Origin: Stenotrophomonas sp. BIGb0135
Lineage (GTDB): Bacteria > Pseudomonadota > Gammaproteobacteria > Xanthomonadales > Xanthomonadaceae
Direction of reading: 5' to 3'
Length of the DNA: 64,000 nucleotides
Assembly: GCF_024810105.1 (NCBI RefSeq)
Contig: NZ_JANUDX010000001.1
Coordinates: forward strand, 62,001-126,000
The notes under the pieces are model-generated. The model was not told where the DNA came from, did not search any database, and saw only the letters and a list, made by a program, of their open reading frames with translations. Below, one piece after another: positions 1-64,000 of the stretch (positions are counted from its first letter, which is position 1; the number at the start of each line of letters is the position of its first letter). A program made the position numbers and the translations under genes.

Positions 1-1
1 T

Positions 2-952
2 GGGCGTCTGACCCGGCTCACCCTGCGTCATCGCTTCGATAACGGGCTGAGCATCACCGCCGGTCGCGCGCCGGTGAACAGCTACTTCAACAACTCCGCG
101 CTCAACTGCGTATTTATGAGCAACGCGATGTGCCTGACCCCGTATGGGGCGATCACCGACCTGGGCATCACCGCGTATCCGAATTCGTCCTGGGCCGGCA
201 TCGTGCGCTACGACGTGGGCGACCGCTGGTACGCACAGGCCGGCGCGTTCGACTACAACAATGCGTTGAACCAGGCCGGCAAGAACGGGCTGGACTTCTC
301 GGTGGGCGAGGGCACCGGCACCATCACCGCCTACGAGGTGGGCTACCAGACCACCTTTGCCAACGACCGCCTGCCGCGGACCTACCGCCTGGGCATGTAC
401 CGCAACAGCGATGGGGGCAGGAGCTCCTACTACGACGCCAACGGCAACTCGGCGGCGCTGACCGGCAGACCGACGGCGGTGCAGGAGGGGGCACGGGCGG
501 GCGGGTATGCGATGGCCGACCAGACCGTCTGGCGGGGTGCAGGCAAGCGCAATCTCGCGTTGTTTGCACGCGCGTACGTAAACACGGGCAACGAAGCGCC
601 GATCGACACCTTCTTCTCGGCCGGCTTCGTCAAGACCGGTACCTTCGCCGGCCGCGACCAGGACACGATGGCGATGTTCGTCTCCAACACGCATTTCAGT
701 GACGAGCAGATCGACTACCTGCGTGATCGCCGCACCCGCAACGGCGGCAGCGGCGCACCACACGCCGACGAGATTATCGCCGAGCTCAGTTACGGCTGGG
801 CGGTCTACAAGGGCGTGCGGCTGATGCCCAACCTGCAGTACGTCATCAACCCCGACCCCATTTACGCACCCACCCGCACCACCGACATCCCCGATGCACT
901 CATCGTCGGGCTGCGCGTGGACGTGCATTTCGCCCAGCTGTTCGGCTGGTGA
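2..952 (+). CDS. OprB-like carbohydrate porin, 3' part only
   Basis: The reading frame is open from the window edge and ends with TGA at 950-952, so at least 316 residues are visible and the 5' end is missing. The chain alternates short polar and aromatic stretches, as outer-membrane beta-barrels do. It contains GYQTTFANDRLPRTYRLG and YVNTGNEAPIDTFFSAG-type strands and ends in FAQLFGW, close to the terminal-aromatic rule for porins. The layout resembles OprB-type sugar porins, but the substrate cannot be read from sequence. ligJ and ligI follow directly on the same strand, so uptake of an aromatic acid or its breakdown products is an inference from context. Confidence 0.6.
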   Translation, partial: GRLTRLTLRHRFDNGLSITAGRAPVNSYFNNSALNCVFMSNAMCLTPYGAITDLGITAYPNSSWAGIVRYDVGDRWYAQAGAFDYNNALNQAGKNGLDFSVGEGTGTITAYEVGYQTTFANDRLPRTYRLGMYRNSDGGRSSYYDANGNSAALTGRPTAVQEGARAGGYAMADQTVWRGAGKRNLALFARAYVNTGNEAPIDTFFSAGFVKTGTFAGRDQDTMAMFVSNTHFSDEQIDYLRDRRTRNGGSGAPHADEIIAELSYGWAVYKGVRLMPNLQYVINPDPIYAPTRTTDIPDALIVGLRVDVHFAQLFGW

Positions 953-975
953 TTCCTCCCCCACGAGGCCATTCC

Positions 976-1998
976 ATGATCATCGACTGCCACGGTCACT
1001 ACACGACCGCCCCCGCCAGCCACGACGCGTTCCGCAAGCAGCAGGTGGCGCATTTCAACGATGCGTCCCTGCCCGCGCCGGTCTACCCCCTCATCGGCGA
1101 TGACGAGCTGCGCGAGAGCGTGGAGGGCAACCAGTTGCGACTGCTGCGCGAGCGCGGCGCGGACATGACCATTTTCTCGCCGCGTGCCAGCACCATGGCC
1201 CATCACATCGGCGACGAACAGGTCAGCGCGGAGTGGACGCGCCGCTGCAACGACCTTATCGCGCGCGTGGTCGGTTTGTACCCGGACACCTTCATCGGTG
1301 TCTGCCAGCTGCCACAGTCACCGGGTGTGCCGATCGCCCATTCGATTGCCGAACTGGAGCGTTGCATCAACGAGCTCGGCTTCGTCGGCTGCAACCTCAA
1401 CCCGGATCCTTCCGGCGGGCATTGGACCGGCCTGCCGCTCACCGATCGCGCCTGGTACCCGTTCTTCGAGAAGATGGTGGAGCTGGACGTACCGGCGATG
1501 GTGCACGTGTCGGGCAGCTGCAATTCCAACTTCCACGCCACCGGCGCGCACTATCTCAACGCCGATACCACCGCGTTCATGCAGTTCTTGCAGGGCGACC
1601 TGTTCCGTGATTTCCCGGACCTGCGCTTCATCATCCCGCATGGCGGCGGCGCGGTGCCGTACCACTGGGGCCGCTTCCGTGGGCTGGCGGACATGCTGGG
1701 CAAGCCATCGCTGAACGAGCATGTCATGAAGAACGTGTTCTTCGACACCTGCGTCTATCATCAGCCGGGCATCGACCTGCTGTTCAAGGTGATCGATATC
1801 GACAACATCCTGTTCGGGTCGGAGATGGTAGGGGCGGTGCGCGGCATCGACCCGGAGACCGGGCAGTACTTCGACGACACGCTGCGTTATGTGGAGGCGC
1901 TGGGGCTGTCCGACGCCGACCGGCGCAAGGTGTTCGAAGGCAACGCGCGCAGGGTATATCCGCGTCTGGACGCGCAATTGAAGGCGAGGGGGCTGTGA
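976..1998 (+). CDS. ligJ: 4-oxalomesaconate hydratase
   Basis: This 340-residue amidohydrolase-superfamily protein (PF04909 type) should hydrate 4-oxalomesaconate to 4-carboxy-4-hydroxy-2-oxoadipate in the protocatechuate 4,5-cleavage pathway. It begins MIIDCHGHYT, with the HxH metal ligands, and carries RGADMTIFSPRAS, GFVGCNLNPDP, HVSGSCN, IIPHGGGAVPYHWGRFRG and NILFGSEMVGAVRGIDP. These closely match my memory of Sphingobium LigJ. I chose the ATG at 976 because homologues start there; an in-frame start at 949 would lie inside the porin stop region. Its TGA overlaps the ligI ATG (TGATG), so the two are translationally coupled. Confidence 0.85.
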   Translation: MIIDCHGHYTTAPASHDAFRKQQVAHFNDASLPAPVYPLIGDDELRESVEGNQLRLLRERGADMTIFSPRASTMAHHIGDEQVSAEWTRRCNDLIARVVGLYPDTFIGVCQLPQSPGVPIAHSIAELERCINELGFVGCNLNPDPSGGHWTGLPLTDRAWYPFFEKMVELDVPAMVHVSGSCNSNFHATGAHYLNADTTAFMQFLQGDLFRDFPDLRFIIPHGGGAVPYHWGRFRGLADMLGKPSLNEHVMKNVFFDTCVYHQPGIDLLFKVIDIDNILFGSEMVGAVRGIDPETGQYFDDTLRYVEALGLSDADRRKVFEGNARRVYPRLDAQLKARGL

Positions 1999-2888
1999 TG
2001 AGTGCATTCGTGAAAGACGCTGACTGGCTGGATTTCTGCCCGGCCCCAAGCGTGCCGAGGTTCGTGCCGCCGCCTGGCGCGGTGGACGCGCATTGCCATG
2101 TGTTCGGCCCGGGGGAACAGTTTCCGTATGCGCCCGAGCGCAAATACACCCCATGCGATGCGGGCAAGGACCAGCTGTTTGCGTTGCGTGACCGGCTGGG
2201 CTTCAGCCGCAACGTGATCGTGCAGGCCACCTGCCATGGCGCCGACAACCGCGCGCTGGTCGACGCGCTTCTGGCCTCCGAAGGCAGGGCACGCGGCGTG
2301 GCGACCGTGCGCGACAGCGTGACCGACGCCGAGCTGCAGGCGCTGCACGCCGCCGGTGTGCGCGGGGTGCGCTTCAACTTCGTGCGCCGCCTGGTGGACC
2401 CCAAGCCTGACGCGTACTACCGGGCAATCATCGAGCGGATCGCGCCCCTGGGCTGGCATGTGGTGGTGTATTTCGAGGCGGCCGACCTGGCCGAGCGCTG
2501 GGCGTTCTTCACCTCGTTGCCCACCACTGTGGTGGTGGACCACATGGGGCGGCCGGATGTGAGCCAGCCCGTGGAGGGCCCGGCCTTCCAGCAGTTCGTG
2601 CGGCTGATGGACGAGCACCCGAATGTGTGGAGCAAGGTCAGCTGCCCGGAACGTCTGTCGCAGAGCGGTCCGCCGACCTATGACGATGTGGTGCCGTTCG
2701 CACGCCACCTGGTGGAGCGCTTCCCGGACCGCGTGCTGTGGGGCACCGATTGGCCGCACCCGAACCTGACCTCGCACATGCCCGATGACGGCGCGCTGGT
2801 CGATGTCATTCCGCGCATCGCGGTGAGCGCCGAAGAGCAGCGCAGGCTGCTTGTAGACAACCCCATGCGGTTGTACTGGGGCCAGTGA
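1998..2888 (+). CDS. ligI: 2-pyrone-4,6-dicarboxylate hydrolase
   Basis: LigI opens the lactone ring of 2-pyrone-4,6-dicarboxylate to give 4-oxalomesaconate, the substrate of LigJ, so the two genes make consecutive steps. The 296-residue protein shows PPPGAVDAHCHVFGP near residue 28 (HxH metal site), NVIVQATCHG, GVRGVRFNFVRRLVD, VVDHMGRPDV and VLWGTDWPHPN, the family signatures from N- to C-terminus. The ATG at 1998 overlaps the ligJ stop; a GTG one codon earlier is possible. It ends at MRLYWGQ, as in known LigI. A hairpin follows before the convergent next gene. Confidence 0.88.
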   Translation: MSAFVKDADWLDFCPAPSVPRFVPPPGAVDAHCHVFGPGEQFPYAPERKYTPCDAGKDQLFALRDRLGFSRNVIVQATCHGADNRALVDALLASEGRARGVATVRDSVTDAELQALHAAGVRGVRFNFVRRLVDPKPDAYYRAIIERIAPLGWHVVVYFEAADLAERWAFFTSLPTTVVVDHMGRPDVSQPVEGPAFQQFVRLMDEHPNVWSKVSCPERLSQSGPPTYDDVVPFARHLVERFPDRVLWGTDWPHPNLTSHMPDDGALVDVIPRIAVSAEEQRRLLVDNPMRLYWGQ

Positions 2889-2893
2889 CATTG

Positions 2894-2923
2894 CCGCGCC
2901 CCTGCCGACCGGCGGGGGCGCGG
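2894..2923. other. Hairpin between convergent genes
   Basis: CCGCGCCCC (2894-2902) can pair with GGGGCGCGG (2915-2923). It lies between the ends of ligI (+) and the secreted-protein gene (-). No T-run follows on either strand, so it may block convergent read-through but is not a classical terminator. Confidence 0.4.
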
Positions 2924-2947
2924 TTGCCATTCAAGGCAGTCTGGCGA

Positions 2948-4690
2948 TCAGCGCGGATCGAACGCAGCCCGTGGCAGGCTCTGGCAATGCCGGGTGGCAG
3001 CAGCAAGGTCGATGGCGCTACCGGCGGCGGCGCCGCGCTTGAGGTTGACCGTGGCGGCGGTTTCCCACAGGCCGGGCAGGGCCGGGCCCTTGTCCAGCAC
3101 CATCGCCTCCAGCGGGCCATGCAGCGTGCTGGCGTAGTCCAGGTCGGGCACGACCACGCAGACGCGCGTGCCGGGCAGGGCAGCGGTCTGCTGCAGCACC
3201 TCCTCGAAGCGGGCGGCGTTGTCGGCGCTGTCGGGCAGGGTGTTCAGGGCGTCGTCGTTGCCCAGGCCCAGGCTGCGGTAGTGCACCGTGCCGGGCTCGA
3301 ACAGGAACACCGCCATCTCCACGCGTGCGCGCAGCGCGGGCTGGGCCGGGGCCTGGCAGGAGGTGCGGGGCTGCACGACCGGGTTGTTCTGCAGCGTACC
3401 GTCCTTTGCCACCTTGCTGCTGTAGAGCAGGCACATGCCGCCACCGATCTTCATGAAGACCTCGTAGTCGGCGCCCGGTTCGGGGATGAACTGCAGCGAG
3501 AGGTCGGCCGCGCAGCGGTAGTCGTTGGTGTTCTCGATGCGGGCATCGAAGATCAGCGGACGGCCGCCGGCCACCTCGAACTCCTGGTAGTTGGGCTTGG
3601 AGAAGGCGAAGCTCTTCATGTTGCGCACGGTTTCGGTCTCGGGCATGCCCAGCGAGACATTGTCCGGCGCACCGCCGAACACGCTGCCGATGGCCCGGCC
3701 CGCCGAACGCACTACCTCGATCTTGCCACTGTACTGCTCGCGGCACGGCGCATCGGTGAGCATGGTGATGCCCTGGCCATTGGCGCCGAAGATGCGGATG
3801 CGCGATTTGGCCGCGGCAGCGTCGCCTTCCTTCGGCGTGCTGTTGGCGGCGGCCAGCTTGAGCGCGACGGCCTCTTCGTTGGCCACGTCCTGCAACAGGT
3901 TGGGCAACTGCGCGGCGAACACTTCAGCGCACGCTTCGGCGACCTGGCGGGAGGCCTGCCGGACCTTGGCATAGTCGTCGGCCTGCCATTCCTTCAGGGT
4001 GGCCACCTGCGGCGGGGTGTTGCACTGCACGTTGCGACCGGCGGGCCCGCGCAGCACGCTGGCGATCGGGAACCCGATGTTCAGCTCGTGACGCAGCTCG
4101 TAGGCGGTGGCCCCGGGGGCCAGGTCCTGATACACCAGCGTCCATTGCGTGGTGCGCGCTTCCAGGACGTGGCTCTCGCCGGGAATGGCGCCGGGATGGG
4201 CGCTGAAATAGCGGTCCAGCCGCTCGGCGAGCAGGCCCGGCAGGGCGTCGTGGGCGGGGCTGGGCAGATCGGGGATGAGCTCACCCTTGAGGTCGTCCTT
4301 GGAGAACGTGCGGGTGGTGCCGTAGCCGCCGAGCGCGCGCAGCGCGAACTCGCCGACCTTCAGCGCGGTCACCTTGGCGGTGTCGCTGCGGACCACCAGG
4401 CGCAGGGTACCTTTGTCGTTCTCAGTGTCGCGGGTGCCTGTGCCCGGCCGGCTGCGCACGATGATCTGCCTGCGCCAGTCGACGGCGGTGGCCGGGGCGG
4501 CCAGCGCGGTGGCGAGTGTGGCATCGGTGCTGGCGTCGGTGACGGCGGCCGGTGTGGCATTCGCGCCAGGGGCCGGGGTGGGCGTGGCGGCATCCGCAGT
4601 GGCGCTGACCGGGTCGGCGGCGAAGGCCGGCGTGGCCAGCAGCAGGCTGCACAGCAGCATGCGGCGGAGGGTGTGATGTGAGGCTCTCAC
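2948..4690 (-). CDS. Secreted protein of unknown function, 580 aa
   Basis: I do not recognise the family. The GTG at 4690 is preceded by AAGGAG at 7-nt spacing and gives an N-terminus with basic residues, a hydrophobic run (MLLCSLLLATPAFA) and an AFA-A signal-peptidase site, so export to the periplasm or beyond is likely. A low-complexity Ala/Thr/Pro linker (about residues 28-70) precedes a mixed alpha/beta body with at least eight cysteines (for example NVQCNTPP, APCREQY, YRCAADLS, GGMCLLYSS), suggesting disulphides. A longer frame reaching upstream to 4861 would translate the TGCG tetranucleotide array and lacks a ribosome site. It lies convergent with ligI and downstream of cheB. Confidence 0.65.
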   Translation of the reverse strand: MRASHHTLRRMLLCSLLLATPAFAADPVSATADAATPTPAPGANATPAAVTDASTDATLATALAAPATAVDWRRQIIVRSRPGTGTRDTENDKGTLRLVVRSDTAKVTALKVGEFALRALGGYGTTRTFSKDDLKGELIPDLPSPAHDALPGLLAERLDRYFSAHPGAIPGESHVLEARTTQWTLVYQDLAPGATAYELRHELNIGFPIASVLRGPAGRNVQCNTPPQVATLKEWQADDYAKVRQASRQVAEACAEVFAAQLPNLLQDVANEEAVALKLAAANSTPKEGDAAAAKSRIRIFGANGQGITMLTDAPCREQYSGKIEVVRSAGRAIGSVFGGAPDNVSLGMPETETVRNMKSFAFSKPNYQEFEVAGGRPLIFDARIENTNDYRCAADLSLQFIPEPGADYEVFMKIGGGMCLLYSSKVAKDGTLQNNPVVQPRTSCQAPAQPALRARVEMAVFLFEPGTVHYRSLGLGNDDALNTLPDSADNAARFEEVLQQTAALPGTRVCVVVPDLDYASTLHGPLEAMVLDKGPALPGLWETAATVNLKRGAAAGSAIDLAAATRHCQSLPRAAFDPR

Positions 4691-4730
4691 GGTGGTGCTC
4701 CTTGGAAAAATCCGGGTGTACGGTGTGGCG

Positions 4731-4774
4731 TGCGTGCGTGCGTGCGTGCATGCGTGCATGCATGCGTGCATGCG
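4731..4774. repeat. Tetranucleotide tract (TGCG/TGCA)11
   Basis: Eleven perfect TGCN units (TGCG or TGCA) run without interruption just upstream of the secreted-protein start at 4690. The tract lies in the leader between cheB and that gene. Such tracts can vary in length by slippage; whether this one does cannot be told from one sequence. Confidence 0.8.
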
Positions 4775-4780
4775 GCGGGG

Positions 4781-4861
4781 GTTGCCACGCATGGCGTGGC
4801 AGTACCGGGACGTGCGGTGCGGATTGCGCGCGATGAGGGGGTGCCAAGCATCGCGTGGCAC
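4781..4861. repeat. SMAG-like palindromes
   Basis: GCCACGCATGGCGTGGC (4784-4800) is a perfect SMAG-type palindrome ending in GTAC-like flanks rather than GTAG. A degenerate second copy (GTGCCAAGCATCGCGTGGCA, from 4841) sits just beyond cheB's stop codon. Confidence 0.6.
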
Positions 4862-4877
4862 AACCGGCAGGCGCGGG

Positions 4878-5948
4878 CTAGGCGCGCGCCAGGGCCATCA
4901 GGCGGTCGGCGATGCGCTCCAGGGGCACCATTTCTTCGGCGGCGCCCAGCTTGTAGGCGGCGCCCGGCATGCCCCAGACCACGCTGGTGGCTTCGTCCTG
5001 CACCAGCGTGGGGGCGCCGGCGTTGCGCAGTTCGAGCAGGCCGCGGGCGCCGTCGTCGCCCATGCCGGTGAGGATGGCGCCAATGGCGTTGCCGCCGGCA
5101 CTTTCGGCGACCGAGCGGAACAGCACGTCCACCGCCGGTTTGTGGCGGTTGACGGCCGGGCCGTCATCGACGCGGCAGCGCCAGCGCGCACCGTCGCGGA
5201 TGATGCGCAGATGCTTGCCGCCGGGCGGCAGGTAGGCGTGGCCGGCCAGCACGGCTTCGCCGTCGGTGGCTTCGCGCACGGACATCGCCGAATGACGGTC
5301 CAGGCGCTCGGCGAAGGGGGTGCTGAAGGCGGCGGGCAGGTGCTGGGTCATCACCACGGCCGGGGCGTCGGCGGGCATGCCTTCGAGCACCACGCGCAGG
5401 GCTTCGGTGCCGCCGGCCGAGGCACCGATGGCGATCAGGCGGTCGGTGGTGCGGAACTGGATGCTGCGTGCCGGCGCGGCGGCTGCCACGGTATCGAGGG
5501 TGATGCGCGGGGTGATCGGGCGGGCCAGGGTGCGTACCCGCGAGCGCGCGGCCATCTTGACCTTGCCGATGATTTCCTCGGCATAGCCCTGCAGGCCGCG
5601 GGCGACGTCGAATTTGGGCTTGGAGACGAAGTCCACCGCGCCCAGCGCCAAAGCCTGCAGGGTGGTGTCGGCGCCGCGCTCGGTAAGCGAGGAGATCATC
5701 ACCACCGGCAGTGGGTGCAGGCGCATCAGGTTTTCCAGGAACGCCAGGCCATCCATGCGCGGCATTTCCACGTCCAGGGTGATCACGTCCGGGGCCAGGC
5801 GTTTGATCTTCTCGCGTGCGAGCAGCGGGTCGGCGGCGGTGCCGACCACCTCGATGCCGGGATCGCTGGCGAGGATTTCGCTGAGCATCTGCCGGACGAC
5901 GGCGGAGTCATCGACGATCAGCACGCGGCAGGGGCCGTTCTGGGTCAT
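4878..5948 (-). CDS. cheB: Chemotaxis protein-glutamate methylesterase CheB
   Basis: CheB removes methyl groups from MCP glutamates after phosphorylation by CheA. The N-terminal receiver (residues about 5-120) carries [11 protein letters not shown] and the phosphoacceptor aspartate in [12 protein letters not shown]. The C-terminal esterase (about 165-350) shows the catalytic Ser in [11 protein letters not shown], His in [10 protein letters not shown] and Asp in [10 protein letters not shown]. The protein is 356 residues, normal for the family. The ATG at 5948 overlaps the cheD stop by ATGA, so cheR-cheD-cheB form a coupled operon. It probably serves the three upstream MCPs, whose C-termini carry CheB/CheR docking peptides. 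Confidence 0.95.
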
Positions 5949-6541
5949 TCGAACAACTCCACGCCGCCGGTGACCGGGGCCTTGGACAGGCGCGCACGCA
6001 CCGCCGATTCGGTCGCGGCCACTTCGGCCTCGTGGGCATGCGGCAGGCGCTGGACGACTACCCGGCCGGTGGTGGCGAAGAACCACACCTTGCGCGGATG
6101 GATGCCGCACAGGTCTTCGGCCAGCACCGGAATGTGCTCGGCCTGCAGGTACTGGCGCACGAACTCGGCGTTGCGGGTGCCGACCGGGTTGCTGGTGAAG
6201 CCCTTGAGCACGTTGGCCCCACCGAACACCTTGGCTTCCAGGCGCTTGCGATGGGCGCCGCGCTTGAGCAGGTCGTTGATCAGCAGTTCCATGGCGTAGC
6301 TGCCGTAGCGCGCGGGCGCGCCGTCGCCGACGTTGCCCTCCGGCAGCAGGAAGTGGTTCATGCCGCCGATCTTCAGCACCGGGTCGCGCAGGCAGGCGGC
6401 CACGCACGAGCCCAGCGTGGTGGTCAGTGCGGTGTCGTCATCCACCACCAGGTACTGGGTGGGCAGCAGCTTGGCCGCGGTCACCTTGAAGCGGCTGTCG
6501 AAGTACCGCATCACATCGTCGTTGCGCACCGCTACATTCAT
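5945..6541 (-). CDS. cheD: Chemoreceptor glutamine deamidase CheD
   Basis: CheD deamidates receptor glutamines and in some species adjusts CheC-type phosphatase activity. The 198-residue protein has the catalytic cysteine in [12 protein letters not shown], the histidine in GGMNHFLLP and the conserved KVFGGANVL stretch. I chose the ATG at 6541 ([18 protein letters not shown]) because it makes a 4-nt ATGA overlap with the cheR stop; an earlier start at 6583 would lie well inside cheR. It overlaps cheB by 4 nt downstream. Confidence 0.92.
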
Positions 6542-7401
6542 GCCGGTGCTCCGGGCGCGCGCTTGTACAGGGTGCGACCGCACGGCTGGATCAGGTCGGC
6601 GGCGTGCAGGTAGTTCTCCGAGTGGCCGGTGTAGAGCAGGCCATCGTCCCCCATGTGCTGGATCAGGCGCGACAGGATGCCGCGCTGGGTGGGCTTGTCG
6701 AAATAGATCATCACGTTGCGGCAGAACAGCGCGTCGAACGGGCCGCCGACGTCATAGCGCGGGGCCAGCAGGTTGAGCGGGCGGAAGTCGATCAGGTCGC
6801 GCAGCGCCGGATTGACCCGGCAGTGGCCCTCGTTGGGGCCGCTGCCGCGCTGGAAGTAACGCTTCTTCAGCGCCGGATCGAGCCCGGACACGCGGTCGAT
6901 GGCGTAGACGCCCCGGCTGGCGGTGGCCAGCACCTGGGTGTCCACGTCGGTGGCCAGGATGCGCACCGGCGGCTTGAGCGTGCCGAAGGCTTCGCAGGCG
7001 GTGATCGCCATGGAGTAGGGCTCCTCGCCGGTGGAGGCCGCGCACGACCACAGCTGCAGCGTGCCGTGGCCGGCGCGCGCGCGCAGTTCGGTGTCGAGCT
7101 TCTCGAAGTGGTGCGGTTCGCGGAAGAACGCGGTGAGGTTGGTGGTGAGCGCGTTGGTGAACGCCTGCCACTCCTCGCCGCCGTCCTTTTCGAGCTGGTC
7201 CAGGTACTCGGTGAAGCTGCGCAGGCCGAGCGCGCGCAGGCGGCGCGAGAGACGGCCATAGACCATGTCGCGCTTGGCCGGCGCCAGCGAGATGCCGACG
7301 CGTTGGTAGATCAGGTCGCAGACCCGGCGGAAATCGCGGTCGGCGAACTCGAATTCGCGGCCGTTCTGGGCGGTGGCGGCAGGAGCGGAAGGCGTGGACA
7401 C
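6538..7401 (-). CDS. cheR: Chemotaxis protein methyltransferase CheR
   Basis: CheR methylates MCP glutamates with S-adenosylmethionine. The N-terminal helical domain (about residues 18-75) contains [12 protein letters not shown]. The Rossmann-type methyltransferase domain shows FFREPHHF, the SAM loop [26 protein letters not shown] and [10 protein letters not shown]. Length is 287 residues, typical. The start is GTG at 7401; no strong ribosome site is visible, and coupling from the MCP 53 nt upstream is plausible. The gap holds a GC-rich hairpin (7427-7448). Confidence 0.95.
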
Positions 7402-7454
7402 GGGCGCACTCGATGGGGGTGGGGAGGCGGCGGCCGGGTGGCCGCCGCAAGGGC

Positions 7455-9728
7455 TCAGAACTCTTGCCAGTTGCCGTCGTCAGGGGTGGGGCTGCGCTGT
7501 GCACGGGGCGCCGGCTGCAGCCGCGCGACCGGTGCGGCGCCGCCCCTGGCCGTGGGGCGCAGCGCGGCGGGCACGACCACGCGCGCGGTCACCGCGCTGA
7601 CTGCGGCCGCGACCTGGTTGTCCAGGCGGAAGATGGCCACGGCATCGGCGAGCTGGGTGGCCTGTTCTTCCATGGCACGCGCGGCGGCGGTGGCTTCTTC
7701 CACCAGCGCGGCGTTCTGCTGGGTGGTTTCGTCCATCTGGGTGACGGTCTGGTTGACCTGTTCGATGCCGGCCGACTGCTCCTGCGAGGCCGCCGAAATC
7801 TCGGCCATGATGTCGGTCACGCGCTGCACCGAGGCGACGATCTCGCCCATGGTGCTGCCCGCCTTTCGTACCAGGGCCGAACCATCGGCGACGCTGGCCA
7901 CCGAGTCATCGATCAGGCCCTTGATCTCCTTGGCGGCCCCGGCCGAACGCTGGGCCAGGGTGCGCACCTCGGAGGCGACCACCGCGAAGCCGCGGCCCTG
8001 CTCACCCGCACGCGCCGCTTCCACCGCGGCGTTGAGCGCCAGGATGTTGGTCTGGAAGGCGATGCCGTCGATGACCGAGATGATCTCGGCGATGCGGCGC
8101 GAGCTGGCTTCGATCGCGCTCATGGTGGTGACCACCTGGCCGACCACCTCGCCGCCCTGGCTGGCCACGCCATGCGCGCCGATGGCCAGCTGGTTGGCCT
8201 GGCGGGCGTGCTCGGCGTTCTGGCGCACGGTGGAGGTGAGCTCCTCCATCGAGGCGGCGGTTTCTTCCAGGTTGGCGGCCTGCTGCTCGGTGCGACGCGA
8301 CAGATCGGTGTTGCCCGAAGCGATCTCGCCGGCGGCCTGGTTGATGCTGCCCGCCGAGGCCTGGATCTGGCCGACGATCTGGGTGAGCTGGCTGACGGTC
8401 GCGTTGGCGTCGTCGCGCATCCGCGCGAACACGCCCTGGAAGTCGCCGTGCATGCGCACGGTCAGGTCGCCCTCGGCGATGCCGGACAGCAGCAGCGAGA
8501 GCTTGCCCAGGTTGTCGTCGCTGACCTGCATCATCGCGTTGAGGTTGGCGATCATCAGGCGGAAGTCGTGGTCGAAGCGGGCGGTGTCGCCGCGCTGGCT
8601 GAAATCACCGGCTGCCGCGGCGCCGGCCAGGCGCTTGATTTCATCGTTGATGCTGCCCAGGTTGCGCTTGACCGTGTCCACCGTGGTGGTGATCCCGGCC
8701 TTCTCGCCCGGGTAGCGGGCGATGTCGGCGTGCAGGTCGCCCACCGCATAGCGCTGCACCACCTGCAGCACGTCGTCCATGGTCTGTACGTGGGCGCCGA
8801 CCAGGGCATTGGTCTCGTGCACCATCAGGCCGTACTCGCCGGGGAAGGCGCTCTCGTCCATGCGGAAGCGGGTCTGGCCGGCCTCGTGCTGGCTGGCCAT
8901 CTCGCGCTGGCCGCTGATCACCGCGTGCAGCTGTTTCTGCATGCGGCCCATGCTTTCGAGCAGTCGGCCCGGTTCGTCGTGGGCCTGGGCGCCGATGCGG
9001 CTGTCCAGCTTGCCCGCGGCGATGCTCTCGGCCACGTGGGTGGCCTGGCGCAGGGGCAGGGTGATGCGGTTGCCGATCAGCCAGCTCAGCGCCAGCACGA
9101 TCAGCACGACCACGCCGCCGGCCACGGTCATCACGGCGGTGAAGGCCAGAGCGTCGGACTGCACATCGTCCATGTAGACGCCGCTGGTCACGACCCACTG
9201 CCAGGGCGCGTACATGTCGGCGTAGGTGACCTTCTCGATCAGGTCATCCTTGCCGGGCTTGGTGGTCTTGTAGTACGTGAAGCCGCCGCCGGACCGGGCC
9301 ATGTCCACCTGCTGCAGGTAGATCGGCACGCCGTCCTTGGAGGTGTAGTCCTTCTGCACCTTGCCGACGCGGTCGCGGGCGAAGGGATGCATCAGCAGCG
9401 TGTATTTCGTGTCGAGCACGTTGTAGTACGCGCTGTCGTTGTCGGCGCGCATGACCTCCAGCGCCTGCAGCGCGGCCGCCTTGGCGGCGTCCTCGGTGAG
9501 CTCGCCGGTGGTGGCCAGGCGCTTGTAGTGGTCGAGGATGCCGTAGCTGAGTTCGACCTGGGTCTTCAGCGCGTCCTTGCGGGTTTCCGCCAGATCCAGG
9601 TACTGCATGCGCGCGGCAATGATGGCCAGGGCGATGACGCCCACGGCGATGAGAGCGGTGAGCAGGTTGAGCTTGCGCCTGACCGACAGGTTGGCGAAGG
9701 ACTGGTTCCAGCGGCTGAGCAGATTCAT
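7455..9728 (-). CDS. Methyl-accepting chemotaxis protein, Cache-type sensor
   Basis: A 757-residue receptor. A transmembrane helix (about 17-37) and a second one (about 195-215) enclose a periplasmic single-Cache-like domain with [16 protein letters not shown] and [19 protein letters not shown] and HAMP-like repeats follow (to about 430), then the cytoplasmic signalling hairpin with [20 protein letters not shown] and [16 protein letters not shown]. The C-terminus is NWQEF, a WxxF-type tether for CheR/CheB. A sigma-28 motif precedes it at 9771-9797. cheR follows in the same direction. The ligand is unknown; Cache domains of this type often bind small organic acids. Confidence 0.92.
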
Positions 9729-9770
9729 GGGCAGGGGTCTTTGATCGACGAACGTGTCGCGGCAATGCTG

Positions 9771-9797
9771 TTATCGGCCGCAGGGCGCGCGTATTGA
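9771..9797 (-). promoter_or_regulatory. Sigma-28 (FliA) promoter for the MCP gene
   Basis: On the - strand TCAA (9797-9794), 15 nt, then GCCGATAA (9778-9771). The -10 octamer is the exact consensus. It lies 43 nt from the MCP start at 9728 and immediately beside the SMAG array. Confidence 0.75.
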
Positions 9798-9854
9798 GGT
9801 GGTGTGGCTGAGCGTATTCAGGTTGGAGCGGGGGAGTGCGGTGCGACATCCCGC

Positions 9855-10543
9855 GTAGCGGCATCGCATGGGTGGCTGCATGTGGGGCTGGACGGAAGAG
9901 CAGCCACGCATGGCGTGGCTCTACGTGGTATGCGTGCGTTTGTAGAGCCACCCCATGGGTGGCTGCGCGCGGCGCCGGACGGAAGAGCAGCCACGCATGG
10001 CGTGGCTCTACGTGGTGTGGGGTTGCGTTCGTAGAGCCACCCCATGGGTGGCTGCGCGCAGGGCCGGGCGGAACAGCAGCCACGCATGGCGTGGCTCTAC
10101 GTGGTGTGGGGTCGTGCTTGTAGAGCCACCCCATGGGTGGCTGCGCGCGGTGCCGGACGGAAGAGCTGCCACGCATGGCGTGGCTCTACGTGGCGTGGGG
10201 TCGCGTTTGTAGAGCCACCCCATGGGTGGCTGCACGCGGTGCCGGACGGAAGAGCAGCCACGCATGGCGTGGCTCTACGTGGTGTTGGGTCGTGTTTGTA
10301 GAGCCACCCCATGGGTGGCTGCGCGCGGTGCCGGACGGAAGAGCAGCCACGCATGGCGTGGCTCTACGTGGTGTGGGGTCGTGTTTGTAGAGCCACCCCA
10401 TGGGTGGCTGCGCGCGGGGCCGGACGGAAAGGCAGCCACGCATGGCGTGGCTCTACGTGGTGTGGGTGCGTTTGTAGAGCCACCCCATGGGTGGCTGCAC
10501 GCGGGGCCGGACGTAAGAGCAGCCACGCATGGCGTGGCTCTAC
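9855..10543. repeat. SMAG array: 8 mirrored units of about 89 bp
   Basis: Units start at 9855, 9942, 10031, 10120, 10209, 10298, 10387 and 10474 (spacings 87, then 89 x 5, then 87). Each holds GTAGAGCCACCCCATGGG plus TGGCT, a roughly 24-nt linker, and AGCCACGCATGGCGTGGCTC plus TAC, so the GTAG ends face outward and the unit is a large imperfect palindrome. The first unit is degenerate. The two half-palindromes differ (CCCATGGG against GCATGGC forms) but each is self-complementary. The array fills the gap between two MCP genes. It opens 85-residue frames on both strands, which I take to be non-coding. Confidence 0.9.
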
Positions 10544-10563
10544 GCGGATTGCAGCTTGACCAA

Positions 10564-10595
10564 CAAAAAGGCCCCGACGGGTGTCGGGGCCTTTT
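10564..10595 (-). terminator. Rho-independent terminator after the PAS-containing MCP
   Basis: GGCCCCGAC / GTCGGGGCC forms a 9-bp stem with a GGGT loop (10570-10591). On the - strand it is followed by TTTTT (A-run 10565-10569), and a TTTT run flanks the other side. It is 30 nt beyond the stop of the MCP at 10626. Confidence 0.85.
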
Positions 10596-10625
10596 GCAGT
10601 GCCGGTTTACGGGCCGCAGGCGGGC

Positions 10626-12998
10626 TTAGAACTCCTGCCAGTCACCGTCGGCCAGTTCGGTGGCGACGGGGCGGGCAGCCGCGCGGCGGGCCGGGGCAGC
10701 CGGTGCGGCGGCGGCCTGGCGCACGGGTGCGCGCGGGGCCGGAGCGCTGAAGGCGACCGGTGCCGCCACGTCCTGCTCGTCGAGCGTGAAGATCGACACG
10801 GCGTCGCTGAGGTGGCCGGCCTGTTCTTCCATCGAGCGGGCGGCGGCCGTGGCTTCTTCCACCAGCGCGGCATTCTGCTGGGTGGTTTCGTCCATCTGCA
10901 CGACGGTCTGGTTGACCTGTTCGATGCCGGCCGACTGTTCCTGCGAAGCCGCCGAGATCTCGGCCATGATGTCGGTCACGCGCTGCACCGAGGCGACGAT
11001 TTCGCCCATGGTGGCGCCGGCCTTGTGCACCAGCGCCGAGCCGTCGTTGACCTTGCCGACCGAGTCGTCGATCAGGCCCTTGATCTCCTTGGCGGCCCCG
11101 GCCGAACGCTGGGCCAGGGTGCGCACTTCGGAGGCGACCACGGCGAAGCCGCGGCCCTGCTCACCCGCACGCGCCGCTTCCACGGCGGCGTTGAGCGCCA
11201 GGATGTTGGTCTGGAAGGCGATGCCGTCGATGACCGAGATGATCTCGGCGATCTTCTTGGACGAGGTCTGGATCGCGCTCATGGTGGTGACCACCTGGCC
11301 GACCACTTCACCGCCCTGGCTGGCCACGGTGTGGGCACCGATGGCGAGCTGGTTGGCCTGGCGGGCGTGCTCGGCGTTCTGGCGCACCGTGGAGGTGAGC
11401 TCCTCCATCGAGGCGGCGGTTTCTTCCAGGTTGGCGGCCTGCTGCTCGGTGCGGCGGGAGAGGTCGCTGTTGCCGGTGGCGATCTCGCTGGCAGCCGAAC
11501 TGATCGCCTGGCTGGAGTGCTTGATGCGGGTGACGATGCCGCTGAGCTGCTCGGCGGTGGCATTGGCGTCGTCGCGCATGGTGGCGAACACGCCCTGGAA
11601 ATCGCCGTGCATGCGCACGGTGAGGTCACCCTGCGACAGCGCGGTGAGCAGGCCGGAGATCTGTTCGATGCTGGCCGCGTTGGCGTCCAGCAGGCCGTTG
11701 ATCTGCTGGGCCAGCTGCAGGAAGAAGCCGTCCTTGCCTTCGGCGACGATGCGACCGGACAGGTCGCCGGCGGCGGCCTTGGCGATCACGCGCGCCACTT
11801 CGGCTTCGACCAGCGCTTCGGGGGTGCGGTCACGCCACTCCACGACGTGGCCGACGCTCTCGCCTTCCTCGTTGCGGATGGTGGAGACCACCTGGGCAAA
11901 CTGGGCATCGCCGAACTGCATGGCGCGACGGGCCACGCCATGCTGCTTCAGGTTGGCCAGCAGGCTGGCGTCCATCTCGCCGCGGTGCTCGAGCACGGTG
12001 AGCGGACGGCCGACCAGCGAGGCGCCCGCGTCGAAATCGGGCAGGTGCTTGCGCAGCTCGTCCTGGTACTGGGACAGGCTCTGCTCCAGGGCGCGGTTGG
12101 CGTAGACGATGTTGAGCTGGTTATCGGTGAGGTAGACGCCGGTGGAGCTATAGTCCAGCGCGGTGCGGATGCGCAGGTTCTCGCGGGCGATGGCCTGGTC
12201 GGTCTCGGTGCGCTCGCGCAGGTCGCGCTGCATGCGCTGCATGGCCTGCATCAGGTCGCCCACTTCGTCCTTGCGGCTCACGTCGATGTGGCCATCGAGC
12301 TTGCCGCTGGCGACATCGTTGGCCACCGACACGGCGCCGCGCATGCTGCCCACCAGCGAACGGGCGAACAGGTACACCAGGACCAGGCCCAGCGCGGCAC
12401 CGCCGAGCAGGGCGATGACGGTCAGGGTGGCCGAGGCGGCATAGGTGGATTCGGCTTCCTCGCGCGAGGCGCGGGCCAGCCGGTTGTCTTCGGCGATCAG
12501 CGCTTCGAGCGCCGACGAGGCCTTCAGGTGCTTGCTGCGGGTTTCGCCGACGAAGGTGTCGATGGCGTCGTCCGGCAGGTCCAGCTCGAGCATCTCGGTG
12601 ACCGCGTCGTAGGAGGCCAGCGAGTCTTTCCAATCCTTGGCGAAGGTGTCGAACAGCTTCTTCTGCTGGGGATTGTCGATGAGTTCGGGGTACTTCTTGA
12701 TGGCCAGGTCGATCTGGCCACGCAGGTCCTTGGCACGCTTCTTCGCGTCGGCCTTGACGTCTTCGCTGGCGCGGATCAGGCCCTGGTAAGCCGAGTTGCG
12801 GTATTCGCCGACCATGCCGCGGATCTCACCGGCGGTACGGATGCTCTCCATCCGGTGGCCGGCCAGCTCGGTGGTGACGTTGTTGAGCGAGTAGAGGCCG
12901 CGATAGGCCACGATGCCCTGCAGCAGCATCACCAGCAGGAGGACGCCGAAAGTCAGCATCAACTTCGGCATCAGTTTGAGGTTGTTGATCCAGGGCAT
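10626..12998 (-). CDS. Methyl-accepting chemotaxis protein, 4-helix sensor with internal PAS
   Basis: A 790-residue receptor. TM1 (about 13-33, [20 protein letters not shown]) and TM2 (about 190-212) bracket a mostly helical periplasmic domain like 4HB_MCP ([20 protein letters not shown]). After HAMP (about 213-265) comes a PAS-like segment ([34 protein letters not shown]), a second HAMP-like part, and the signalling hairpin with [20 protein letters not shown]. It ends DWQEF, a CheR/CheB tether. The ATG at 12998 begins [15 protein letters not shown]; longer frames upstream lack a ribosome site. A cytoplasmic PAS suggests internal energy or redox sensing, which is inference. Confidence 0.92.
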
Positions 12999-13094
12999 GA
13001 GCAGTGCGATCTCCAATGGCAGACGCGTCCGGGCGTCGTGCCCGGTTGCAACGTCCACGCCGGCCAGTGCCGGCGTGGCATGGCGTACGGCGGA

Positions 13095-13478
13095 TTACTT
13101 GATGTTGGCGAGCTTCAGGCCGGCCGGCGAGCTGACTTCGATTTCAGCGCGCGATGCATCGCGGGCGATCTTGCCGATCACGCAGACGGTCTTGCCTTCC
13201 AGGGTTTCCAGCGGGAAGCTGAACTTGCCGCGGTTCGCACCGGCGATGCGGGCCGAGAAGGTGTGGCGCGGGAAGGCGCCGCCCATGTACAGGAAGGTAG
13301 GCTGGCCTTCGGAGCCTTCGGCGTAGCGGGCCTTTTCGACCTTGCCGCAGACCATGCCGTCCTTGCCGACCGAGCGCGGTGCCATTTCCGGCGGGATCAT
13401 TTCGGCCGACTGGGCGAAAGCGGACGAGGCGGAGGTGGCGAGAACGGCAACCGAGAACAGCGCAAGCAGGGACTTCAT
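13095..13478 (-). CDS. Small secreted OB-fold-like protein
   Basis: 127 residues. The start MKSLLALFSVAVLATSASSA with an AFA-Q site is a clear signal peptide, and the ATG at 13478 has GGAG 9-10 nt upstream. The mature part holds VCGKVEKARY, PTFLYMGGAFPRHTF, LEGKTVCVIGKI and AEIEVSSP, a five-strand pattern like OB-fold proteins of the type with a strand reading GKxVCVxGxI. It sits between cheW and an MCP and 96 nt upstream of the MCP start, so it may be a periplasmic partner of that receptor; this is inference. I cannot name a family. Confidence 0.7.
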   Translation of the reverse strand: MKSLLALFSVAVLATSASSAFAQSAEMIPPEMAPRSVGKDGMVCGKVEKARYAEGSEGQPTFLYMGGAFPRHTFSARIAGANRGKFSFPLETLEGKTVCVIGKIARDASRAEIEVSSPAGLKLANIK

Positions 13479-13553
13479 CGGGAAAAATCTCCGGGGAAAA
13501 TGGACGAATTGGCCCGGCCTTGGGCAGCCCCACACAGCCGGGTCCTGAAGCAG

Positions 13554-13580
13554 CTATCGGCCGTGCCGGGGGGAACTGAA
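13554..13580 (-). promoter_or_regulatory. Possible sigma-28 promoter, weak -35
   Basis: TTCA (13580-13577), 15 nt, GCCGATAG (13561-13554) on the - strand, 76 nt from the start of the small secreted protein. The -10 differs from consensus at the last base and the -35 is poor. Confidence 0.4.
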
Positions 13581-13630
13581 GAACTTTTTTCGACCACGGC
13601 CGCAGGACGCCTTGGCCGGGGTGCTGCGGA

Positions 13631-14122
13631 TCAGGCGGCGACGTCTTCGACCGGGGTGGGGTTGCCCATGTCGGCGCTGTCGAGGAGGGTCTCGATGTCC
13701 AGCAGGATGAGCATGCGATCGTCCTGGGTGCCGATGCCGGAGATGAAGCGGGTATCGACGGCGGCGCCGAACTCGGGCGTCGGGCGGATCTGGTCGGCGC
13801 TGAGCGGGATGACGTCGGAGACGCTGTCGACGACGATGCCGACGACGCGGTCCTCCACGTTGAGCACGATCATGACGGTGAAGGCATCGTAGGTGGCCTT
13901 GTCCAGGCGCAGCTTGAGGCGCAGGTCGATGACCGGGACGATGGTGCCGCGCAGGTTGATGACGCCCTTGATGTAGTCCGGCGCATCTGGGACGCGGGTG
14001 ACCGAGTCGTAGCCGCGGATTTCCTGCACCTTGAGGATGTCCACGCCGTAGTGCTCGGCGCCGAGGGTGAAGCTGAGGTACTCGCCACCGCTGCTGGCGG
14101 CGTTGGGGTTGCTGTCGTTCAT
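13631..14122 (-). CDS. cheW: Chemotaxis coupling protein CheW
   Basis: CheW bridges MCP hairpins and CheA. The 163-residue protein has the CheW fold from about residue 12: YLSFTLGAEHYGVDILKVQE, the VINLRGTIVPVIDLRLKL core and VGIVVDSVSDVI. An unstructured Ser/Asn-rich start and a 15-residue acidic tail flank it. A strong sigma-28 motif lies 55 nt upstream. Its neighbours are MCPs and a YcgR-type gene, so it likely serves the receptors here together with CheA at 18401. Confidence 0.93.
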   Translation of the reverse strand: MNDSNPNAASSGGEYLSFTLGAEHYGVDILKVQEIRGYDSVTRVPDAPDYIKGVINLRGTIVPVIDLRLKLRLDKATYDAFTVMIVLNVEDRVVGIVVDSVSDVIPLSADQIRPTPEFGAAVDTRFISGIGTQDDRMLILLDIETLLDSADMGNPTPVEDVAA

Positions 14123-14176
14123 CGAAGGAATCCTGGGTCGGGCGTGGCGGTAAGGAAAAACCGGGCGTCACGCTCA

Positions 14177-14203
14177 ATATCGGCCTGGATGGGGGCGACT
14201 TTA
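14177..14203 (-). promoter_or_regulatory. Sigma-28 promoter for cheW
   Basis: TAAA (14203-14200), exactly 15 nt, then GCCGATAT (14184-14177) on the - strand: consensus -35 and a one-base change in the -10. It lies 55 nt upstream of the cheW ATG. Confidence 0.78.
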
Positions 14204-14453
14204 GCGGGCGTGGAGAGAGCGGTCGGCTGTGCACTGCCGAGGCGCGGCGGGCGGTGCCAGGCCCACAGATTCCGCTATCGGTTGGATGGAGCCGCCGCTG
14301 GCGGGGAGGGGGAGTGCCGAGCGCTGCTCGGCACCTGGACCCCCGGACGCTGCGAGCGCTTGCTCTCTACGCGGCCAAAGCCACCCGTACCGACCCTGCG
14401 CGCCACAGACGAACCGCCGCAGTTGACGTTGCTCCCCGGAAAGGCAGCCCGCC
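14204..14453. other. Intergenic stretch with a small palindrome
   Basis: Between the YcgR-type stop and the cheW promoter. The only structure I see is GTGCCGAGCGCTGCTCGGCA (from 14314), a 9-bp perfect stem flanked by GGGG and CCCC tracts. No gene is apparent. Confidence 0.5.
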
Positions 14454-15233
14454 TTAACTCTCCCCGTTCTTGCGCGCACTGCGCTGGCGGTCGATGCGGA
14501 AGATGTAGCGCTGGATGGCGCTGTCGCCACCGCGCGGCAGCGTGTCGAAGCGCATTCCGATCCGCTTCATCTCCACCCCGTTGGGCAGCTTCACCGCCAA
14601 CTGGTTGCAGACGATGAGCGACACCTGCAGCGGCCCGCTGTCGGGCATGTCCAGGCGTGCGTCGTAGCGCTTCTGCAGGGAGAACACGTTGCAGTCCGGT
14701 GGCACCGTCACCGCCAGGCCGCCGCCGCTGATGTCCACCACCCGCAGGCTCAATGCCTCGCTGCGATCCTCGTTGATCGGGAACAGCAGGTGTGGCGAGT
14801 CGGTGATCGGCGTCTCCAGCCGATACAGCTCGCGACGCTGGAGGTGCACCAGTTCGCTCGGGAACGCCACCCGGAAGGCCACGTGGCCCGAGCCGCCGGT
14901 GCGCTCCAGGTGATCCAGCCGGAACCGCACCATTACCCGGTCCAGCTGCGCGAAGCAGAGCAGGTGCCCGGCCTCCTCGGCGGCGCGGTTGGCCGGTTCG
15001 GACGGACTGCCGTCCAGCAGCAGCGTGTCCTCGTCCTCGTCCAGTTCCAGGATCGCGGTCGGGAACGACTGGTCGCGGCCGCCCAGGTGGGCGTTGATCA
15101 GCGAACGCTGGTCGATCAGGGCCTGCAGCAACTGGCGGATCTGCCTCGGGTTGCGGACCAGGTAACGGTCGTCCGTGCCGTCGTCGCGGGCGGCATGGGT
15201 TCCGTCGTGTACGTCAAGGCTACCTTCGGACAT
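14454..15233 (-). CDS. ycgR: YcgR-type flagellar brake protein (PilZ, c-di-GMP binding)
   Basis: A 259-residue protein with an N-terminal YcgR-like beta domain (about 20-125) and a C-terminal PilZ domain (about 130-245). The c-di-GMP motifs are present: [11 protein letters not shown] supplies RxxxR and [12 protein letters not shown] supplies DxSxxG. YcgR binds c-di-GMP and slows the flagellar motor. It carries its own sigma-28-like promoter (15291-15317), which fits a late motility gene. The name rests on domain order and context. Confidence 0.85.
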
Positions 15234-15290
15234 GGACTCTTGCTGGCTTGGGCGGGCGCCGATGGCGGACTTTGCCAGGGCTCTGTCCGT

Positions 15291-15317
15291 TTATCGGCAG
15301 CAGTTCACGTTTATGTA
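15291..15317 (-). promoter_or_regulatory. Sigma-28-like promoter for ycgR
   Basis: The - strand has TACA (15317-15314), 15 nt, then a perfect GCCGATAA (15298-15291), 58 nt from the ATG. A TAAA occurs 4 nt closer than usual, as it does upstream of fliS. Confidence 0.6.
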
Positions 15318-15375
15318 GGGGGAATTGTGCGTCGGGGGCGCTCATGCGGCGGCCGATGCCACGCCACCCGGTAGC

Positions 15376-15409
15376 CAAAACAGCGACACCCCGCCGGAGC
15401 GGGGTGTCG
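15376..15409 (-). terminator. Probable terminator after the third MCP
   Basis: CGACACCCCG (15384-15393) pairs perfectly with CGGGGTGTCG (15400-15409). On the - strand it is followed by CTGTTTTG, a short T-run. It lies about 30 nt beyond the MCP stop at 15438. Confidence 0.65.
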
Positions 15410-15437
15410 TGTCTTTATCGAAACCCGCGGCGGCGGA

Positions 15438-17678
15438 TCAGAACTCCTGCCAGTCGCCGTCGTTGGCCAGCACCGGCTCGCGTACCGCGGCGCGGCGCGC
15501 CGGTGCCGGGGCGGGGCGGCCGCGGCCGGGGGTGGCCGCCGGCGCGCGGCTGCTGCCGGCCGGCGCGGCGGCCAGCACGGCCGACTGGCCATCCAGCTTG
15601 AACAGGGCCACCGCATCGGTCAGGTGACCGGCCTGCTCTTCCATCGAGCGGGCCGCCGCGGTGGCTTCCTCCACCAGCGCGGCGTTCTGCTGGGTGGTCT
15701 CGTCCATCTGGGTGATGGTCTGGTTGACCTGCTCGATGCCGGCCGACTGCTCCTGCGAGGCCGCCGAAATCTCGGCCATGATGTCGGTCACGCGCTGCAC
15801 CGAGGCGACGATCTCGCCCATGGTGCTGCCGGCCTGGTTGACCAGCGCCGAGCCCTCGGCCACCTTGCCGACCGACTCGTCGATCAGGCCCTTGATCTCC
15901 TTGGCCGCGCTGGCCGAACGCTGGGCCAGGGTGCGCACCTCGGAGGCGACCACGGCAAAGCCGCGGCCCTGCTCACCCGCACGCGCCGCTTCCACGGCGG
16001 CGTTGAGCGCCAGGATGTTGGTCTGGAAGGCGATGCCGTCGATGACGGTGATGATGTCGGCGATGCGGCGCGAGGAGGCGTCGATTTCATGCATCGTGCT
16101 GACCACCCGGCCGACCACTTCGCCGCCCTGGCTGGCCACGCTGTGGGCACCGATGGCGAGCTGGTTGGCCTGGCGGGCATGTTCGGCGTTCTGGCGCACG
16201 GTGGAGGTGAGTTCCTCCATCGAGGCCGCGGTTTCTTCCAGGTTGGCGGCCTGCTGCTCGGTACGGCGCGACAGGTCGTTGTTGCCCGAGGCGATCTCGC
16301 CTGCGGCGGTGCTGATGCTGGAGGAGGCGTGCTGGATGCGCCCCACGATCTGGGTCAGCTGGGCCACCGTGGTGTTGGCATCGTCGCGCATGCTGGCGAA
16401 CACGCCGTGGAACTGCCCCTGCATGCGTGCGGTGAGGTCGCCGTTGGCGATCGCCTGCAGCAGGTGCGAGAGCTGGGACAGGTTGCCGTCGGCCACTTCC
16501 ATCATGGTGTTCAGGTGCTCGATCATCACCCGGAAATCGTGATCGAAGCGCAGTGCGTCGCCGCGCTGGCTGAAGTCGCCCGCGGCCGCGGCCTGGGCCA
16601 GCGACTGGATCTGGGTGTTGATCGCCAGCAGGCTGGCCTTGGCCGCATCCATCGATTCGTGCAGGATCGCGCGGCTGCCCGGCAGGCGGCGCGCGTTCTG
16701 CGACAGGTCGCCGGCCGCGTACTGGTTGAGCACGGCGATGGCGTCCTTGATCGCATCCAGGTGGTCGAACACCACCGTGTTGGTGCCCACGGCCAGTTCA
16801 CCGTAGACGCCGGGGAAGTCCACCGGCATGCGGTGGGAGATATCCGGGCCGGCATGCATGGCCGACATCTGACGGGTTTCGTCCGAGTAGCGGCGCAGCA
16901 TGCTGGTCATCTCGCCGGTGGCGGCCAGCATCTGCCCGACTTCGTCGGCGCTGGTGGCACGGGTGGTGACGCTGAGATCGCCCCGGGCGACCGACTTGAT
17001 GGCGTGCACGGCCTGCGACAGCGGCCGGGTGATCACCCGCGAGATGACGAACGCCAGGGCGGCGGCCACCACCGACAGCAGCACCATGCAGACCACGATG
17101 GCGATCACGCTGGCGCGGTGGGTGGCATTGGCGCCGGCGATACGCTCGGCCATGAGGCTGTTGCTGTACGCGCCCAGCGCCTTGAGGTCTTCGAACAACT
17201 GGCGGCGCGCCGGACGCGACTTGTTGTCGGAGATGTCGCGGGCACCGGCCGCATCGCCGGCGGCCACGGCGGCGCGCAGGTCGGTGTTGGCCAGGAAGTA
17301 GGCGTCGGTGTCCGCGGCGACCTTGGCGTACAGCGCACGCTCGCGGTCATTGGCCGGCAGCGCGGCGTAGGCCGCCAGTTCGTCGCGGACTACCTTGGCC
17401 GAGTCGTCCATGCGCTTGTTGTAGTCGGCGACCTTGTCGGGCTGGTCGAGCATGCTGACCTGGGCCAGTTCGTAAGTGCGGAACTCACCCAGCACTGCGC
17501 GCGCCTCACCCAGGTGCTGCAGGGTGGGAATGTTGTTGCCGGCCATCGCGGCCAGTTCGGTATTGGCGCCGTTGAGGCGGACCAGGGCGAACACGCCCAG
17601 GACGACGGTCATCAGCGTGGTGAGGGTGAACCCCACCGCCAGCTTGCGGGCGATGGGCAGATCATGGAACCACTTCAT
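15438..17678 (-). CDS. Methyl-accepting chemotaxis protein, Tar-like helical sensor
   Basis: A 746-residue receptor. TM1 (about 12-32, [20 protein letters not shown]) and TM2 (about 190-212, [20 protein letters not shown]) surround a helical 4HB-type periplasmic domain ([20 protein letters not shown]). HAMP, a long cytoplasmic helix with repeated [17 protein letters not shown]-type units, and the signalling hairpin ([20 protein letters not shown]) follow. It ends DGDWQEF, a CheR/CheB tether. The ATG at 17678 has GGAG at 9-nt spacing. The cytoplasmic region is close to that of the MCP at 7455, so these are paralogues. Confidence 0.92.
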
Positions 17679-17793
17679 GGTGTGAACTCCGGGCAGGGCG
17701 GGGGCGCACAGCCGTGGGGTGCTGGGCGAGAGGTCGTAACGAAGGCGAGGTGGGGCGCGGGACACGTGACGATGGCGTCATCGCTCTCCCGGG

Positions 17794-17821
17794 ATAACGG
17801 CGCTGCCCCGTCGCAACTTGA
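17794..17821 (-). promoter_or_regulatory. Possible sigma-28 promoter, 16-nt spacer
   Basis: TCAA (17821-17818), 16 nt, GCCGTTAT (17801-17794) on the - strand, 116 nt upstream of the MCP at 17678. The -10 is identical to the flagellin and STAS promoters, but the spacing is one over the usual 15. Confidence 0.45.
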
Positions 17822-18103
17822 GTGCTCGATGTCACATTTTTTTTGAAAACGACGCAGCGCAGGGCACACCGCATTGGTTGCAAGAGCAAGCAATGGCAAG
17901 GCTTCCGCGTGCGTCGCCCGAAAGACGGGTCAGTACGCCCGCGTATCGGCCAAGTTCGACGTCACAGTTTCAAAAAAGGCGCGGAACCCGCACGCGTAGC
18001 ACCGCGCCGCACCGTTGATCGCAGGCCCGGGTGTGCCGAACGCCAGCCCGCAGCACGCAACGCGCGGACCCCAACGACGAGGAGCCCCCGCTAGTAGCGG
18101 GGG
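17822..18103. other. Intergenic region upstream of an MCP, no gene seen
   Basis: Contains a T-rich tract (17836-17846), a second A-rich tract near 17971, and a perfect hairpin GCCCCCGC-TAGTA-GCGGGGGC (18084-18104). I see no convincing coding frame. Confidence 0.5.
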
Positions 18104-18402
18104 CGCGCCGACAGGCGGGGGGGGGTTGGGGGACGGTAAGTCGGGGCCCGCGTTCCGCGTAGTGGAACGTGGGGAGCCATCGCGCATGCGAGGGCGGACC
18201 GAGGGGCGCGCCGACAGGCGGGGGGTGTTGGGTGACAGTAAGTCGGGGCCCGCGTTCCGCGTAGCGGAACGTGGGGAGCCATCGCGCATGCGAGGGCAGA
18301 CCGAGGGGCGCGCCGACGGCGGGGGGTGTTGGGTGCTGGTGAGGCCGGGGCCCAGGGTTTGCGTAGCAAACCCTGGGGAAATCTTCGCGAATGCGCAGAT
18401 TT
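18104..18402. repeat. Tandem about 103-bp repeat of GCGTAGC-loop hairpins
   Basis: Two near-identical units (from 18104 and 18207) and a divergent third (from 18309). Each has a hairpin with apex GC-GTA-GC: CGTTCC/GGAACG stems at 18151-18169 and 18253-18271, and CCAGGGTTT/AAACCCTGG at 18352-18376. GGGGA and a second hairpin around TCGCG(C/A)ATGCG follow. In the third unit the second stem is AAATCT/AGATTT (18379-18402) and runs into the cheA stop codon. The stems change while the apex and linker are kept. Confidence 0.75.
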
Positions 18403-20380
18403 AAGCGGCCTGCGGCACCCGCAGCGACCGCACCAGCCCGCCGATGTCCACGATCAGCGAGACCCGGCCATCGCCAAGGATGGTGGCGCCGGACACACCG
18501 CTGATGCGGCGGTAGTTGTTCTCGATGTTCTTGACCACGACCTGCTGCTGGCCGACCAGTTCGTCCACTTCCAGTGCGATCTTCTGGCCATCGCCTTCGA
18601 CCACCACCACCAGCGAATCGTCCTTGGTGCGCCCGCCAAACCCGTAGTACTCGCTCAGCGAGAGGATCGGCAGGTACTCGCCACGCACGCGCAGGACGCG
18701 GCCTTCGCCGGCCATGGTGCGCACGTCTTCCGGCTGCGGCTGCAGTGCTTCGAGCACGTAGGCCAGCGGCAGGATCACCGTTTCGCCGGCCACGGCCACG
18801 GTCATGCCGTCGAGGATGGCCAGGGTGAGCGGAAGGCGGATCAGCACGCGGGTGCCGTTGCCGGCCTTGCTCTCCAGCTGAACTTCGCCGCCCAGCGCCT
18901 GGATGTTGCGGCGGACCACGTCCATGCCCACGCCACGCCCGGACAGGTCGGTGACCGCATCGGCAGTGGAGAAGCCGGGCTGGAAGATCAGGTCCCAGAC
19001 CTGCGCGTCGGTGGGGTTGTCGGGCACGCTCAAGCCACGTTCAAGCGCCTTGGACAGGATCTTGTCGCGGTTCAGGCCGCGGCCGTCGTCGCTGACTTCG
19101 ATCACGATGTGGCCGCCCTGGTGCGAGGCCGCCAGGGTGATGGTGCCGGTCTCGTCCTTGCCGGCATCGCGACGGATGTCGGGCATTTCCAGGCCGTGGT
19201 CGATCGAGTTGCGGACCAGGTGGACCAGCGGGTCGGCGATCTTTTCGATCAGGCCCTTGTCCAGCTCGGTGCCTTCGCCGATCGTGCGCAGGCGGACCTG
19301 CTTGCCGAGCCGCGAGGAGAGATCGCGGACCAGGCGCGGGAAGCGGCGGAACACCGCATCCACCGGCAGCATGCGCACGCCGATCACCGCTTCCTGCAGG
19401 TCGCGGGTGTTGCGTTCGAGCAGGTCCAGGCCGGCGAACAGCTGCTCGGCATGGACCGGGTCGAGGGCATGCGAGACCTGCTTGAGCATGGCCTGGGTGA
19501 TGACCAGTTCGCCGACCAGGTTGATCAGCGCATCGACCTTTTCCACGGCGACGCGGATGGAGGTTTCCGCTTCGTGCGCGGTGGCAGCCGGCGCGCCGGC
19601 CGCCGGTGCGGCAGCAGAAGCGGCAGGCGCCACCGCTGCCGGGGCAGCCGGTGCGCTGGTGGCCAGGCTCGGCGGGGCGGCCGGACGGATGTCCAGCTCG
19701 CAGTCGTCCACGACCCAGGCGAAGGTGTCTTCGATCTTGCTGCGCGGCACCTTGCCGACCAGGCCGAGGTCCCACGCCAGGTGCGCTTCCAGCGGGTCGA
19801 GCTGGTCGAAGCCGGGCAGGCGCTCCATGCGCGCGGCGACCTGCAGCGAACCGAGGTGTTCCAGCTCGCGGATGATGCGCAGCGGGTCGTTGCCGCTCAT
19901 GAACAGCGACGGCGACGGCACGAAGCCGATCTGCCACGCTTCCGGGGTGTCATCGACCTTGGCGGCGGCGACCGGGGCGCTGGCAGCGGCCTGGCCGGAC
20001 AGCACCGCTTCCAGCCGTGCCTTGATCGCGGCCACCGCCTGCGGGTCGGCGGGCTGGCCGTGTTCGGCCTCGCGCAGCAGGGCGCGCAGCACGTCCACCG
20101 AGGACAGCATGGCATCCACCGCGTTGGCTTCCAGGGCGCGCTTGCCGGCGCGCAGTTCGTCCAGCAGCGTCTCCAGCACGTGGGTGAGCGCGGCGATCGC
20201 ATCGAAGCCGAAGGTGCCGGCGCCGCCCTTGATGGAGTGCGCGGCGCGGAACACCGAATTGATGATTTCCGGGTCCTGCTGGCCCGATTCGAGCGCCAGC
20301 AGGCCAGCCTCCATGGCATCCAGCCCCTCGCGGCTTTCTTCGAAGAACGTGGCGTGGAAACGTTGCAGATCCATGCTCAT
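18401..20380 (-). CDS. cheA: Chemotaxis histidine kinase CheA (first)
   Basis: A 659-residue CheA. P1 (1-130) has His48 in RAAHSIKGGAGTFGF. A P2-like segment (about 145-235, GFVPSPSLFMSGNDPLRIIR) precedes an Ala/Pro linker. P3 (about 270-340), the P4 ATPase with N box HLVRNSIDHGLE, G1 VSDDGRGLN and GRGVGMDVVRRNI, and the P5 CheW-like domain (about 525-659) follow. It is transcribed after the STAS and cheY genes and before an MCP, YcgR and cheW. It differs from the CheA at 25510 in having a longer P2-like insert. The 3' end overlaps a hairpin repeat. Confidence 0.95.
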   Translation of the reverse strand: MSMDLQRFHATFFEESREGLDAMEAGLLALESGQQDPEIINSVFRAAHSIKGGAGTFGFDAIAALTHVLETLLDELRAGKRALEANAVDAMLSSVDVLRALLREAEHGQPADPQAVAAIKARLEAVLSGQAAASAPVAAAKVDDTPEAWQIGFVPSPSLFMSGNDPLRIIRELEHLGSLQVAARMERLPGFDQLDPLEAHLAWDLGLVGKVPRSKIEDTFAWVVDDCELDIRPAAPPSLATSAPAAPAAVAPAASAAAPAAGAPAATAHEAETSIRVAVEKVDALINLVGELVITQAMLKQVSHALDPVHAEQLFAGLDLLERNTRDLQEAVIGVRMLPVDAVFRRFPRLVRDLSSRLGKQVRLRTIGEGTELDKGLIEKIADPLVHLVRNSIDHGLEMPDIRRDAGKDETGTITLAASHQGGHIVIEVSDDGRGLNRDKILSKALERGLSVPDNPTDAQVWDLIFQPGFSTADAVTDLSGRGVGMDVVRRNIQALGGEVQLESKAGNGTRVLIRLPLTLAILDGMTVAVAGETVILPLAYVLEALQPQPEDVRTMAGEGRVLRVRGEYLPILSLSEYYGFGGRTKDDSLVVVVEGDGQKIALEVDELVGQQQVVVKNIENNYRRISGVSGATILGDGRVSLIVDIGGLVRSLRVPQAA

Positions 20381-20431
20381 GGTGCGTGGGGTCCGGTTGC
20401 GAAGGGAGGGAGGGGCGAAGCGGCGCTGGGC

Positions 20432-20797
20432 TCAGCCCAGGACTTTCTGCACGGTGGCCACGAGCTGTTCGGGATTGAACGGCTTGACCAGCCAGCCGGT
20501 GGCACCGGCGGCCTTGCCTTCGGACTTCTTGTCGGCCGCCGATTCGGTGGTGAGCATCAGCATCGGGGTGAACTTGTAGTCCGGCAGCTGGCGCAGCTCG
20601 CGGATCAGCGAGATGCCGTCCATGTTGGGCATGTTGACGTCGGTCACCACCGCGTTGAAGCGCTGGCCCTTGGCCCGGCCCAGCGCGACGGCGCCGTCCT
20701 CGGCTTCTTCGACGGAAAAGCCGGCCGAGGTGAGGGCGAAAGAGACCATCTGGCGCATCGACGCCGAATCGTCCACCACCAAGATACGTGCGCTCAT
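20432..20797 (-). CDS. cheY: CheY-like response regulator
   Basis: A single receiver domain of 121 residues with the acidic pair in ILVVDDSASMR, phosphoacceptor Asp in VVTDVNMPNMDG, Thr in MLMLTTES and Lys in WLVKPFNPEQL. ATGA couples it to the STAS gene upstream; cheA follows 51 nt after the stop. It is probably phosphorylated by that CheA. Whether it binds FliM or acts as a phosphate sink cannot be told here, since a second cheY sits beside cheZ. Confidence 0.9.
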   Translation of the reverse strand: MSARILVVDDSASMRQMVSFALTSAGFSVEEAEDGAVALGRAKGQRFNAVVTDVNMPNMDGISLIRELRQLPDYKFTPMLMLTTESAADKKSEGKAAGATGWLVKPFNPEQLVATVQKVLG

Positions 20798-21102
20798 GCA
20801 GCGTTCTCCACAGATTTCAGGTTGTCATGGGTTGCGTCCAGGCCGAGGGCCTGGGTGACGCCGAGCAATCGCGCGGCATCACGGAAGGTTGCAGTGCAAC
20901 CGTCGAATCCGGTCGGGTAGCCTGCCTGGCGGCGGGCGTCGACGAATGCGCACAGGACCTGCATTGCTGCGGTATGGATACGGCTCACTTCGCTGGCATC
21001 CAGCGTCAGTTCGCCGGCCTGGTCCACCAAAGGGGCCAGGCGGGTTTTCAGCTCGGTGCTGGTCTCGATACCGAGATCACCACCCAGGGCCACAGTGCTC
21101 AT
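20794..21102 (-). CDS. STAS-domain protein
   Basis: A 102-residue single STAS domain: ELTLDASEVSRIHTAAMQVL matches the anti-sigma-factor-antagonist core, with Ser at the usual phosphorylation region (ASEVSRI). STAS-CheY-CheA gene trios occur in several proteobacterial chemosensory clusters; the partner here is unknown. The ATG at 21102 lies 31 nt downstream of a consensus sigma-28 promoter, and the gene overlaps cheY by 4 nt. Confidence 0.85.
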   Translation of the reverse strand: MSTVALGGDLGIETSTELKTRLAPLVDQAGELTLDASEVSRIHTAAMQVLCAFVDARRQAGYPTGFDGCTATFRDAARLLGVTQALGLDATHDNLKSVENAA

Positions 21103-21132
21103 CGTTGCTCCGGACAAACGGTTCCGAGGTTT

Positions 21133-21159
21133 ATAACGGCCCAAAGCGGGGAAGCTTTA
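21133..21159 (-). promoter_or_regulatory. Sigma-28 promoter for the STAS-cheY-cheA operon
   Basis: TAAA (21159-21156), exactly 15 nt, GCCGTTAT (21140-21133) on the - strand. The pair is identical to the flagellin promoter at 60895-60921. It lies 31 nt from the STAS start. Confidence 0.8.
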
Positions 21160-21294
21160 GGGGGACGGGCCAAGGGATCTTCACCGTTAGGGGAAACCGC
21201 CCGGTAGAGCGAGCCCTTGGGGGGGGGGCTGGCGCGGCAGCGCAACGGAGCCGTCCGGGCGCCATCGGGCGATGCTGGCGCCGGGGCGGAGAGC

Positions 21295-21317
21295 AGCCAC
21301 GCATGGCGTGGCGCTAC
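21295..21317 (-). repeat. Single SMAG palindrome
   Basis: Reads GTAGCGCCACGCCATGCGTG plus GCT on the - strand, a lone copy with the GTAG head, between parP and the sigma-28 promoter. Confidence 0.75.
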
Positions 21318-21374
21318 CGGGGAACGGGTGCCGAGGTGGAGCCAGTCCCTGGGGGGCTGCCCTGCAGGTGGCGG

Positions 21375-22898
21375 TCAATTCAACAGCTGGGTCGCATCGA
21401 GCAGGATCATCGGCTGTGCGGTGACCCGCGCCACGCCGCGGAACAGGTCGTTGGAAATCTGGCAGATGCGCGCGGTATCAGGCGGTTCGATCTGCGAGTC
21501 GGTGAGGTTGGCGACGTCCTCCACCGCCGACACGCGCAGGCCCATGGTCTCGCCATCTTCCTCCAGCACCACGATGCGGGTGTTGGCGTCGTCCTGGGCC
21601 GGGCCGGCGCCGAGGTGGATGCCCAGGTCCATGACCGGCACCACCTGGCCGCGCAGGTTCATGATGCCCAGCATCGCCGAGGCGGTGCCGCGCAGCGGCA
21701 GCAGGGGTACCGGCAGCACTACTTCCTGCACCTTCAGCAGTTCCAGCGCATAGGCCTGGGCGCCGCAGCGCAGGCGCAACCAGCGCGAGGTGCGTTCGCT
21801 GGCACGGCGGCTCTCGCGCGGGCTGGAGGCCGGGTTCTGCGCCTGCGCCTGCAGTTCCTGCCAGCTGCCCGGGCGGGTGTGGGCCGGGGCGGGGGCGCCG
21901 GCACGGGCGCTGGGCGCGGACAGGGGCATCGTCGTCGGCATGGGGCGGGCGGCAGGCAGCGGGGCGGGAGCGGGGGCAACGGGAGCCGGGGCGATCGGTG
22001 CCGGCGCCGGTGCGGCGGCCTTGGGCGGTGCGCTGTCGTGCAGCACCTCGTCAGGCAGATCGTCCCAGCTGGGGCGGCCGGCCTCGGCAGCGGCAGGAGC
22101 AGCCGAGCGTGGCTCGGCTCTACCGGGCGAGGTGGGAGTTTCGTGAGCGGACGCGCGGTTATCGACCGGCGGGCCGAGCGCCGGGTCGTTCATCAGTTCG
22201 TCGAGCAGCGCGAGGTTGGCCGGGGAGCCGGGCGACGTCGGCGTGTCGTGCGGGGTCGCGATGCTCTCGACCGGCGCGCCCAGCGCGGGGTCGTTCATCA
22301 GTTCGTCGAGTAGCGCGAGGTTGGCCGGGGAGCCGGGTGACGTCGGCGTGTCGTGCGCGGTCGCGACGCTCTCGACCGGCGGGCCCAGCGCGGGGTCGTT
22401 CATCAGTTCGTCGAGCAGCGCGAGGTTGGCCGGGGAGCCGGGTGACGTCGGCGTGTCGTGCGCGGTCGCGACGCTCTCGACCGGCGGGCCTAGCGCCGGG
22501 TCGTTCATCAGTTCGTCGAGCAGTGCGAGGTTGGCGGGGCTGCCGGGCGAGGTCGGCGTGTCGTGCGAGGCCGCGAGGCTGTCGACCGGAGGACCCAGGG
22601 CCGGATCGTTCATCAGCTCGTCGAGCAGCGCCAGATGGGCCGGCGCGCCCGGTGAGGTCGGGGTGTCGTGGCCGACCGCAACGGCCGCGTCCGGCGCAGG
22701 CGCAGCCTCGACGTCGCCGGCAGCCGACCCGGCAAATTCGGCACTGATCGCCAGGGCGACACCGGCTGCTTCAGCGCCGTCCTGGGCGGCCACCCCCGCC
22801 GCCGGGGCGACGGACAGTTCCTCCCGAGCGGGCGCGGCGGGCACGGCATCGCCGAGCAGCTGCTCCAGGTAGTCGTCGAGCACGCCGGCGGTGTTCAT
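21375..22898 (-). CDS. parP: ParP-like CheW-domain polar array protein with tandem repeats
   Basis: A 507-residue protein. The C-terminal part (about 365-507) is a CheW-like fold (WLRLRCGAQAYALELLKVQE, LGIMNLRGQVVPVMDLG). The N-terminus (MNTAGVLDDYLEQLLGD) resembles ParP proteins that link ParC to CheA/MCP arrays. Residues 77-251 are five 35-residue repeats (HDTPTSPGSP, ANLALLDELMNDPALGPPV), with a partial sixth; a long Pro/Ala linker follows. The ATG at 22898 overlaps the parC stop by 4 nt; the frame extends further upstream but only inside parC. Order motC-motD-parC-parP is as in Pseudomonas. The repeats are unusual for the family. Confidence 0.8.
   Translation of the reverse strand: MNTAGVLDDYLEQLLGDAVPAAPAREELSVAPAAGVAAQDGAEAAGVALAISAEFAGSAAGDVEAAPAPDAAVAVGHDTPTSPGAPAHLALLDELMNDPALGPPVDSLAASHDTPTSPGSPANLALLDELMNDPALGPPVESVATAHDTPTSPGSPANLALLDELMNDPALGPPVESVATAHDTPTSPGSPANLALLDELMNDPALGAPVESIATPHDTPTSPGSPANLALLDELMNDPALGPPVDNRASAHETPTSPGRAEPRSAAPAAAEAGRPSWDDLPDEVLHDSAPPKAAAPAPAPIAPAPVAPAPAPLPAARPMPTTMPLSAPSARAGAPAPAHTRPGSWQELQAQAQNPASSPRESRRASERTSRWLRLRCGAQAYALELLKVQEVVLPVPLLPLRGTASAMLGIMNLRGQVVPVMDLGIHLGAGPAQDDANTRIVVLEEDGETMGLRVSAVEDVANLTDSQIEPPDTARICQISNDLFRGVARVTAQPMILLDATQLLN
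22146..22670 (-). repeat. Five 105-bp coding repeats inside parP
   Basis: Five exact-length 105-bp units; the marker TCGTTCATCAG recurs at 22186, 22291, 22396, 22501 and 22606. Units 2 and 3 encode identical 35-residue peptides. The high DNA identity points to recent expansion. Confidence 0.9.
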
Positions 22899-23677
22899 GC
22901 CGCGCGCTCCATCTGCAGCGCGTCGTCGGCCAGGATCCATTCCAGCGCACGCCGGTACGCGGCCAGGCCGCGACCGGGGTAGTCCTCCGACTGCGGCGGC
23001 ACGGTCAGGCTGGCCGCGTTGCAGATGCGGGTGTCCACCGGGATCGCGTCTTCCCACACGCGCTGGCCGTGCTTGTCCTGCATCAGCTTGACCGTCTCAT
23101 TGCCGGCGCGGGTGCGGCGATCGAACAGGGTCGGCAGAATCGACATCGGCAGGGGACGGCGGCGCGAGCGCTCGACCATTTCACCGGTGCGGACCATGCC
23201 ATCGAGGCCGTGCAATGCCAGCGGCTCGGCCTGAGTGGGGATGATCAGCCGGTCGGCCGCGGCCAGCGCGTTGATCATCAGCAGCCCCAGGGTGGGCGCG
23301 CAATCGAGCAGGATGTAATCGTGTTGCCCATGGTGGCGGGCCAGGGCGTTCTGCAGGGCCAGGCCGAGGCCGGGCTGGTTGGCGCTGCGTCGCTCCAGGG
23401 TGGCCAGCGCGGCTTGCGCGCAGACGTAGTCCAGGCCCGGGATGTCGCTGCGATGGCCGAGGGTGCCCAGCTCGGCCGGCGGTGCGCCGAACAGTTCCAG
23501 CACGCCCTGCGGCGGCGGGTCCAGCGGCACGCCGAAGGCGCGGGTCAACGAAGAGTGCGGATCGAGGTCGATCAACAGCACGCGGTGGCCGAGCGTGGCC
23601 AGGCCACGGCCCAAAGCCAGGGTGGTGGTGGTCTTGCCCACGCCGCCCTTCTGATTGGCGATTGCCCAGATGCGCAT
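22895..23677 (-). CDS. parC: ParA-family ATPase, ParC-type
   Basis: A 260-residue ParA/MinD ATPase with deviant Walker A (IANQKGGVGKTTTTLALG), Walker A' DLDPHSSLTRAFG and Walker B YILLDCAP. In Vibrio and Pseudomonas the chemotaxis ParC places signalling arrays at the pole together with ParP. The ATG at 23677 is preceded by AAGGAG that lies inside the last codons of motD (encoding KE-stop), with a gap of only 5 nt. It overlaps parP by ATGA. Confidence 0.88.
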   Translation of the reverse strand: MRIWAIANQKGGVGKTTTTLALGRGLATLGHRVLLIDLDPHSSLTRAFGVPLDPPPQGVLELFGAPPAELGTLGHRSDIPGLDYVCAQAALATLERRSANQPGLGLALQNALARHHGQHDYILLDCAPTLGLLMINALAAADRLIIPTQAEPLALHGLDGMVRTGEMVERSRRRPLPMSILPTLFDRRTRAGNETVKLMQDKHGQRVWEDAIPVDTRICNAASLTVPPQSEDYPGRGLAAYRRALEWILADDALQMERAA

Positions 23678-23682
23678 TCGGT

Positions 23683-24678
23683 TCACTCCTTCATTGCAGG
23701 GGGAACGGCGGCGCCAACGCGGCTGCCGGCCGGCACCGGTGGCAACTGCACCGGGGCGAGGGGGGGTACGGAGGGGGTGGTCGGCCTGGCGGTTGGCGGC
23801 GCGTCGGTCTGCGCGCTGAGCTGCGGCCCGATCGGGTCTGCGCCGCGCGTGGTGTCGGCCAGGATGATGACCATGACGCGGCGGTTGCGGTTGCGCCCTT
23901 CGGCGGTCGCGTTGTCCTCGCGCGGGCGGAACTGGCCGTAACCCACCATGGCCAGCCGCGCCGGCTGCAGGCCCTGGTCGGCGAACAGGTGCACCACGCT
24001 GGCCGCGCGCCCGGCCGAGAGTTCCCAGTTGGAGGGGAACAGCGAGGTGGCGATCGGGACGTTGTCGGTGTGGCCTTCCACGCGCACGCCGTTGGGCGCA
24101 TCGCGCAGGACCTGGGCCAAGGTGGAGAGCGTGTCGCGCGCGTGCACGTCCAGCGTGGCCGAGCCGGTCGGGAACAGGATGTCGCTGTTGATCTCCACCT
24201 CGATCCACAGCTCGGTGCGGCGCACGGTGATCATGCCGCGCTCGATCAGCGGGGCCAGCGTGGCGGTGAGCTTGTCGGCGATGGTGTTGAGCTGGCGCTC
24301 GGCACGCTGCAGCTGTTCCTGGTTGCGCACCGAGACCGGCATGCGCATCTGCGAGGCCATCGCCGGCAGCAGGGTGGGGTCGTTGGAGGGCGAGGGCGCG
24401 GAGGGGCCGACGCGGTTGCCGGCCTTGATCACCGACGGGCTGTCCCAGCCGCCGCCCTGCACCTGCTGGTTGCCCACCTGCACCGGGTTGATGGTGCGCG
24501 GCGCGCCGCCGAAGGCGGTGGTCAGCGCATCGGCCATGACCCGGTACTTGCCCTCGTTGAGCGAGGAGATGGCGTACATCACCACGAAGAAGGCGAGCAG
24601 CAGCGTCATGAGGTCGGCATAGGGGATCGCCCAGGCCTCATGGTTGGCGTGCTCTTCGTGGTGCTTGCGGCGGGCCAT
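23683..24678 (-). CDS. motD: Flagellar stator protein MotD (MotB family)
   Basis: 331 residues. One TM helix near the N-terminus (YADLMTLLLAFFVVMYAISS) includes the proton-channel Asp (YADLM). The OmpA-like peptidoglycan-binding domain (about 155-285) has VEGHTDNVPIATSLFPSNWE and GYGQFRP. A Pro/Thr-rich tail of about 50 residues follows. It pairs with MotC; the genes are 1 nt apart. It is called MotD rather than MotB by its position beside chemotaxis and ParC genes, as in Pseudomonas. Confidence 0.9.
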   Translation of the reverse strand: MARRKHHEEHANHEAWAIPYADLMTLLLAFFVVMYAISSLNEGKYRVMADALTTAFGGAPRTINPVQVGNQQVQGGGWDSPSVIKAGNRVGPSAPSPSNDPTLLPAMASQMRMPVSVRNQEQLQRAERQLNTIADKLTATLAPLIERGMITVRRTELWIEVEINSDILFPTGSATLDVHARDTLSTLAQVLRDAPNGVRVEGHTDNVPIATSLFPSNWELSAGRAASVVHLFADQGLQPARLAMVGYGQFRPREDNATAEGRNRNRRVMVIILADTTRGADPIGPQLSAQTDAPPTARPTTPSVPPLAPVQLPPVPAGSRVGAAVPPAMKE

Positions 24679-24679
24679 G

Positions 24680-25420
24680 TCAGTGCAGGAATCCGGACAG
24701 GTTGGTTTCGATGTTGCGCGGGTTCTCGCCCTGGGCGATGGAGATCAACCCTTCGATGATCATTTCGCGGTCGCGGCTGTTGTGGTGGATCACGCTCTTG
24801 AGCTTGGCCGACACCGGCAGGAACAGCAGGTTGGCCGAGGCGATGCCGTAGATGGTGGCAGTGAAGGCGGCGGCGATGCCGTGGCCGAGCTTGCTCGGGT
24901 CGGCCAGGTTCTTCATCACCGCGATCAGGCCGAGCACCGCGCCGATGATGCCCAGGGTCGGGGCATAGATGCCCATGCCCTCGAACACCTTGGACGCGGC
25001 CAGGTCCTGGTGCTCCTGGCTGCTCAGTTCGATTTCCATCATGTGCCGGATGGTCTCCGGCTCCACGCCGTCGACCAGCAACTGCAGGCCCTTGCGAAGG
25101 AACGGGTCGCTCTGCGCGTCCACCTGCGCCTCCAGGCCCAGCAGGCCCTGGCGACGGGCGATGTTGCTCCAGTCGACGATCTGCCGGATCAGCTCATGGC
25201 GGTCGCTGCTCGGCGGCAGGATCACCCAGCGCACGATCTTGAAGGCGTGCTTGAACACCGCCGGCGAGGTGTGCAGCAGGATCGAGGCGATGGTGCCCAC
25301 GATCACGATCACGAATGCCGCCGGCGACCACAGCGACGCCAGGCCGGCCCCCTTGAGGATGCTGCCGCCGACCAGCGAGGCCAGGGCGAGGAAAAGTCCA
25401 ATGAGGCTGAGTCTGTCCAT
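24680..25420 (-). CDS. motC: Flagellar stator protein MotC (MotA family)
   Basis: 246 residues with four predicted TM segments: near 2-22, 32-50, and the pair about 150-200 (APTLGIIGAVLGLIAVMKNL, AFTATIYGIASANLLFLPV). The cytoplasmic loop holds charged motor-contact residues. It starts MDRLSLIG, like Pseudomonas MotC (MDVLSLIG as I recall it). A sigma-28 promoter ends only 7 nt upstream of this ATG, so the mRNA may have almost no leader; a longer frame to 25459 would place the promoter inside the gene. Confidence 0.92.
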   Translation of the reverse strand: MDRLSLIGLFLALASLVGGSILKGAGLASLWSPAAFVIVIVGTIASILLHTSPAVFKHAFKIVRWVILPPSSDRHELIRQIVDWSNIARRQGLLGLEAQVDAQSDPFLRKGLQLLVDGVEPETIRHMMEIELSSQEHQDLAASKVFEGMGIYAPTLGIIGAVLGLIAVMKNLADPSKLGHGIAAAFTATIYGIASANLLFLPVSAKLKSVIHHNSRDREMIIEGLISIAQGENPRNIETNLSGFLH

Positions 25421-25427
25421 GGGTCCG

Positions 25428-25454
25428 TTATCGGCTTGTGTGAATGGGACTTGA
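25428..25454 (-). promoter_or_regulatory. Sigma-28 promoter for motC-motD-parC-parP
   Basis: TCAA (25454-25451), exactly 15 nt, GCCGATAA (25435-25428) on the - strand. The -10 is a perfect match and ends 7 nt before the motC ATG at 25420. Confidence 0.8.
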
Positions 25455-25509
25455 GACACCGACGGCGGCAGGTGTTGCAGCGGTCACACTTTTGCAGGGG
25501 GCAGGGCGG

Positions 25510-27345
25510 TCAATCGTGCGGGGTGCGCAGCCCGTCCACGTCCAGGATCAGCGACATCCGTCCGTCGCCGATCAGGGTCGCGCCGGCATAGCCGCGCAGC
25601 CCGCGCAGGGCTTTGGGCAGTGGCTTGATCACCACTTCCTCGCGGCCGCGGACCTGGTCCACCACCAGCCCGAAGCGCGCTTCGCCGGCCTGCAGCACCA
25701 CGATGGTGAGCAGCGGCGAGGCGGCCGGCTCCACCGCCAGCCAATGGCGCAGGTCCACCAGCGGCAGGGTGTGCGACTTGCGATCCAGCACGGCGCGGCC
25801 GTCGAACCAGCCCAGCGAGGTATTGGGCGCGTGCAGCACTTCCATCACGCGCGCCAGTGGCAGGGCGTAGACGTCCTCGCCGGCCTGCACCAGCAGGGTG
25901 GGCAGGATGGCCAGGGTGAGCGGGACGCGGATCATGAAGCGGCTGCCGCGGCCCAGTTCGGACTGGATCTGGATCTGGCCGCTGAGTTCGCGGATGCGCG
26001 ACTGCACCACGTCCATGCCGACGCCACGGCCGGAAATATCGGTCACTTCCTGCTTGGTCGAGAAGCCGGGCAGGAACACCAGGTGCAGGCATTCCTCGCT
26101 GCTCAGGCGGGCAGCGGCTTCGGGATCGATCAGGCCCTTCTCGCGCGCCTTCTGGCGCAGCCGTTCCGGATCGATGCCGGCGCCGTCATCCTGCACTTCG
26201 ATGCTGACGTAGTCGCCTTCCTGCTGCGCCGACAGGCGCACGTGGCCGCTGCGCAGCTTGCCCTGGGCTTCGCGCAGCTCCGGGGTCTCGATGCCATGGT
26301 CGATGGCGTTGCGGACCAGGTGCACCAGCGGGTCGGCGAGCGCTTCGACCAGGTTGCGGTCCAGTTCGGTTTCCGCGCCGACCAGCTCCAGCTCGACTTC
26401 CTTCTTCAGGTTGCGGGCGACGTCGCGGGCGACCTTGGGGAAGCGCGAGAACACCTTGCCCACCGGTTGCATGCGGGTGCGCATCACCGCCGACTGCAGT
26501 CGCGCGGTGGCGATGTCCAGGGTGGACACGGCGCGGTCGAGTTCTTCGTCGTGCAGGCGCGCGCGCAGGGTCTTGAGGCGGTTGCGCGAGAGCACCAGTT
26601 CGCCGATCAGGTTGACGATGGCGTCCAGGCGCTTGGTGTCCACGCGCACGGTGTGCTCGGCTTCGGCCACCGGCTTGTTGGCCGCCGGCTTGGCCGGCAG
26701 GGCCGGGGCGGCGGCGGGCGCGCGCGGCGCCGGTGCGGCGGCCACGGCCTTGGCGCCCGGGGCGGCGCCGCCGTGCAGCTGGTCCAGCAGGGCCTCGAAT
26801 TCGTCTTCGCCGATCAGGCCGTCATTGGCCTTGTTCGCCGGCACCACGGCGGTGGGCGCCGCGCCGCCGTGCAACGTGTCGAGCAGGGCCTCGAACTCGT
26901 CGTCGGTGATCAACTCGCCGCTGGTCGGTGCCGCCGCAGCGGCGGCCACCGGCGCCGGCGTGGCCGGCCCGTTGACGTCGAACTGCGCGATCAGCTCCGG
27001 CGGCGCATAGCCGGGCTCGGTGCCGGCCGAGACCGAATCGAGCATCGACTGCAGGTAGTCCAGCGATTGCTGGGCCGCATCGAAGTGATGGGCCTGCAGC
27101 ACCGCCTTGCCCGACCGCGCCATGCCCAGGGTTTCCTCGGCGGCGTGGCACAGTTCGACCATGGCCTGGATGCCGAGGAACCCGGCACCGCCCTTGAGGG
27201 TGTGGAAGCCGCGGAACACCGCGTTGAGCTGGTCGCTGTCCTGGGGCGACTGCTCCAGCGACACCAGCTGTTCGCCGAGGCGATCCAGGATTTCCTGGGC
27301 CTCGAGGATGAAATCGGCGGCAATATCGTCTGGAACAGCGCTCAT
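25510..27345 (-). CDS. cheA: Flagellar chemotaxis histidine kinase CheA (second)
   Basis: 611 residues. P1 has His48 in FRGFHTLKGGAGFLG. Instead of a clear P2 domain, residues 140-230 are Ala/Pro-rich with two near-identical motifs, DDEFEALLDTLHGG (148-161) and EDEFEALLDQLHGG (180-193). P3, P4 (HLVRNAIDHGIE, VQDDGAGID, GRGVGMDVVQSRI) and P5 follow. The region between P1 and P3 corresponds to where some polar CheAs carry a ParC/ParP-interacting segment. cheZ lies 4 nt upstream. It is likely the kinase of the flagellar switch pathway with the CheY at 27964. Confidence 0.95.
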   Translation of the reverse strand: MSAVPDDIAADFILEAQEILDRLGEQLVSLEQSPQDSDQLNAVFRGFHTLKGGAGFLGIQAMVELCHAAEETLGMARSGKAVLQAHHFDAAQQSLDYLQSMLDSVSAGTEPGYAPPELIAQFDVNGPATPAPVAAAAAAPTSGELITDDEFEALLDTLHGGAAPTAVVPANKANDGLIGEDEFEALLDQLHGGAAPGAKAVAAAPAPRAPAAAPALPAKPAANKPVAEAEHTVRVDTKRLDAIVNLIGELVLSRNRLKTLRARLHDEELDRAVSTLDIATARLQSAVMRTRMQPVGKVFSRFPKVARDVARNLKKEVELELVGAETELDRNLVEALADPLVHLVRNAIDHGIETPELREAQGKLRSGHVRLSAQQEGDYVSIEVQDDGAGIDPERLRQKAREKGLIDPEAAARLSSEECLHLVFLPGFSTKQEVTDISGRGVGMDVVQSRIRELSGQIQIQSELGRGSRFMIRVPLTLAILPTLLVQAGEDVYALPLARVMEVLHAPNTSLGWFDGRAVLDRKSHTLPLVDLRHWLAVEPAASPLLTIVVLQAGEARFGLVVDQVRGREEVVIKPLPKALRGLRGYAGATLIGDGRMSLILDVDGLRTPHD

Positions 27346-27349
27346 GGTG

Positions 27350-27964
27350 TTACAGCCCCAAATCGGAAAGCAGGTCGTCAGCGTCGACCTGTGACACCTG
27401 GTGGCGATCCAGGCCGTTCACGGCCGGGCCGGCCAGGCCGTTGTCGCGCTTGTGCGCGCTGTCGTCCTGCGGCGGCAGGCCGAGCGCGCCGAAGCCCTCG
27501 TGCACGCGGCGCACGATGCCCACCACGCGGCGGATGATCTGCCCGGTCAGGTCCTGGTAGCTCTGGGTGAGCGCGATCTCGGTGAGGTTGTGGCGGATCC
27601 GGTCCAGCTGCTGGTCCTGGTCGGCCGTCAAGCCATTGGCGCGCAGCTGCTCGGTGAGCGTGCGGCATTCCTCGGCCAGGTCCAGGGTGCGGTGGGTGGC
27701 CTGCTCGGTCATCGCCACCACGTGGTCCAGGCGTGCGCAGGCATCGTCCAGTTCGCCGGCCTCGCTGGGCAGGCTGGGCAGTTCGCCCAACGCCTGGCCC
27801 AACTCGCGGGCGAGCCGGTTCAGCCCGGCCATCATCGGCTGGGTACGCAACGCGGCCAGCGCGTCGATTTCCCGCCGCCAGCCGGCTTCGTCGCCGCTTT
27901 CCAGCGCGGCCAGGGCATCCTGCAGGCGCTGCACCAGCGCCGATTTGTCGCGGAGGGTTTCCAT
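27350..27964 (-). CDS. cheZ: CheY-P phosphatase CheZ
   Basis: 204 residues, mostly helical. The catalytic region reads ALTQSYQDLTGQIIRRV, matching the QDxTGQ signature with the active Gln. The C-terminal peptide QVDADDLLSDLGL is the usual CheY-binding helix. The ATG shares its A with the cheY TGA (TGATG). It terminates CheY signalling at the flagellar motor. Confidence 0.93.
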   Translation of the reverse strand: METLRDKSALVQRLQDALAALESGDEAGWRREIDALAALRTQPMMAGLNRLARELGQALGELPSLPSEAGELDDACARLDHVVAMTEQATHRTLDLAEECRTLTEQLRANGLTADQDQQLDRIRHNLTEIALTQSYQDLTGQIIRRVVGIVRRVHEGFGALGLPPQDDSAHKRDNGLAGPAVNGLDRHQVSQVDADDLLSDLGL

Positions 27965-28356
27965 CAGGCGCTCGCCGCCAGGCGTTCGAAGATCTTGCCG
28001 AGCTTTTCTTCCAGGGTCTGGGCGGTGAACGGCTTGATGATGTAGCCGTTGACGCCGGACTGGGCCGCTTCGATGATCTGCTCGCGCTTGGCTTCGGCGG
28101 TCACCATCAGCACCGGCAACGTCTTCAGCTTGGCGTCGGCGCGGATCGCCTTGAGCAGGTCGATCCCGGTCATCACCGGCATGTTCCAGTCGGTGACCAC
28201 GAAATCGAACGACTGGCTCTGCAACAGAGACAGCGCGGCATGCCCGTCCTCGGCTTCGGCCGTATTGGTGAAGCCCAGATCGCCCAGCAGGTTCTTGACG
28301 ATACGACGCATGGTCGAGAAATCGTCGACGATCAGGATACGCATGTTCTTGTTCAA
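27964..28356 (-). CDS. cheY: Chemotaxis response regulator CheY
   Basis: 130 residues, one receiver domain: [20 protein letters not shown], Asp in [21 protein letters not shown] and [12 protein letters not shown], a close match to enteric CheY. It lies between fliA and cheZ, so this is the likely switch-binding CheY that docks on the FliM N-terminus. Confidence 0.95.
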
Positions 28357-28372
28357 AGCACTTTCCTCGGTA

Positions 28373-29119
28373 TCAATGGTTCTCGAGGCCGGCGTCGGCC
28401 GCCTCGAAGATCTTCAGTCGGCCACGCAGGCGCAGGACCGCCTGGCCGTGGATCTGGCAGACGCGCGACTCGCTGACACCGAGTACCGCGCCGATCTCCT
28501 TCAGATTCAGTTCCTGCTCGTAGTACAGCGACAGCACCAGCTGCTCGCGCTCGGGCAGCAGCCCGATCGCATTGCCCAGCTCGCGGCCGAATTCGCCGCG
28601 CTCAAGCACCTGCTGCGGGGTCGGGCCACCCTGGGCGACGGTATCCAGCTCGCCCTGGTCTTCGATCCGCGACTCCAGGCTCAGCACCTGGCCGCGCGCG
28701 GCGTCTTCCATCAGCCGCAGGTAGTCCGGCAGGGGCATGTCCATCGCCGCGGCCACTTCGGTGGCGCTGGCGGCACGGCCGGTGCTCTGCTCCAGGCGGC
28801 GGATGGTGGAGGCGGCGTCGCGGGCGCGGCGGTGCACCGAACGCGGTACCCAGTCGCCGCGGCGGATCTCGTCGATCATCGAGCCGCGGATGCGGATCGA
28901 GGCATAGGTTTCGAACGAGGCGCCCTGGTCGGCGTCGTAGCTGCGCGAGGCCTCGATCAGGCCCATCATGCCGGCCTGGATCAGGTCATCCACTTCCACG
29001 CTCGCCGGCAACCGGGCGGCCAGGTGGTGGGCGATCCGCCGGACCAGGTCGGAGTGCTGTGCGATGCACTCGTTGGCGGCCGTGCGTTGCACCTCTTTGT
29101 ATTGTGCGGCGCCTTTCAT
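28373..29119 (-). CDS. fliA: Sigma-28 factor FliA
   Basis: 248 residues. Region 2 ([20 protein letters not shown]), region 3 and region 4 ([19 protein letters not shown]) match FliA. It directs late flagellar genes from TAAA-N15-GCCGATAA promoters, several of which occur in this window. It overlaps flhG by ATGA. FlgM, its anti-sigma factor, is not in the window. Confidence 0.96.
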
Positions 29120-30003
29120 GCGGTCACCCCGCGTTGTTTGAGGATGCGTTCCAGGAAGAATTCGACCCCGCCTCGCGGCTCGGTCGGTGCCTGCCAGCGG
29201 GCGGTGCGGCGGGCGATCTCGGTGATCGCCTGCGCGGCCGGGCTGGAGGGGTAGGCCTTGACCACCGGCTGCTGGCGCTGCACCGACAGGCGCAGCCAGT
29301 CGTCCTGCGGCACGCAGCCCAGGTAGTTGAGCGAGACATCAGCGAGAAATTTCTCGCAGACCCGGGTCAGCTTTTCGTAGAGCACGCGGCCTTCGTTGGG
29401 GTCGCGGACCATGTTGGCCACCACCTGGATACGGTCCACGCCGCGCTCGCGCGAGAGCACCTTGATCAGCGCGTAGGCGTCGGTGATCGAGGCCGGCTCG
29501 TCGCAGACCACCACCACGGTGTCCTGCGCGGCCTGGCAGAAGGTCAGCACGCCGTCGGTGATGCCGGCGGCGGTGTCCACCACCATGAAGTCCAGCTCAC
29601 GCTCCAGTTCGGAGAACACGTTGACCAGGCCCACGTGCTCGGCCGGCTGCAGCTCGGCCATGTGGCGGCGGCCGGACGCGGCCGGCACCACCAGCACGCC
29701 GCCCGGGCCTTCCAGGATCACTTCTTCCAGGGTGCAGCGCCCGGCGACCAGGTCGGCCAGGGTCACCTTGGGCTGCAGGCCCAGGATCACGTCGATGTTG
29801 GCCAGCCCGAGATCGGCGTCCAGCAGCAGCGTGCGCTTGCCCATGTCGGCGAGCGCCACGGCCAGGTTGGCCGACACGTTGGTCTTGCCCACGCCGCCCT
29901 TGCCGCCGGTGACGGCGATGGTGCGCACAGGGCCCAGCGGCTGGCTGCGGGTGGCCGACAGCGGGAAGGTCTTGGTCAGCTTGGCATACTCACGCGACGG
30001 CAT
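29116..30003 (-). CDS. flhG: FlhG/FleN, MinD-like flagellar number regulator
   Basis: 295 residues with deviant Walker A (VTGGKGGVGKTNVSANLA), DADLGLANIDVILG and DFMVVDTAAG (Walker B). FlhG limits flagellar number, and in Pseudomonas its homologue FleN restrains FleQ. The first 25 residues form a short tail before the ATPase. It overlaps flhF by 14 nt and fliA by 4 nt. Confidence 0.94.
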   Translation of the reverse strand: MPSREYAKLTKTFPLSATRSQPLGPVRTIAVTGGKGGVGKTNVSANLAVALADMGKRTLLLDADLGLANIDVILGLQPKVTLADLVAGRCTLEEVILEGPGGVLVVPAASGRRHMAELQPAEHVGLVNVFSELERELDFMVVDTAAGITDGVLTFCQAAQDTVVVVCDEPASITDAYALIKVLSRERGVDRIQVVANMVRDPNEGRVLYEKLTRVCEKFLADVSLNYLGCVPQDDWLRLSVQRQQPVVKAYPSSPAAQAITEIARRTARWQAPTEPRGGVEFFLERILKQRGVTA

Positions 30004-31846
30004 GGTTCAACTCCGGGTTGCAGGGCATATCGGCCGCGCGGCGCAAATCTTCAAGGCGAAGTACAAGATTGGCCGCACTGGCCCGGTGCAGGTCTTCGGG
30101 AACGTCCTGGCCATCGGTGACCCAGGTGATCGGCAGGCGGTGGTCCACGGCCACCGACAGGGCGGTGCCGAAGCGGCCGGTTTCGTCCAGCTTGCTCAGC
30201 ACCACGCCCTGCGGGTTGGCGGCGCTGAAGCGGCGGACCACTTCGTCCATGTCGCCAAAGCTGGTGTTGGCCGGCAGCACCAGCAGGGTGCGGATCTGCT
30301 GGGCGGCGCGCAGCCAGTGCAGCTGGGCAGCCAGGGCGCGGTCGCGCGGGCCCAGCCCGGCGGTGTCGATCAGCACCAGCTTGTAGTCCTGCAGGCGCTC
30401 CAGCAGCTGGTTGAGGTCGCTGCCGCTGTTGGCCTCGTGCACCGCGATGCCGAGCTGGCGGCCAAAGCCGTAGAGCTGCTCGCGGGCGCCGATGCGGCCG
30501 GTGTCGGTGGTGACCAGGGCCACGTCGCGGGCGGCGTGCTTCTCGGCGAAGCGCGAGGCCAGCTTGGCGATGGTGGTGGTCTTGCCGGCGCCGGTCGGGC
30601 CGACCAGGGCGATGACGCCGCCCGATTCCAGCGGGTCGACCGGGGCGATCGGCAGCTTCTTGGACAGCAGGCCGAGCATCAGCCCGCGGCCGCGGTGGGC
30701 TTCGGTGTCCAGCGGGATCTGCATGGCCACGTCGCGGCTGATGCCGGCGTCGAAGCCGTATTCGTCCATCAGGTCCAGGGCGGCGGCACGCACCGGCGAG
30801 CCGCGCAGGCGTTCGTCGGTGAAGCGGTGCATCTCGCGTTCGATCACCTGACGCATGCCGGCCACTTCATGGCGCAGCTGGCGCAGTTCTTCGTCATCGC
30901 GCGGCACCACCACCAGCTCGGCGGCGGGCAGCGGCTGGGCCTGGACCTGGGCCGGTTCGGCGGGGGCCGGCACGGCCACCGGCGCGGTTGCGACCGGCGC
31001 GCTGCCAACCTGTTCCTGGACCATGGCCGGCGCGTCCAGGCGCGGCTCGAATGCATTCGGGGCCGGCACCGCGGCCTGCACCGGTGCCGGTGCGGCGACC
31101 ATGGCCGGGGCCGCGACCGGGGCCGGGATCGCGACCGGGGCCGGGATCGCGACCGGGGCCGGGATCGCCGGCACGGTGACGCTCACCGGCAGCGGCGGCA
31201 TCGCCACCTGTGCGGCAGGCACGTGCATCTGGAAGTGCGGTTCGTCGTCCAGCGGCGGGTCGATGATGAAGCGCGCGCGGTTGATCTGTGCCGGTGCCGG
31301 TGCGGCGACCGGTGCAGCCTCGACGATCGCGGCCAGCGTCTCCACCGGCGCCGGGGAGGCGGCCGCGGCCTGTTCGACGTTGAACGGGGCGAAGATCTGC
31401 TCCGGCAGAGCGGCGGCGCGCAGCGACGGGGCGACGGCCTGCGCCAGGGTGGCGGCAAAGCCGGTGCTGCCGCGCGGCGGCACGATTTCGTTGGCCGAAT
31501 CCAGGGTGCGACCGGTCGCGCCGACCGCGGCGCGGGCCAGCGCGGCCACGGCGGAAGTGGTGGCGGCCACCGGCTCGGCGGCGGCGACCGGCTTGCGGCG
31601 GGTCACCGCGGCGATCACCGCATCGGCGGCATTGCGTGGTCGCGGGGCCGGCGCCGGCGCCACATCCTTGCGGGCCGCTTCCAGGGCACGCTGCACGGCG
31701 CCTTCGTCATAGTTCGCCGCGGCCACGATCTCCACGCCTTCCTCGATCCGCCGGTTGGACAGGATCACCGCATCAGGACCGTGTTCCTTGCGTACCAGGT
31801 TCATGGCCGAGCGCATATCGGAGGCGACGAAGCGTTTGATTTTCAT
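29990..31846 (-). CDS. flhF: FlhF, SRP-type GTPase for polar flagellum placement
   Basis: 618 residues. N-terminal MKIKRFVASDMRSAMNLVRK is the conserved start, so I chose the ATG at 31846. A long Ala/Pro-rich middle (about 95-340) contains three AIPAPV-type repeats. The NG domain has P-loop GPTGAGKTTTIAKLA, DTGRIGAREQL, LIDTAGLGPRD and LSKLDETGRFG. FlhF recruits the MS ring to the pole, opposed by FlhG. The middle is longer than usual for the family. Confidence 0.94.
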   Translation of the reverse strand: MKIKRFVASDMRSAMNLVRKEHGPDAVILSNRRIEEGVEIVAAANYDEGAVQRALEAARKDVAPAPAPRPRNAADAVIAAVTRRKPVAAAEPVAATTSAVAALARAAVGATGRTLDSANEIVPPRGSTGFAATLAQAVAPSLRAAALPEQIFAPFNVEQAAAASPAPVETLAAIVEAAPVAAPAPAQINRARFIIDPPLDDEPHFQMHVPAAQVAMPPLPVSVTVPAIPAPVAIPAPVAIPAPVAAPAMVAAPAPVQAAVPAPNAFEPRLDAPAMVQEQVGSAPVATAPVAVPAPAEPAQVQAQPLPAAELVVVPRDDEELRQLRHEVAGMRQVIEREMHRFTDERLRGSPVRAAALDLMDEYGFDAGISRDVAMQIPLDTEAHRGRGLMLGLLSKKLPIAPVDPLESGGVIALVGPTGAGKTTTIAKLASRFAEKHAARDVALVTTDTGRIGAREQLYGFGRQLGIAVHEANSGSDLNQLLERLQDYKLVLIDTAGLGPRDRALAAQLHWLRAAQQIRTLLVLPANTSFGDMDEVVRRFSAANPQGVVLSKLDETGRFGTALSVAVDHRLPITWVTDGQDVPEDLHRASAANLVLRLEDLRRAADMPCNPELNHAVA

Positions 31847-31999
31847 GCTGTGGTACCGGGACTGGGGCGGCGGGGTGGTGGAAGGGAAGCGCTGGTTGTC
31901 GGTGGTCTGCACGGTCCGGGTTTCCCTTTATGTCCTGCTGCGTTGATATCGAATGGGGGTGTGTCTGTTTTCTGGCGCATCACCGTCGGGGTTCCGGCG

Positions 32000-34108
32000 T
32001 CAGCTGATCGTGCCGACCAGCTTCAACCGTTTGTCCTCGGGTACCTCGCTGTAGGCCAGCACCGACAGCGAGGGGACGCTGTGGCGCACCAGCCGTGCCA
32101 GCGCGGCACGCACCGGGCCTGGTACCAGCACGACCGCCGGCTCGTTCTTCGCTTCCTGCTTGCCGACGCATTCGGCCAGGCTTTGATGCAGTCGCTCGGC
32201 GAGTCCGGGTTCCAGCGCGGCGCCGTTGCCCTGCGTGGACTCCTGCAAGACGCGTTCCAGTTGTGGGTTGAGAGTGAACACCGGCAGCTCCGCCGACATC
32301 CCGGCGATCTCCTGCACGATGAAACGGCCCAGCGCGTTGCGCACCGCCGCGGTCAGCACCGAAGGGTCCTGGCTGTTGGGCGCGTTCTCGACCAGCGACT
32401 CGACGATCTTGCGCAGCTGGCGGATCGGAATGCGCTCGATCAGCAGGTTCTGCAGCACCCGCACCACCGCCGACAGCGGCAGCGACTTGGGCGTGAGGTC
32501 TTCGACCAGCTTGGGCGCGCTCTTGGCCAGGTTGGCCAGCAGCTGCTGCACTTCTTCGTGGCCGAGCAGCTCGGGGGCGTGTTCGCGGATCAGGTGCGAC
32601 AGGTGGGTGGCCACCACCGTGGCCGGGTCGACCACGGTATAGCCCATCGATTCGGCATGCGCGCGCTGGTGCGGCTGGATCCAGGTGGCGTCCAGGCCGA
32701 AGGCGGGGTCCTTGCCGGCGATGCCGTCCAGTGTGCCCAGGGCGCTGCCCGGGTCGAGCGCGAGTTCGCGGTCGGGGTGGATGTCGGCGGTGGCCACCGG
32801 CACGCCGTGGATCAGCAGGCGGTAGCCGCTGGCCGGCAGTTCCAGGTTGTCGCGGATGTGCACCGAGGGAATCAGGAAGCCGATGTCGTGGGTGAGCTTG
32901 CGGCGCACGCCCTTGATCCGCGCCATCAATTCGCCGCCCTGGTTCTTGTCCACCAGCGGGATCAGCCGGTAGCCCACTTCCAGGCCCAGCGGGTCGACCG
33001 GGCGCAGTTCGTCCCAGGTCAGCTCGGCGGTGGGCGAGGGCGCCGCGCCGGGCAGGCCCAGGGTTTCGCCGCGGCCGGCGGCCGGGGTCTCGGCGACGCG
33101 CTCTGCGGCGGTGCTCTTCTTCCAGGCCTTCCAGGCCACGAAGCCGAGGATGGCGGCCAGCGTCAAGAAGGCGACGTTGGGCATGCCCGGGACCAGGCCG
33201 ACCACGCCCATGATCGCCGCGGCGATGGTCAGCGCACGGTACTGGCCGAACACCTGGCCCATCATGGCCTGGGCCATGTCCTGCGAGCGCGAGGCGCGGG
33301 TGACCAGCATGGCCACCGCCGAGGACACCAGCAGGGCGGGCAGCTGCGCCACCAGGCCGTCACCGATGGACAGCAGGGTGTAGGTCGCGGCGGCTTCGCC
33401 GAACGGCATGCCGTGCTGGAGCACGCCCACGGCCAGGCCGCCGAGCAGGTTGATGAACAGGATCAGGATGCCGGCGATGGCGTCGCCGCGGATGAACTTG
33501 CTGGCACCGTCCATCGCACCGTAGAAGTCCGCTTCCTCGCGCACTTCCTCGCGCCGGGCCTTGGCCTCCTCACGCGTCAGCAAACCGGCGTTGAGGTCGG
33601 CATCGATGGCCATCTGCTTGCCGGGCATGGCATCGAGGATGAAGCGGGCGGTCACTTCCGACACGCGCCCGGCACCCTTGGTGATGACCACGAAGTTGAT
33701 GATGGTCAGGATCGCGAACACCACGATACCGACGGCGTAGTTGCCGCCGATCACGAACTCGCCGAACGCGGCGATCACCTTGCCGGCCGCCTCGTGGCCG
33801 TTCTGGCCGTTGAGCAGGATCACGCGGGTGGAGGCCACGTTCAGCGCCAGCCGCAGCATGGTGGTGATCAGCAGCACGATCGGGAAGATGGTGAAGTCCA
33901 GCGGGCGCTTCACGTACACCACCGCCAGCAGCACCATCAGCGAGATGGCGATGTTGAAGGTGAACAGCGCATCCAGCACCGGGGCGGCCAGCGGCACCAC
34001 CACCATGGCCAGCAGCGCCAGCACGATCAGCGGGGCGCCCAGGCCGTTGCGGATCATGTCCAGGGCCTTGCGTGCGTTCATGCCGGCACCGGCGGGCTGG
34101 GCGCTCAC
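32000..34108 (-). CDS. flhA: Flagellar export gate protein FlhA
   Basis: 702 residues with about eight N-terminal TM segments (for example LIVLALLAMVVVPLAAPVLD), the conserved FHIPEP-family region (TRVILLNGQ, RFILDAMPGKQMAIDADLNA) and a large cytoplasmic domain from about 340. It forms the export gate with FlhB. The GTG at 34108 overlaps the flhB stop (GTGA); an ATG nine codons in is an alternative. The Pro/Ala-rich linker near 335-365 is typical. Confidence 0.95.
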   Translation of the reverse strand: MSAQPAGAGMNARKALDMIRNGLGAPLIVLALLAMVVVPLAAPVLDALFTFNIAISLMVLLAVVYVKRPLDFTIFPIVLLITTMLRLALNVASTRVILLNGQNGHEAAGKVIAAFGEFVIGGNYAVGIVVFAILTIINFVVITKGAGRVSEVTARFILDAMPGKQMAIDADLNAGLLTREEAKARREEVREEADFYGAMDGASKFIRGDAIAGILILFINLLGGLAVGVLQHGMPFGEAAATYTLLSIGDGLVAQLPALLVSSAVAMLVTRASRSQDMAQAMMGQVFGQYRALTIAAAIMGVVGLVPGMPNVAFLTLAAILGFVAWKAWKKSTAAERVAETPAAGRGETLGLPGAAPSPTAELTWDELRPVDPLGLEVGYRLIPLVDKNQGGELMARIKGVRRKLTHDIGFLIPSVHIRDNLELPASGYRLLIHGVPVATADIHPDRELALDPGSALGTLDGIAGKDPAFGLDATWIQPHQRAHAESMGYTVVDPATVVATHLSHLIREHAPELLGHEEVQQLLANLAKSAPKLVEDLTPKSLPLSAVVRVLQNLLIERIPIRQLRKIVESLVENAPNSQDPSVLTAAVRNALGRFIVQEIAGMSAELPVFTLNPQLERVLQESTQGNGAALEPGLAERLHQSLAECVGKQEAKNEPAVVLVPGPVRAALARLVRHSVPSLSVLAYSEVPEDKRLKLVGTIS

Positions 34109-35235
34109 GGGCGGCCTCCCGTGCCGAACTCATCCACATCGATGCTGGGCGCAGCCGGCATCGGCCCGCCGCGCCAGGTGCGCAGCTGGTACACGTAGGA
34201 CAGAACCTGGGCCACGGCCGAATACAGTCTCACGGGAATTTCCTTTCCAAGTTGACCTTCCCGATACAAGGCGCGTGCCAAAGGCGGGGCGGAGACGATG
34301 GCGACCTTGTTGCCGTCGGCCACTTCACGGATGCGCAGGGCGGTTTCGTCCACGCCCAGGGCCACCACGGTGGGCGCGCCCATCTTGCCGCCCTCGTACT
34401 TGAGGGCCACCGCGTAGTGGGTGGGGTTGACCACCACCACGTCGGCGGTGGGCACCGCTTCCATCATTCGGCGGTTGGACAGCTGCTGCTGCAGCTGGCG
34501 GATGCGGCCCTTCACCTCGGGGCTGCCCTCGCTTTCCTTCATTTCCCGGCGCAGCTCTTCACGGGTCATCTTCAGCTTGCGCATCCAGTTCCAGCGCTGG
34601 TACGGCGCATCGATGGCGGCCAGCAGCATCATTGCCCCGCCGGTGGCCAGCATCAGCTTCAGGGTGAAGCCCAGGCCATGCACCATGGCCGCTTCCAGCG
34701 GCTGGTTGAGCAGGTCGCGCAGCGGCCGGATGCCGTGCCAGACCACCAGCCCGGCGGCGGTGCCGACGAAGGCGATGCGCAGCAGCGACTTGGTGAATTC
34801 GGCGATCGCCTCCGGGCCGTACAGGCGCTTCATGCCGGCCATGGGGCTGAGCCGGGTGAAATCGGGCACCAGCGACTTGTTGGACCAGCGCAACCCGCCC
34901 ATCACCACCGGCGCCAGGAAACTGGCCAGCAGGCAGATGAGCACCAGCGGCCACATCGCCAGCAGCAGCTGCAGCAGTAGTTGGCCGAAGTGCCCGAACA
35001 GCGCCTGCGGATGCATGCGCAGGCCCGGTTCGGGGCTGAGCGCCAGCGTCATCCAGGCCTTGGCGCCGCTGCTGATGCTGCCCGAGTAGGCCATCAACGC
35101 CAGCACGCCGGCGCCGAACACCGCCGCCGTGGCCAACTCCCGCGAGCGCGGGATGTTGCCCTGCTCGCGGGCATCGCGCAGGCGTTTTTCGGTGGGTTGT
35201 TCGGTTTTTTCGCCGGCTTGTTCGTTCTCGGACAT
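34105..35235 (-). CDS. flhB: Flagellar export protein FlhB
   Basis: 376 residues: N-terminal cytoplasmic tail (EKTEQPTEKRLRDAREQGNI), four TM segments between about 30 and 215, and a C-terminal domain with the autocleavage motif NPTHYAVALKY. Cleavage at N-P switches export from rod/hook to filament substrates, with FliK as the ruler. A sigma-54 motif lies 35-50 nt upstream, making this the first gene of flhBAFG-fliA-cheYZA. Confidence 0.95.
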   Translation of the reverse strand: MSENEQAGEKTEQPTEKRLRDAREQGNIPRSRELATAAVFGAGVLALMAYSGSISSGAKAWMTLALSPEPGLRMHPQALFGHFGQLLLQLLLAMWPLVLICLLASFLAPVVMGGLRWSNKSLVPDFTRLSPMAGMKRLYGPEAIAEFTKSLLRIAFVGTAAGLVVWHGIRPLRDLLNQPLEAAMVHGLGFTLKLMLATGGAMMLLAAIDAPYQRWNWMRKLKMTREELRREMKESEGSPEVKGRIRQLQQQLSNRRMMEAVPTADVVVVNPTHYAVALKYEGGKMGAPTVVALGVDETALRIREVADGNKVAIVSAPPLARALYREGQLGKEIPVRLYSAVAQVLSYVYQLRTWRGGPMPAAPSIDVDEFGTGGRP

Positions 35236-35269
35236 GGGCTGCACGACACGGGGGGGGTACCCGGGGCGG

Positions 35270-35285
35270 TGCAAGAACCGTTCCG
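35270..35285 (-). promoter_or_regulatory. Sigma-54 promoter for flhB
   Basis: CGGAACG, 4 nt, TTGCA on the - strand (35285 to 35270), with the invariant GG-N10-GC spacing, against consensus TGGCACG-N4-TTGCA. It ends 34 nt before the flhB ATG. FleQ/RpoN2 control is expected. Confidence 0.65.
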
Positions 35286-35338
35286 TGACGGGGGCGCCGG
35301 ACGTTCGCCGGCGGTCGCCAGTCGGCCGGGGCGCGACC

Positions 35339-37471
35339 CTACCGGCGGCTGGCGCTGCCGGTATAGCCGGCCGCCACCTCCACCCGCGGCCGCGGGTGGT
35401 CGTGCAGTTGCATGAAGCGCTGTGCGTCCACCGGGCGGCCCAGCAGGTAGCCCTGCAGGTAGTCGCAGCCCAGCCGCTCCAGGTAGGCGCGCTGCCCGGC
35501 GGTTTCCACGCCTTCGGCCACGATGTCCATGTCCAGCGCGTGGCCCAGGGCGACGATCGCCGAGACGATCACCACGTCTTCGGAGCTGTTTTCCAGGTCG
35601 CGCACGAACGCGTGGTCGATCTTGATCTCGGTGGCGGGCAGGCGCTTGAGGTACAGCAGGCTGGAATAGCCGGTGCCGAAATCATCGATGGAGATGCCCA
35701 CGCCCAGGCTGGCCATCGCCTGCAACAGCCTGAGGCTGGCATCGGTGTCGCGCATCACCGTGCTTTCGGTGATCTCCAGCACCAGCCGCCGTGGCTCCAG
35801 GCGATGGGTCTGCAGGACCTGGCGCACCTCCTGCAGCAGGTGGGGGGAGCTGAACTGGATCGGCGAGAGGTTCACCGACACCGTCCAGCTGTCATGCCCG
35901 GCGTCCTGCCACTGGCGCAGCTGGCGGCAGGCCTCGTCCAGCGCCCAGCGGCCGATCTCGTTGATCACGCCGCTGCGTTCGGCCAGGCGGATGAAGCGGT
36001 CCGGCGGAATCAGGCCCTGCTGCGGATGGTGCCAGCGGATCAGCGCTTCGGCACCGCTGACGCCCTGTCCGGCGACGCGGATCTTTGGCTGGTAATGCAG
36101 GAACAACTGCTCGGTGCCGATGGCGCGGCGCAGGTCGGCCAGGAGCTGGAACTGCTGCTCGGCGCTGTCGTTCATCCAGTCGGCGAACACCGCGTAGGCG
36201 TTGCGGCCGGCCTCCTTGGCCTGGTACATCGCCGCGTCGGCGAAGGCCATCAACTGGCGCTCGCTGGCGGCGTGGTCGGGGCAGATCGCGATGCCGACGC
36301 TGGCGGTGACCTGCAGGTCGTGGTCGGGCAGCAACGGGCCGCCGCCGATCGCCTGCAGGATGCGGCTGGCCAGGGTGGCGATGTCCTCGTCGTTGTCGAT
36401 GCGCACCACCAGCACGAACTCGTCGCCACCCAACCGGGCCAGCACGTCGGACGGGCGCAGCAGGTGCCGGGTGCGCTCGGCGACCGCCACCAGCAGCGCA
36501 TCGCCGGTCTGGTGGCCGTAGGCGTCGTTGACCTGCTTGAAGCCGTCCAGGTCCATGAACATCACCGCGAACCGGCTGCCGCGCTGCTCCGCTTCGGCCA
36601 GCGCGTTCTCGATGCGCTGTTGCAGCAGCAGGCGGTTGGGCAGGCGGGTCAGCGGGTCGTGCAGGGCAGCCTGGGTCAGTTCCTGCTGCGCATCGTCCAG
36701 CGAACTGCGCAGGATGTCGTTGCGGATGCGCAGCAGCTGCGCCTGCATGCGCTGGTCCAGCCAGGACACGATCAACACCACGGCCAGGATCGCGGTGGTC
36801 AACACCAGCACGATCGCCGCCAGCCACTGGGTCTGCAGCCCGTCACCCGCCGCCGCCCCGCAGATGCTGCCGGCCTGGAAGCGGGCGGCGGCCATGCCGG
36901 TGTAGTGCATGCCCACGATGGCCGAGCCCAGCAGCACCGCCGGCAGCAGCCGGTGGCGCAGGCGGCGTTGGCTGAGGCGCAGGCGGAAGGCCACGAACAG
37001 CGCGCTCCAGGATGCGGCGAACGCGATCAGCAGCGAAACCGCCAGCCACGCCGGGTCGTACTCGATACCCGGCTGCATGCGCATCGCCGCCATGCCCAGG
37101 TAGTGCATCGAGGCGATGCCGCTGCCCATCAGCAGCGCGCCCAGCGCCAGGCGGGTGTGCGGCAGGGTGGGGCGCGACACCAGCCACAACGCGAAGATGG
37201 AGGAGGCCAGGGCGGCCAGCAGCGAGATCGCGGTCCAGGCCAGGTCGTAGCCCAGGGGGATCGGCAGGCGGAAGGCGAGCATGCCGATGAAGTGCATCGA
37301 CCAGATGCCCAGCCCCATCGCGCAGCCACCGCCGAGCAGCCACACCAGGCTCAGCCGCGTGCTGGGCGCGGTGGTGATGCGATTGGCCATGTCCAGCGCC
37401 GTGAACGAGGCGAGCATGGCGACCAGCAGCGAAACCACGACCAACCACGGTGTGTAGCTGCCGTCGAGCAT
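35339..37471 (-). CDS. MHYT-GGDEF-EAL c-di-GMP turnover protein
   Basis: 710 residues. The N-terminal seven-TM MHYT sensor (1-250) has three copper- or gas-sensing-type motifs: SMHFIGML, SMHYLGMAA and GMHYTGMAA. The GGDEF domain (about 275-435) keeps RLGGDEFVLV and an RPSD inhibitory site five residues before it. The EAL domain (about 450-700) keeps AEALIRWHHP, NLSPIQF, ITESTVMRD and DDFGTGYSS. Both catalytic sites look intact, so synthase and phosphodiesterase activities are both possible. It sits between flhB and fliR, linking c-di-GMP to motility, with two PilZ proteins as possible readers. Confidence 0.9.
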   Translation of the reverse strand: MLDGSYTPWLVVVSLLVAMLASFTALDMANRITTAPSTRLSLVWLLGGGCAMGLGIWSMHFIGMLAFRLPIPLGYDLAWTAISLLAALASSIFALWLVSRPTLPHTRLALGALLMGSGIASMHYLGMAAMRMQPGIEYDPAWLAVSLLIAFAASWSALFVAFRLRLSQRRLRHRLLPAVLLGSAIVGMHYTGMAAARFQAGSICGAAAGDGLQTQWLAAIVLVLTTAILAVVLIVSWLDQRMQAQLLRIRNDILRSSLDDAQQELTQAALHDPLTRLPNRLLLQQRIENALAEAEQRGSRFAVMFMDLDGFKQVNDAYGHQTGDALLVAVAERTRHLLRPSDVLARLGGDEFVLVVRIDNDEDIATLASRILQAIGGGPLLPDHDLQVTASVGIAICPDHAASERQLMAFADAAMYQAKEAGRNAYAVFADWMNDSAEQQFQLLADLRRAIGTEQLFLHYQPKIRVAGQGVSGAEALIRWHHPQQGLIPPDRFIRLAERSGVINEIGRWALDEACRQLRQWQDAGHDSWTVSVNLSPIQFSSPHLLQEVRQVLQTHRLEPRRLVLEITESTVMRDTDASLRLLQAMASLGVGISIDDFGTGYSSLLYLKRLPATEIKIDHAFVRDLENSSEDVVIVSAIVALGHALDMDIVAEGVETAGQRAYLERLGCDYLQGYLLGRPVDAQRFMQLHDHPRPRVEVAAGYTGSASRR

Positions 37472-37649
37472 CGATGACTCTCCTTGGTCAGCACATCTGC
37501 AATGGCGTTATGGCATGCAGGCCGCGCGTGCCTTTCCCCGGCGTGCGCGGCTCCCGGCCCGGCAACCGCGGGCGGTAGCGACAGCCTACCGCCAACGATG
37601 GGGGGGATCGCAAGTGTCGCGACGCATTATTTCGTGAGGGCTGCGTGAA

Positions 37650-38441
37650 TCAATGGGTCACGCCGTCGGCGGCCTGGAAGGCGGCATCGAACAGGCGCTG
37701 CACCGGCGGTCCCATTTCCCCGGCCAGCACGGTGAGCAGGAACAGGCCCAGCAGCAGCGCCACCGGCAGGCCGAGCTGGATCGGGTTCAACGCCGGCGCC
37801 GCGCGTGCCAGCACGCCGAAGGCCAGGTTGATCGCCAGCATCGCCACGGTGAGCGGCAGCGCCAGCCCCAGCGCGCCACGGAATACCTGCAGGGCAAACG
37901 TCGGCGCGGCGCTCAGGAACGCGTTGATGTCGGGCAGGGAGGTGCCGATCGGCACGGCCTTGTAACTGTCCATCAGCAGCGAAATCAACGCGAGGTGGCC
38001 ATTGCTGGTGAAGAACAGCAGGCCGAACAGCAGGTAGAACCACTGTCCGATCACGCCGGAACTGCCGCCGCGCAGCGGGTCGCTCATCTGTGCGAAGGCC
38101 AGGCCGGTGCCCTGGGCGACCAGCTCGCCGGCCATCGCGCCGGCCTCGAATACCAGCCGCAGCAGGAAGCCGATCGACACGCCGATGGCCAGTTCGCGGG
38201 CAATGCTCAACACGGTGGCCGCATCGAAGCCGGACCAGGCCGGCACCGGCGGCAGCATCGGCGACAGCGCCACGGCCAGCGCGCCGGCCAGGACCACGCG
38301 TACCCGCGAGGGCACCGCGCGGGTCCCGATCAATGGCATGGCCATGATCATCGCGCCGATGCGCAGCATGGTCCACAGGATGGTGCCGATCATGCCGAAG
38401 GCCTGCAGGCCGTCGGTCGCCATCTGGGTGGCCGAATCCAT
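37650..38441 (-). CDS. fliR: Flagellar export protein FliR
   Basis: 263 residues with about six TM segments (for example LWTMLRIGAMIMAMPLIG, GQWFYLLFGLLFFTSNGHLA). It forms the gate core with FliP and FliQ. The ATG at 38441 lies 5 nt after fliQ. It is the last gene of the fliLMNOPQR run. Confidence 0.93.
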   Translation of the reverse strand: MDSATQMATDGLQAFGMIGTILWTMLRIGAMIMAMPLIGTRAVPSRVRVVLAGALAVALSPMLPPVPAWSGFDAATVLSIARELAIGVSIGFLLRLVFEAGAMAGELVAQGTGLAFAQMSDPLRGGSSGVIGQWFYLLFGLLFFTSNGHLALISLLMDSYKAVPIGTSLPDINAFLSAAPTFALQVFRGALGLALPLTVAMLAINLAFGVLARAAPALNPIQLGLPVALLLGLFLLTVLAGEMGPPVQRLFDAAFQAADGVTH

Positions 38442-38446
38442 CGTGG

Positions 38447-38716
38447 CTACCCGATCAGGTGGGGAATGCGCTGGAACAGCAGCGTGGTGTACTCCACCAG
38501 ATGGCCGATCAGCAGGCTGCCGAGCGCGAACAACACTGCGGTCAAGGCCGCGGCCTTGGCGACGAAGGCGATGGTGGGCTCGTTGAGCTGGGTGGCGGCC
38601 TGCACCACGCCGACCACCACGCCCACGATGAGCACGGTGAGCAGCAACGGGCCGGCCACCCACAGCACCACGATCAGCCCACCGCGCAGTTCGGTGAGGG
38701 CGAGTTCGGGGGTCAT
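38447..38716 (-). CDS. fliQ: Flagellar export protein FliQ
   Basis: 89 residues with two TM helices (LIVVLWVAGPLLLTVLIVGV; LTAVLFALGSLLIGHLVEY) and the conserved VQAATQLNEPTIAFVAK between them. It lies 1 nt after fliP. Confidence 0.94.
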   Translation of the reverse strand: MTPELALTELRGGLIVVLWVAGPLLLTVLIVGVVVGVVQAATQLNEPTIAFVAKAAALTAVLFALGSLLIGHLVEYTTLLFQRIPHLIG

Positions 38717-38717
38717 G

Positions 38718-39503
38718 TCACTGCACCGCGTTGAAGCTGGCGGCCAGCGTGCCCACCACCAGCACCCAGCCGTCGACGAGCACGAACAGCAGGATCTTGA
38801 ACGGTGCCGAGACCAGCATCGGCGACAGCATCATCATGCCCATCGACATCAGCACGCTGGCCACGACCAGGTCGATGATCACGAACGGGATGAAGATCAG
38901 GAAGCCGATTTCAAAGGCGGTCTTCAGCTCGCTGGTGACGAACGAGGCCACGAGCACCGGGAACGGGATCGCGTCCGGCCCGGAGTAGGTGCCGTGCCCG
39001 GCCATGCCGGCGAAGGTCATCAGGTCGGTCTCGCGGATCTGGGCCAGCATGAAGGCACGCAGCGGCGCGGTGGTGAGCGTCCAGGCGGTCTGGAAGTCGA
39101 TCTCGCCATTGAGGTAGGGCGCCATGCCGGTACCCCAGGCCTTCTGCCACACCGGCAGCATCACCATCGCGGTGAGGAACAGGGCCAGGCCGAGCAGTAC
39201 CTGGTTGGACGGGGTCTGGCCGGTGCCAAGCGCCTGGCGCAGCAGGCCCAGCACGATGATGATGCGGGTGAAGGCGGTCAGCACCAGCAGCATCGACGGG
39301 ATCAGGGTGATCGCGGTCATCAGCAGCAGGGTCTGCAGCGGCAGGCTGACCGCCTGGCCGCCGATCTTGCCGACATTCACGTCCGGCAGCGACGGCGTGC
39401 CGGGCAGGCCGGGGGCGGCCATCGCCAGCGCGGGCAGGGCGCACAGCAGCAGGAGCAGCAGCAACGGCAGGTAACGGGTCCAGGAGGCGTTCGGGCCACG
39501 CAT
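38718..39503 (-). CDS. fliP: Flagellar export protein FliP
   Basis: 261 residues. A cleavable N-terminal signal (LPLLLLLLLCALPALAMA), then ALLLMTAITLIPSMLLVLTA-type TM segments and the FliP signatures RIIIVLGLLRQALGTGQTPS and FLIFIPFVIIDLVVASVLMS. FliP pentamers form the export channel with FliQ and FliR. Confidence 0.95.
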   Translation of the reverse strand: MRGPNASWTRYLPLLLLLLLCALPALAMAAPGLPGTPSLPDVNVGKIGGQAVSLPLQTLLLMTAITLIPSMLLVLTAFTRIIIVLGLLRQALGTGQTPSNQVLLGLALFLTAMVMLPVWQKAWGTGMAPYLNGEIDFQTAWTLTTAPLRAFMLAQIRETDLMTFAGMAGHGTYSGPDAIPFPVLVASFVTSELKTAFEIGFLIFIPFVIIDLVVASVLMSMGMMMLSPMLVSAPFKILLFVLVDGWVLVVGTLAASFNAVQ

Positions 39504-39505
39504 GA

Positions 39506-39907
39506 TCAGGGTTCCTTGCGCAGCCGCTGTTGCAGCAGCTGGGCGAAATTCGGGAGATGTTTGAAGTCGGGCAGGCGCGCCGGGGCCGGCGTCGGCAGCG
39601 GTTCGGGCAGGTGGTGCAGGGTGTTGATGCCGCCGGCGGTCACGCCCAGCAGCAGCTGCTCACCGTTGACTTCCACCACCACCACGCGCTCCTTGGCGCC
39701 CACGTTGAGGCTGGCCACCACGCGCATGCCCTCGGCCGGGCGGAAGCCGCTGCCGGGCATGCGCTTGAGCAGCCAGCCCAGGCCGACGATCAGGGCCAGC
39801 ACCGCCAGCAGCGCCAGCACCGCACCGAACATGCTCGGTGCGGCGGCCGCGTGCTGGCCGACCTTGGTCGCCGGGGTGCCGGCGGCGATGAGCAGCGATG
39901 CGATCAA
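39506..39907 (-). CDS. fliO: Flagellar assembly protein FliO
   Basis: 133 residues with one TM helix (about 27-46, FGAVLALLAVLALIVGLGWL), a small beta domain (RVVASLNVGAKERVVVVEVN, QLLLGVTAGGINTLHHL) and a basic tail. FliO helps assemble the FliP ring. The start appears to be TTG at 39907, overlapping the fliN stop as TTGA; no ATG or GTG lies upstream of the TM helix apart from one just before it. Confidence 0.88.
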   Translation of the reverse strand: MIASLLIAAGTPATKVGQHAAAAPSMFGAVLALLAVLALIVGLGWLLKRMPGSGFRPAEGMRVVASLNVGAKERVVVVEVNGEQLLLGVTAGGINTLHHLPEPLPTPAPARLPDFKHLPNFAQLLQQRLRKEP

Positions 39908-40242
39908 CGCAGTCTCCGGATCCGTTCGCTGGGGCTGACCACGTCGGTCAGGCGCACGCCGAAGCGATCGTTGATGACCACTACTTCGCCATGTGCGATC
40001 AGGGTGCCGTTGACGAACACGTCCAGCGACTCGCCGGCGCCGCGTTCCAGTTCCACCACCGAGCCCTGGTTGAGCTGCAGCAGGTTGCGGATCGGCAGGC
40101 GGGCGCGGCCCACTTCCAGCGACAGGGTCACCGGCACATCCAGGATCACATCCAGGTTGAGCTCGTCGCCGACGGTGGTGTCGTCGGACTGCAGCTGGGT
40201 GAACTGCGCCGGGGCCGGTTCGTTGGTGTCGATATCGTTCAT
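39904..40242 (-). CDS. fliN: Flagellar switch protein FliN
   Basis: 112 residues. A disordered N-terminus precedes the SpoA domain (about 30-105): LDVILDVPVTLSLEVGRARL, NQGSVVELERGAGESLDVFV and FGVRLTDVVSPSERI. With FliM and FliG it forms the C-ring. ATGA couples it to fliM. Confidence 0.95.
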   Translation of the reverse strand: MNDIDTNEPAPAQFTQLQSDDTTVGDELNLDVILDVPVTLSLEVGRARLPIRNLLQLNQGSVVELERGAGESLDVFVNGTLIAHGEVVVINDRFGVRLTDVVSPSERIRRLR

Positions 40243-41246
40243 TGCGGGTCTTCCTGCAGTACGGGAACGCGCGGGCGGGTGCCCGGGGGATGGGTGGCGG
40301 TGATCTTCACCGCGTTGAAGCCGTTGGCGACGCCGAACTCACCGGTGAACACCGGCACGTTCTCCACGCACACCGGCACCTGCTTGGGCAGTTCGATGGG
40401 CAGCACGTCGCCGATCTTCAGCCGGGTCAGGTCGCGCAGGCTCATGCGCTTGGTGGCCAGCACGCTGGACAGGGTGACTTCGGCCACGTTGAGCTGTTCG
40501 CGCAGCATCACGCCCCAGCTGGCATCGCGGTCGTTGCGGTCGCTCTGGATGCCGGCATCGAGCAGCTCGCGGATCGGTTCGAGCATCGAATAGGGCAGGG
40601 TGACGTGGATATCGCCGCCACCGCCGTCCAGTTCGACATGCAGGCGGCAGACCACCACGTACTCGCGCGGCGTCACGATGTTGGCGAAGTGCGGGTTGAT
40701 TTCCGAATTGATGTATTCCAGCTCGACATCCATCACCGGCGCCCAGGCTTCGCGCAGGTCGGCGAAGGTCTGCTTGAGCAGCAGCTGGATGACCCGCATT
40801 TCCGTGGCGGTGAACTCGCGGCCTTCGATGCGGGTCGGGTAGCGCCCGTCGCCGCCGAAGAAGTTGTCCACGATCGCGAACACCAGGGTCGGCTCGAACA
40901 CGATCAGCCCGGTGCCGCGAAGCGGCTTGAAGCGGATCAGGTTGAGGTTGGTGGGCACGTACAGCGAGTGCATGTAGTCGTTGAACTTGATCAGCTCGAT
41001 GCCACGCACCGACAGCTCGGCCGAGCGCCGGATCAGGTTGAACAGGCCGATCCGCCACAACCGGGCGAAGCGCTCGTTGACCATTTCCAGGGTCGGCATG
41101 CGCCCACGGATGATCCGGTCCTGGCTGGCGAAGTCATAGCTGCGCGCCTCGCCGGGCGTGGCGGCATCCACCTCGGTTTCGACCGCACCCGAATCCACGC
41201 CGTGCAACAGCGCATCGATTTCGTCCTGGGAAAGCAGGTCATTCAT
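40239..41246 (-). CDS. fliM: Flagellar switch protein FliM
   Basis: 335 residues. The N-terminal CheY-binding peptide LLSQDEIDALLHGV (4-17) is present. The CheC-like middle domain has NERFARLWRIGLFNLIRR and the C-terminal SpoA domain has IGDVLPIELPKQVPVCVENV. The ATG lies 9 nt after fliL. Confidence 0.96.
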   Translation of the reverse strand: MNDLLSQDEIDALLHGVDSGAVETEVDAATPGEARSYDFASQDRIIRGRMPTLEMVNERFARLWRIGLFNLIRRSAELSVRGIELIKFNDYMHSLYVPTNLNLIRFKPLRGTGLIVFEPTLVFAIVDNFFGGDGRYPTRIEGREFTATEMRVIQLLLKQTFADLREAWAPVMDVELEYINSEINPHFANIVTPREYVVVCRLHVELDGGGGDIHVTLPYSMLEPIRELLDAGIQSDRNDRDASWGVMLREQLNVAEVTLSSVLATKRMSLRDLTRLKIGDVLPIELPKQVPVCVENVPVFTGEFGVANGFNAVKITATHPPGTRPRVPVLQEDPQ

Positions 41247-41255
41247 GGCAGGCCC

Positions 41256-41789
41256 TTACTGGGTGACGAAGCTGGTGAACAGCAGTTCGTCGGCGCCCGG
41301 CTTGCCGGTCTCGGCCTTGAGCAGCTTCTGCACCTCGGCGAGCGAGTCGGCCTGCAGGCGTTCCTTGCCGGCGCGGTCGGCGATCTGGTTCGGCTCGACC
41401 TGCGAGAACAGCATCAGCAGCTTGGCGCGGATGGCCGGGGCGTGCAGCTTGATCGCCTCCATCGCAACCGGGTCGCGGGTCATCAGCTGCACTTCGACCT
41501 GCAGGTAGCGCGGGCCGTCGAGGCTGCTGTTGAGGTTGACCACGAACGGCGGCTCCAGCCCGAAGTACTGCGCCGGGGCCGGCACCGCCTTGCTGGCGGT
41601 CGGCTTGGCGTCCTTGCTGTCGTGCTGGGAAGACGAGGCGAAATACCACGCGCCGCCACCGGCGGCACCGGCGGCCAGGACCGCCACCAGGGCAGTGATC
41701 AACAACGGACTACGCGGCTTGGCGGCCTTGTCCTTGTCGGCGGATTTCTTGGTTTTGTCGGCGGCTGCGGCCACGAGGGGAAGCTCCAT
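41256..41789 (-). CDS. fliL: Flagellar basal-body-associated protein FliL
   Basis: 177 residues with one TM helix (about 29-50, LLITALVAVLAAGAAGGGAWYF) and the stomatin-like periplasmic FliL domain (FVVNLNSSLDGPRYLQVEVQ, FTSFVTQ end). It supports the stator. The ATG at 41789 is given, but a GTG at 41774 has GGAG 8 nt upstream. The sigma-54 promoter at 41810-41825 would start transcription inside the ATG's ribosome site, so the GTG may be the true start. Confidence 0.9.
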   Translation of the reverse strand: MELPLVAAAADKTKKSADKDKAAKPRSPLLITALVAVLAAGAAGGGAWYFASSSQHDSKDAKPTASKAVPAPAQYFGLEPPFVVNLNSSLDGPRYLQVEVQLMTRDPVAMEAIKLHAPAIRAKLLMLFSQVEPNQIADRAGKERLQADSLAEVQKLLKAETGKPGADELLFTSFVTQ

Positions 41790-41809
41790 TGGATTGCTTC
41801 CTGGCTACA

Positions 41810-41825
41810 TGCAAAGCCCGTGCCT
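41810..41825 (-). promoter_or_regulatory. Sigma-54 promoter for fliLMNOPQR
   Basis: AGGCACG, 4 nt, TTTGCA-type element on the - strand (AGGCACGGGCTTTGCA, 41825 to 41810), one base from consensus. The predicted start is near 41799. Confidence 0.8.
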
Positions 41826-41921
41826 GAATGCCGGGGCCGCAGCGCGTCGGGTTTCTGGCGGCGCGGCGACAGCGTGTCGCCAGGCCACGCGTGGCCAAGG
41901 CCGCACAGACCCACCCAACGC

Positions 41922-42175
41922 GTAGAGCCACGCCATGCGTGGCTGAGGCCGTACCGACCACCCAACCGTAGCGCCACGCCATGCGTGGCTGGGCCGCACC
42001 GACCACCCAACCGTAGAGCCACGCCATGCGTGGCTGAGGCCGTACCGACCACCCAACCGTAGAGCCACGCCATGCGTGGCTGGCCCGCACCGACCACCCA
42101 ACCGTAGAGCCACGCCATGCGTGGCTGAGCCCGTACCGACCATCCAACCGTAGCGCCACGCCATGCGTGGCTGAG
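41922..42175 (-). repeat. SMAG array: 6 direct 45-46-bp units
   Basis: GTAG heads at 41922, 41968, 42013, 42059, 42104 and 42150, all in one direction on the + strand, with alternating 46- and 45-bp spacing. Each unit is GTAG(A/C)GCCACGCCATGCGTG plus GCT followed by a 22-nt linker ending CCAACC. The array fills the fliK-fliL gap (41826-42239) upstream of the sigma-54 promoter. No gene is seen in the gap. Confidence 0.9.
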
Positions 42176-42239
42176 GCCCATACCGACCCCATCCAGCACC
42201 GCAAGGCCCCGGCCAACGCCCGGCACCCCGCGGTGGCGC

Positions 42240-43400
42240 TTACGCGTACGCGTCCACCAACCCACGCTGGCGCATCAACTGCGCCGGCGACACGGTGATG
42301 TCGGCCAACGCCGGTTCCCCGTCGCCGCCGCCCGCGCCCGATTGACCGCCGCCCGCCGTGCCATCCTGCGCGGTGTGCTGGTGGCCGACATCGGCGTTGC
42401 CGAGCTGGAACCCCTGCTCGCCAAGCATTTCACGCAGGCGCGGCAGGCTGGTTTCCAGCGCGTGCCGGACCTCGGCATGCGCACTGCTGAAACTGGCGTG
42501 GACCTTGTCGCCGTCGATCTGCAGGCGCACTTCCACCTGGCCCAGGTCGTGCGGGGTGACCCGGATCACCGCGTGCCCGATCTTCTGGTCGGCCAGCCAG
42601 CCGATCCTCGCGCTCATGGCATCGCCGAAATCATCCGCACCCACGTCCGGGGTGGCGGTCGGGCTGCCGCTGAAAACCGGGCTGGCCGTACTGCCCTTGA
42701 GCTCGGCGGCTGCATGCAGGGCGTGCAGCAGCGGCGCCTGCGGCGCGTCGCCGCCGTCGCTGCTGGCGATGGCATCGGTGACCGCCTTGAGCAGCTGGCT
42801 GTCGTCGGCACCCTCGGCATCGGCCGGCAGCACGATCGCGGCGGGCGCTGCGGCCGAGGCGGTCGCGCCCGTTGCCCCCGCAACGGGAAGCGCGGGTGCG
42901 GCCGCCGTCGGCGTGGCTGCGGCGGCGGCCAGCAGCGGGTCGGTGGCCGCGCCGGTGGCGCCGGGAGCCGGCGCGGGCGCTGCGGCGGCCGGCGGTGCCG
43001 CCGGCGCCAGCCCGATCAGGGCGAGGCCGGCCAGGCCGAGCGGTGGCCATGGCGCGGCCTCGGCGTCCTCGGCCGGCGCCTCGCCGGGCTTGGCCGGGGT
43101 CGCTGGCGTGGCGGCAGTCGCCTCGCTGCCGGCGTCGATGGTGTCATCGCTGGCCGGGCGCTTGCCCGGCTCACCGGGATTGGCGGCGTCTGCGTCGGGC
43201 GCCGGTGCGCCCTTCGAGTCCGGCGTGCCCGACCTGCCGGCGCGTTGTCCCGCGGGCTTTGCCACGCTGTTGGCGTCGCCCTTGAGCATCGCGTCAAAGT
43301 CCCGGCGGTCGCCAGTGGCGGCGCTGTCGGGACGCGGGCTGGCGCCGGTGGCCGTGGCGGTACCGGTGGCGGCGGCGCTGCCGAGCAGTGCGGGGGGCAT
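42240..43400 (-). CDS. fliK: Flagellar hook-length control protein FliK
   Basis: 386 residues. The long N-terminus is Ala/Pro/Gly-rich and disordered, as ruler proteins are. The C-terminal Flg_hook domain (about 260-350) reads HAVIRVTPHDLGQVEVRLQI, SSAHAEVRHALETSLPRLRE and MLGEQGFQLGNADV. The ATG at 43400 overlaps the fliJ stop (TGATG); a GTG one codon earlier is possible. It ends the fliEFGHIJK run. Confidence 0.9.
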   Translation of the reverse strand: MPPALLGSAAATGTATATGASPRPDSAATGDRRDFDAMLKGDANSVAKPAGQRAGRSGTPDSKGAPAPDADAANPGEPGKRPASDDTIDAGSEATAATPATPAKPGEAPAEDAEAAPWPPLGLAGLALIGLAPAAPPAAAAPAPAPGATGAATDPLLAAAAATPTAAAPALPVAGATGATASAAAPAAIVLPADAEGADDSQLLKAVTDAIASSDGGDAPQAPLLHALHAAAELKGSTASPVFSGSPTATPDVGADDFGDAMSARIGWLADQKIGHAVIRVTPHDLGQVEVRLQIDGDKVHASFSSAHAEVRHALETSLPRLREMLGEQGFQLGNADVGHQHTAQDGTAGGGQSGAGGGDGEPALADITVSPAQLMRQRGLVDAYA

Positions 43401-43858
43401 CACGCGATACCTCCGGTGTCGCTGTCGTCGCGTTGCGCCTGGCGGCTACGGCGCGCGCCCAGGTCATCCATCTCGCGCTGGTCGCGGCGGTCGGTGACCA
43501 CCTTCTCTTGGGCACGGTAACTGGCGGCCAGCTGTTCCAGCACGGCCTTGTCGCGGCTGGCCAGGATCAGGCGCGCGCGTTCGGCCTCGACCTTTTCACG
43601 GTTGCTGTTCACGGTCTGGCTCTGCTGGGCCACCGCGCTGTCCAGGCGGTCCAGGAACGCGCGCCGGTTGAGCAGCTGCGCCGGGCTGGTCGCGGCCATC
43701 TGCGCGTTTGCATACTCTTCGGCGTAGCGGCGCAGTTCGTCCAGCCGCGACAGGTGGGTGTCGAGCGTGCGCTGGCGTTCGGCCAGGTCGCGCGCCACCT
43801 CGTCTTCGTGGTCCTGGGCCCGCTTGAGCAGGGGATCGAAACGCTTGGACTGGATCAT
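43400..43858 (-). CDS. fliJ: Flagellar export chaperone FliJ
   Basis: 152 residues, almost all charged alpha-helix able to form an antiparallel coiled coil (DHEDEVARDLAERQRTLDTH, YRAQEKVVTDRRDQREMDDL). FliJ acts as the stalk of the FliI ATPase. It lies 3 nt after fliI and overlaps fliK by 1 nt. Confidence 0.85.
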   Translation of the reverse strand: MIQSKRFDPLLKRAQDHEDEVARDLAERQRTLDTHLSRLDELRRYAEEYANAQMAATSPAQLLNRRAFLDRLDSAVAQQSQTVNSNREKVEAERARLILASRDKAVLEQLAASYRAQEKVVTDRRDQREMDDLGARRSRQAQRDDSDTGGIA

Positions 43859-43861
43859 GGC

Positions 43862-45250
43862 TTAGCTCTCTGGTTCCACCAGGCGCTTGAGTGCGGCCTG
43901 GCTGTGCGGCAGGTCGGCTGCCTTGCCGACGTCCTGTCCGAGGAATTCGGCGATGTCCGACCAGCGCTCCAGCGCTTCGTCGGTGGCCGGATCGTTGCCA
44001 CGCTGGTACGCGCCGATGGCGATCAGGTCGCGGTTGGACGAGTACGCCGAGACCAGCCGCTTGAGCTTGCGGATGCGCAGGCGCCACGGCTCGTCGGCGA
44101 TCTCGGTGACCACGCGGCTGACCGAGGACTCCACGTCGATCGCCGGGTACAGGCCGCTGTCGGCCACCCGTCGCGACAACAGGATGTGGCCATCCAGGAT
44201 GGCGCGCGCCGCGTCGGCGATCGGGTCCTGCGGATCGTCGCCTTCGGTCAGCACGGTGTAGAAGGCGGTGATCGAGCCGCGGCCCTTGGCACCGTTGCCG
44301 GCGCGTTCGACCAGGGCCGGCAGCTTGGCGAACACCGACGGCGGGTAGCCGCGGGTGGTCGGCGGCTCGCCCACCGACAGGCCGATCTCACGCTGGGCCT
44401 GGGCGAAGCGGGTCAGCGAATCCATCAGCAGCAGCACGTTCAGGCCCTGGTCGCGGAACCACTCGGCGATCGCCGTGGCGCGGTAGGCGCCGTGCAGGCG
44501 CGCCAACGGGGGGCGGTCGGCCGGACTGGCCACCACCACTGCGCGGCGCAGGCCTTCCTCGCCCAGCGTGCTTTCGACGAAATCGCGGACTTCGCGGCCA
44601 CGTTCGCCGATCAGCCCGACCACGATGACATCGGCGGCGGTGTAGCGGGTCATCATGCCCAGCAGCGTGGACTTGCCCACGCCCGAGCCGGCGAACAGGC
44701 CGACGCGCTGCCCGCGACCGATCGGCAGCAGCGCGTTGATCGCGCGCACGCCCACGTCCAGCGGTTGGGTGATGGGTTCGCGGGCGAGCGGGTTGATCGA
44801 CACGCCCGCCATGCTGACCGTGCCCTCGGCGCGGATCGGGCCCTTGCCATCCAGTGGCACGCCGTCGCTGTCGATGACCCGGCCAAGCAGGCCTTCACCG
44901 ACTTCCACGCCCCCGCGGCCGAGCACCGGCACCACGCGCGCGTTGGGCAGCAGGCCATGCAGCTCGGCGCTGGGCATCAGGTAGGTGCGTTCGCCGGCGA
45001 AGCCGACCACTTCGGCGTCCACCCAGCCACCGTCGGCCACTTCGACCTTGCAGCTGGCGCCCAGCGGCGACTCGCAGCCCACCGCTTCCAGGGTGAGGCC
45101 CACGGCGCGGCGCAGCACGCCTTCGCGGATCAGCCCGCGGCCATGGGTGCCATCGGGCTGGATGCCGTCCAGGCGGGCGGCCAGGCGCAGATTGCGCGCG
45201 GCGGCCCAGTCGGCGGCGGGGGCCGGCGTCGGCAGGGGGTCGGTCATCAT
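43862..45250 (-). CDS. fliI: Flagellum-specific ATPase FliI
   Basis: 462 residues: beta-barrel (about 20-95), ATPase core with Walker A GLFAGSGVGKSTLLG, Walker B LNVLLLMDSLTRFAQAQREI, GLSVGEPPTTRGYPPSVFA, and a C-terminal domain. The ATG at 45250 overlaps the fliH stop by ATGA; further in-frame sequence to 46033 lies inside fliH and fliG and is not used. Confidence 0.96.
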   Translation of the reverse strand: MMTDPLPTPAPAADWAAARNLRLAARLDGIQPDGTHGRGLIREGVLRRAVGLTLEAVGCESPLGASCKVEVADGGWVDAEVVGFAGERTYLMPSAELHGLLPNARVVPVLGRGGVEVGEGLLGRVIDSDGVPLDGKGPIRAEGTVSMAGVSINPLAREPITQPLDVGVRAINALLPIGRGQRVGLFAGSGVGKSTLLGMMTRYTAADVIVVGLIGERGREVRDFVESTLGEEGLRRAVVVASPADRPPLARLHGAYRATAIAEWFRDQGLNVLLLMDSLTRFAQAQREIGLSVGEPPTTRGYPPSVFAKLPALVERAGNGAKGRGSITAFYTVLTEGDDPQDPIADAARAILDGHILLSRRVADSGLYPAIDVESSVSRVVTEIADEPWRLRIRKLKRLVSAYSSNRDLIAIGAYQRGNDPATDEALERWSDIAEFLGQDVGKAADLPHSQAALKRLVEPES

Positions 45251-45882
45251 GCGCTGGCTCCGGAACGGCGCAGCACCGCATCGAGCGCGCCGCGCAGGCG
45301 CGCCTCCAGGGTGCCGTCGATGCGCACGGCCTCGGCATGCACGCGCAGGTCGCCGCGGCTCAGGCTGAGGTCGGCGGTGAGGCGTTGGGTGGGCGACAGC
45401 TGCAGCAGCGGGGTGAGTGCGGCGATGTCGTCCGGGTGCAGGCGCACCTCGACCTCGCGGTTGGCGCCGCCCACGGCGTCCACGGCTTCGCCGACCAGCT
45501 GTGCGAGCAGGGCCGGGTCGGCCTCGTAGGCGCGGCCGACCAGGGTGCCGGCGATGCGCACGGCCAGTTCGCCGAGCGCGGCCACCACTTCGTTCTCCAG
45601 CCGCACCAGCGGCCGGCTGAAGTTGTCCAGGATGCCCTCGATCTGTGCGATCAGGCGGCGCACTTCGGCCTGGCCCTGGGCCAGGCCATCGGCGTGCCCC
45701 TGCTCGAAGCCGTCTTTCTCCGCGCTGTCCTGGATCGCCTGGATCTCTTCCAGCGTGGGCAGCTGCAGCAAGGGCTCCGGCTCGTGTTCGGGATCCGGCT
45801 CGGTGAGTTCGAACTGCTCCTCCTGCGGCGGCTCGGGCACCGCCAGCAGGTCCGGGGCAAGCCAGCGCACGGCGTTGTTCAC
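45247..45882 (-). CDS. fliH: Flagellar assembly protein FliH
   Basis: 211 residues. A Pro/Glu-rich start, a helical middle with Gly-spaced heptads (DGFEQGHADGLAQGQAEVRR) and a C-terminal domain with VEVRLHPDDIAAL. FliH regulates FliI. It overlaps fliG and fliI by 4 nt each. Confidence 0.9.
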   Translation of the reverse strand: MNNAVRWLAPDLLAVPEPPQEEQFELTEPDPEHEPEPLLQLPTLEEIQAIQDSAEKDGFEQGHADGLAQGQAEVRRLIAQIEGILDNFSRPLVRLENEVVAALGELAVRIAGTLVGRAYEADPALLAQLVGEAVDAVGGANREVEVRLHPDDIAALTPLLQLSPTQRLTADLSLSRGDLRVHAEAVRIDGTLEARLRGALDAVLRRSGASA

Positions 45883-46892
45883 AGCATCGCCTCCGCATTG
45901 CCGCCGATGGTGACGGTGCCCTCATCGGCCATGCGCTTGACGATGGCCAGGATCTCGCGCTGCGCCACTTCCACATCCGACAGGCGCACCGGGCCACGGG
46001 CTTCCATGTCTTCCAGCAGGATTTCGGCGGCACGCTGGGACATGTTGCGGGTGATCTTGTCGCGCACCTTGATGTCGGCGCCGCGCAGGGCCAGGCCGAG
46101 GCGCTCGCCGCTGACTTCGCGCAGCACCAGCTGCAGTTCGCGGTCGTCCAGGTCGACCAGGTCGTCGAACACGAACATCAGGTCCTGGATGCGGCCGCTC
46201 AGCGGCGCGTCGATGCGTGCGATTTCACCCAGGATCGCCTGGTCCTGGCCGCTGTCCATGAAGTTGAGGATGTTGGCCGCGCACTGCACGCCGCCGATGT
46301 TGGACGACTTCAGGTTCTGGTTGCCGGCGAACTGGCGCTCCATGATTTCGTTCAGTTCGTTCAGTGCGTTCGGCGGAATGCCGTCCAGCGTGGCGATGCG
46401 CAGCAGCACGTCCACGCGGGTGCGTTCGGGCAGCAGCTTGAGCGCGTCGGCGGCCTGGTCGGTTTCCAGGTGGGCCATCACGATGGCGATGATCTGCGGG
46501 TGTTCGTTGCGGACCAGGTCGGCCACCGCACGCGGGTCCATCCACTTCAGCGCGTCCAGGCCGGTGGTGTTGCGGCCGAGCAGGATGCGGTCGATCAGGT
46601 TGCCGGCCTTCTCGCTGCCCAGCGCCTGCACCAGCATGTTGCGGATGTAGTCGTCCGAGCCGACGCCGAGCGAGGTCTTGGAGCCCAGTTCGTTGCTGAA
46701 CTGGTCCATGACCCCTTCGACCTGGGCGCGGGTGATGTCGGTCATGGTGGCCATGGCGATGCCGATCTTCTGCACCTCTTTGGGTTCCATGTGGCGCAGC
46801 ACTTCGGCCGCGTCCAGTTCGCCCAGCGAGAGCAGCAGCACGGCCGCGCGCTGCACGCCGGTCAACGGTGCGTTGGGGGCGGCGTCAGTCAT
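45879..46892 (-). CDS. fliG: Flagellar motor switch protein FliG
   Basis: 337 residues in three armadillo-like domains: LTGVQRAAVLLLSLGE, EHPQIIAIVMAHLETDQAAD (EHPQ motif) and the C-terminal torque domain MFVFDDLVDLDDRELQLVLR with its charged helix. It overlaps fliF by 8 nt. Confidence 0.96.
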   Translation of the reverse strand: MTDAAPNAPLTGVQRAAVLLLSLGELDAAEVLRHMEPKEVQKIGIAMATMTDITRAQVEGVMDQFSNELGSKTSLGVGSDDYIRNMLVQALGSEKAGNLIDRILLGRNTTGLDALKWMDPRAVADLVRNEHPQIIAIVMAHLETDQAADALKLLPERTRVDVLLRIATLDGIPPNALNELNEIMERQFAGNQNLKSSNIGGVQCAANILNFMDSGQDQAILGEIARIDAPLSGRIQDLMFVFDDLVDLDDRELQLVLREVSGERLGLALRGADIKVRDKITRNMSQRAAEILLEDMEARGPVRLSDVEVAQREILAIVKRMADEGTVTIGGNAEAML

Positions 46893-48528
46893 TGGCCACC
46901 CAGCCCTTGACCACCTGGGCCACGCGCTTGGAATCGGTCTTTACAGCTTCACGCGCCATGCGCAGTCGTTCCTCGTAGGAGTCCACCGGCAGGGCCAGGG
47001 TTTCATGTCCGGCCGCGCCCAGCCGTTCGCTACCGAGCGCGGGCAGGCCCTCGCCGTCGTCGACCAGCTGCACGTCGGCACTGTGCGGTTCCAGGGGTTC
47101 ATCGCCAGGCTTCCGGGCCTGGCCGGTGATCGAGCGCAGCGCCGGGCGCAGCACGCCGAACACCAGCGCCAGCACCACGATCGCGCCGAGCAGCAGTCGC
47201 AGGCCATCCTGCACCTGCGGCAGCTCCCACCACTTCGGGCCTTCGACCGGGGTCACTTCGCGCACGAACGGGGCGTTCATCACCGACACGGTGTCGCCGC
47301 GCTCGGCGTCGAAGCCGACCGCCTGCTTGACCAGGGCTTCGACCCGGGTGAGCTCGGCGGCGGACAGCGCCTGGTCCACCATCTTGCCGTTGGCACCGGC
47401 GCGCGGCACGTTGTCCACCAGCACGGCCACCGAGACACGCTTGATGCGGCCAGCCGGCTGGCGGGTGTGCTGCAGGGTGCGGTCGAGTTCGTAGTTGCGG
47501 GTGGCGTTCTTGGAGGTTTCGGTGGGCGTGGCCGCGGTGGTCGGCGCGGCGGCCGGGCCGGGCGGGGTATTGCTGGCCGCACCCGGCACGCCCTGCGGGC
47601 CCGGGGTGCTGCTGCTGTTCTCGCTCATCTGCTCGCTGCGCAGCTTCTGCGGCTCGCCGTTGTACAGCTCGCGGGCTTCCTCGATCACCGAGAAGTCCAT
47701 GTCCACGCTGACTTCGGGGTTGACCCGGCCGGGGCCGGTCATGGGCTCGAGCAGTTCGCGGATGCGCTGGTTGAAGGAGGTCTCCTGCCGGCGCACCTGC
47801 TCGAACTGCGCCGCGTTCAACGCCGCCTCGCTGTTCGGATCGGACACGCTGAGCATGCGCCCGCTCTGGTCGACCACGGTCACGCGTTCGGGGGTGAGAT
47901 CGGGGATGCTGGCGGCCACCATGTGCACGATCGCATCGATCTGGCCGCGCTCGAGCTGCTGCCCGCCGCGCAGTTCCAGCACCACCGAGGCGCTGGCCAC
48001 GTCACGCTGGCGGGTGAAGGCGCTCGGCTTGGGGATGGCCAGGTGCACGCGCGAATCGCGCACCGGGCGCAGGGTGTTGATGGTGCGCGAGAGCTCGGTT
48101 TCCAGCGAATGCTGGTAGCGCGCGTTCTCCATGAACTGGCTGACGCCGAAGCCCGGGTCACGCTCCATCAGTTCGAAACCGAGCCGGCCGCTGTCGGTCA
48201 GGCCCGAGCCGGCCAGTTTGAGGCGCGCGTCGTGCAGGTTTTTCTCCGGCACGGTGATGCCCCCGGTGGCCGGGTCCAGTTCGAACGGGATCTGCGCGGT
48301 GCGCAGCAGGTCGGTGGCTTCGGCGGTGGCCTTCTGGTCCAGGCCGGTGTACAGCGGCACCATGCCCGGTTTCTGCGACCAGAAGAACACGAACAGGCCT
48401 GCCGCCACGGCCACGGCGATCATCGCCATCAGTCCGAGCCGACGGGTGATCTGCAGGCTTTGCAGCCGGTCGAACCACTGGCCCGCCTTTTCGGCGTTCA
48501 GGGATTCCTTGGAGAGCGACAGGGCCAT
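46885..48528 (-). CDS. fliF: Flagellar MS-ring protein FliF
   Basis: 547 residues. TM1 (about 34-52), the YscJ-like ring domains (VPLYTGLDQKATAEATDLLR, GITVPEKNLHDARLKLAGSG), the FliF C-terminal domain (VTPERVTVVDQSG-like segment), TM2 (about 443-462, LLLGAIVVLALVFGVLRPAL) and the FliG-binding tail (VAQVVKGWVAND). Slightly shorter than enteric FliF. Confidence 0.96.
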   Translation of the reverse strand: MALSLSKESLNAEKAGQWFDRLQSLQITRRLGLMAMIAVAVAAGLFVFFWSQKPGMVPLYTGLDQKATAEATDLLRTAQIPFELDPATGGITVPEKNLHDARLKLAGSGLTDSGRLGFELMERDPGFGVSQFMENARYQHSLETELSRTINTLRPVRDSRVHLAIPKPSAFTRQRDVASASVVLELRGGQQLERGQIDAIVHMVAASIPDLTPERVTVVDQSGRMLSVSDPNSEAALNAAQFEQVRRQETSFNQRIRELLEPMTGPGRVNPEVSVDMDFSVIEEARELYNGEPQKLRSEQMSENSSSTPGPQGVPGAASNTPPGPAAAPTTAATPTETSKNATRNYELDRTLQHTRQPAGRIKRVSVAVLVDNVPRAGANGKMVDQALSAAELTRVEALVKQAVGFDAERGDTVSVMNAPFVREVTPVEGPKWWELPQVQDGLRLLLGAIVVLALVFGVLRPALRSITGQARKPGDEPLEPHSADVQLVDDGEGLPALGSERLGAAGHETLALPVDSYEERLRMAREAVKTDSKRVAQVVKGWVAND

Positions 48529-48540
48529 GCGTTTCTATCC

Positions 48541-48903
48541 TTACAGCGGCATGTTCATCACGTCCTGGTAAGCCTGGACGAGACGGTTGCGGACTTCCAC
48601 GGTGGCGCGGAAGGCGATCTGGGACTGCTGCGAGGCGACCATGACCTTGGCCAGGTCGGCACCGGGTTCACCCAGTTCGAAGGCCTTGGCGAGGGCGCCG
48701 GATTTCTGTTGCGCTTCGTTGACGCCGGCAATGGCGCCGCGCAGGGTTTCGGTGAAGCTCGGGCCCTGTACTTCCTGCGGCGACACCAGGCCCTGGATGG
48801 CATTGCTCTTCGGCGCCTCCGTCAGCGGGCTGACGGCGGACTGCCCCATCTGGGTCTGGAGGGTGCGGATCTGGGAAAGGACGGAGGTGACGGAGTGCGA
48901 CAT
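48541..48903 (-). CDS. fliE: Flagellar hook-basal body protein FliE
   Basis: 120 residues. The C-terminus (DLAKVMVASQQSQIAFRATV, RNRLVQAYQDVMNMPL) is the FliE signature. The ATG at 48903 (MSHSVTSVL) is placed because a sigma-54 promoter lies just upstream at 48946-48963. It leads the fliEFGHIJK operon. Confidence 0.93.
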   Translation of the reverse strand: MSHSVTSVLSQIRTLQTQMGQSAVSPLTEAPKSNAIQGLVSPQEVQGPSFTETLRGAIAGVNEAQQKSGALAKAFELGEPGADLAKVMVASQQSQIAFRATVEVRNRLVQAYQDVMNMPL

Positions 48904-48945
48904 CTGGAACGTTCCGAAGCTGGGATGGGGTTTCGAGTGAATACG

Positions 48946-48963
48946 TTGCAAGTGGCGTGCCGA
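48946..48963 (-). promoter_or_regulatory. Sigma-54 promoter for fliEFGHIJK
   Basis: CGGCACG, CCAC, TTGCA on the - strand (CGGCACGCCACTTGCA), one base from consensus TGGCACG-N4-TTGCA. It ends about 43 nt before the fliE ATG. Confidence 0.82.
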
Positions 48964-49171
48964 AATCGCTGCACGGTTCAGTTTTGTTGGTGTAGCTGGC
49001 GATGCGGTGGGTCGGGCGGGCCCCGGTGCTGCGGGCGGGGGCTGCGGCAACCTGGCGCGGCGCCGGGTCGGCTTGCTGGCGTCGGAAAACCGGCGGCGCC
49101 GAATGGCTGGCGGGGTGGTGGGGGGCGTTTACTTCTCCGTTCGGGGCGGGCCGCGAGCGTTGGGGCCCGGC
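48964..49171. other. Intergenic, upstream of the fliE promoter
   Basis: GC-rich, no gene seen. A partial copy of the GGTGGGTCGGGC arm sequence of the 49311-49432 element occurs near 49009. FleQ-binding enhancers are expected in this region but I cannot place them. Confidence 0.4.
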
Positions 49172-49255
49172 AGCGGCCGGTAGGCCCCTGGTGCAAATGT
49201 CCCCCGGCCGCAAGCGGCCTCCTCCTTTATTTTGCCCAGGGGCCTACCGGCCGCT
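49172..49255 (-). repeat. Structured element A, copy 1
   Basis: 20-nt perfect inverted arms (49172-49191 and 49236-49255) enclose a 44-nt core. Read on the - strand: inner stem GCAAA/TTTGC, then ATAAAGGAGGA, a hairpin GGCCGC-TT-GCGGCC, then GGGGGACA. The same core motifs occur in copy 2 with different stems. Confidence 0.8.
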
Positions 49256-49310
49256 ACCCGGCTCGGCTTGCGGTAAAGCAGGTAGGATCCAGGCTGTTTT
49301 GCCGGTGGTC

Positions 49311-49432
49311 GGTGGGTCGGGCGCTGGGGCCCCATGCCCTTGGAGGCGAAATAAAGGAGGAGGGGGCGGCCGCAGGCCGACGCCGGGGGACATTCGCCGG
49401 AAAGGGCATGGGGCCCCAGCGCCCGACCCACC
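49311..49432 (+). repeat. Structured element A, copy 2
   Basis: 31-nt perfect inverted arms (49311-49341 and 49402-49432). The core reads on the + strand: inner stem GGCGAA/TTCGCC (49345-49350, 49393-49398), ATAAAGGAGGAG (49351-49362), a third hairpin, then GGGGGACA (49385-49392). It is inverted relative to copy 1. Confidence 0.8.
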
Positions 49433-49495
49433 GGCAGCCGCGCCTGGAAATGCTCAGCGCACGCTTAGTGTGTCGCGCGCGGATGGGAGAAGAGC

Positions 49496-49527
49496 AAAAA
49501 AAAGCCCGGGCAGGCCCGGGCTTTTTT
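49496..49527 (-). terminator. Rho-independent terminator after fleQ
   Basis: GCCCGGGC-AG-GCCCGGGC (49504-49521) flanked by eight A (49496-49503) and six T (49522-49527). It works on both strands, and 16 nt beyond the fleQ stop on the - strand. Confidence 0.88.
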
Positions 49528-49542
49528 GGTGCTGCGCGGCGA

Positions 49543-51039
49543 TCAACCGGCCAGTTCGGCCTGGTCGCGTTCGATACCGTACTTGCGCAGCTTTTCCACC
49601 AGGGTGGTGCGGCGCAGGCCGAGCAACTGCGCGGCGTGGGCAACCACGCCCTGGGTGCGCTCCAGCGCCTCGTTGATCAGCGTCAGCTCGATGTTGGCCA
49701 TGTGGTTGCGCAGGTCCAGGCCGGCATCGGGCAGGCCGGCGGCGCGGGTGACCGGGCCGATGCCGTTCTCCAGCGGGGCAGCCGTGCCCGGGGCCGGGGT
49801 GTGGAAAGAGAAGCTGCGCAGGTCCAGGCGCTCGTCGACCGGCGCCGGCGGCGCGGCCACGGGGGCCGGTGCCGCCACGCTGAAATCGCCGCGGTACCGT
49901 GCCGGCAGGTCCTGCACGCGCACGTTGCCGCCGGGGTGCAGCACCGCCAGGCGCTCGACCAGGTTGGTCAGCTCGCGCACGTTGCCCGGCCACTCGTAGC
50001 TGGCCAGCGCCTGCAGTGCCTCGGCGCTGAAACGTACTTCACCACGGCCGGTACGGGCCAGCTGCGCGGCGATGGTGGTCACCAGCGCCGGCAGGTCTTC
50101 GCTGCGCTCGCGCAGGGCCGGCACGTCGATCGGGAACACGTTGAGACGGTAGAACAGATCCTCGCGGAACTTGCCGTCGGCGATACGCGACTCCAGGTCG
50201 CGGTGGGTCGCGGCGATCACCCGCACGTTGCAGCGGATGGTCTGGTTGCCGCCGACCCGCTCGAAGCTGCGTTCCTGCAGCACGCGCAGCAGCTTGACCT
50301 GCATCGGCAGGCTCATGTCGCCGATCTCGTCCAGCAGCAGCGTGCCGCCTTCGGCCATTTCGAAACGGCCCTTGCGCGCGCTCAGTGCACCGGTGAACGC
50401 GCCTTTTTCGTGACCGAACAGTTCGCTTTCCAGCAGGTCGGCGGGAATCGCGCCGCAGTTGATCGCCACGAACGGGCCATCGCGACGCGGCGAGCGCTGG
50501 TGGATCGACCGCGACACCACTTCCTTGCCGGTGCCCGATTCGCCCAGCACCAGCACCGTGGTATCGAACGCGGCAACCTGCTCGATCATCAGGCGCAACG
50601 CGCTCACCGCCGCGCCGTCACCGGTCGGGCCCTGTTCCTGCACGGCACCGGCCTGGTGCTCGGCGTCCAGTCGCTTCAGGCTCGCGCGGCGCAGCAGCGC
50701 TTCCATCTGCGCATGGCGCAGCGGGGCTTCCAGCGGCCACACGTTGGCCTCGTGCAGGCCGTGCTGCTGGGCGAAGCTGGCGGCATCGCCATCGACCAGC
50801 ATCACCGGCGGCGGCAGGGCGCCCTTGCCGACCCAGGCAAACAGCGCATCGCTGCGCGCGCCGGGGTCCAGGCTGCCGATGATCACCGCCACCCAGTCGT
50901 TGGGGCGCTGGCGGGTGGTGTCGATATCGGCCGCGTCGGCCACCCAGCGCGGGTTGAAATCCATGAACTCGAGCAGGGCGACGGTGCGTTCGGCGCGGAC
51001 GGCATCGTTGTCCAGTACCAGGATGCGCGACTCACTCAT
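49543..51039 (-). CDS. fleQ: Master flagellar regulator FleQ (sigma-54 activator)
   Basis: 498 residues. The N-terminal REC-like domain (1-120) lacks the phosphoacceptor Asp ([11 protein letters not shown]), as in FleQ. The AAA+ domain (about 140-375) has Walker [10 protein letters not shown], the sigma-54 contact GAFTGA, and LLDEIGDM. The C-terminal Fis-type helix-turn-helix is [20 protein letters not shown]. FleQ also binds c-di-GMP in relatives. It overlaps vemR by 8 nt. Confidence 0.94.
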
Positions 51040-51412
51040 GATCCTTCCCCTTCAGGCCTTCCAGGATCGGCATGACCTCCTGGATGTAGGACAGCTTGCT
51101 GACGAAGTTGTCGGCGCCGGCACGCAGCGCGTGTTCGCGGTGCTCGACATCGTCGAAATGGCTGGCGATGACGATGTAGGGCGCATCGTCCTGCGACTTG
51201 ATCAGGCGGGTGGCCTGCAGACCGCCCATCTCGGGCATGGCCAGGTCCATCAACACCACCTGCGGGCGCAGCGACTCGGAGCGTTCGATGGCTTCCAGGC
51301 CGTTGGCGGCGCTGCCGATCACGTCCAGCCAGTCGACCTTGCGGAAGTGGCGCATGGCGGCATTGATGAAACCCTCGTGGTCGTCGACCAGCAGGACGGT
51401 GAGCTTGTTCAT
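51032..51412 (-). CDS. vemR: VemR-type receiver-only response regulator
   Basis: 126 residues, one receiver domain ([20 protein letters not shown], Asp in [13 protein letters not shown], Lys in [11 protein letters not shown]) and no output domain. In Xanthomonas the gene between rpoN2 and fleQ is vemR, needed for virulence and motility; identity here rests on position and form. The ATG at 51412 has AAGGAA at 9 nt; an ATG at 51421 is the alternative. Confidence 0.82.
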
Positions 51413-51426
51413 GTCTTCCATTTCCT

Positions 51427-52836
51427 TCAGCCCACCCGGGCCAATTGCGGGGTGCGGGCATGCATCCGGCGGCGTTCGCGGGCCGGGGCGATGTCCAGTT
51501 GTTCTCGGTATTTTGCAACGGTACGGCGGGCGATGTTGACCCCCTGGCGCGACAGCAGCCCGGCAATGGCCTCATCGGCCAGCGGCCGACCGACCGGCTC
51601 GGCATCGATCAGCCGGCGCACCATCGCCTTGACCGCCTGGCCGGAGACGCTGGCGCCTTCCAGCCGCACGGCGAAGAAGTGCTTCAGCTCCAGCGTGCCG
51701 CGCGGGGTCTGCAGGTACTTGCCGGTGGTGATGCGCGAGACCGTGGACTCGTGCATGCCGATCGCATCGGCCACTTCCTTCAGGGTCAGCGGCGCCATCG
51801 CTTCCTCGCCGCGGGTCAGGAACCCGGCCTGGCGTTCGATGATCACCCGGGTGGTGCGCAGCAGGGTGTCATAGCGCATCGACAGCCCACGGGTCAGCCA
51901 GCGCGCTTCCTGCAGCATGTCGCGCAGCGGCTGGGCGGCCTCGCCGGCGTCGGCCAGCGCGGCCTCGTAGCTGGCGTTGATGCCCAGACGGCGGCTGGTG
52001 GCCGGGTTCAGCGCCACGCGCCACTGGCCATCGGCGTGCCAGGCGATCACGTCGGGGATGACCACGCCGTTGTCGTCCGGGCGCAGGCTGTCGCCCGGGC
52101 GCGGCTGCAGCGACAGGATCAGCCGCACCGCTTCGTGGATGTCGGCGATCTCGGCGTCGAGCTGGCGCGACAGGGCCAGGTAGTCGTGCGCGGCCAGCGC
52201 GGCCAGGCCCTCGTCGAGCACGCGCTGGGCGAGGTGGCGGGCGGGCACGCGGCCGGGCAGGGCGCGCAGCTGCACGCTCAGGCATTCGTGCAGGTCCTGG
52301 GCGGCCAGCCCGGCCGGGTCGCCGTGCAGGATCTGCTGGCGCACCGCTTCCACCCCGGCGGCATCCACGTCGCACCGCGCGCTGGCCAGCAGCTGCAGCT
52401 GTGCCAGCGGGGCATCGAGGTAGCCAGCGTCGTCGCAATGCTCCAGCCAGAAACTGGCCACGGCCAGTTCGCGCGCATCCAGCTCCAGCGACAGGCGCTG
52501 CAGGGCGCGCAGCTGCGGGTCGCTGGATTCGTCGGCGGCGATGCGCTGCATGCGGTCGTCGTCGCCGTCCTGCCAGCTGGCGCCGGGCACGTCCCACATG
52601 GCGCTTTCGGGAAGCTCGTCGAAGGCGGCCACGTCCTGCACGGTCACGCTCTCGCTGGTGTCACTGGCCGGCGCCTCGGGCGCTTCTTCCAGTTCCAGCA
52701 GCGGGTTGGTTTCCAGTGCGCGGCGGATCTCCAGCTCGAGCTGCATGCCGTCCAGCTGCAGCAGCCGGATCGACTGCAGCAGTTGCGGCGTGAGGTGGAG
52801 CTGCTGACCCAGCTGGGTCGACATCGTCGGCTTCAT
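51427..52836 (-). CDS. rpoN2: Sigma-54 factor RpoN, flagellar paralogue
   Basis: 469 residues. The Gln/Leu-rich activator region (QLHLTPQLLQSIRLLQL), an acidic linker, the core-binding domain (ESTVSRITTGKYLQTPRGTL) and the RpoN box ARRTVAKYRE are present. The ATG at 52836 (MKPTMSTQLGQQ) matches RpoN starts; upstream codons lack a ribosome site. The second rpoN copy of these bacteria would be elsewhere. Confidence 0.9.
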   Translation of the reverse strand: MKPTMSTQLGQQLHLTPQLLQSIRLLQLDGMQLELEIRRALETNPLLELEEAPEAPASDTSESVTVQDVAAFDELPESAMWDVPGASWQDGDDDRMQRIAADESSDPQLRALQRLSLELDARELAVASFWLEHCDDAGYLDAPLAQLQLLASARCDVDAAGVEAVRQQILHGDPAGLAAQDLHECLSVQLRALPGRVPARHLAQRVLDEGLAALAAHDYLALSRQLDAEIADIHEAVRLILSLQPRPGDSLRPDDNGVVIPDVIAWHADGQWRVALNPATSRRLGINASYEAALADAGEAAQPLRDMLQEARWLTRGLSMRYDTLLRTTRVIIERQAGFLTRGEEAMAPLTLKEVADAIGMHESTVSRITTGKYLQTPRGTLELKHFFAVRLEGASVSGQAVKAMVRRLIDAEPVGRPLADEAIAGLLSRQGVNIARRTVAKYREQLDIAPARERRRMHARTPQLARVG

Positions 52837-53112
52837 GTGTTTTTCCCCGTCGCACCGACTCCCCGGTGCGTTATGGAACACATCTTGCTTCTGATATCCC
52901 GACGCCGTAATCGGGGGGTTCCTGAGTGCTGTCGTTGGTTTCCTGACGCTCCGTCAGGAAAACCCCTACATGACCCCGGACTTTTGACGCTGCCTGCGGC
53001 GGGAGCCCTTGTGTTTCCGTAGCCAAGGCGGCTGGGGGCGGTTCAAAAATCCGGCGGACCGCAGGCTGAAGCCTTCAGGGTGTCGGGGAACCGACGCATT
53101 GCCCGGGCCGGT
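52837..53112. other. Intergenic between fsnR-like gene and rpoN2
   Basis: No gene seen. Contains the likely rpoN2 leader with GGGGAAAAA 5 nt before the start and an inverted pair TTTCCTGACG / CGTCAGGAAA (52938-52960 region). Confidence 0.4.
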
Positions 53113-53745
53113 TCACTCCAGCTCGTGCTGGTGGCGGGCGGCAAGCAGCAGCAGATCGTTGGCGCGGCGGCACCCCAGCGACTCCATCATGCGCGCGCGG
53201 TGGGTTTCCACCGTCTTGACGCTGATGCCCAGGTCGGCGGCGATTTCCTTGTTGCTCTCGCCGCGGCCGATCTGGCGCAGGATTTCGCGCTGGCGCGGCG
53301 ACAGCGCCGCCACCCCGACCGGTTTTTCCTTGCCCAGCATGGGCGCCAGCATCTTGGCCGAGATCTGCGGGCTCAGGAATACCTGGCCGGCGTGGGCGGC
53401 CCGCAGGGCAAGTTCCAGCTCCTGCGGCGCGGCATCCTTGACCACGAAGCCGACGGCGCCACGGTCCAGCGCGTCGCGCACGTGCACGGCGTCGTCGTGC
53501 ATGGTCATCATCACCACCCGGGTACCGGGGGCGCGCAGCAGGATGTCGCTCAGGGCTTCCAGGCCGGTGCGGCCGGGCAGCGAGAGGTCCATCAGGATCA
53601 CGTCCGGGCTGTGCTGGATGGCCAGTTGCAGGGCCTGTTCGGCGTTGCTGGCTTCTGCGGCGACGTCCACGTCGGCAAAGCCCTGGAGCAGGCGGCTGAG
53701 GCCGGCGCGGACCAGGGTGTGATCGTCGACGATGAGAACGCGCAC
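53113..53745 (-). CDS. fsnR: NarL/FixJ-type response regulator, FsnR-like
   Basis: 210 residues: receiver domain (VLIVDDHTLVRAGLSRLLQG, Asp in VILMDLSLPGRTG, Lys in FVVKDAAP) and LuxR-type HTH (LSPRQREILRQIGRGESNKE, ISVKTVETHRARMMESLG). In S. maltophilia FsnR, coded in the flagellar cluster, activates flagellar operons; the position fits. Start is GTG at 53745. The symbol is by position and domain type. Confidence 0.75.
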   Translation of the reverse strand: MRVLIVDDHTLVRAGLSRLLQGFADVDVAAEASNAEQALQLAIQHSPDVILMDLSLPGRTGLEALSDILLRAPGTRVVMMTMHDDAVHVRDALDRGAVGFVVKDAAPQELELALRAAHAGQVFLSPQISAKMLAPMLGKEKPVGVAALSPRQREILRQIGRGESNKEIAADLGISVKTVETHRARMMESLGCRRANDLLLLAARHQHELE

Positions 53746-53866
53746 AGGCAGGGCTTCGGCAGATGTTAAGGCGGGGTGACCACCTTAACGGAGTGGCGGC
53801 CTACCGCCAAGCCGATCCCGTCACGGTAGTGCCTGCCGTTGGCCGGCAACCCGTCAAAAAATGGGC

Positions 53867-54466
53867 TCAGGGGTCCAGCGGACGGCGGTCGGCCAGGCGC
53901 GCCTGCGCGACCTGGCGACGGTGCAGGCGGAACAGGTGCCGTTCCAGCGCCATCTCCAGCGCATCGCTCATCGGCTCGAAACGCAGCCAGAGGAAATGCG
54001 CGCCGGCGCCGGTGGCCGCTTCGGCCAGCACGGAGACGGGCAGGTCGATATGGTCCGGCAGCCAGTCGCAGGGCTGCAGCCGGATCACGCCCAGGCTGCC
54101 AGCCGTCGCGCCGGTACGCATGCCCTGTTCCAGGCGGATGCCGCGCCGTGACCAGCGCAGCGGGCGCAGGTCCAGGTCCTGCGCGGTCTGCCGCACCAGC
54201 CGGCCGAGCAGCACCATGGTCAGGTCCAGCTTGGCCTCCAGGCGCTGCAGTTGCGCGGTGGCTTCGCCGCGCTCGTCGTGGCCGTCATCGCCGCGCGAAT
54301 CTTCCACCAGGGCCACGCTGCGCAGCAGGGTCTCGGCGCTGCCCGGACGCACCACCGCGCTGCCCAGGCGGAACTCGGCCGGCAGCGCCACCTCGCAGCT
54401 CAGCGTTTCATCGAACAGCTCGCTTTCGGCCGGATGATGGATGGCGCTGGGCCGCAGCTCGCTCAT
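53867..54466 (-). CDS. Atypical PilZ-domain protein
   Basis: 199 residues with segments like the tetramer-forming PilZ proteins of Xanthomonas: a long heptad-rich helix (AQLQRLEAKLDLTMVLLGRL) between beta segments (LRPLRWSRRGIRLEQG, LPVSVLAEAATGAG). No clear RxxxR c-di-GMP motif. It overlaps the fliT-like gene by ATGA. Called from pattern and position; moderate confidence. Confidence 0.6.
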   Translation of the reverse strand: MSELRPSAIHHPAESELFDETLSCEVALPAEFRLGSAVVRPGSAETLLRSVALVEDSRGDDGHDERGEATAQLQRLEAKLDLTMVLLGRLVRQTAQDLDLRPLRWSRRGIRLEQGMRTGATAGSLGVIRLQPCDWLPDHIDLPVSVLAEAATGAGAHFLWLRFEPMSDALEMALERHLFRLHRRQVAQARLADRRPLDP

Positions 54467-54768
54467 GACAGGGATTCCGCGGTGAGGTAGGCATGCGCGG
54501 CGCGGTTGGCGGCAGCGCCCTTGCGCACGTGGCCGGCGGCCTCGTCGCGCTGGCTCATGATCATCACCATCAGGCGCTGCTGGCGGCTTTCCAGTGCGCG
54601 CAGGCCGGCAACGTCATCCAGCCCGCCGGGCTGGGCCAGCAGTTGGGTCTGGTCGGCGTGCAGGGTGTCCAGGCAGGTGCCCGCACGTGCGTGGTCACCG
54701 TCCAGCAACGCTGCTTCCAGCGTGTCCAGCGTGCTGTTGAGGTCGGCCAGGGTGGGCGCGGTGGCCAT
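54463..54768 (-). CDS. FliT-like flagellar chaperone
   Basis: 101 residues, all helical (LADLNSTLDTLEAALLDGDH, LRALESRQQRLMVMIMSQRD). Small helical proteins after FliS are usually FliT, the FliD chaperone. Sequence conservation in that family is low, so this rests on size, helix content and position. It overlaps fliS by 1 nt. Confidence 0.55.
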   Translation of the reverse strand: MATAPTLADLNSTLDTLEAALLDGDHARAGTCLDTLHADQTQLLAQPGGLDDVAGLRALESRQQRLMVMIMSQRDEAAGHVRKGAAANRAAHAYLTAESLS

Positions 54769-55184
54769 TACACGGCGGCCTGCGCGGGCGCGCGCTGGTC
54801 GCGCGGGATTGCATTCCAGGCCGCGTCGATCTCGCCCAGCAGCTCCAGCGACTCGCGCAGGGCCTCCGGATCGTTGTGCAGGTTGGCTTCGGTCAGGCGC
54901 TGCATGACGTAATCGTACAGGGCCGACAGATTGCCGGCGATCTCGCCACCGGCTTCATGGTCGAGCGAGCCGTTGAGATGCCCGACGATCGCGCACACCT
55001 CGCCGATCGCCTTGCCCTTGCGCGCCTGATCGCCACGTTCCAGGCAGGCCTGGGCCAGCCGCACGCGTTCGAGTGCACCGGCCAGCAGCAACGCCACCAG
55101 CTTGTGCGGGTCGGCGTCGATGATCGAGCTCTGCACGCCGACCTTGCGGTACTGCTCGGTGAATTGACGGTTTGAACCGTACAT
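54768..55184 (-). CDS. fliS: Flagellin export chaperone FliS
   Basis: 138 residues, four-helix type, with RKVGVQSSIIDADPHKLVAL and ALLLAGALERVRLAQACLER, the FliS core. It keeps flagellin unpolymerised in the cytoplasm. The ATG at 55184 follows AGGAG. A sigma-28-like motif lies 89 nt upstream. Confidence 0.93.
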   Translation of the reverse strand: MYGSNRQFTEQYRKVGVQSSIIDADPHKLVALLLAGALERVRLAQACLERGDQARKGKAIGEVCAIVGHLNGSLDHEAGGEIAGNLSALYDYVMQRLTEANLHNDPEALRESLELLGEIDAAWNAIPRDQRAPAQAAV

Positions 55185-55272
55185 CAATCATGTCTCCTTC
55201 GTGCGGGGCCGCGTGCCTTGCGGGGTCTGCGGCACCGGGGTGGAGCCTGCGTTGGCTGCTGCGCTGGTACCA

Positions 55273-55299
55273 GTATCGGCAGCGTTCGCGCTTTACTTG
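55273..55299 (-). promoter_or_regulatory. Possible sigma-28 promoter for fliS
   Basis: CAAG (55299-55296), 15 nt, GCCGATAC (55280-55273) on the - strand; a TAAA lies 4 nt closer, as upstream of ycgR. The -10 is good and the -35 weak. It lies in the short gap after fliD. Confidence 0.45.
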
Positions 55300-55317
55300 A
55301 GCAGGCGGCCGTGTCGA

Positions 55318-56700
55318 TCAACCGGCCAGCTGACTGAGCTGCGAGGTGAGCGACGACGTGGTCTGGCTCAGCTTGCCCATCAATGCATCCAGGGCCAGGA
55401 ACTGCTTCTTGTAGCGTTCCTCCACGCCGGCCATGCGCACGTCCAGCGCCGCGCGGCGCTTGTCGATGTCGGTCAGGGTGGCGTTGATGCTCTTGGTGCG
55501 CGAAACAAAGGCGCCTTCCTTGCCAACGGTGGTGCTGACATAGCCATCCACCATGTTGAACAGCTTGGTAGCCGCGCCGTCATCACCGGTCAGCGCCTGC
55601 CGTACCGCACCGGCCTGGTTGACCAGCGCCGCCTCGAACTTGGTGGCATCCAGCACCAGGCTGCCGTCGGCGTTGGGATAGGCGCGGGTCTGCAGACCCA
55701 GCGTCTTCGGGTCCAGGCCGACCGCGGCCAGGTCCTTGAGCACGCCGCCCATCATCGAGCGCAACTGGCTGGAGGCGCCGCGCATCTGCGCATCGCCGGT
55801 CAGCGAGGAGGGCTCCTTGTTCTCGATGTCGTACTTGGTGGCGGTGTTGATCGCGCTGATCGCACCGTTGTAGGCGGTGACGAAGTCCTGCATCACCTTG
55901 CGTGCCGCCGCCACGTCGGTGCTGACGGTGACGGTGGTGTCGCCCTTCTTCTTGAGGTTGAGGGTCAGGCCGGGAACCACGTCGGTGACGGTGTTCTCGC
56001 TGGACACCACGTCCACCCCGTCGATGGTGAGCTTGGCATCGGCGGCCGGGGTGCGTTCGGTCAGGCTGTTGGCCAGTGCGGTCAGCTCGGCATTGCCGGC
56101 ACCGGCGCTGAGCTTGATCGCATTGGCGGTGCCGGACTTCTCCTGCGACAACGACAGGTACTGGTTGTCGCCGGAGGCGATGAGGGTCGACTGTACGCCC
56201 AGGCTGCGGCCGGCCTTTTCGATCTTGGTGCGGATCGAGGACAGGGTGTCATCGGCCTCGACCTGGATCTCCAGCGTCTTCTTTTTGTCGCCCACGCCCA
56301 CGTCCAGCGTCAGGGTGCCGGCGCCGAAGGTCTTGGTCTTGGGCACCGCCGTGTCGGCGATCCACTTGTTGGCCGTGGCCAGCTGGTCGACGTGGATGAC
56401 ATGGTTGCCGGTGGCCGCCGAATTGGTGCTGGTGACCGTCAGGATGTCGTCGGTGCCGTCCTTGGTCGCACTGACCAGGCGGGCGTCGAACGCGGTCGAG
56501 GCCTTCAGCGCCTTCAATGAGGTGCTCAGCAGGTCGAACGCGGACTTGACCGTGCCCACTGCCGACAACTGCATCTTGGCTTTGGACTGCTGCAGGTTGA
56601 GTGCGTTGTCCGAAGGTTTGCGGTCTGCCGCCACCAGGCTGGCGACCATGCCGGAAATATCCAGTCCGGAACCGATGCCGCCGTAACCAAAGTCAGCCAC
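55318..56700 (-). CDS. fliD: Flagellar cap protein FliD
   Basis: 460 residues. The N-terminus (GIGSGLDISGMVASLVAADR) and C-terminal coiled region (RVEERYKKQFLALDALMGKL-like segment, ending LTSQLSQLAG) are FliD_N and FliD_C. GTG start at 56700 with AGGAG 8 nt upstream. A sigma-54 promoter lies about 100 nt upstream. Confidence 0.93.
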   Translation of the reverse strand: MADFGYGGIGSGLDISGMVASLVAADRKPSDNALNLQQSKAKMQLSAVGTVKSAFDLLSTSLKALKASTAFDARLVSATKDGTDDILTVTSTNSAATGNHVIHVDQLATANKWIADTAVPKTKTFGAGTLTLDVGVGDKKKTLEIQVEADDTLSSIRTKIEKAGRSLGVQSTLIASGDNQYLSLSQEKSGTANAIKLSAGAGNAELTALANSLTERTPAADAKLTIDGVDVVSSENTVTDVVPGLTLNLKKKGDTTVTVSTDVAAARKVMQDFVTAYNGAISAINTATKYDIENKEPSSLTGDAQMRGASSQLRSMMGGVLKDLAAVGLDPKTLGLQTRAYPNADGSLVLDATKFEAALVNQAGAVRQALTGDDGAATKLFNMVDGYVSTTVGKEGAFVSRTKSINATLTDIDKRRAALDVRMAGVEERYKKQFLALDALMGKLSQTTSSLTSQLSQLAG

Positions 56701-56799
56701 GTTGTATCTCCTGTCTGTGTGCCGCCGCGGCGTCGCCGCGTGGCCGTGCTGTCAACGAAGGTAGCGGCCGTAGCCGCCAGGTCTTTAGAACCACGTTGA

Positions 56800-56815
56800 T
56801 GCAGGAGTTGTGCCA
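56800..56815 (-). promoter_or_regulatory. Sigma-54 promoter for fliD
   Basis: TGGCACAACTCCTGCA on the - strand (56815 to 56800), GG-N10-GC spacing, TGGCAC exact and CTGCA for TTGCA. The start would be near 56790, giving about a 90-nt leader. Confidence 0.65.
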
Positions 56816-56834
56816 ATGGCCTGGCGCGGAGAAA

Positions 56835-56850
56835 TGGCACGCACTTTGCA
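56835..56850 (+). promoter_or_regulatory. Consensus sigma-54 motif facing away from fliD
   Basis: TGGCACGCACTTTGCA: exact TGGCACG-N4-TTGCA. It points to the right, where all genes for the next 7 kb are on the other strand, so a transcript would be antisense to the flagellin gene. Confidence 0.6.
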
Positions 56851-56895
56851 GGGGCATAAGGGCGGGACGCAATGCAGGTCCGGCCGGTGGTCTGT

Positions 56896-56924
56896 AAAAA
56901 ACCCTCCTCCAATGTAGAGGAGGG
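56896..56924 (-). terminator. Terminator after the last flagellin gene
   Basis: CCCTCCTC (56902-56909) and GAGGAGGG (56917-56924) form an 8-bp stem, followed on the - strand by six T (56901-56896). Confidence 0.85.
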
Positions 56925-57147
56925 CTCAGGCTACTGAAAAGCGGGGGGAGACGAAGCCACCCGGGGAGTTCAGTCAAACAAACAGCGCTGATAACGGTTG
57001 GGCCGCAGGGGCGGGCCATGGCCACGGTGGATGTGGCGACCGGGAGAGAGTCCGGCCCATGGCCATGGCCCGTTCCTGCGCGACAGTTGGCTGTCTTGTC
57101 GGGGTTGCCCGCGCCGCCGGCCTTGGCCGGCGGCGTGGACGCGTGGA

Positions 57148-58308
57148 TCAGCGCAGCAGGCTGAGCACGTTCTGCGGCACCTGGTTGGCCTGGGCCAGCA
57201 TGGCCGTACCGGCCTGCTGCAGGATCTGGGTGCGGGTCAGCTCTGCGGTTTCCTTGGCGAAATCGGTGTCCTTGATGCGGCTACGCGACGCGGACAGGTT
57301 TTCCGAGGAGGTCTGCAGGTTGGCAACGACCGAGGTGAAGCGGTTCTGGATCGCACCGAGGTCGGCACGGGTGTTGTTGATCGAGCTCAGCGCCTTGTCA
57401 ACGATTTCCAGCGCCTGCTGGGCACCCTTCACGGTGGACACGTCGATCTTGTCGGCGAACTGCTTGGTCGGGACCGTGGTGTTGCCGGCCAGCGTGATGT
57501 CGGTACCGCTCAGCTGCACGACGGCGCCGTCCTTGTCGACGCTGTCCTTGACCGAGGTCAGGGTCAGGGCGCCGGTGGTGGCATCGGCTTCGGCATAGAT
57601 GCCGGTTTCGCCGATCTTGGCGTTGATGTGCGCGGCCAGCGACTGGCCGGCCTTGGCGGTGGTGGTCTCGGTCAGCTTCAGCTCGGCGAAGGACACCGTG
57701 CCCGACGCGCTGGTCAGGCTGAACGCGGCGACCGTCGAGGTGCCGTCGGCGGCGACCGTCGGGGCAGCGGCGGTGGCGGTGACGAACTGCGCGCCGCCCA
57801 GGGCGTCGGCCTTGGCGTCCACGACCTTGTCGATGGCGATGGCCTGGCCGGCGTTGGCGCCGACCTGGAACAGCTGGCTGGAGAACGAGCCGTCCAGCAG
57901 CTTGGTGCCGTTGAAGTCGGACTGCTTGGCGACGCGGTCGATTTCGCTGACCAGCTGGGTGACTTCGGCCTGCAGGGCCTTGCGGTCGCTGGCGGAGTTG
58001 GTGGCGTTGGAGGCCTGCACCGACAGTTCGCGGACGCGCTGCAGGTTGTTGCCGATTTCGGTCAGCGAACCTTCGGCGACCTGGGCCAGCGAGATGCCGT
58101 CGTTGGCGTTGCGGATGGCCACGTCGGTACCGCGGATCTGGGTGCCGAAGCGCTCGGAGATGGCCAGGCCGGCCGCATCGTCCTTGGCGCTGTTGATGCG
58201 CGAGCCGGAGGACAGGCGCTGGATGGTGGTGGCCAGGGAGCTGCCGCTGGTGCTCAGGTTGCGCTGAGCATTCAACGACATCGTGTTGGTGTTGATGACT
58301 TGTGCCAT
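57148..58308 (-). CDS. fliC: Flagellin (third in transcription order)
   Basis: 386 residues. N-terminal D0/D1 (MAQVINTNTMSLNAQRNLST to about 165) and C-terminal D1/D0 (RADLGAIQNRFTSVVANLQT to VPQNVLSLLR) are conserved; the middle (about 175-290) differs from the other copies. The ends are almost identical in DNA to the gene at 58389. Ribosome site AAGGAA precedes the ATG. Confidence 0.95.
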   Translation of the reverse strand: MAQVINTNTMSLNAQRNLSTSGSSLATTIQRLSSGSRINSAKDDAAGLAISERFGTQIRGTDVAIRNANDGISLAQVAEGSLTEIGNNLQRVRELSVQASNATNSASDRKALQAEVTQLVSEIDRVAKQSDFNGTKLLDGSFSSQLFQVGANAGQAIAIDKVVDAKADALGGAQFVTATAAAPTVAADGTSTVAAFSLTSASGTVSFAELKLTETTTAKAGQSLAAHINAKIGETGIYAEADATTGALTLTSVKDSVDKDGAVVQLSGTDITLAGNTTVPTKQFADKIDVSTVKGAQQALEIVDKALSSINNTRADLGAIQNRFTSVVANLQTSSENLSASRSRIKDTDFAKETAELTRTQILQQAGTAMLAQANQVPQNVLSLLR

Positions 58309-58351
58309 GGAAATTCCTTCAGGCGTGGGTGGTGCGTGAGACGTTGGAAGC

Positions 58352-58372
58352 GGCGCCGGTCAATCCGGCGCC
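58352..58372. other. Hairpin between flagellin genes
   Basis: GGCGCCGG-TCAAT-CCGGCGCC, an 8-bp stem, in the 80-bp gap. No T-run and no sigma-28 motif in this gap. Confidence 0.6.
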
Positions 58373-58388
58373 GCCGGGCAGGCGTGGA

Positions 58389-59564
58389 TCAGCGCAGCAG
58401 GCTGAGCACGTTCTGCGGCACCTGGTTGGCCTGGGCCAGCATGGCCGTACCGGCCTGCTGCAGGATCTGGGTGCGGGTCAGCTCTGCGGTTTCCTTGGCG
58501 AAATCGGTGTCCTTGATGCGGCTGCGCGACGCGGACAGGTTTTCCGAGGAGGTCTGCAGGTTGGCAACGACCGAGGTGAAGCGGTTCTGGATGGCACCGA
58601 GGTCGGCGCGGGTGTTGTTGATCGCACCCAGGGCCTTGTCGACGATTTCCAGGGCCTGCTGGGCGCCCTTCACGGTGGACACGTCGATCTTGTCGGCGAA
58701 CTGCTTGCCGTCGGCCGGATCGGTGGCGGCGAAGCCGGCCAGGGTGCTGGCGATGTCCTGGAACGCGCCATCGGCGTCGACGCTGTCCTTGACCGAGGTC
58801 AGGGTCAGGGCGCCGGCGTCATCGGCTTCGGCGTAAACGCCGGTTTCGCCGATCTTGGCGTTGATCGCGGCAGCCACGGCCTTGCCGTTGGCGGCGGTGT
58901 TGGCAGCCACGTCACCCACGCTCTTGACGGTCTGCGCGGCGAAGTTGACCACTGCGCCCTTGCTGTCGGTGATGGTGAAGGCGGCGATATCGGTATCGGT
59001 ATCGGCCACGCCGGCAATCGCGGTGGCGGTGCCGCTGGAGAACTGCGCGCCGCCCAGGGCATTGGCCTTGGCGTCCACGACCTTGTCGATGGCGATGGCC
59101 TGGCCGGCGTTGGCGCCGACCTGGAACAGCTGGCTGGAGAAGGAGCCGTCCAGCAGCTTGGTGCCGTTGAAGTCGGACTGCTTGGCGACGCGGTCGATTT
59201 CGCTGACCAGCTGGGTGACTTCGGCCTGCAGGGCCTTGCGGTCGCTGGCGGAGTTGGTGGCGTTGGAGGCCTGCACCGACAGTTCACGGACGCGCTGCAG
59301 GTTGTTGCCGATTTCGGTCAGCGAGCCTTCGGCGACCTGGGCCAGCGAGATGCCGTCGTTGGCGTTGCGGATGGCCACGTCGGTACCGCGGATCTGGGTG
59401 CCGAAGCGCTCGGAGATGGCCAGGCCGGCCGCGTCGTCCTTGGCGCTGTTGATGCGCGAGCCGGAGGACAGGCGCTGGATGGTGGTGGCCAGGGAGCTGC
59501 CGCTGGTGCTCAGGTTGCGCTGAGCATTCAACGACATCGTGTTGGTGTTGATGACTTGTGCCAT
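58389..59564 (-). CDS. fliC: Flagellin (second in transcription order)
   Basis: 391 residues. Residues 1-175 match the copy at 57148 apart from one substitution near the end, and the last 90 differ at about two positions. The variable middle (ATAIAGVADTDTDIAAFTIT, FQDIASTLAGFAATDPADGK) is unique. No promoter motif is visible in the 71-bp gap before it. Confidence 0.95.
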   Translation of the reverse strand: MAQVINTNTMSLNAQRNLSTSGSSLATTIQRLSSGSRINSAKDDAAGLAISERFGTQIRGTDVAIRNANDGISLAQVAEGSLTEIGNNLQRVRELSVQASNATNSASDRKALQAEVTQLVSEIDRVAKQSDFNGTKLLDGSFSSQLFQVGANAGQAIAIDKVVDAKANALGGAQFSSGTATAIAGVADTDTDIAAFTITDSKGAVVNFAAQTVKSVGDVAANTAANGKAVAAAINAKIGETGVYAEADDAGALTLTSVKDSVDADGAFQDIASTLAGFAATDPADGKQFADKIDVSTVKGAQQALEIVDKALGAINNTRADLGAIQNRFTSVVANLQTSSENLSASRSRIKDTDFAKETAELTRTQILQQAGTAMLAQANQVPQNVLSLLR

Positions 59565-59604
59565 GAGGAGAGGTCCTTGAGCAGTGCACGTACGATGGGT
59601 TAGA

Positions 59605-59628
59605 CGCTCCTGACGTGCTTCAGGAGCG
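59605..59628. other. Hairpin between flagellin genes
   Basis: CGCTCCTGA and TCAGGAGCG pair around a short loop (59605-59628) just beyond the stop of the first flagellin. No T-run follows. Confidence 0.6.
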
Positions 59629-59635
59629 GCTCATG

Positions 59636-60802
59636 TCAGCGCTGCAACAGGCTGAGCACGTTCTGTGGAACCTGGTTGGCCTGGGCCAGCATCGCGGTGC
59701 CGGCCTGTTGCAGGATCTGGGTACGGGTGAGTTCCGCGGTTTCCTTGGCGAAATCGGTATCGCGGATGCGGCTGCGCGATGCCGACAGGTTTTCCGAGGA
59801 GGTCTGCAGATTGGCCACCACGGAGGTGAAGCGGTTCTGGATGGCGCCGAGGTCGGCGCGGACGCTGTTGACCGATTCCAGTGCCTTGTCGACGATTTCC
59901 AGCGCCTTCTGCGCACCGACGTAGGACGAGACGTCCAGGTCCTGCACGAAGCTGGAGGTGGCCGTGGCGGCAACCGAGCTGGGGGCGGCGACGGTGGAGT
60001 CGGCCAGGCCCAGCTGGGTGGCGCCGGTGATGACGAGGTCGCGGTCGGCCTGGACCGAGGTCAGCTTCAGGCGCTGGGTATCGGGGGTGCCGGCGGTGGT
60101 GACGACTTCGGCGTAGACACCGGCTTCGCCGATCTGGGTGTTGATCTGGGCGGCCGCGGAGGCGGCGAACTCGGCGGTGGTCTTGCCGCTGATCGTGCCG
60201 AGGGTGATGCCGTTGATGGTGACGCCGGTCAGGTCGGTGATGGTGGCGATGTCGGCGGTGCTGTCGACCGGGGGGGCAAACTTGGCGTTGCCCAGCGAGC
60301 TGGCCTTGGCGTCGACGACGCTGTTGATGGCGATGGCCTGGCCGGCATTGGCGCCCACCTGGAACAGCTGGCTGGTGAAGCTGCCGTCCAGCAGCTTGGT
60401 GCCGTTGAAGTCGGACTGCTTGGCGACGCGGTCGATTTCGCTGACCAGCTGGGTGACTTCAGCCTGCAGGGCCTTGCGGTCGCTGGCGGAGTTGGTAGCG
60501 TTGGAGGCCTGCACGGCGAGTTCGCGGACGCGCTGCAGGTTGTTGCCGATTTCGCTCAGGGAGCCTTCGGCGACCTGGGCCAGCGAGATGCCATCGTTGG
60601 CATTGCGGATGGCCACGTCGGTGCCGCGGATCTGGGTGCCGAAGCGCTCGCTGATGGCCAGGCCGGCGGCGTCGTCCTTCGCGCTGTTGATGCGCAGGCC
60701 GGACGAGAGGCGCTGGATGGTGGTAGCGAGCGAGCTGCCGCTGGTGCTCAGGTTGCGCTGAGCGTTGAGCGACATCGTATTGGTGTTGATTACCTGTGCC
60801 AT
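59636..60802 (-). CDS. fliC: Flagellin (first in transcription order)
   Basis: 388 residues. It differs from the other two throughout the conserved ends (for example SSGLRINSAKDDAAG, GSLSEIGNNLQRVRELAVQA, LSLLQR end) and has its own middle (ATITDLTGVTINGITLGTIS). It alone has a consensus sigma-28 promoter. The ATG has GGGAG upstream. Confidence 0.95.
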   Translation of the reverse strand: MAQVINTNTMSLNAQRNLSTSGSSLATTIQRLSSGLRINSAKDDAAGLAISERFGTQIRGTDVAIRNANDGISLAQVAEGSLSEIGNNLQRVRELAVQASNATNSASDRKALQAEVTQLVSEIDRVAKQSDFNGTKLLDGSFTSQLFQVGANAGQAIAINSVVDAKASSLGNAKFAPPVDSTADIATITDLTGVTINGITLGTISGKTTAEFAASAAAQINTQIGEAGVYAEVVTTAGTPDTQRLKLTSVQADRDLVITGATQLGLADSTVAAPSSVAATATSSFVQDLDVSSYVGAQKALEIVDKALESVNSVRADLGAIQNRFTSVVANLQTSSENLSASRSRIRDTDFAKETAELTRTQILQQAGTAMLAQANQVPQNVLSLLQR

Positions 60803-60894
60803 GGGTCGTCTCCCTTATTGGAATCCCGGTGGTGAATGGAACGAAGCGCCGCCGATTTTTTTGTTTGGCTGTGTGCTTCGCTGTTGCCAAATGA

Positions 60895-60921
60895 ATAACG
60901 GCGCTTTGTCAACAACCTTTA
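60895..60921 (-). promoter_or_regulatory. Sigma-28 promoter for the flagellin genes
   Basis: TAAA (60921-60918), exactly 15 nt, GCCGTTAT (60902-60895) on the - strand, 93 nt from the ATG. Confidence 0.85.
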
Positions 60922-61050
60922 GGCGGAAATTTCGCTGAGGCTGTCTGGTGGGCCATCCGGGGCCATGGCGGGCTTGCCGGACATAAGGGTTAACGGCATG
61001 GAAAGCGGGAATTCAAGGGGTTTTTTGATGTTCATGGCCAGGTCTGGGGC

Positions 61051-61085
61051 CGGAGCCCGGAGCCCGGAGCCCGGAGCCCGGAGCC
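61051..61085. repeat. 7-bp tandem repeat (CCGGAGC)5
   Basis: CCCGGAG-type heptamer repeated about 4.5 times, followed by CACAGC/AACAGC hexamers to about 61108. It lies between the flagellin promoter and element B; no gene is seen in 60922-61143. Confidence 0.75.
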
Positions 61086-61143
61086 ACAGCCACAGCAACA
61101 GCAACGGCAGAAGCATCAGGTCTGCCGCAGCTGGGGGAGGGCT

Positions 61144-61240
61144 GGCACGGGTGGGTTGGCGGGACACGCCGTAAATACGTCCTTGTAGGCTCGCATGCGC
61201 CATCCATGGCGCATGACGGTCCCGCCAACCCACCCGTGCC
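61144..61240 (-). repeat. Structured element B, copy 1
   Basis: 22-nt perfect inverted arms (61144-61165 and 61219-61240) around a 53-nt core. On the - strand the core has hairpin CATGCGCCAT-GG-ATGGCGCATG, a second small stem TAC/GTA, and TTTACGGCGT. It is inverted relative to copy 2. Confidence 0.82.
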
Positions 61241-61383
61241 ACCCCTTTGACAGGGGGCGGGTGCGCAAGGAAAGAGCCGTGTGAGTTGCTGGCTGGCGAA
61301 CATGCTGTTCGTCGCTCTGTCGCTCTGTCGCGCTACCGCTCTACCGCTCTTCGGCTCTGCACAGGCCACCGGTCAACTGTCGA

Positions 61384-61490
61384 GGGCGGGGGTGTGTGGG
61401 TTCGCGGGACCGTCACACGCCATGGATGGCGTGTGCGAGCCCCCATGGATGGGTTTACGGCGTGTCCCGCGAACCCACACACCCCCGCCC
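61384..61490 (+). repeat. Structured element B, copy 2
   Basis: 27-nt perfect inverted arms (61384-61410 and 61464-61490) around a 53-nt core with hairpin CACACGCCAT-GG-ATGGCGTGTG, a second stem CCCAT/ATGGG and TTTACGGCGT. The core has the same length as copy 1. Confidence 0.82.
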
Positions 61491-61546
61491 AAACAGGAAC
61501 AGCGGCAGACTGAGGCCGTTGCTTTGAAACGCTTTGAAGAAAAACG

Positions 61547-61582
61547 AAAAAAGCCGCGATGCTCAACGCATCGCGGCTTTTT
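61547..61582 (-). terminator. Rho-independent terminator after flgL
   Basis: GCCGCGATGC-TCAAC-GCATCGCGGC (61553-61577), a 10-bp stem, with six A before it and five T after it; on the - strand six T follow the stem. It lies 28 nt beyond flgL's stop. Confidence 0.9.
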
Positions 61583-61609
61583 GGCCATCCGGAGTGTCGT
61601 GTCGCGGTA

Positions 61610-62812
61610 TCAGCGCAACACGTTGAACAACGACATCTGCTGCATCTGCGAGAACAGCGTCTGCGCGGCCTGGAGGGCAGTGCTCTCCAGCTGGTACTGA
61701 CTGATCGCATCGGCGTAGTCCAGATCGCGCATCTGCGAGAGCGTGCTCTTGAGCGTCACCGTATTGGACTCGCGCATGTCCGCCGCATTGTCCAGCGCCT
61801 TCAACTGCGCACCACCGGCCGCACGCGAGTCGATCATCCGCTCCGAGGCCCGCGCAACGTCACGCAGACCGCTTTGCAGCAGATTCTGCTGTGCCGCCGA
61901 CTTGGCCGCGCTGCCGGTGTCCATTTTCAGCGACCCGATCAGACTGTCCAACGTGCTGAAGATATCCCGGCTCGTCGCCGGACTGACCTCGAAGGTATCG
62001 CCGGCCGCCGGCTTGCCGTCGATGTGCAGACGTACCCCGTTGAGCACCAGATCGTCGCCCGCCTTCATCGTCCCGGTGGACACCACCGTACCGCCGGCAT
62101 CCAGCAGCTCGTACTGGTCTTCGGCGGTGAAGCGCACACTGAAGCCCTGGCCGTTCCAGCTGTCGCTGCCGTCGCGGGTCACGTTGGTCAGCACGCCCGT
62201 GCCAGTGTTCGCCGTGCTGGCCGCCCCATCCACGTGCCCATCGCCCGTACCGATCCGCAGGAAAATCTCGCTGCCGGGCAGGGCATCGAGCACGTACGTG
62301 TCCGGCCCGACCTCGACCTGGCGCTGGTTCTGGTCGCCGTTGTAGACCACCTTGCCATCGATCTGGCTGAACGGCGGGCTGTCATCGGCCGTCCCGCCGA
62401 ACAGATAGCGCCCGGTGCCGTCGGTGCTGTTGGCCAGCGCCAGCAGGTTGCCGCGGATCGCCTCGATTTCGGTCACCATCGACTGCTTGTCCGACGCCGC
62501 CAGCGCCGGGTTGTTGGCGTAAATCGTCAATTCGGTGATGCGCCCCATCATGTCGCCGACCTGGGCCAGCGCGTTTTCCTGCAGGCCCAGCCGGTTCTGC
62601 ACGTTGCCCGCGTTGAGCTGCATGCGGTCCAGCGAGGCCAGGGTGCGGTCCAGGCCCACGGCGGCGCCGGAGGCGACCGGGTCGTCCTTGGCGGTCACCA
62701 GCCGGCGGCCGGTGGCGATCTGCTGTTCCAGGTGGCTCATCTTGGCCTGCTTGGCCATCATCAACGACACCGACTGCTGGAACATCATCCCGGTGGAAAT
62801 GCGGCTGTTCAT
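61610..62812 (-). CDS. flgL: Flagellar hook-filament junction protein FlgL (HAP3)
   Basis: 400 residues with flagellin-like ends: MNSRISTGMMFQQSVSLMMA and DLDYADAISQYQLESTALQA, FSQMQQMSLFNVLR. The middle is a beta-rich domain. ATGA couples it to flgK. It ends the flg operon at a strong terminator. Confidence 0.93.
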   Translation of the reverse strand: MNSRISTGMMFQQSVSLMMAKQAKMSHLEQQIATGRRLVTAKDDPVASGAAVGLDRTLASLDRMQLNAGNVQNRLGLQENALAQVGDMMGRITELTIYANNPALAASDKQSMVTEIEAIRGNLLALANSTDGTGRYLFGGTADDSPPFSQIDGKVVYNGDQNQRQVEVGPDTYVLDALPGSEIFLRIGTGDGHVDGAASTANTGTGVLTNVTRDGSDSWNGQGFSVRFTAEDQYELLDAGGTVVSTGTMKAGDDLVLNGVRLHIDGKPAAGDTFEVSPATSRDIFSTLDSLIGSLKMDTGSAAKSAAQQNLLQSGLRDVARASERMIDSRAAGGAQLKALDNAADMRESNTVTLKSTLSQMRDLDYADAISQYQLESTALQAAQTLFSQMQQMSLFNVLR

Positions 62813-64000
62813 CGGCTCACGGCTCCGAGGATGGTCTGGAACATGTTGTCGGCGGTGGAGATCAGCTGCGAGGCGGCCTGGTAGGCCTGCTGCAGGCGCA
62901 GCATGTCGGCTGCTTCCTCATCCAGGTTGACCCCGGAGATCGAATCGCGCGCGGACTGCGCCTGGTCGGTGATCACCTGCTGGGCCTGCAGCGAGTAGTC
63001 GGCCGAGCGTGCCGCCGCGCCGACCTGGGTGGTCAGGCCACCGAGCGCGCCGCTGAGGGTGACGGTGCCGTCGTTGAACGTCTTGGCCTGTTCCACCTTG
63101 GCCAGCAGCAGGGCGTTGCTGTTGTCCGAGGATCCGGCCGGGGTCGGACCGATGCTGAAGGTGTCGCCGGTCTTGGGCGCACCATCGAGCACGAAACTCC
63201 AGCCGTTGGCGCTGATGGTCTGGCCGGCGGTGTACGTGAACGGACCGGTGCCGTCGAGGGTGTACTCGGTGGCGCTGGTGAACACGATCGCCGCCGGAGT
63301 GCGCAGCGCCGCGTTGGTGTGGTCGGTCACCTTGACCCCGGTGAGCTTGCCGGTGCCGGTGTTGGTCAGGGCGGCGGTGCCCTTGATCGGGGCGGCCGCG
63401 GCAATGCGCGAGGTGTCGGTGATCGCCACCGACAGGGTGCCGGCCACGCCTGCGGTGGGCTGCAGCAGCATGCGGTCGTTCACCGCCGGAGTGCCGGTCA
63501 TCACCAGTTCCACCCCGTTGATCACCAGCGGGTCGGTGGCGCTGCCGGTACCGGTCATCGGGATCGCCGCGCCGGTGTCGGCGCGGGTCGCCTGCCACTG
63601 GGTGCCGTCAAACTTGAGCAGCACGTTCTGCCCGTCCAGCTTGGACAGGTCGCCGAAGCTGGCGGTCATGCTGGCGGTGCCGGTGTTGTTGGCGTTGCCG
63701 GTGATGCGCGGGCTGCCGATGTTGAAGAAGTCCCCACCCAGGTTGCCGTACAGGTCCGCGCCCTGGCGGTGCACATCGTTGAAGCTGCTGGCCATGCCGA
63801 CGGCCAGCTTGCCCAGTTCGGCCTGGGTCGGCGTCAGCACCGTATCGCGGAACTCCAGCAGGCCGCCGATCTGGCCGCCAAGCGTCTTGGGTTCCAGGGT
63901 GATTTTCTGGCCGGCGCTCTCCAGCGCGAGCTGCAGGCGCTCGGGCATGTACGGATCGGCCACGGTGGTGACCTTGGAGGCAGTGGTGCCCACCACCAGC
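62809..64000 (-). CDS. flgK: Flagellar hook-filament junction protein FlgK (HAP1), 5' end missing
   Basis: The frame is open to the window edge; about 397 C-terminal residues are seen. The end (SGVNLDEEAADMLRLQQAYQ, AASQLISTADNMFQTILGAV) is the FlgK C-terminal signature, and QIGGLLEFRDTVLTPTQAEL with FNDVHRQGADLYGNLGGDFF is the conserved middle. The D2/D3-like insert is Gly/Thr-rich. Confidence 0.93.
   Translation of the reverse strand, partial: LVVGTTASKVTTVADPYMPERLQLALESAGQKITLEPKTLGGQIGGLLEFRDTVLTPTQAELGKLAVGMASSFNDVHRQGADLYGNLGGDFFNIGSPRITGNANNTGTASMTASFGDLSKLDGQNVLLKFDGTQWQATRADTGAAIPMTGTGSATDPLVINGVELVMTGTPAVNDRMLLQPTAGVAGTLSVAITDTSRIAAAAPIKGTAALTNTGTGKLTGVKVTDHTNAALRTPAAIVFTSATEYTLDGTGPFTYTAGQTISANGWSFVLDGAPKTGDTFSIGPTPAGSSDNSNALLLAKVEQAKTFNDGTVTLSGALGGLTTQVGAAARSADYSLQAQQVITDQAQSARDSISGVNLDEEAADMLRLQQAYQAASQLISTADNMFQTILGAVSR

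Follow-up and report, generated by a model that had tools for sequence, protein, structure and literature searches.

Two divergent copies of a dispersed structured repeat between flagellin and flgL genes of Stenotrophomonas: candidate CsrA/RsmA sites in a relative of YPAL/RU-2, Ysr224 and TwoAYGGAY

What is the inverted repeat that stands twice, in opposite orientations, between a flagellin gene and flgL in Stenotrophomonas sp. BIGb0135? The window, the whole stretch of 64,000 nucleotides that was analysed, had been described in the original prediction as holding here a mobile or functional structured repeat, perhaps a complex REP-like or RNA element. The location given is correct: the adjoining genes, named from their translations, are flagellin (59636-60802) and flgL (61610-62812), both on the minus strand. 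Copy 1 extends from 61138 to 61246 with its GGA strand, the strand whose hairpin loops contain GGA, on the minus strand, and copy 2 extends from 61384 to 61490 with its GGA strand on the plus strand. Each copy is an inverted repeat; the arms of copy 1 (61138-61165 and 61219-61246) are 28 nt long and 96% complementary, those of copy 2 (61384-61410 and 61464-61490) are 27 nt long and 100% complementary, and the cores between them are, as had been noted, equal in length at exactly 53 nt. Two covariance models, R1 from copies of this genome and R2 from more diverse copies, score copy 1 at 124.7 and 103.2 bits and copy 2 at 126.2 and 105.4 bits, respectively. The spacer of the pair (61247-61383) carries a GACAG / CTGTC motif at its start and end, and the same motif is present inside many pairs elsewhere in the genome.

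The surroundings of the pair contain further repeats. Short CCGGAGCC repeats adjoin copy 1 at 61050-61078, and simple repeats such as GCAACAGCAACAGC flank many copies across the genome. At 61548-61582, a perfect 15-bp inverted repeat followed by a T run on the minus strand is the likely terminator of flgL, and three flagellin-like genes, almost identical at their starts and ends, lie in tandem at 57148-60802. At gathering scores, Rfam returned no match in the window and tRNAs as the only matches in 18 related loci; weak matches in the window to microRNA and other families were read as chance fits to the long hairpin.

The structure of the core can be judged from the changes between copies. Comparison of the two 53-nt cores on the GGA strand shows 10 differences: eight make up four compensating pairs, and two are isolated substitutions within one loop (AAGGAC versus ATGGAT). 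The two compensating pairs proposed for the GCGCCATGGATGGCGC hairpin are both present, as is one further pair in the arm near GCGGGAC, and the segments said to be kept, TGCGAG, GGA and TTTACGGCGT, are all conserved between the copies. The hairpin with TAC/GTA in one copy and CCC/GGG in the other also shows compensating change, but the number of changed pairs is two instead of the three claimed: both copies have C-G as the third pair.

The same pattern extends to larger sets. Alignment A2, comprising 32 of the 33 copies in alignment A1 (one near-identical tandem copy was left out), pairs in 95.6% of cells, and 33 of its 42 pairs show two-sided change; R1 was likewise built from 32 of 33 clean copies of this genome. 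None of 500 shuffles reached the observed covariation values, a result that is no strict probability because the copies are related; in slid controls the share of paired cells is 34.7-47.4%. Alignment A6, the basis of R2, consists of 40 of the 46 rows of alignment A5, after removal of the misaligned L243, of L140, L150 and L132, and of two rows of L160. In these 40 diverse copies 91.4% of cells are paired, and two-sided change is seen at 29 of 32 pairs; 54 of 500 shuffles reached the observed count of pair types, but none reached any other measure. Throughout the 32 and the 40 copies the changes thus preserve base pairing, the opposite of the pattern that had been named as counting against the prediction. 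Bases 1 and 4 of the five-base bulge covary as well (TA 18 and CG 14 in A2, n = 32; TA 31, CG 8 and GT 1 in A6, n = 40), which may reflect one linked change.

The element is not confined to the window. A BLAST search of the genome with copy 1 gave 57 matches, counting reverse-strand echoes, and the covariance-model search that had been proposed as a check found, with R1, 43 strong copies (>60 bits) and some weaker ones, among which the copies used for R1 match it by construction. At E <= 0.001, R1 has matches in 50 of the 149 genomes searched within the bacterial family of the window, spread over 19 of 54 genera. Scanning for the loop pattern identified at least 117 stretches; 35 of the 80 listed loci are titled Stenotrophomonas, others include Marinobacter, Oceanisphaera, Oceanimonas, Microbulbifer, Haliea, Salinivibrio and Shewanella, and the best-scoring of those listed under R1 is from S. 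rhizophila. On the pattern-scan loci, R1 gave 167 matches, of which 150 were aligned and 122 do not overlap; 85 of the latter fit the search pattern and 37 do not, the 37 falling to 36 once a false match (L105:240) was dropped. R2 matches in 72 of 369 genomes of the class of the window at E <= 1e-4, and at E <= 1e-5 in 32 of 398 genomes of the phylum, all 32 belonging to that class, whose share of the 398 is not given. In both R2 searches scoring was limited to 11 candidates per genome, so the copy numbers are lower bounds. A distant BLAST search of E. coli genomes, plasmids and phages with the window copy returned no match, and viral contigs contained no exact match to the loop pattern. Two Stenotrophomonas-like copies lie in records titled Bacillus subtilis (L167, 119.2 bits) and Klebsiella pneumoniae (L145, 60.7 bits), perhaps mislabelled or mixed assemblies.

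The most constant part of the core is its pair of loops. As derived from the sequence, the long hairpin carries the hexaloop AUGGAU in copy 1 (61202-61207, minus strand) and in copy 2 (61422-61427, plus strand), and the short hairpin carries AAGGAC in copy 1 (61179-61184, minus strand) and AUGGAU in copy 2 (61445-61450, plus strand). ANGGAN is the hexaloop bound by RsmE (PMC7652899), and loops of this type, with GGA in a hairpin, place the element with CsrA/RsmA-binding RNAs in this respect. Pooled over two sets, 138 of 144 loops that were not picked by the loop pattern read ANGGAN, although these counts are somewhat biased because R1 and R2 contain the loops. Of the 72 loops in the 36 elements outside the loop pattern, 70 have the hexaloop, including those on wholly different stems, and the other two contain insertions; in 36 elements from 31 loci of a separate genome set it is found in 68 of 72. 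The closing C-G pair is present too in 68 loops of each set. In A6, whose loci were mostly found with a pattern containing the loops, ANGGAN occurs in 40 of 40 copies in each hairpin. The N positions of the loop vary, and A and GGA are invariant. Other hairpin sequence is inserted within one GGA loop at L139:1907-2088, at L146:4314-4472 and in L213.

The spacing of the loops and the protein content of the genome can be set beside what is known of CsrA. In copy 2 the GGA triplets start at 61424 and 61447, leaving 20 nt between them, which falls within the 10-63 nt over which one dimer can bridge two sites (PMC7652899). The genome contains three CsrA-family matches, the best at 91 bits. The CsrA SELEX consensus is RUACARGGAUGU (PMC7652899), next to which one genome copy (L018, other strand) reads UUACAAGGAUGUA.

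Which strand matters can be approached through the wobble pairs of the arms. Mismatches of the G.T and C.A types were counted there; a G.T on one strand is a C.A on its complement. The two should therefore be of similar frequency if pairing within the duplex were all that mattered, and the observed counts differ. G.T on the GGA strand is favoured by 37 to 4 in the outer arms of the copies of this genome (759 cells), by 136 to 37 in 110 elements of the pattern-scan loci (2637 cells, with 186 other mismatches) and by 13 to 2 in 36 elements of the separate genome set (648 cells). The 110 elements are those left of 121 once short elements, and elements with under 14 Watson-Crick pairs in their arms, had been excluded. 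Both they and the 36 were aligned or found with GGA-strand models; the p value of 1.7e-14 for 136 versus 37 is not exact, because the copies are related. On the non-GGA strand, hairpin 1 has 17 G.T cells, at a position that the GGA-strand model treats as loop. Since G.T favours the GGA strand in arms that otherwise vary freely, this strand probably acts in single-stranded form. Together with the conservation of the loops, the asymmetry lends indirect support, from comparison of sequences, to the earlier suggestion of an RNA element.

Neighbouring copies are arranged in a regular way. In the 80 listed loci, the GGA strands diverge in all 33 pairs of neighbours less than 700 nt apart, the spacers being 27-394 nt long, and an Enterobacter plasmid likewise carries a divergent pair. 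In this genome 10 of 11 close pairs of strong copies are divergent (13 of 14 when weak copies are included), the exception being a tandem triple on contig C8, where three copies of the same orientation stand about 227 bp apart (55196-55759) and a GTAG-type palindrome follows each. Contrary to a strict pairing rule, L249 and L254 hold convergent neighbours more than 800 nt apart around a reading frame. At L254:1501-2512, a GGA-strand copy ends about 35 nt upstream of a co-directional frame and an inverted copy comes after the frame. An autonomous version of the element with a mobilising gene was considered for such loci and rejected, because these long convergent neighbours enclose ordinary frames, SDR-like in L254 and Sel1-repeat-like in L249 (named from translations alone).

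Judged by its sequence and fold, the element is a relative of three described families, YPAL/RU-2, Ysr224 and TwoAYGGAY, rather than a new kind. YPAL/RU-2, of 167-168 bp in Yersinia, is known from Yersinia and Erwinia carotovora (PMC2229807); the printed RU-2 core (PMC2759123) aligns with the element over both hairpins and their loops, so that the conserved core sequence and fold are shared. With RU-2 as query, 17 enterobacterial plasmids match, and R1, built from this genome only, finds all three of the RU-2-matching plasmids that were fetched (E 3e-14 to 7e-8). The arms and ends of YPAL/RU-2 differ from those of the element, and the flanking motifs of the element itself are conserved within Stenotrophomonas and different between genera. 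Passages on YPAL consulted in papers later than the original 2006 description mention neither divergent pairs nor CsrA-type loops.

The two Rfam families are related to the element in different ways. Ysr224 (RF02770), reported to be multi-copy and transcribed in Y. ruckeri (PMC12112432), aligns to the core but models the opposite (TCC) strand. At E <= 10, 44 of its 50 matches in this genome lie on element copies and 41 of the 43 strong copies are matched, a threshold at which 9 of 14 control genomes also show matches; scores stay below the cut-off of 70 bits (32.4 in the window, 40.2 at best in the genome). TwoAYGGAY (RF01731) describes the GGA strand: an outer stem of low conservation carries two hairpins with AYGGAY loops, and these loops had led others to propose it as a ligand of CsrA (PMC4333381). 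Its anatomy is that of the window copies, with loop pairs AUGGAU/AAGGAC and AUGGAU/AUGGAU, apart from the A in place of Y in AAGGAC. A window copy reaches 28 bits in one search and is absent from the match list of another, against a cut-off of 43 bits, and no match to RF01731 was obtained in this genome at E <= 0.01; among 28 genomes, seven have matches at that threshold and one above the cut-off, and none of 14 controls does. In the reverse direction, of 10 RF01731 loci that were fetched, R2 recovers 9, on the identical strand and at the identical place. As the window copies score below both cut-offs, the element is treated as a relative of the Rfam entries, not as a member. No paper was found that joins any of the three names, in a literature consisting mostly of papers accessible without subscription. 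CsrB, the RsmX/Y/Z-type RNAs and RsmU of Xanthomonas campestris, which is processed from a 3' UTR (PMC7694677), likewise carry GGA hairpins with proposed or shown CsrA/RsmA binding. They are, however, single small-RNA loci, whereas the element is a dispersed repeat with two sites.

Evidence on mobility comes from dispersal and from the flgL site. Among 30 loci compared there, including that of the window (one locus, L235, is incomplete and another, L233, lacks a clear fliC), the element is present in this genome as a pair and in L213 as one copy with a loop insertion; the flgL-adjoining stretch of 27 other loci contains no core, and L234 and L236 have loose matches outside the intergenic part. 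Dispersal and this near absence speak for the claimed mobility, without a mapped insertion: the fliC-flgL flanks of relatives have diverged so strongly that insertion ends and a target duplication cannot be fixed from them. As for an empty site on enterobacterial plasmids, at least 15 records span the region, with the element present in those that match RU-2; the other matches listed in that search are an IS5-type element. That the arms are the dyad of the insertion target was rejected as a general rule, since many copies in the genome have identical arms, which implies that the arms travel with the core. At L114:255-1924 a longer inverted motif (GGAAACACTGATTAA-like) encloses two copies and may mark the termini of a different transposable element. 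CAGGGGC...GCCCCTG palindromes stand on either side of the copy on a Klebsiella plasmid (L242:1470-1700) and may be a duplicated dyad-symmetric target. The REP-like part of the original prediction is not supported. The element resembles REP sequences as dispersed palindromes in inverted pairs, but none of the three Y1_Tnp matches of the genome (RAYT-type genes at L031, L032 and L033), the check that had been suggested, has a copy of the core within 1.5 kb on either side; each lies amid its own GTAG-type palindromes, and the element has no adjacent RAYT. The repeat is, as had been proposed, structured and dispersed, with 43 strong copies and pairing kept.

The explanation to which we give an even chance is that of a mobile-type repeat of Gammaproteobacteria whose transcribed GGA strand binds CsrA/RsmA at these candidate sites. 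In a GGA-strand transcript, the long outer stem would display two adjacent hairpins with ANGGAN hexaloops about 20 nt apart, and a CsrA/RsmA homodimer, with one RNA pocket per subunit, could clamp both together. As the arms would need only to pair, their sequence could drift under compensatory selection, and a divergent pair would ensure that a transcript from either side carries one GGA-strand element. Transcription of this strand, CsrA binding and its consequence, which might be CsrA titration or local control of the neighbouring mRNA, are steps that we infer. Against this explanation, the predicted folds, including the long hairpin and the outer stem, are very stable, and very stable hairpins are possibly poor CsrA sites (PMC7652899); Ysr224, for which transcripts are reported, is modelled on the TCC strand.

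The main rival, which we consider distinctly less probable though a serious contender, is a non-autonomous MITE- or REPIN-like element whose transposition would involve folding of the GGA strand as single-stranded DNA. A putative transposase would recognise the hairpins and loops, the divergent pair would be the mobile unit, and any effect on RNA would be incidental. Dispersal and the strict divergent pairing suit such a signal, as does the wobble asymmetry, which a single-stranded-DNA signal would produce equally, and YPAL is MITE-like, with target duplications of 3-26 bp and both filled and empty sites (PMC2229807). The three Y1_Tnp matches, however, sit amid other palindromes, the two long neighbouring pairs enclose ordinary reading frames, and transposition alone leaves the match of both loops to the CsrA recognition loop unexplained. 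The stability that weighs against CsrA would fit a 3'-end stabiliser or terminator, in which transcripts would be shielded or terminated by the long stem, with the core as no more than a stable loop; YPAL affects the stability of upstream transcripts according to reviews (PMC2229807), and the copy sits between convergent genes on two of the three fetched plasmids. Such a role has no need of fixed loops or single-stranded core bases, and with a terminator-like repeat of its own already at 61548-61582 in the window, we regard it as improbable. Least credible, and very improbable in our judgement, is a mutational by-product in which strand-switch repair keeps palindromes perfect without a selected function. 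The outer arms in A1, where two-sided changes are far commoner than one-sided ones and neighbouring pairs often change jointly, agree with it, but it predicts neither the strand asymmetry of the wobbles nor the conserved loops.

If the CsrA/RsmA reading is taken further, YPAL, Ysr224 and TwoAYGGAY may together form a single mobile family, pan-gammaproteobacterial in range, that disperses ready-made dual docking sites for CsrA/RsmA among intergenic regions, for the most part in divergent pairs, a proposal that we advance tentatively and at less than even confidence. If true, the transposable palindrome and the sRNA family of Yersinia, though separately named, would belong to one family with the candidate CsrA ligand, and one Rfam entry would model the strand disfavoured by the wobble pattern. 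The element would be a transposable CsrA sponge or rewiring module, a mobile repeat bringing the binding sites of a global post-transcriptional regulator to dozens of places in one genome. In the Xanthomonadaceae, homologues of RsmB have been reported missing (PMC3937308), and one RsmA-binding RNA, RsmU, was described later (PMC7694677). In this family the element could supply an RsmA-titrating RNA, and its copies would provide a concrete list of loci in which to search for one.
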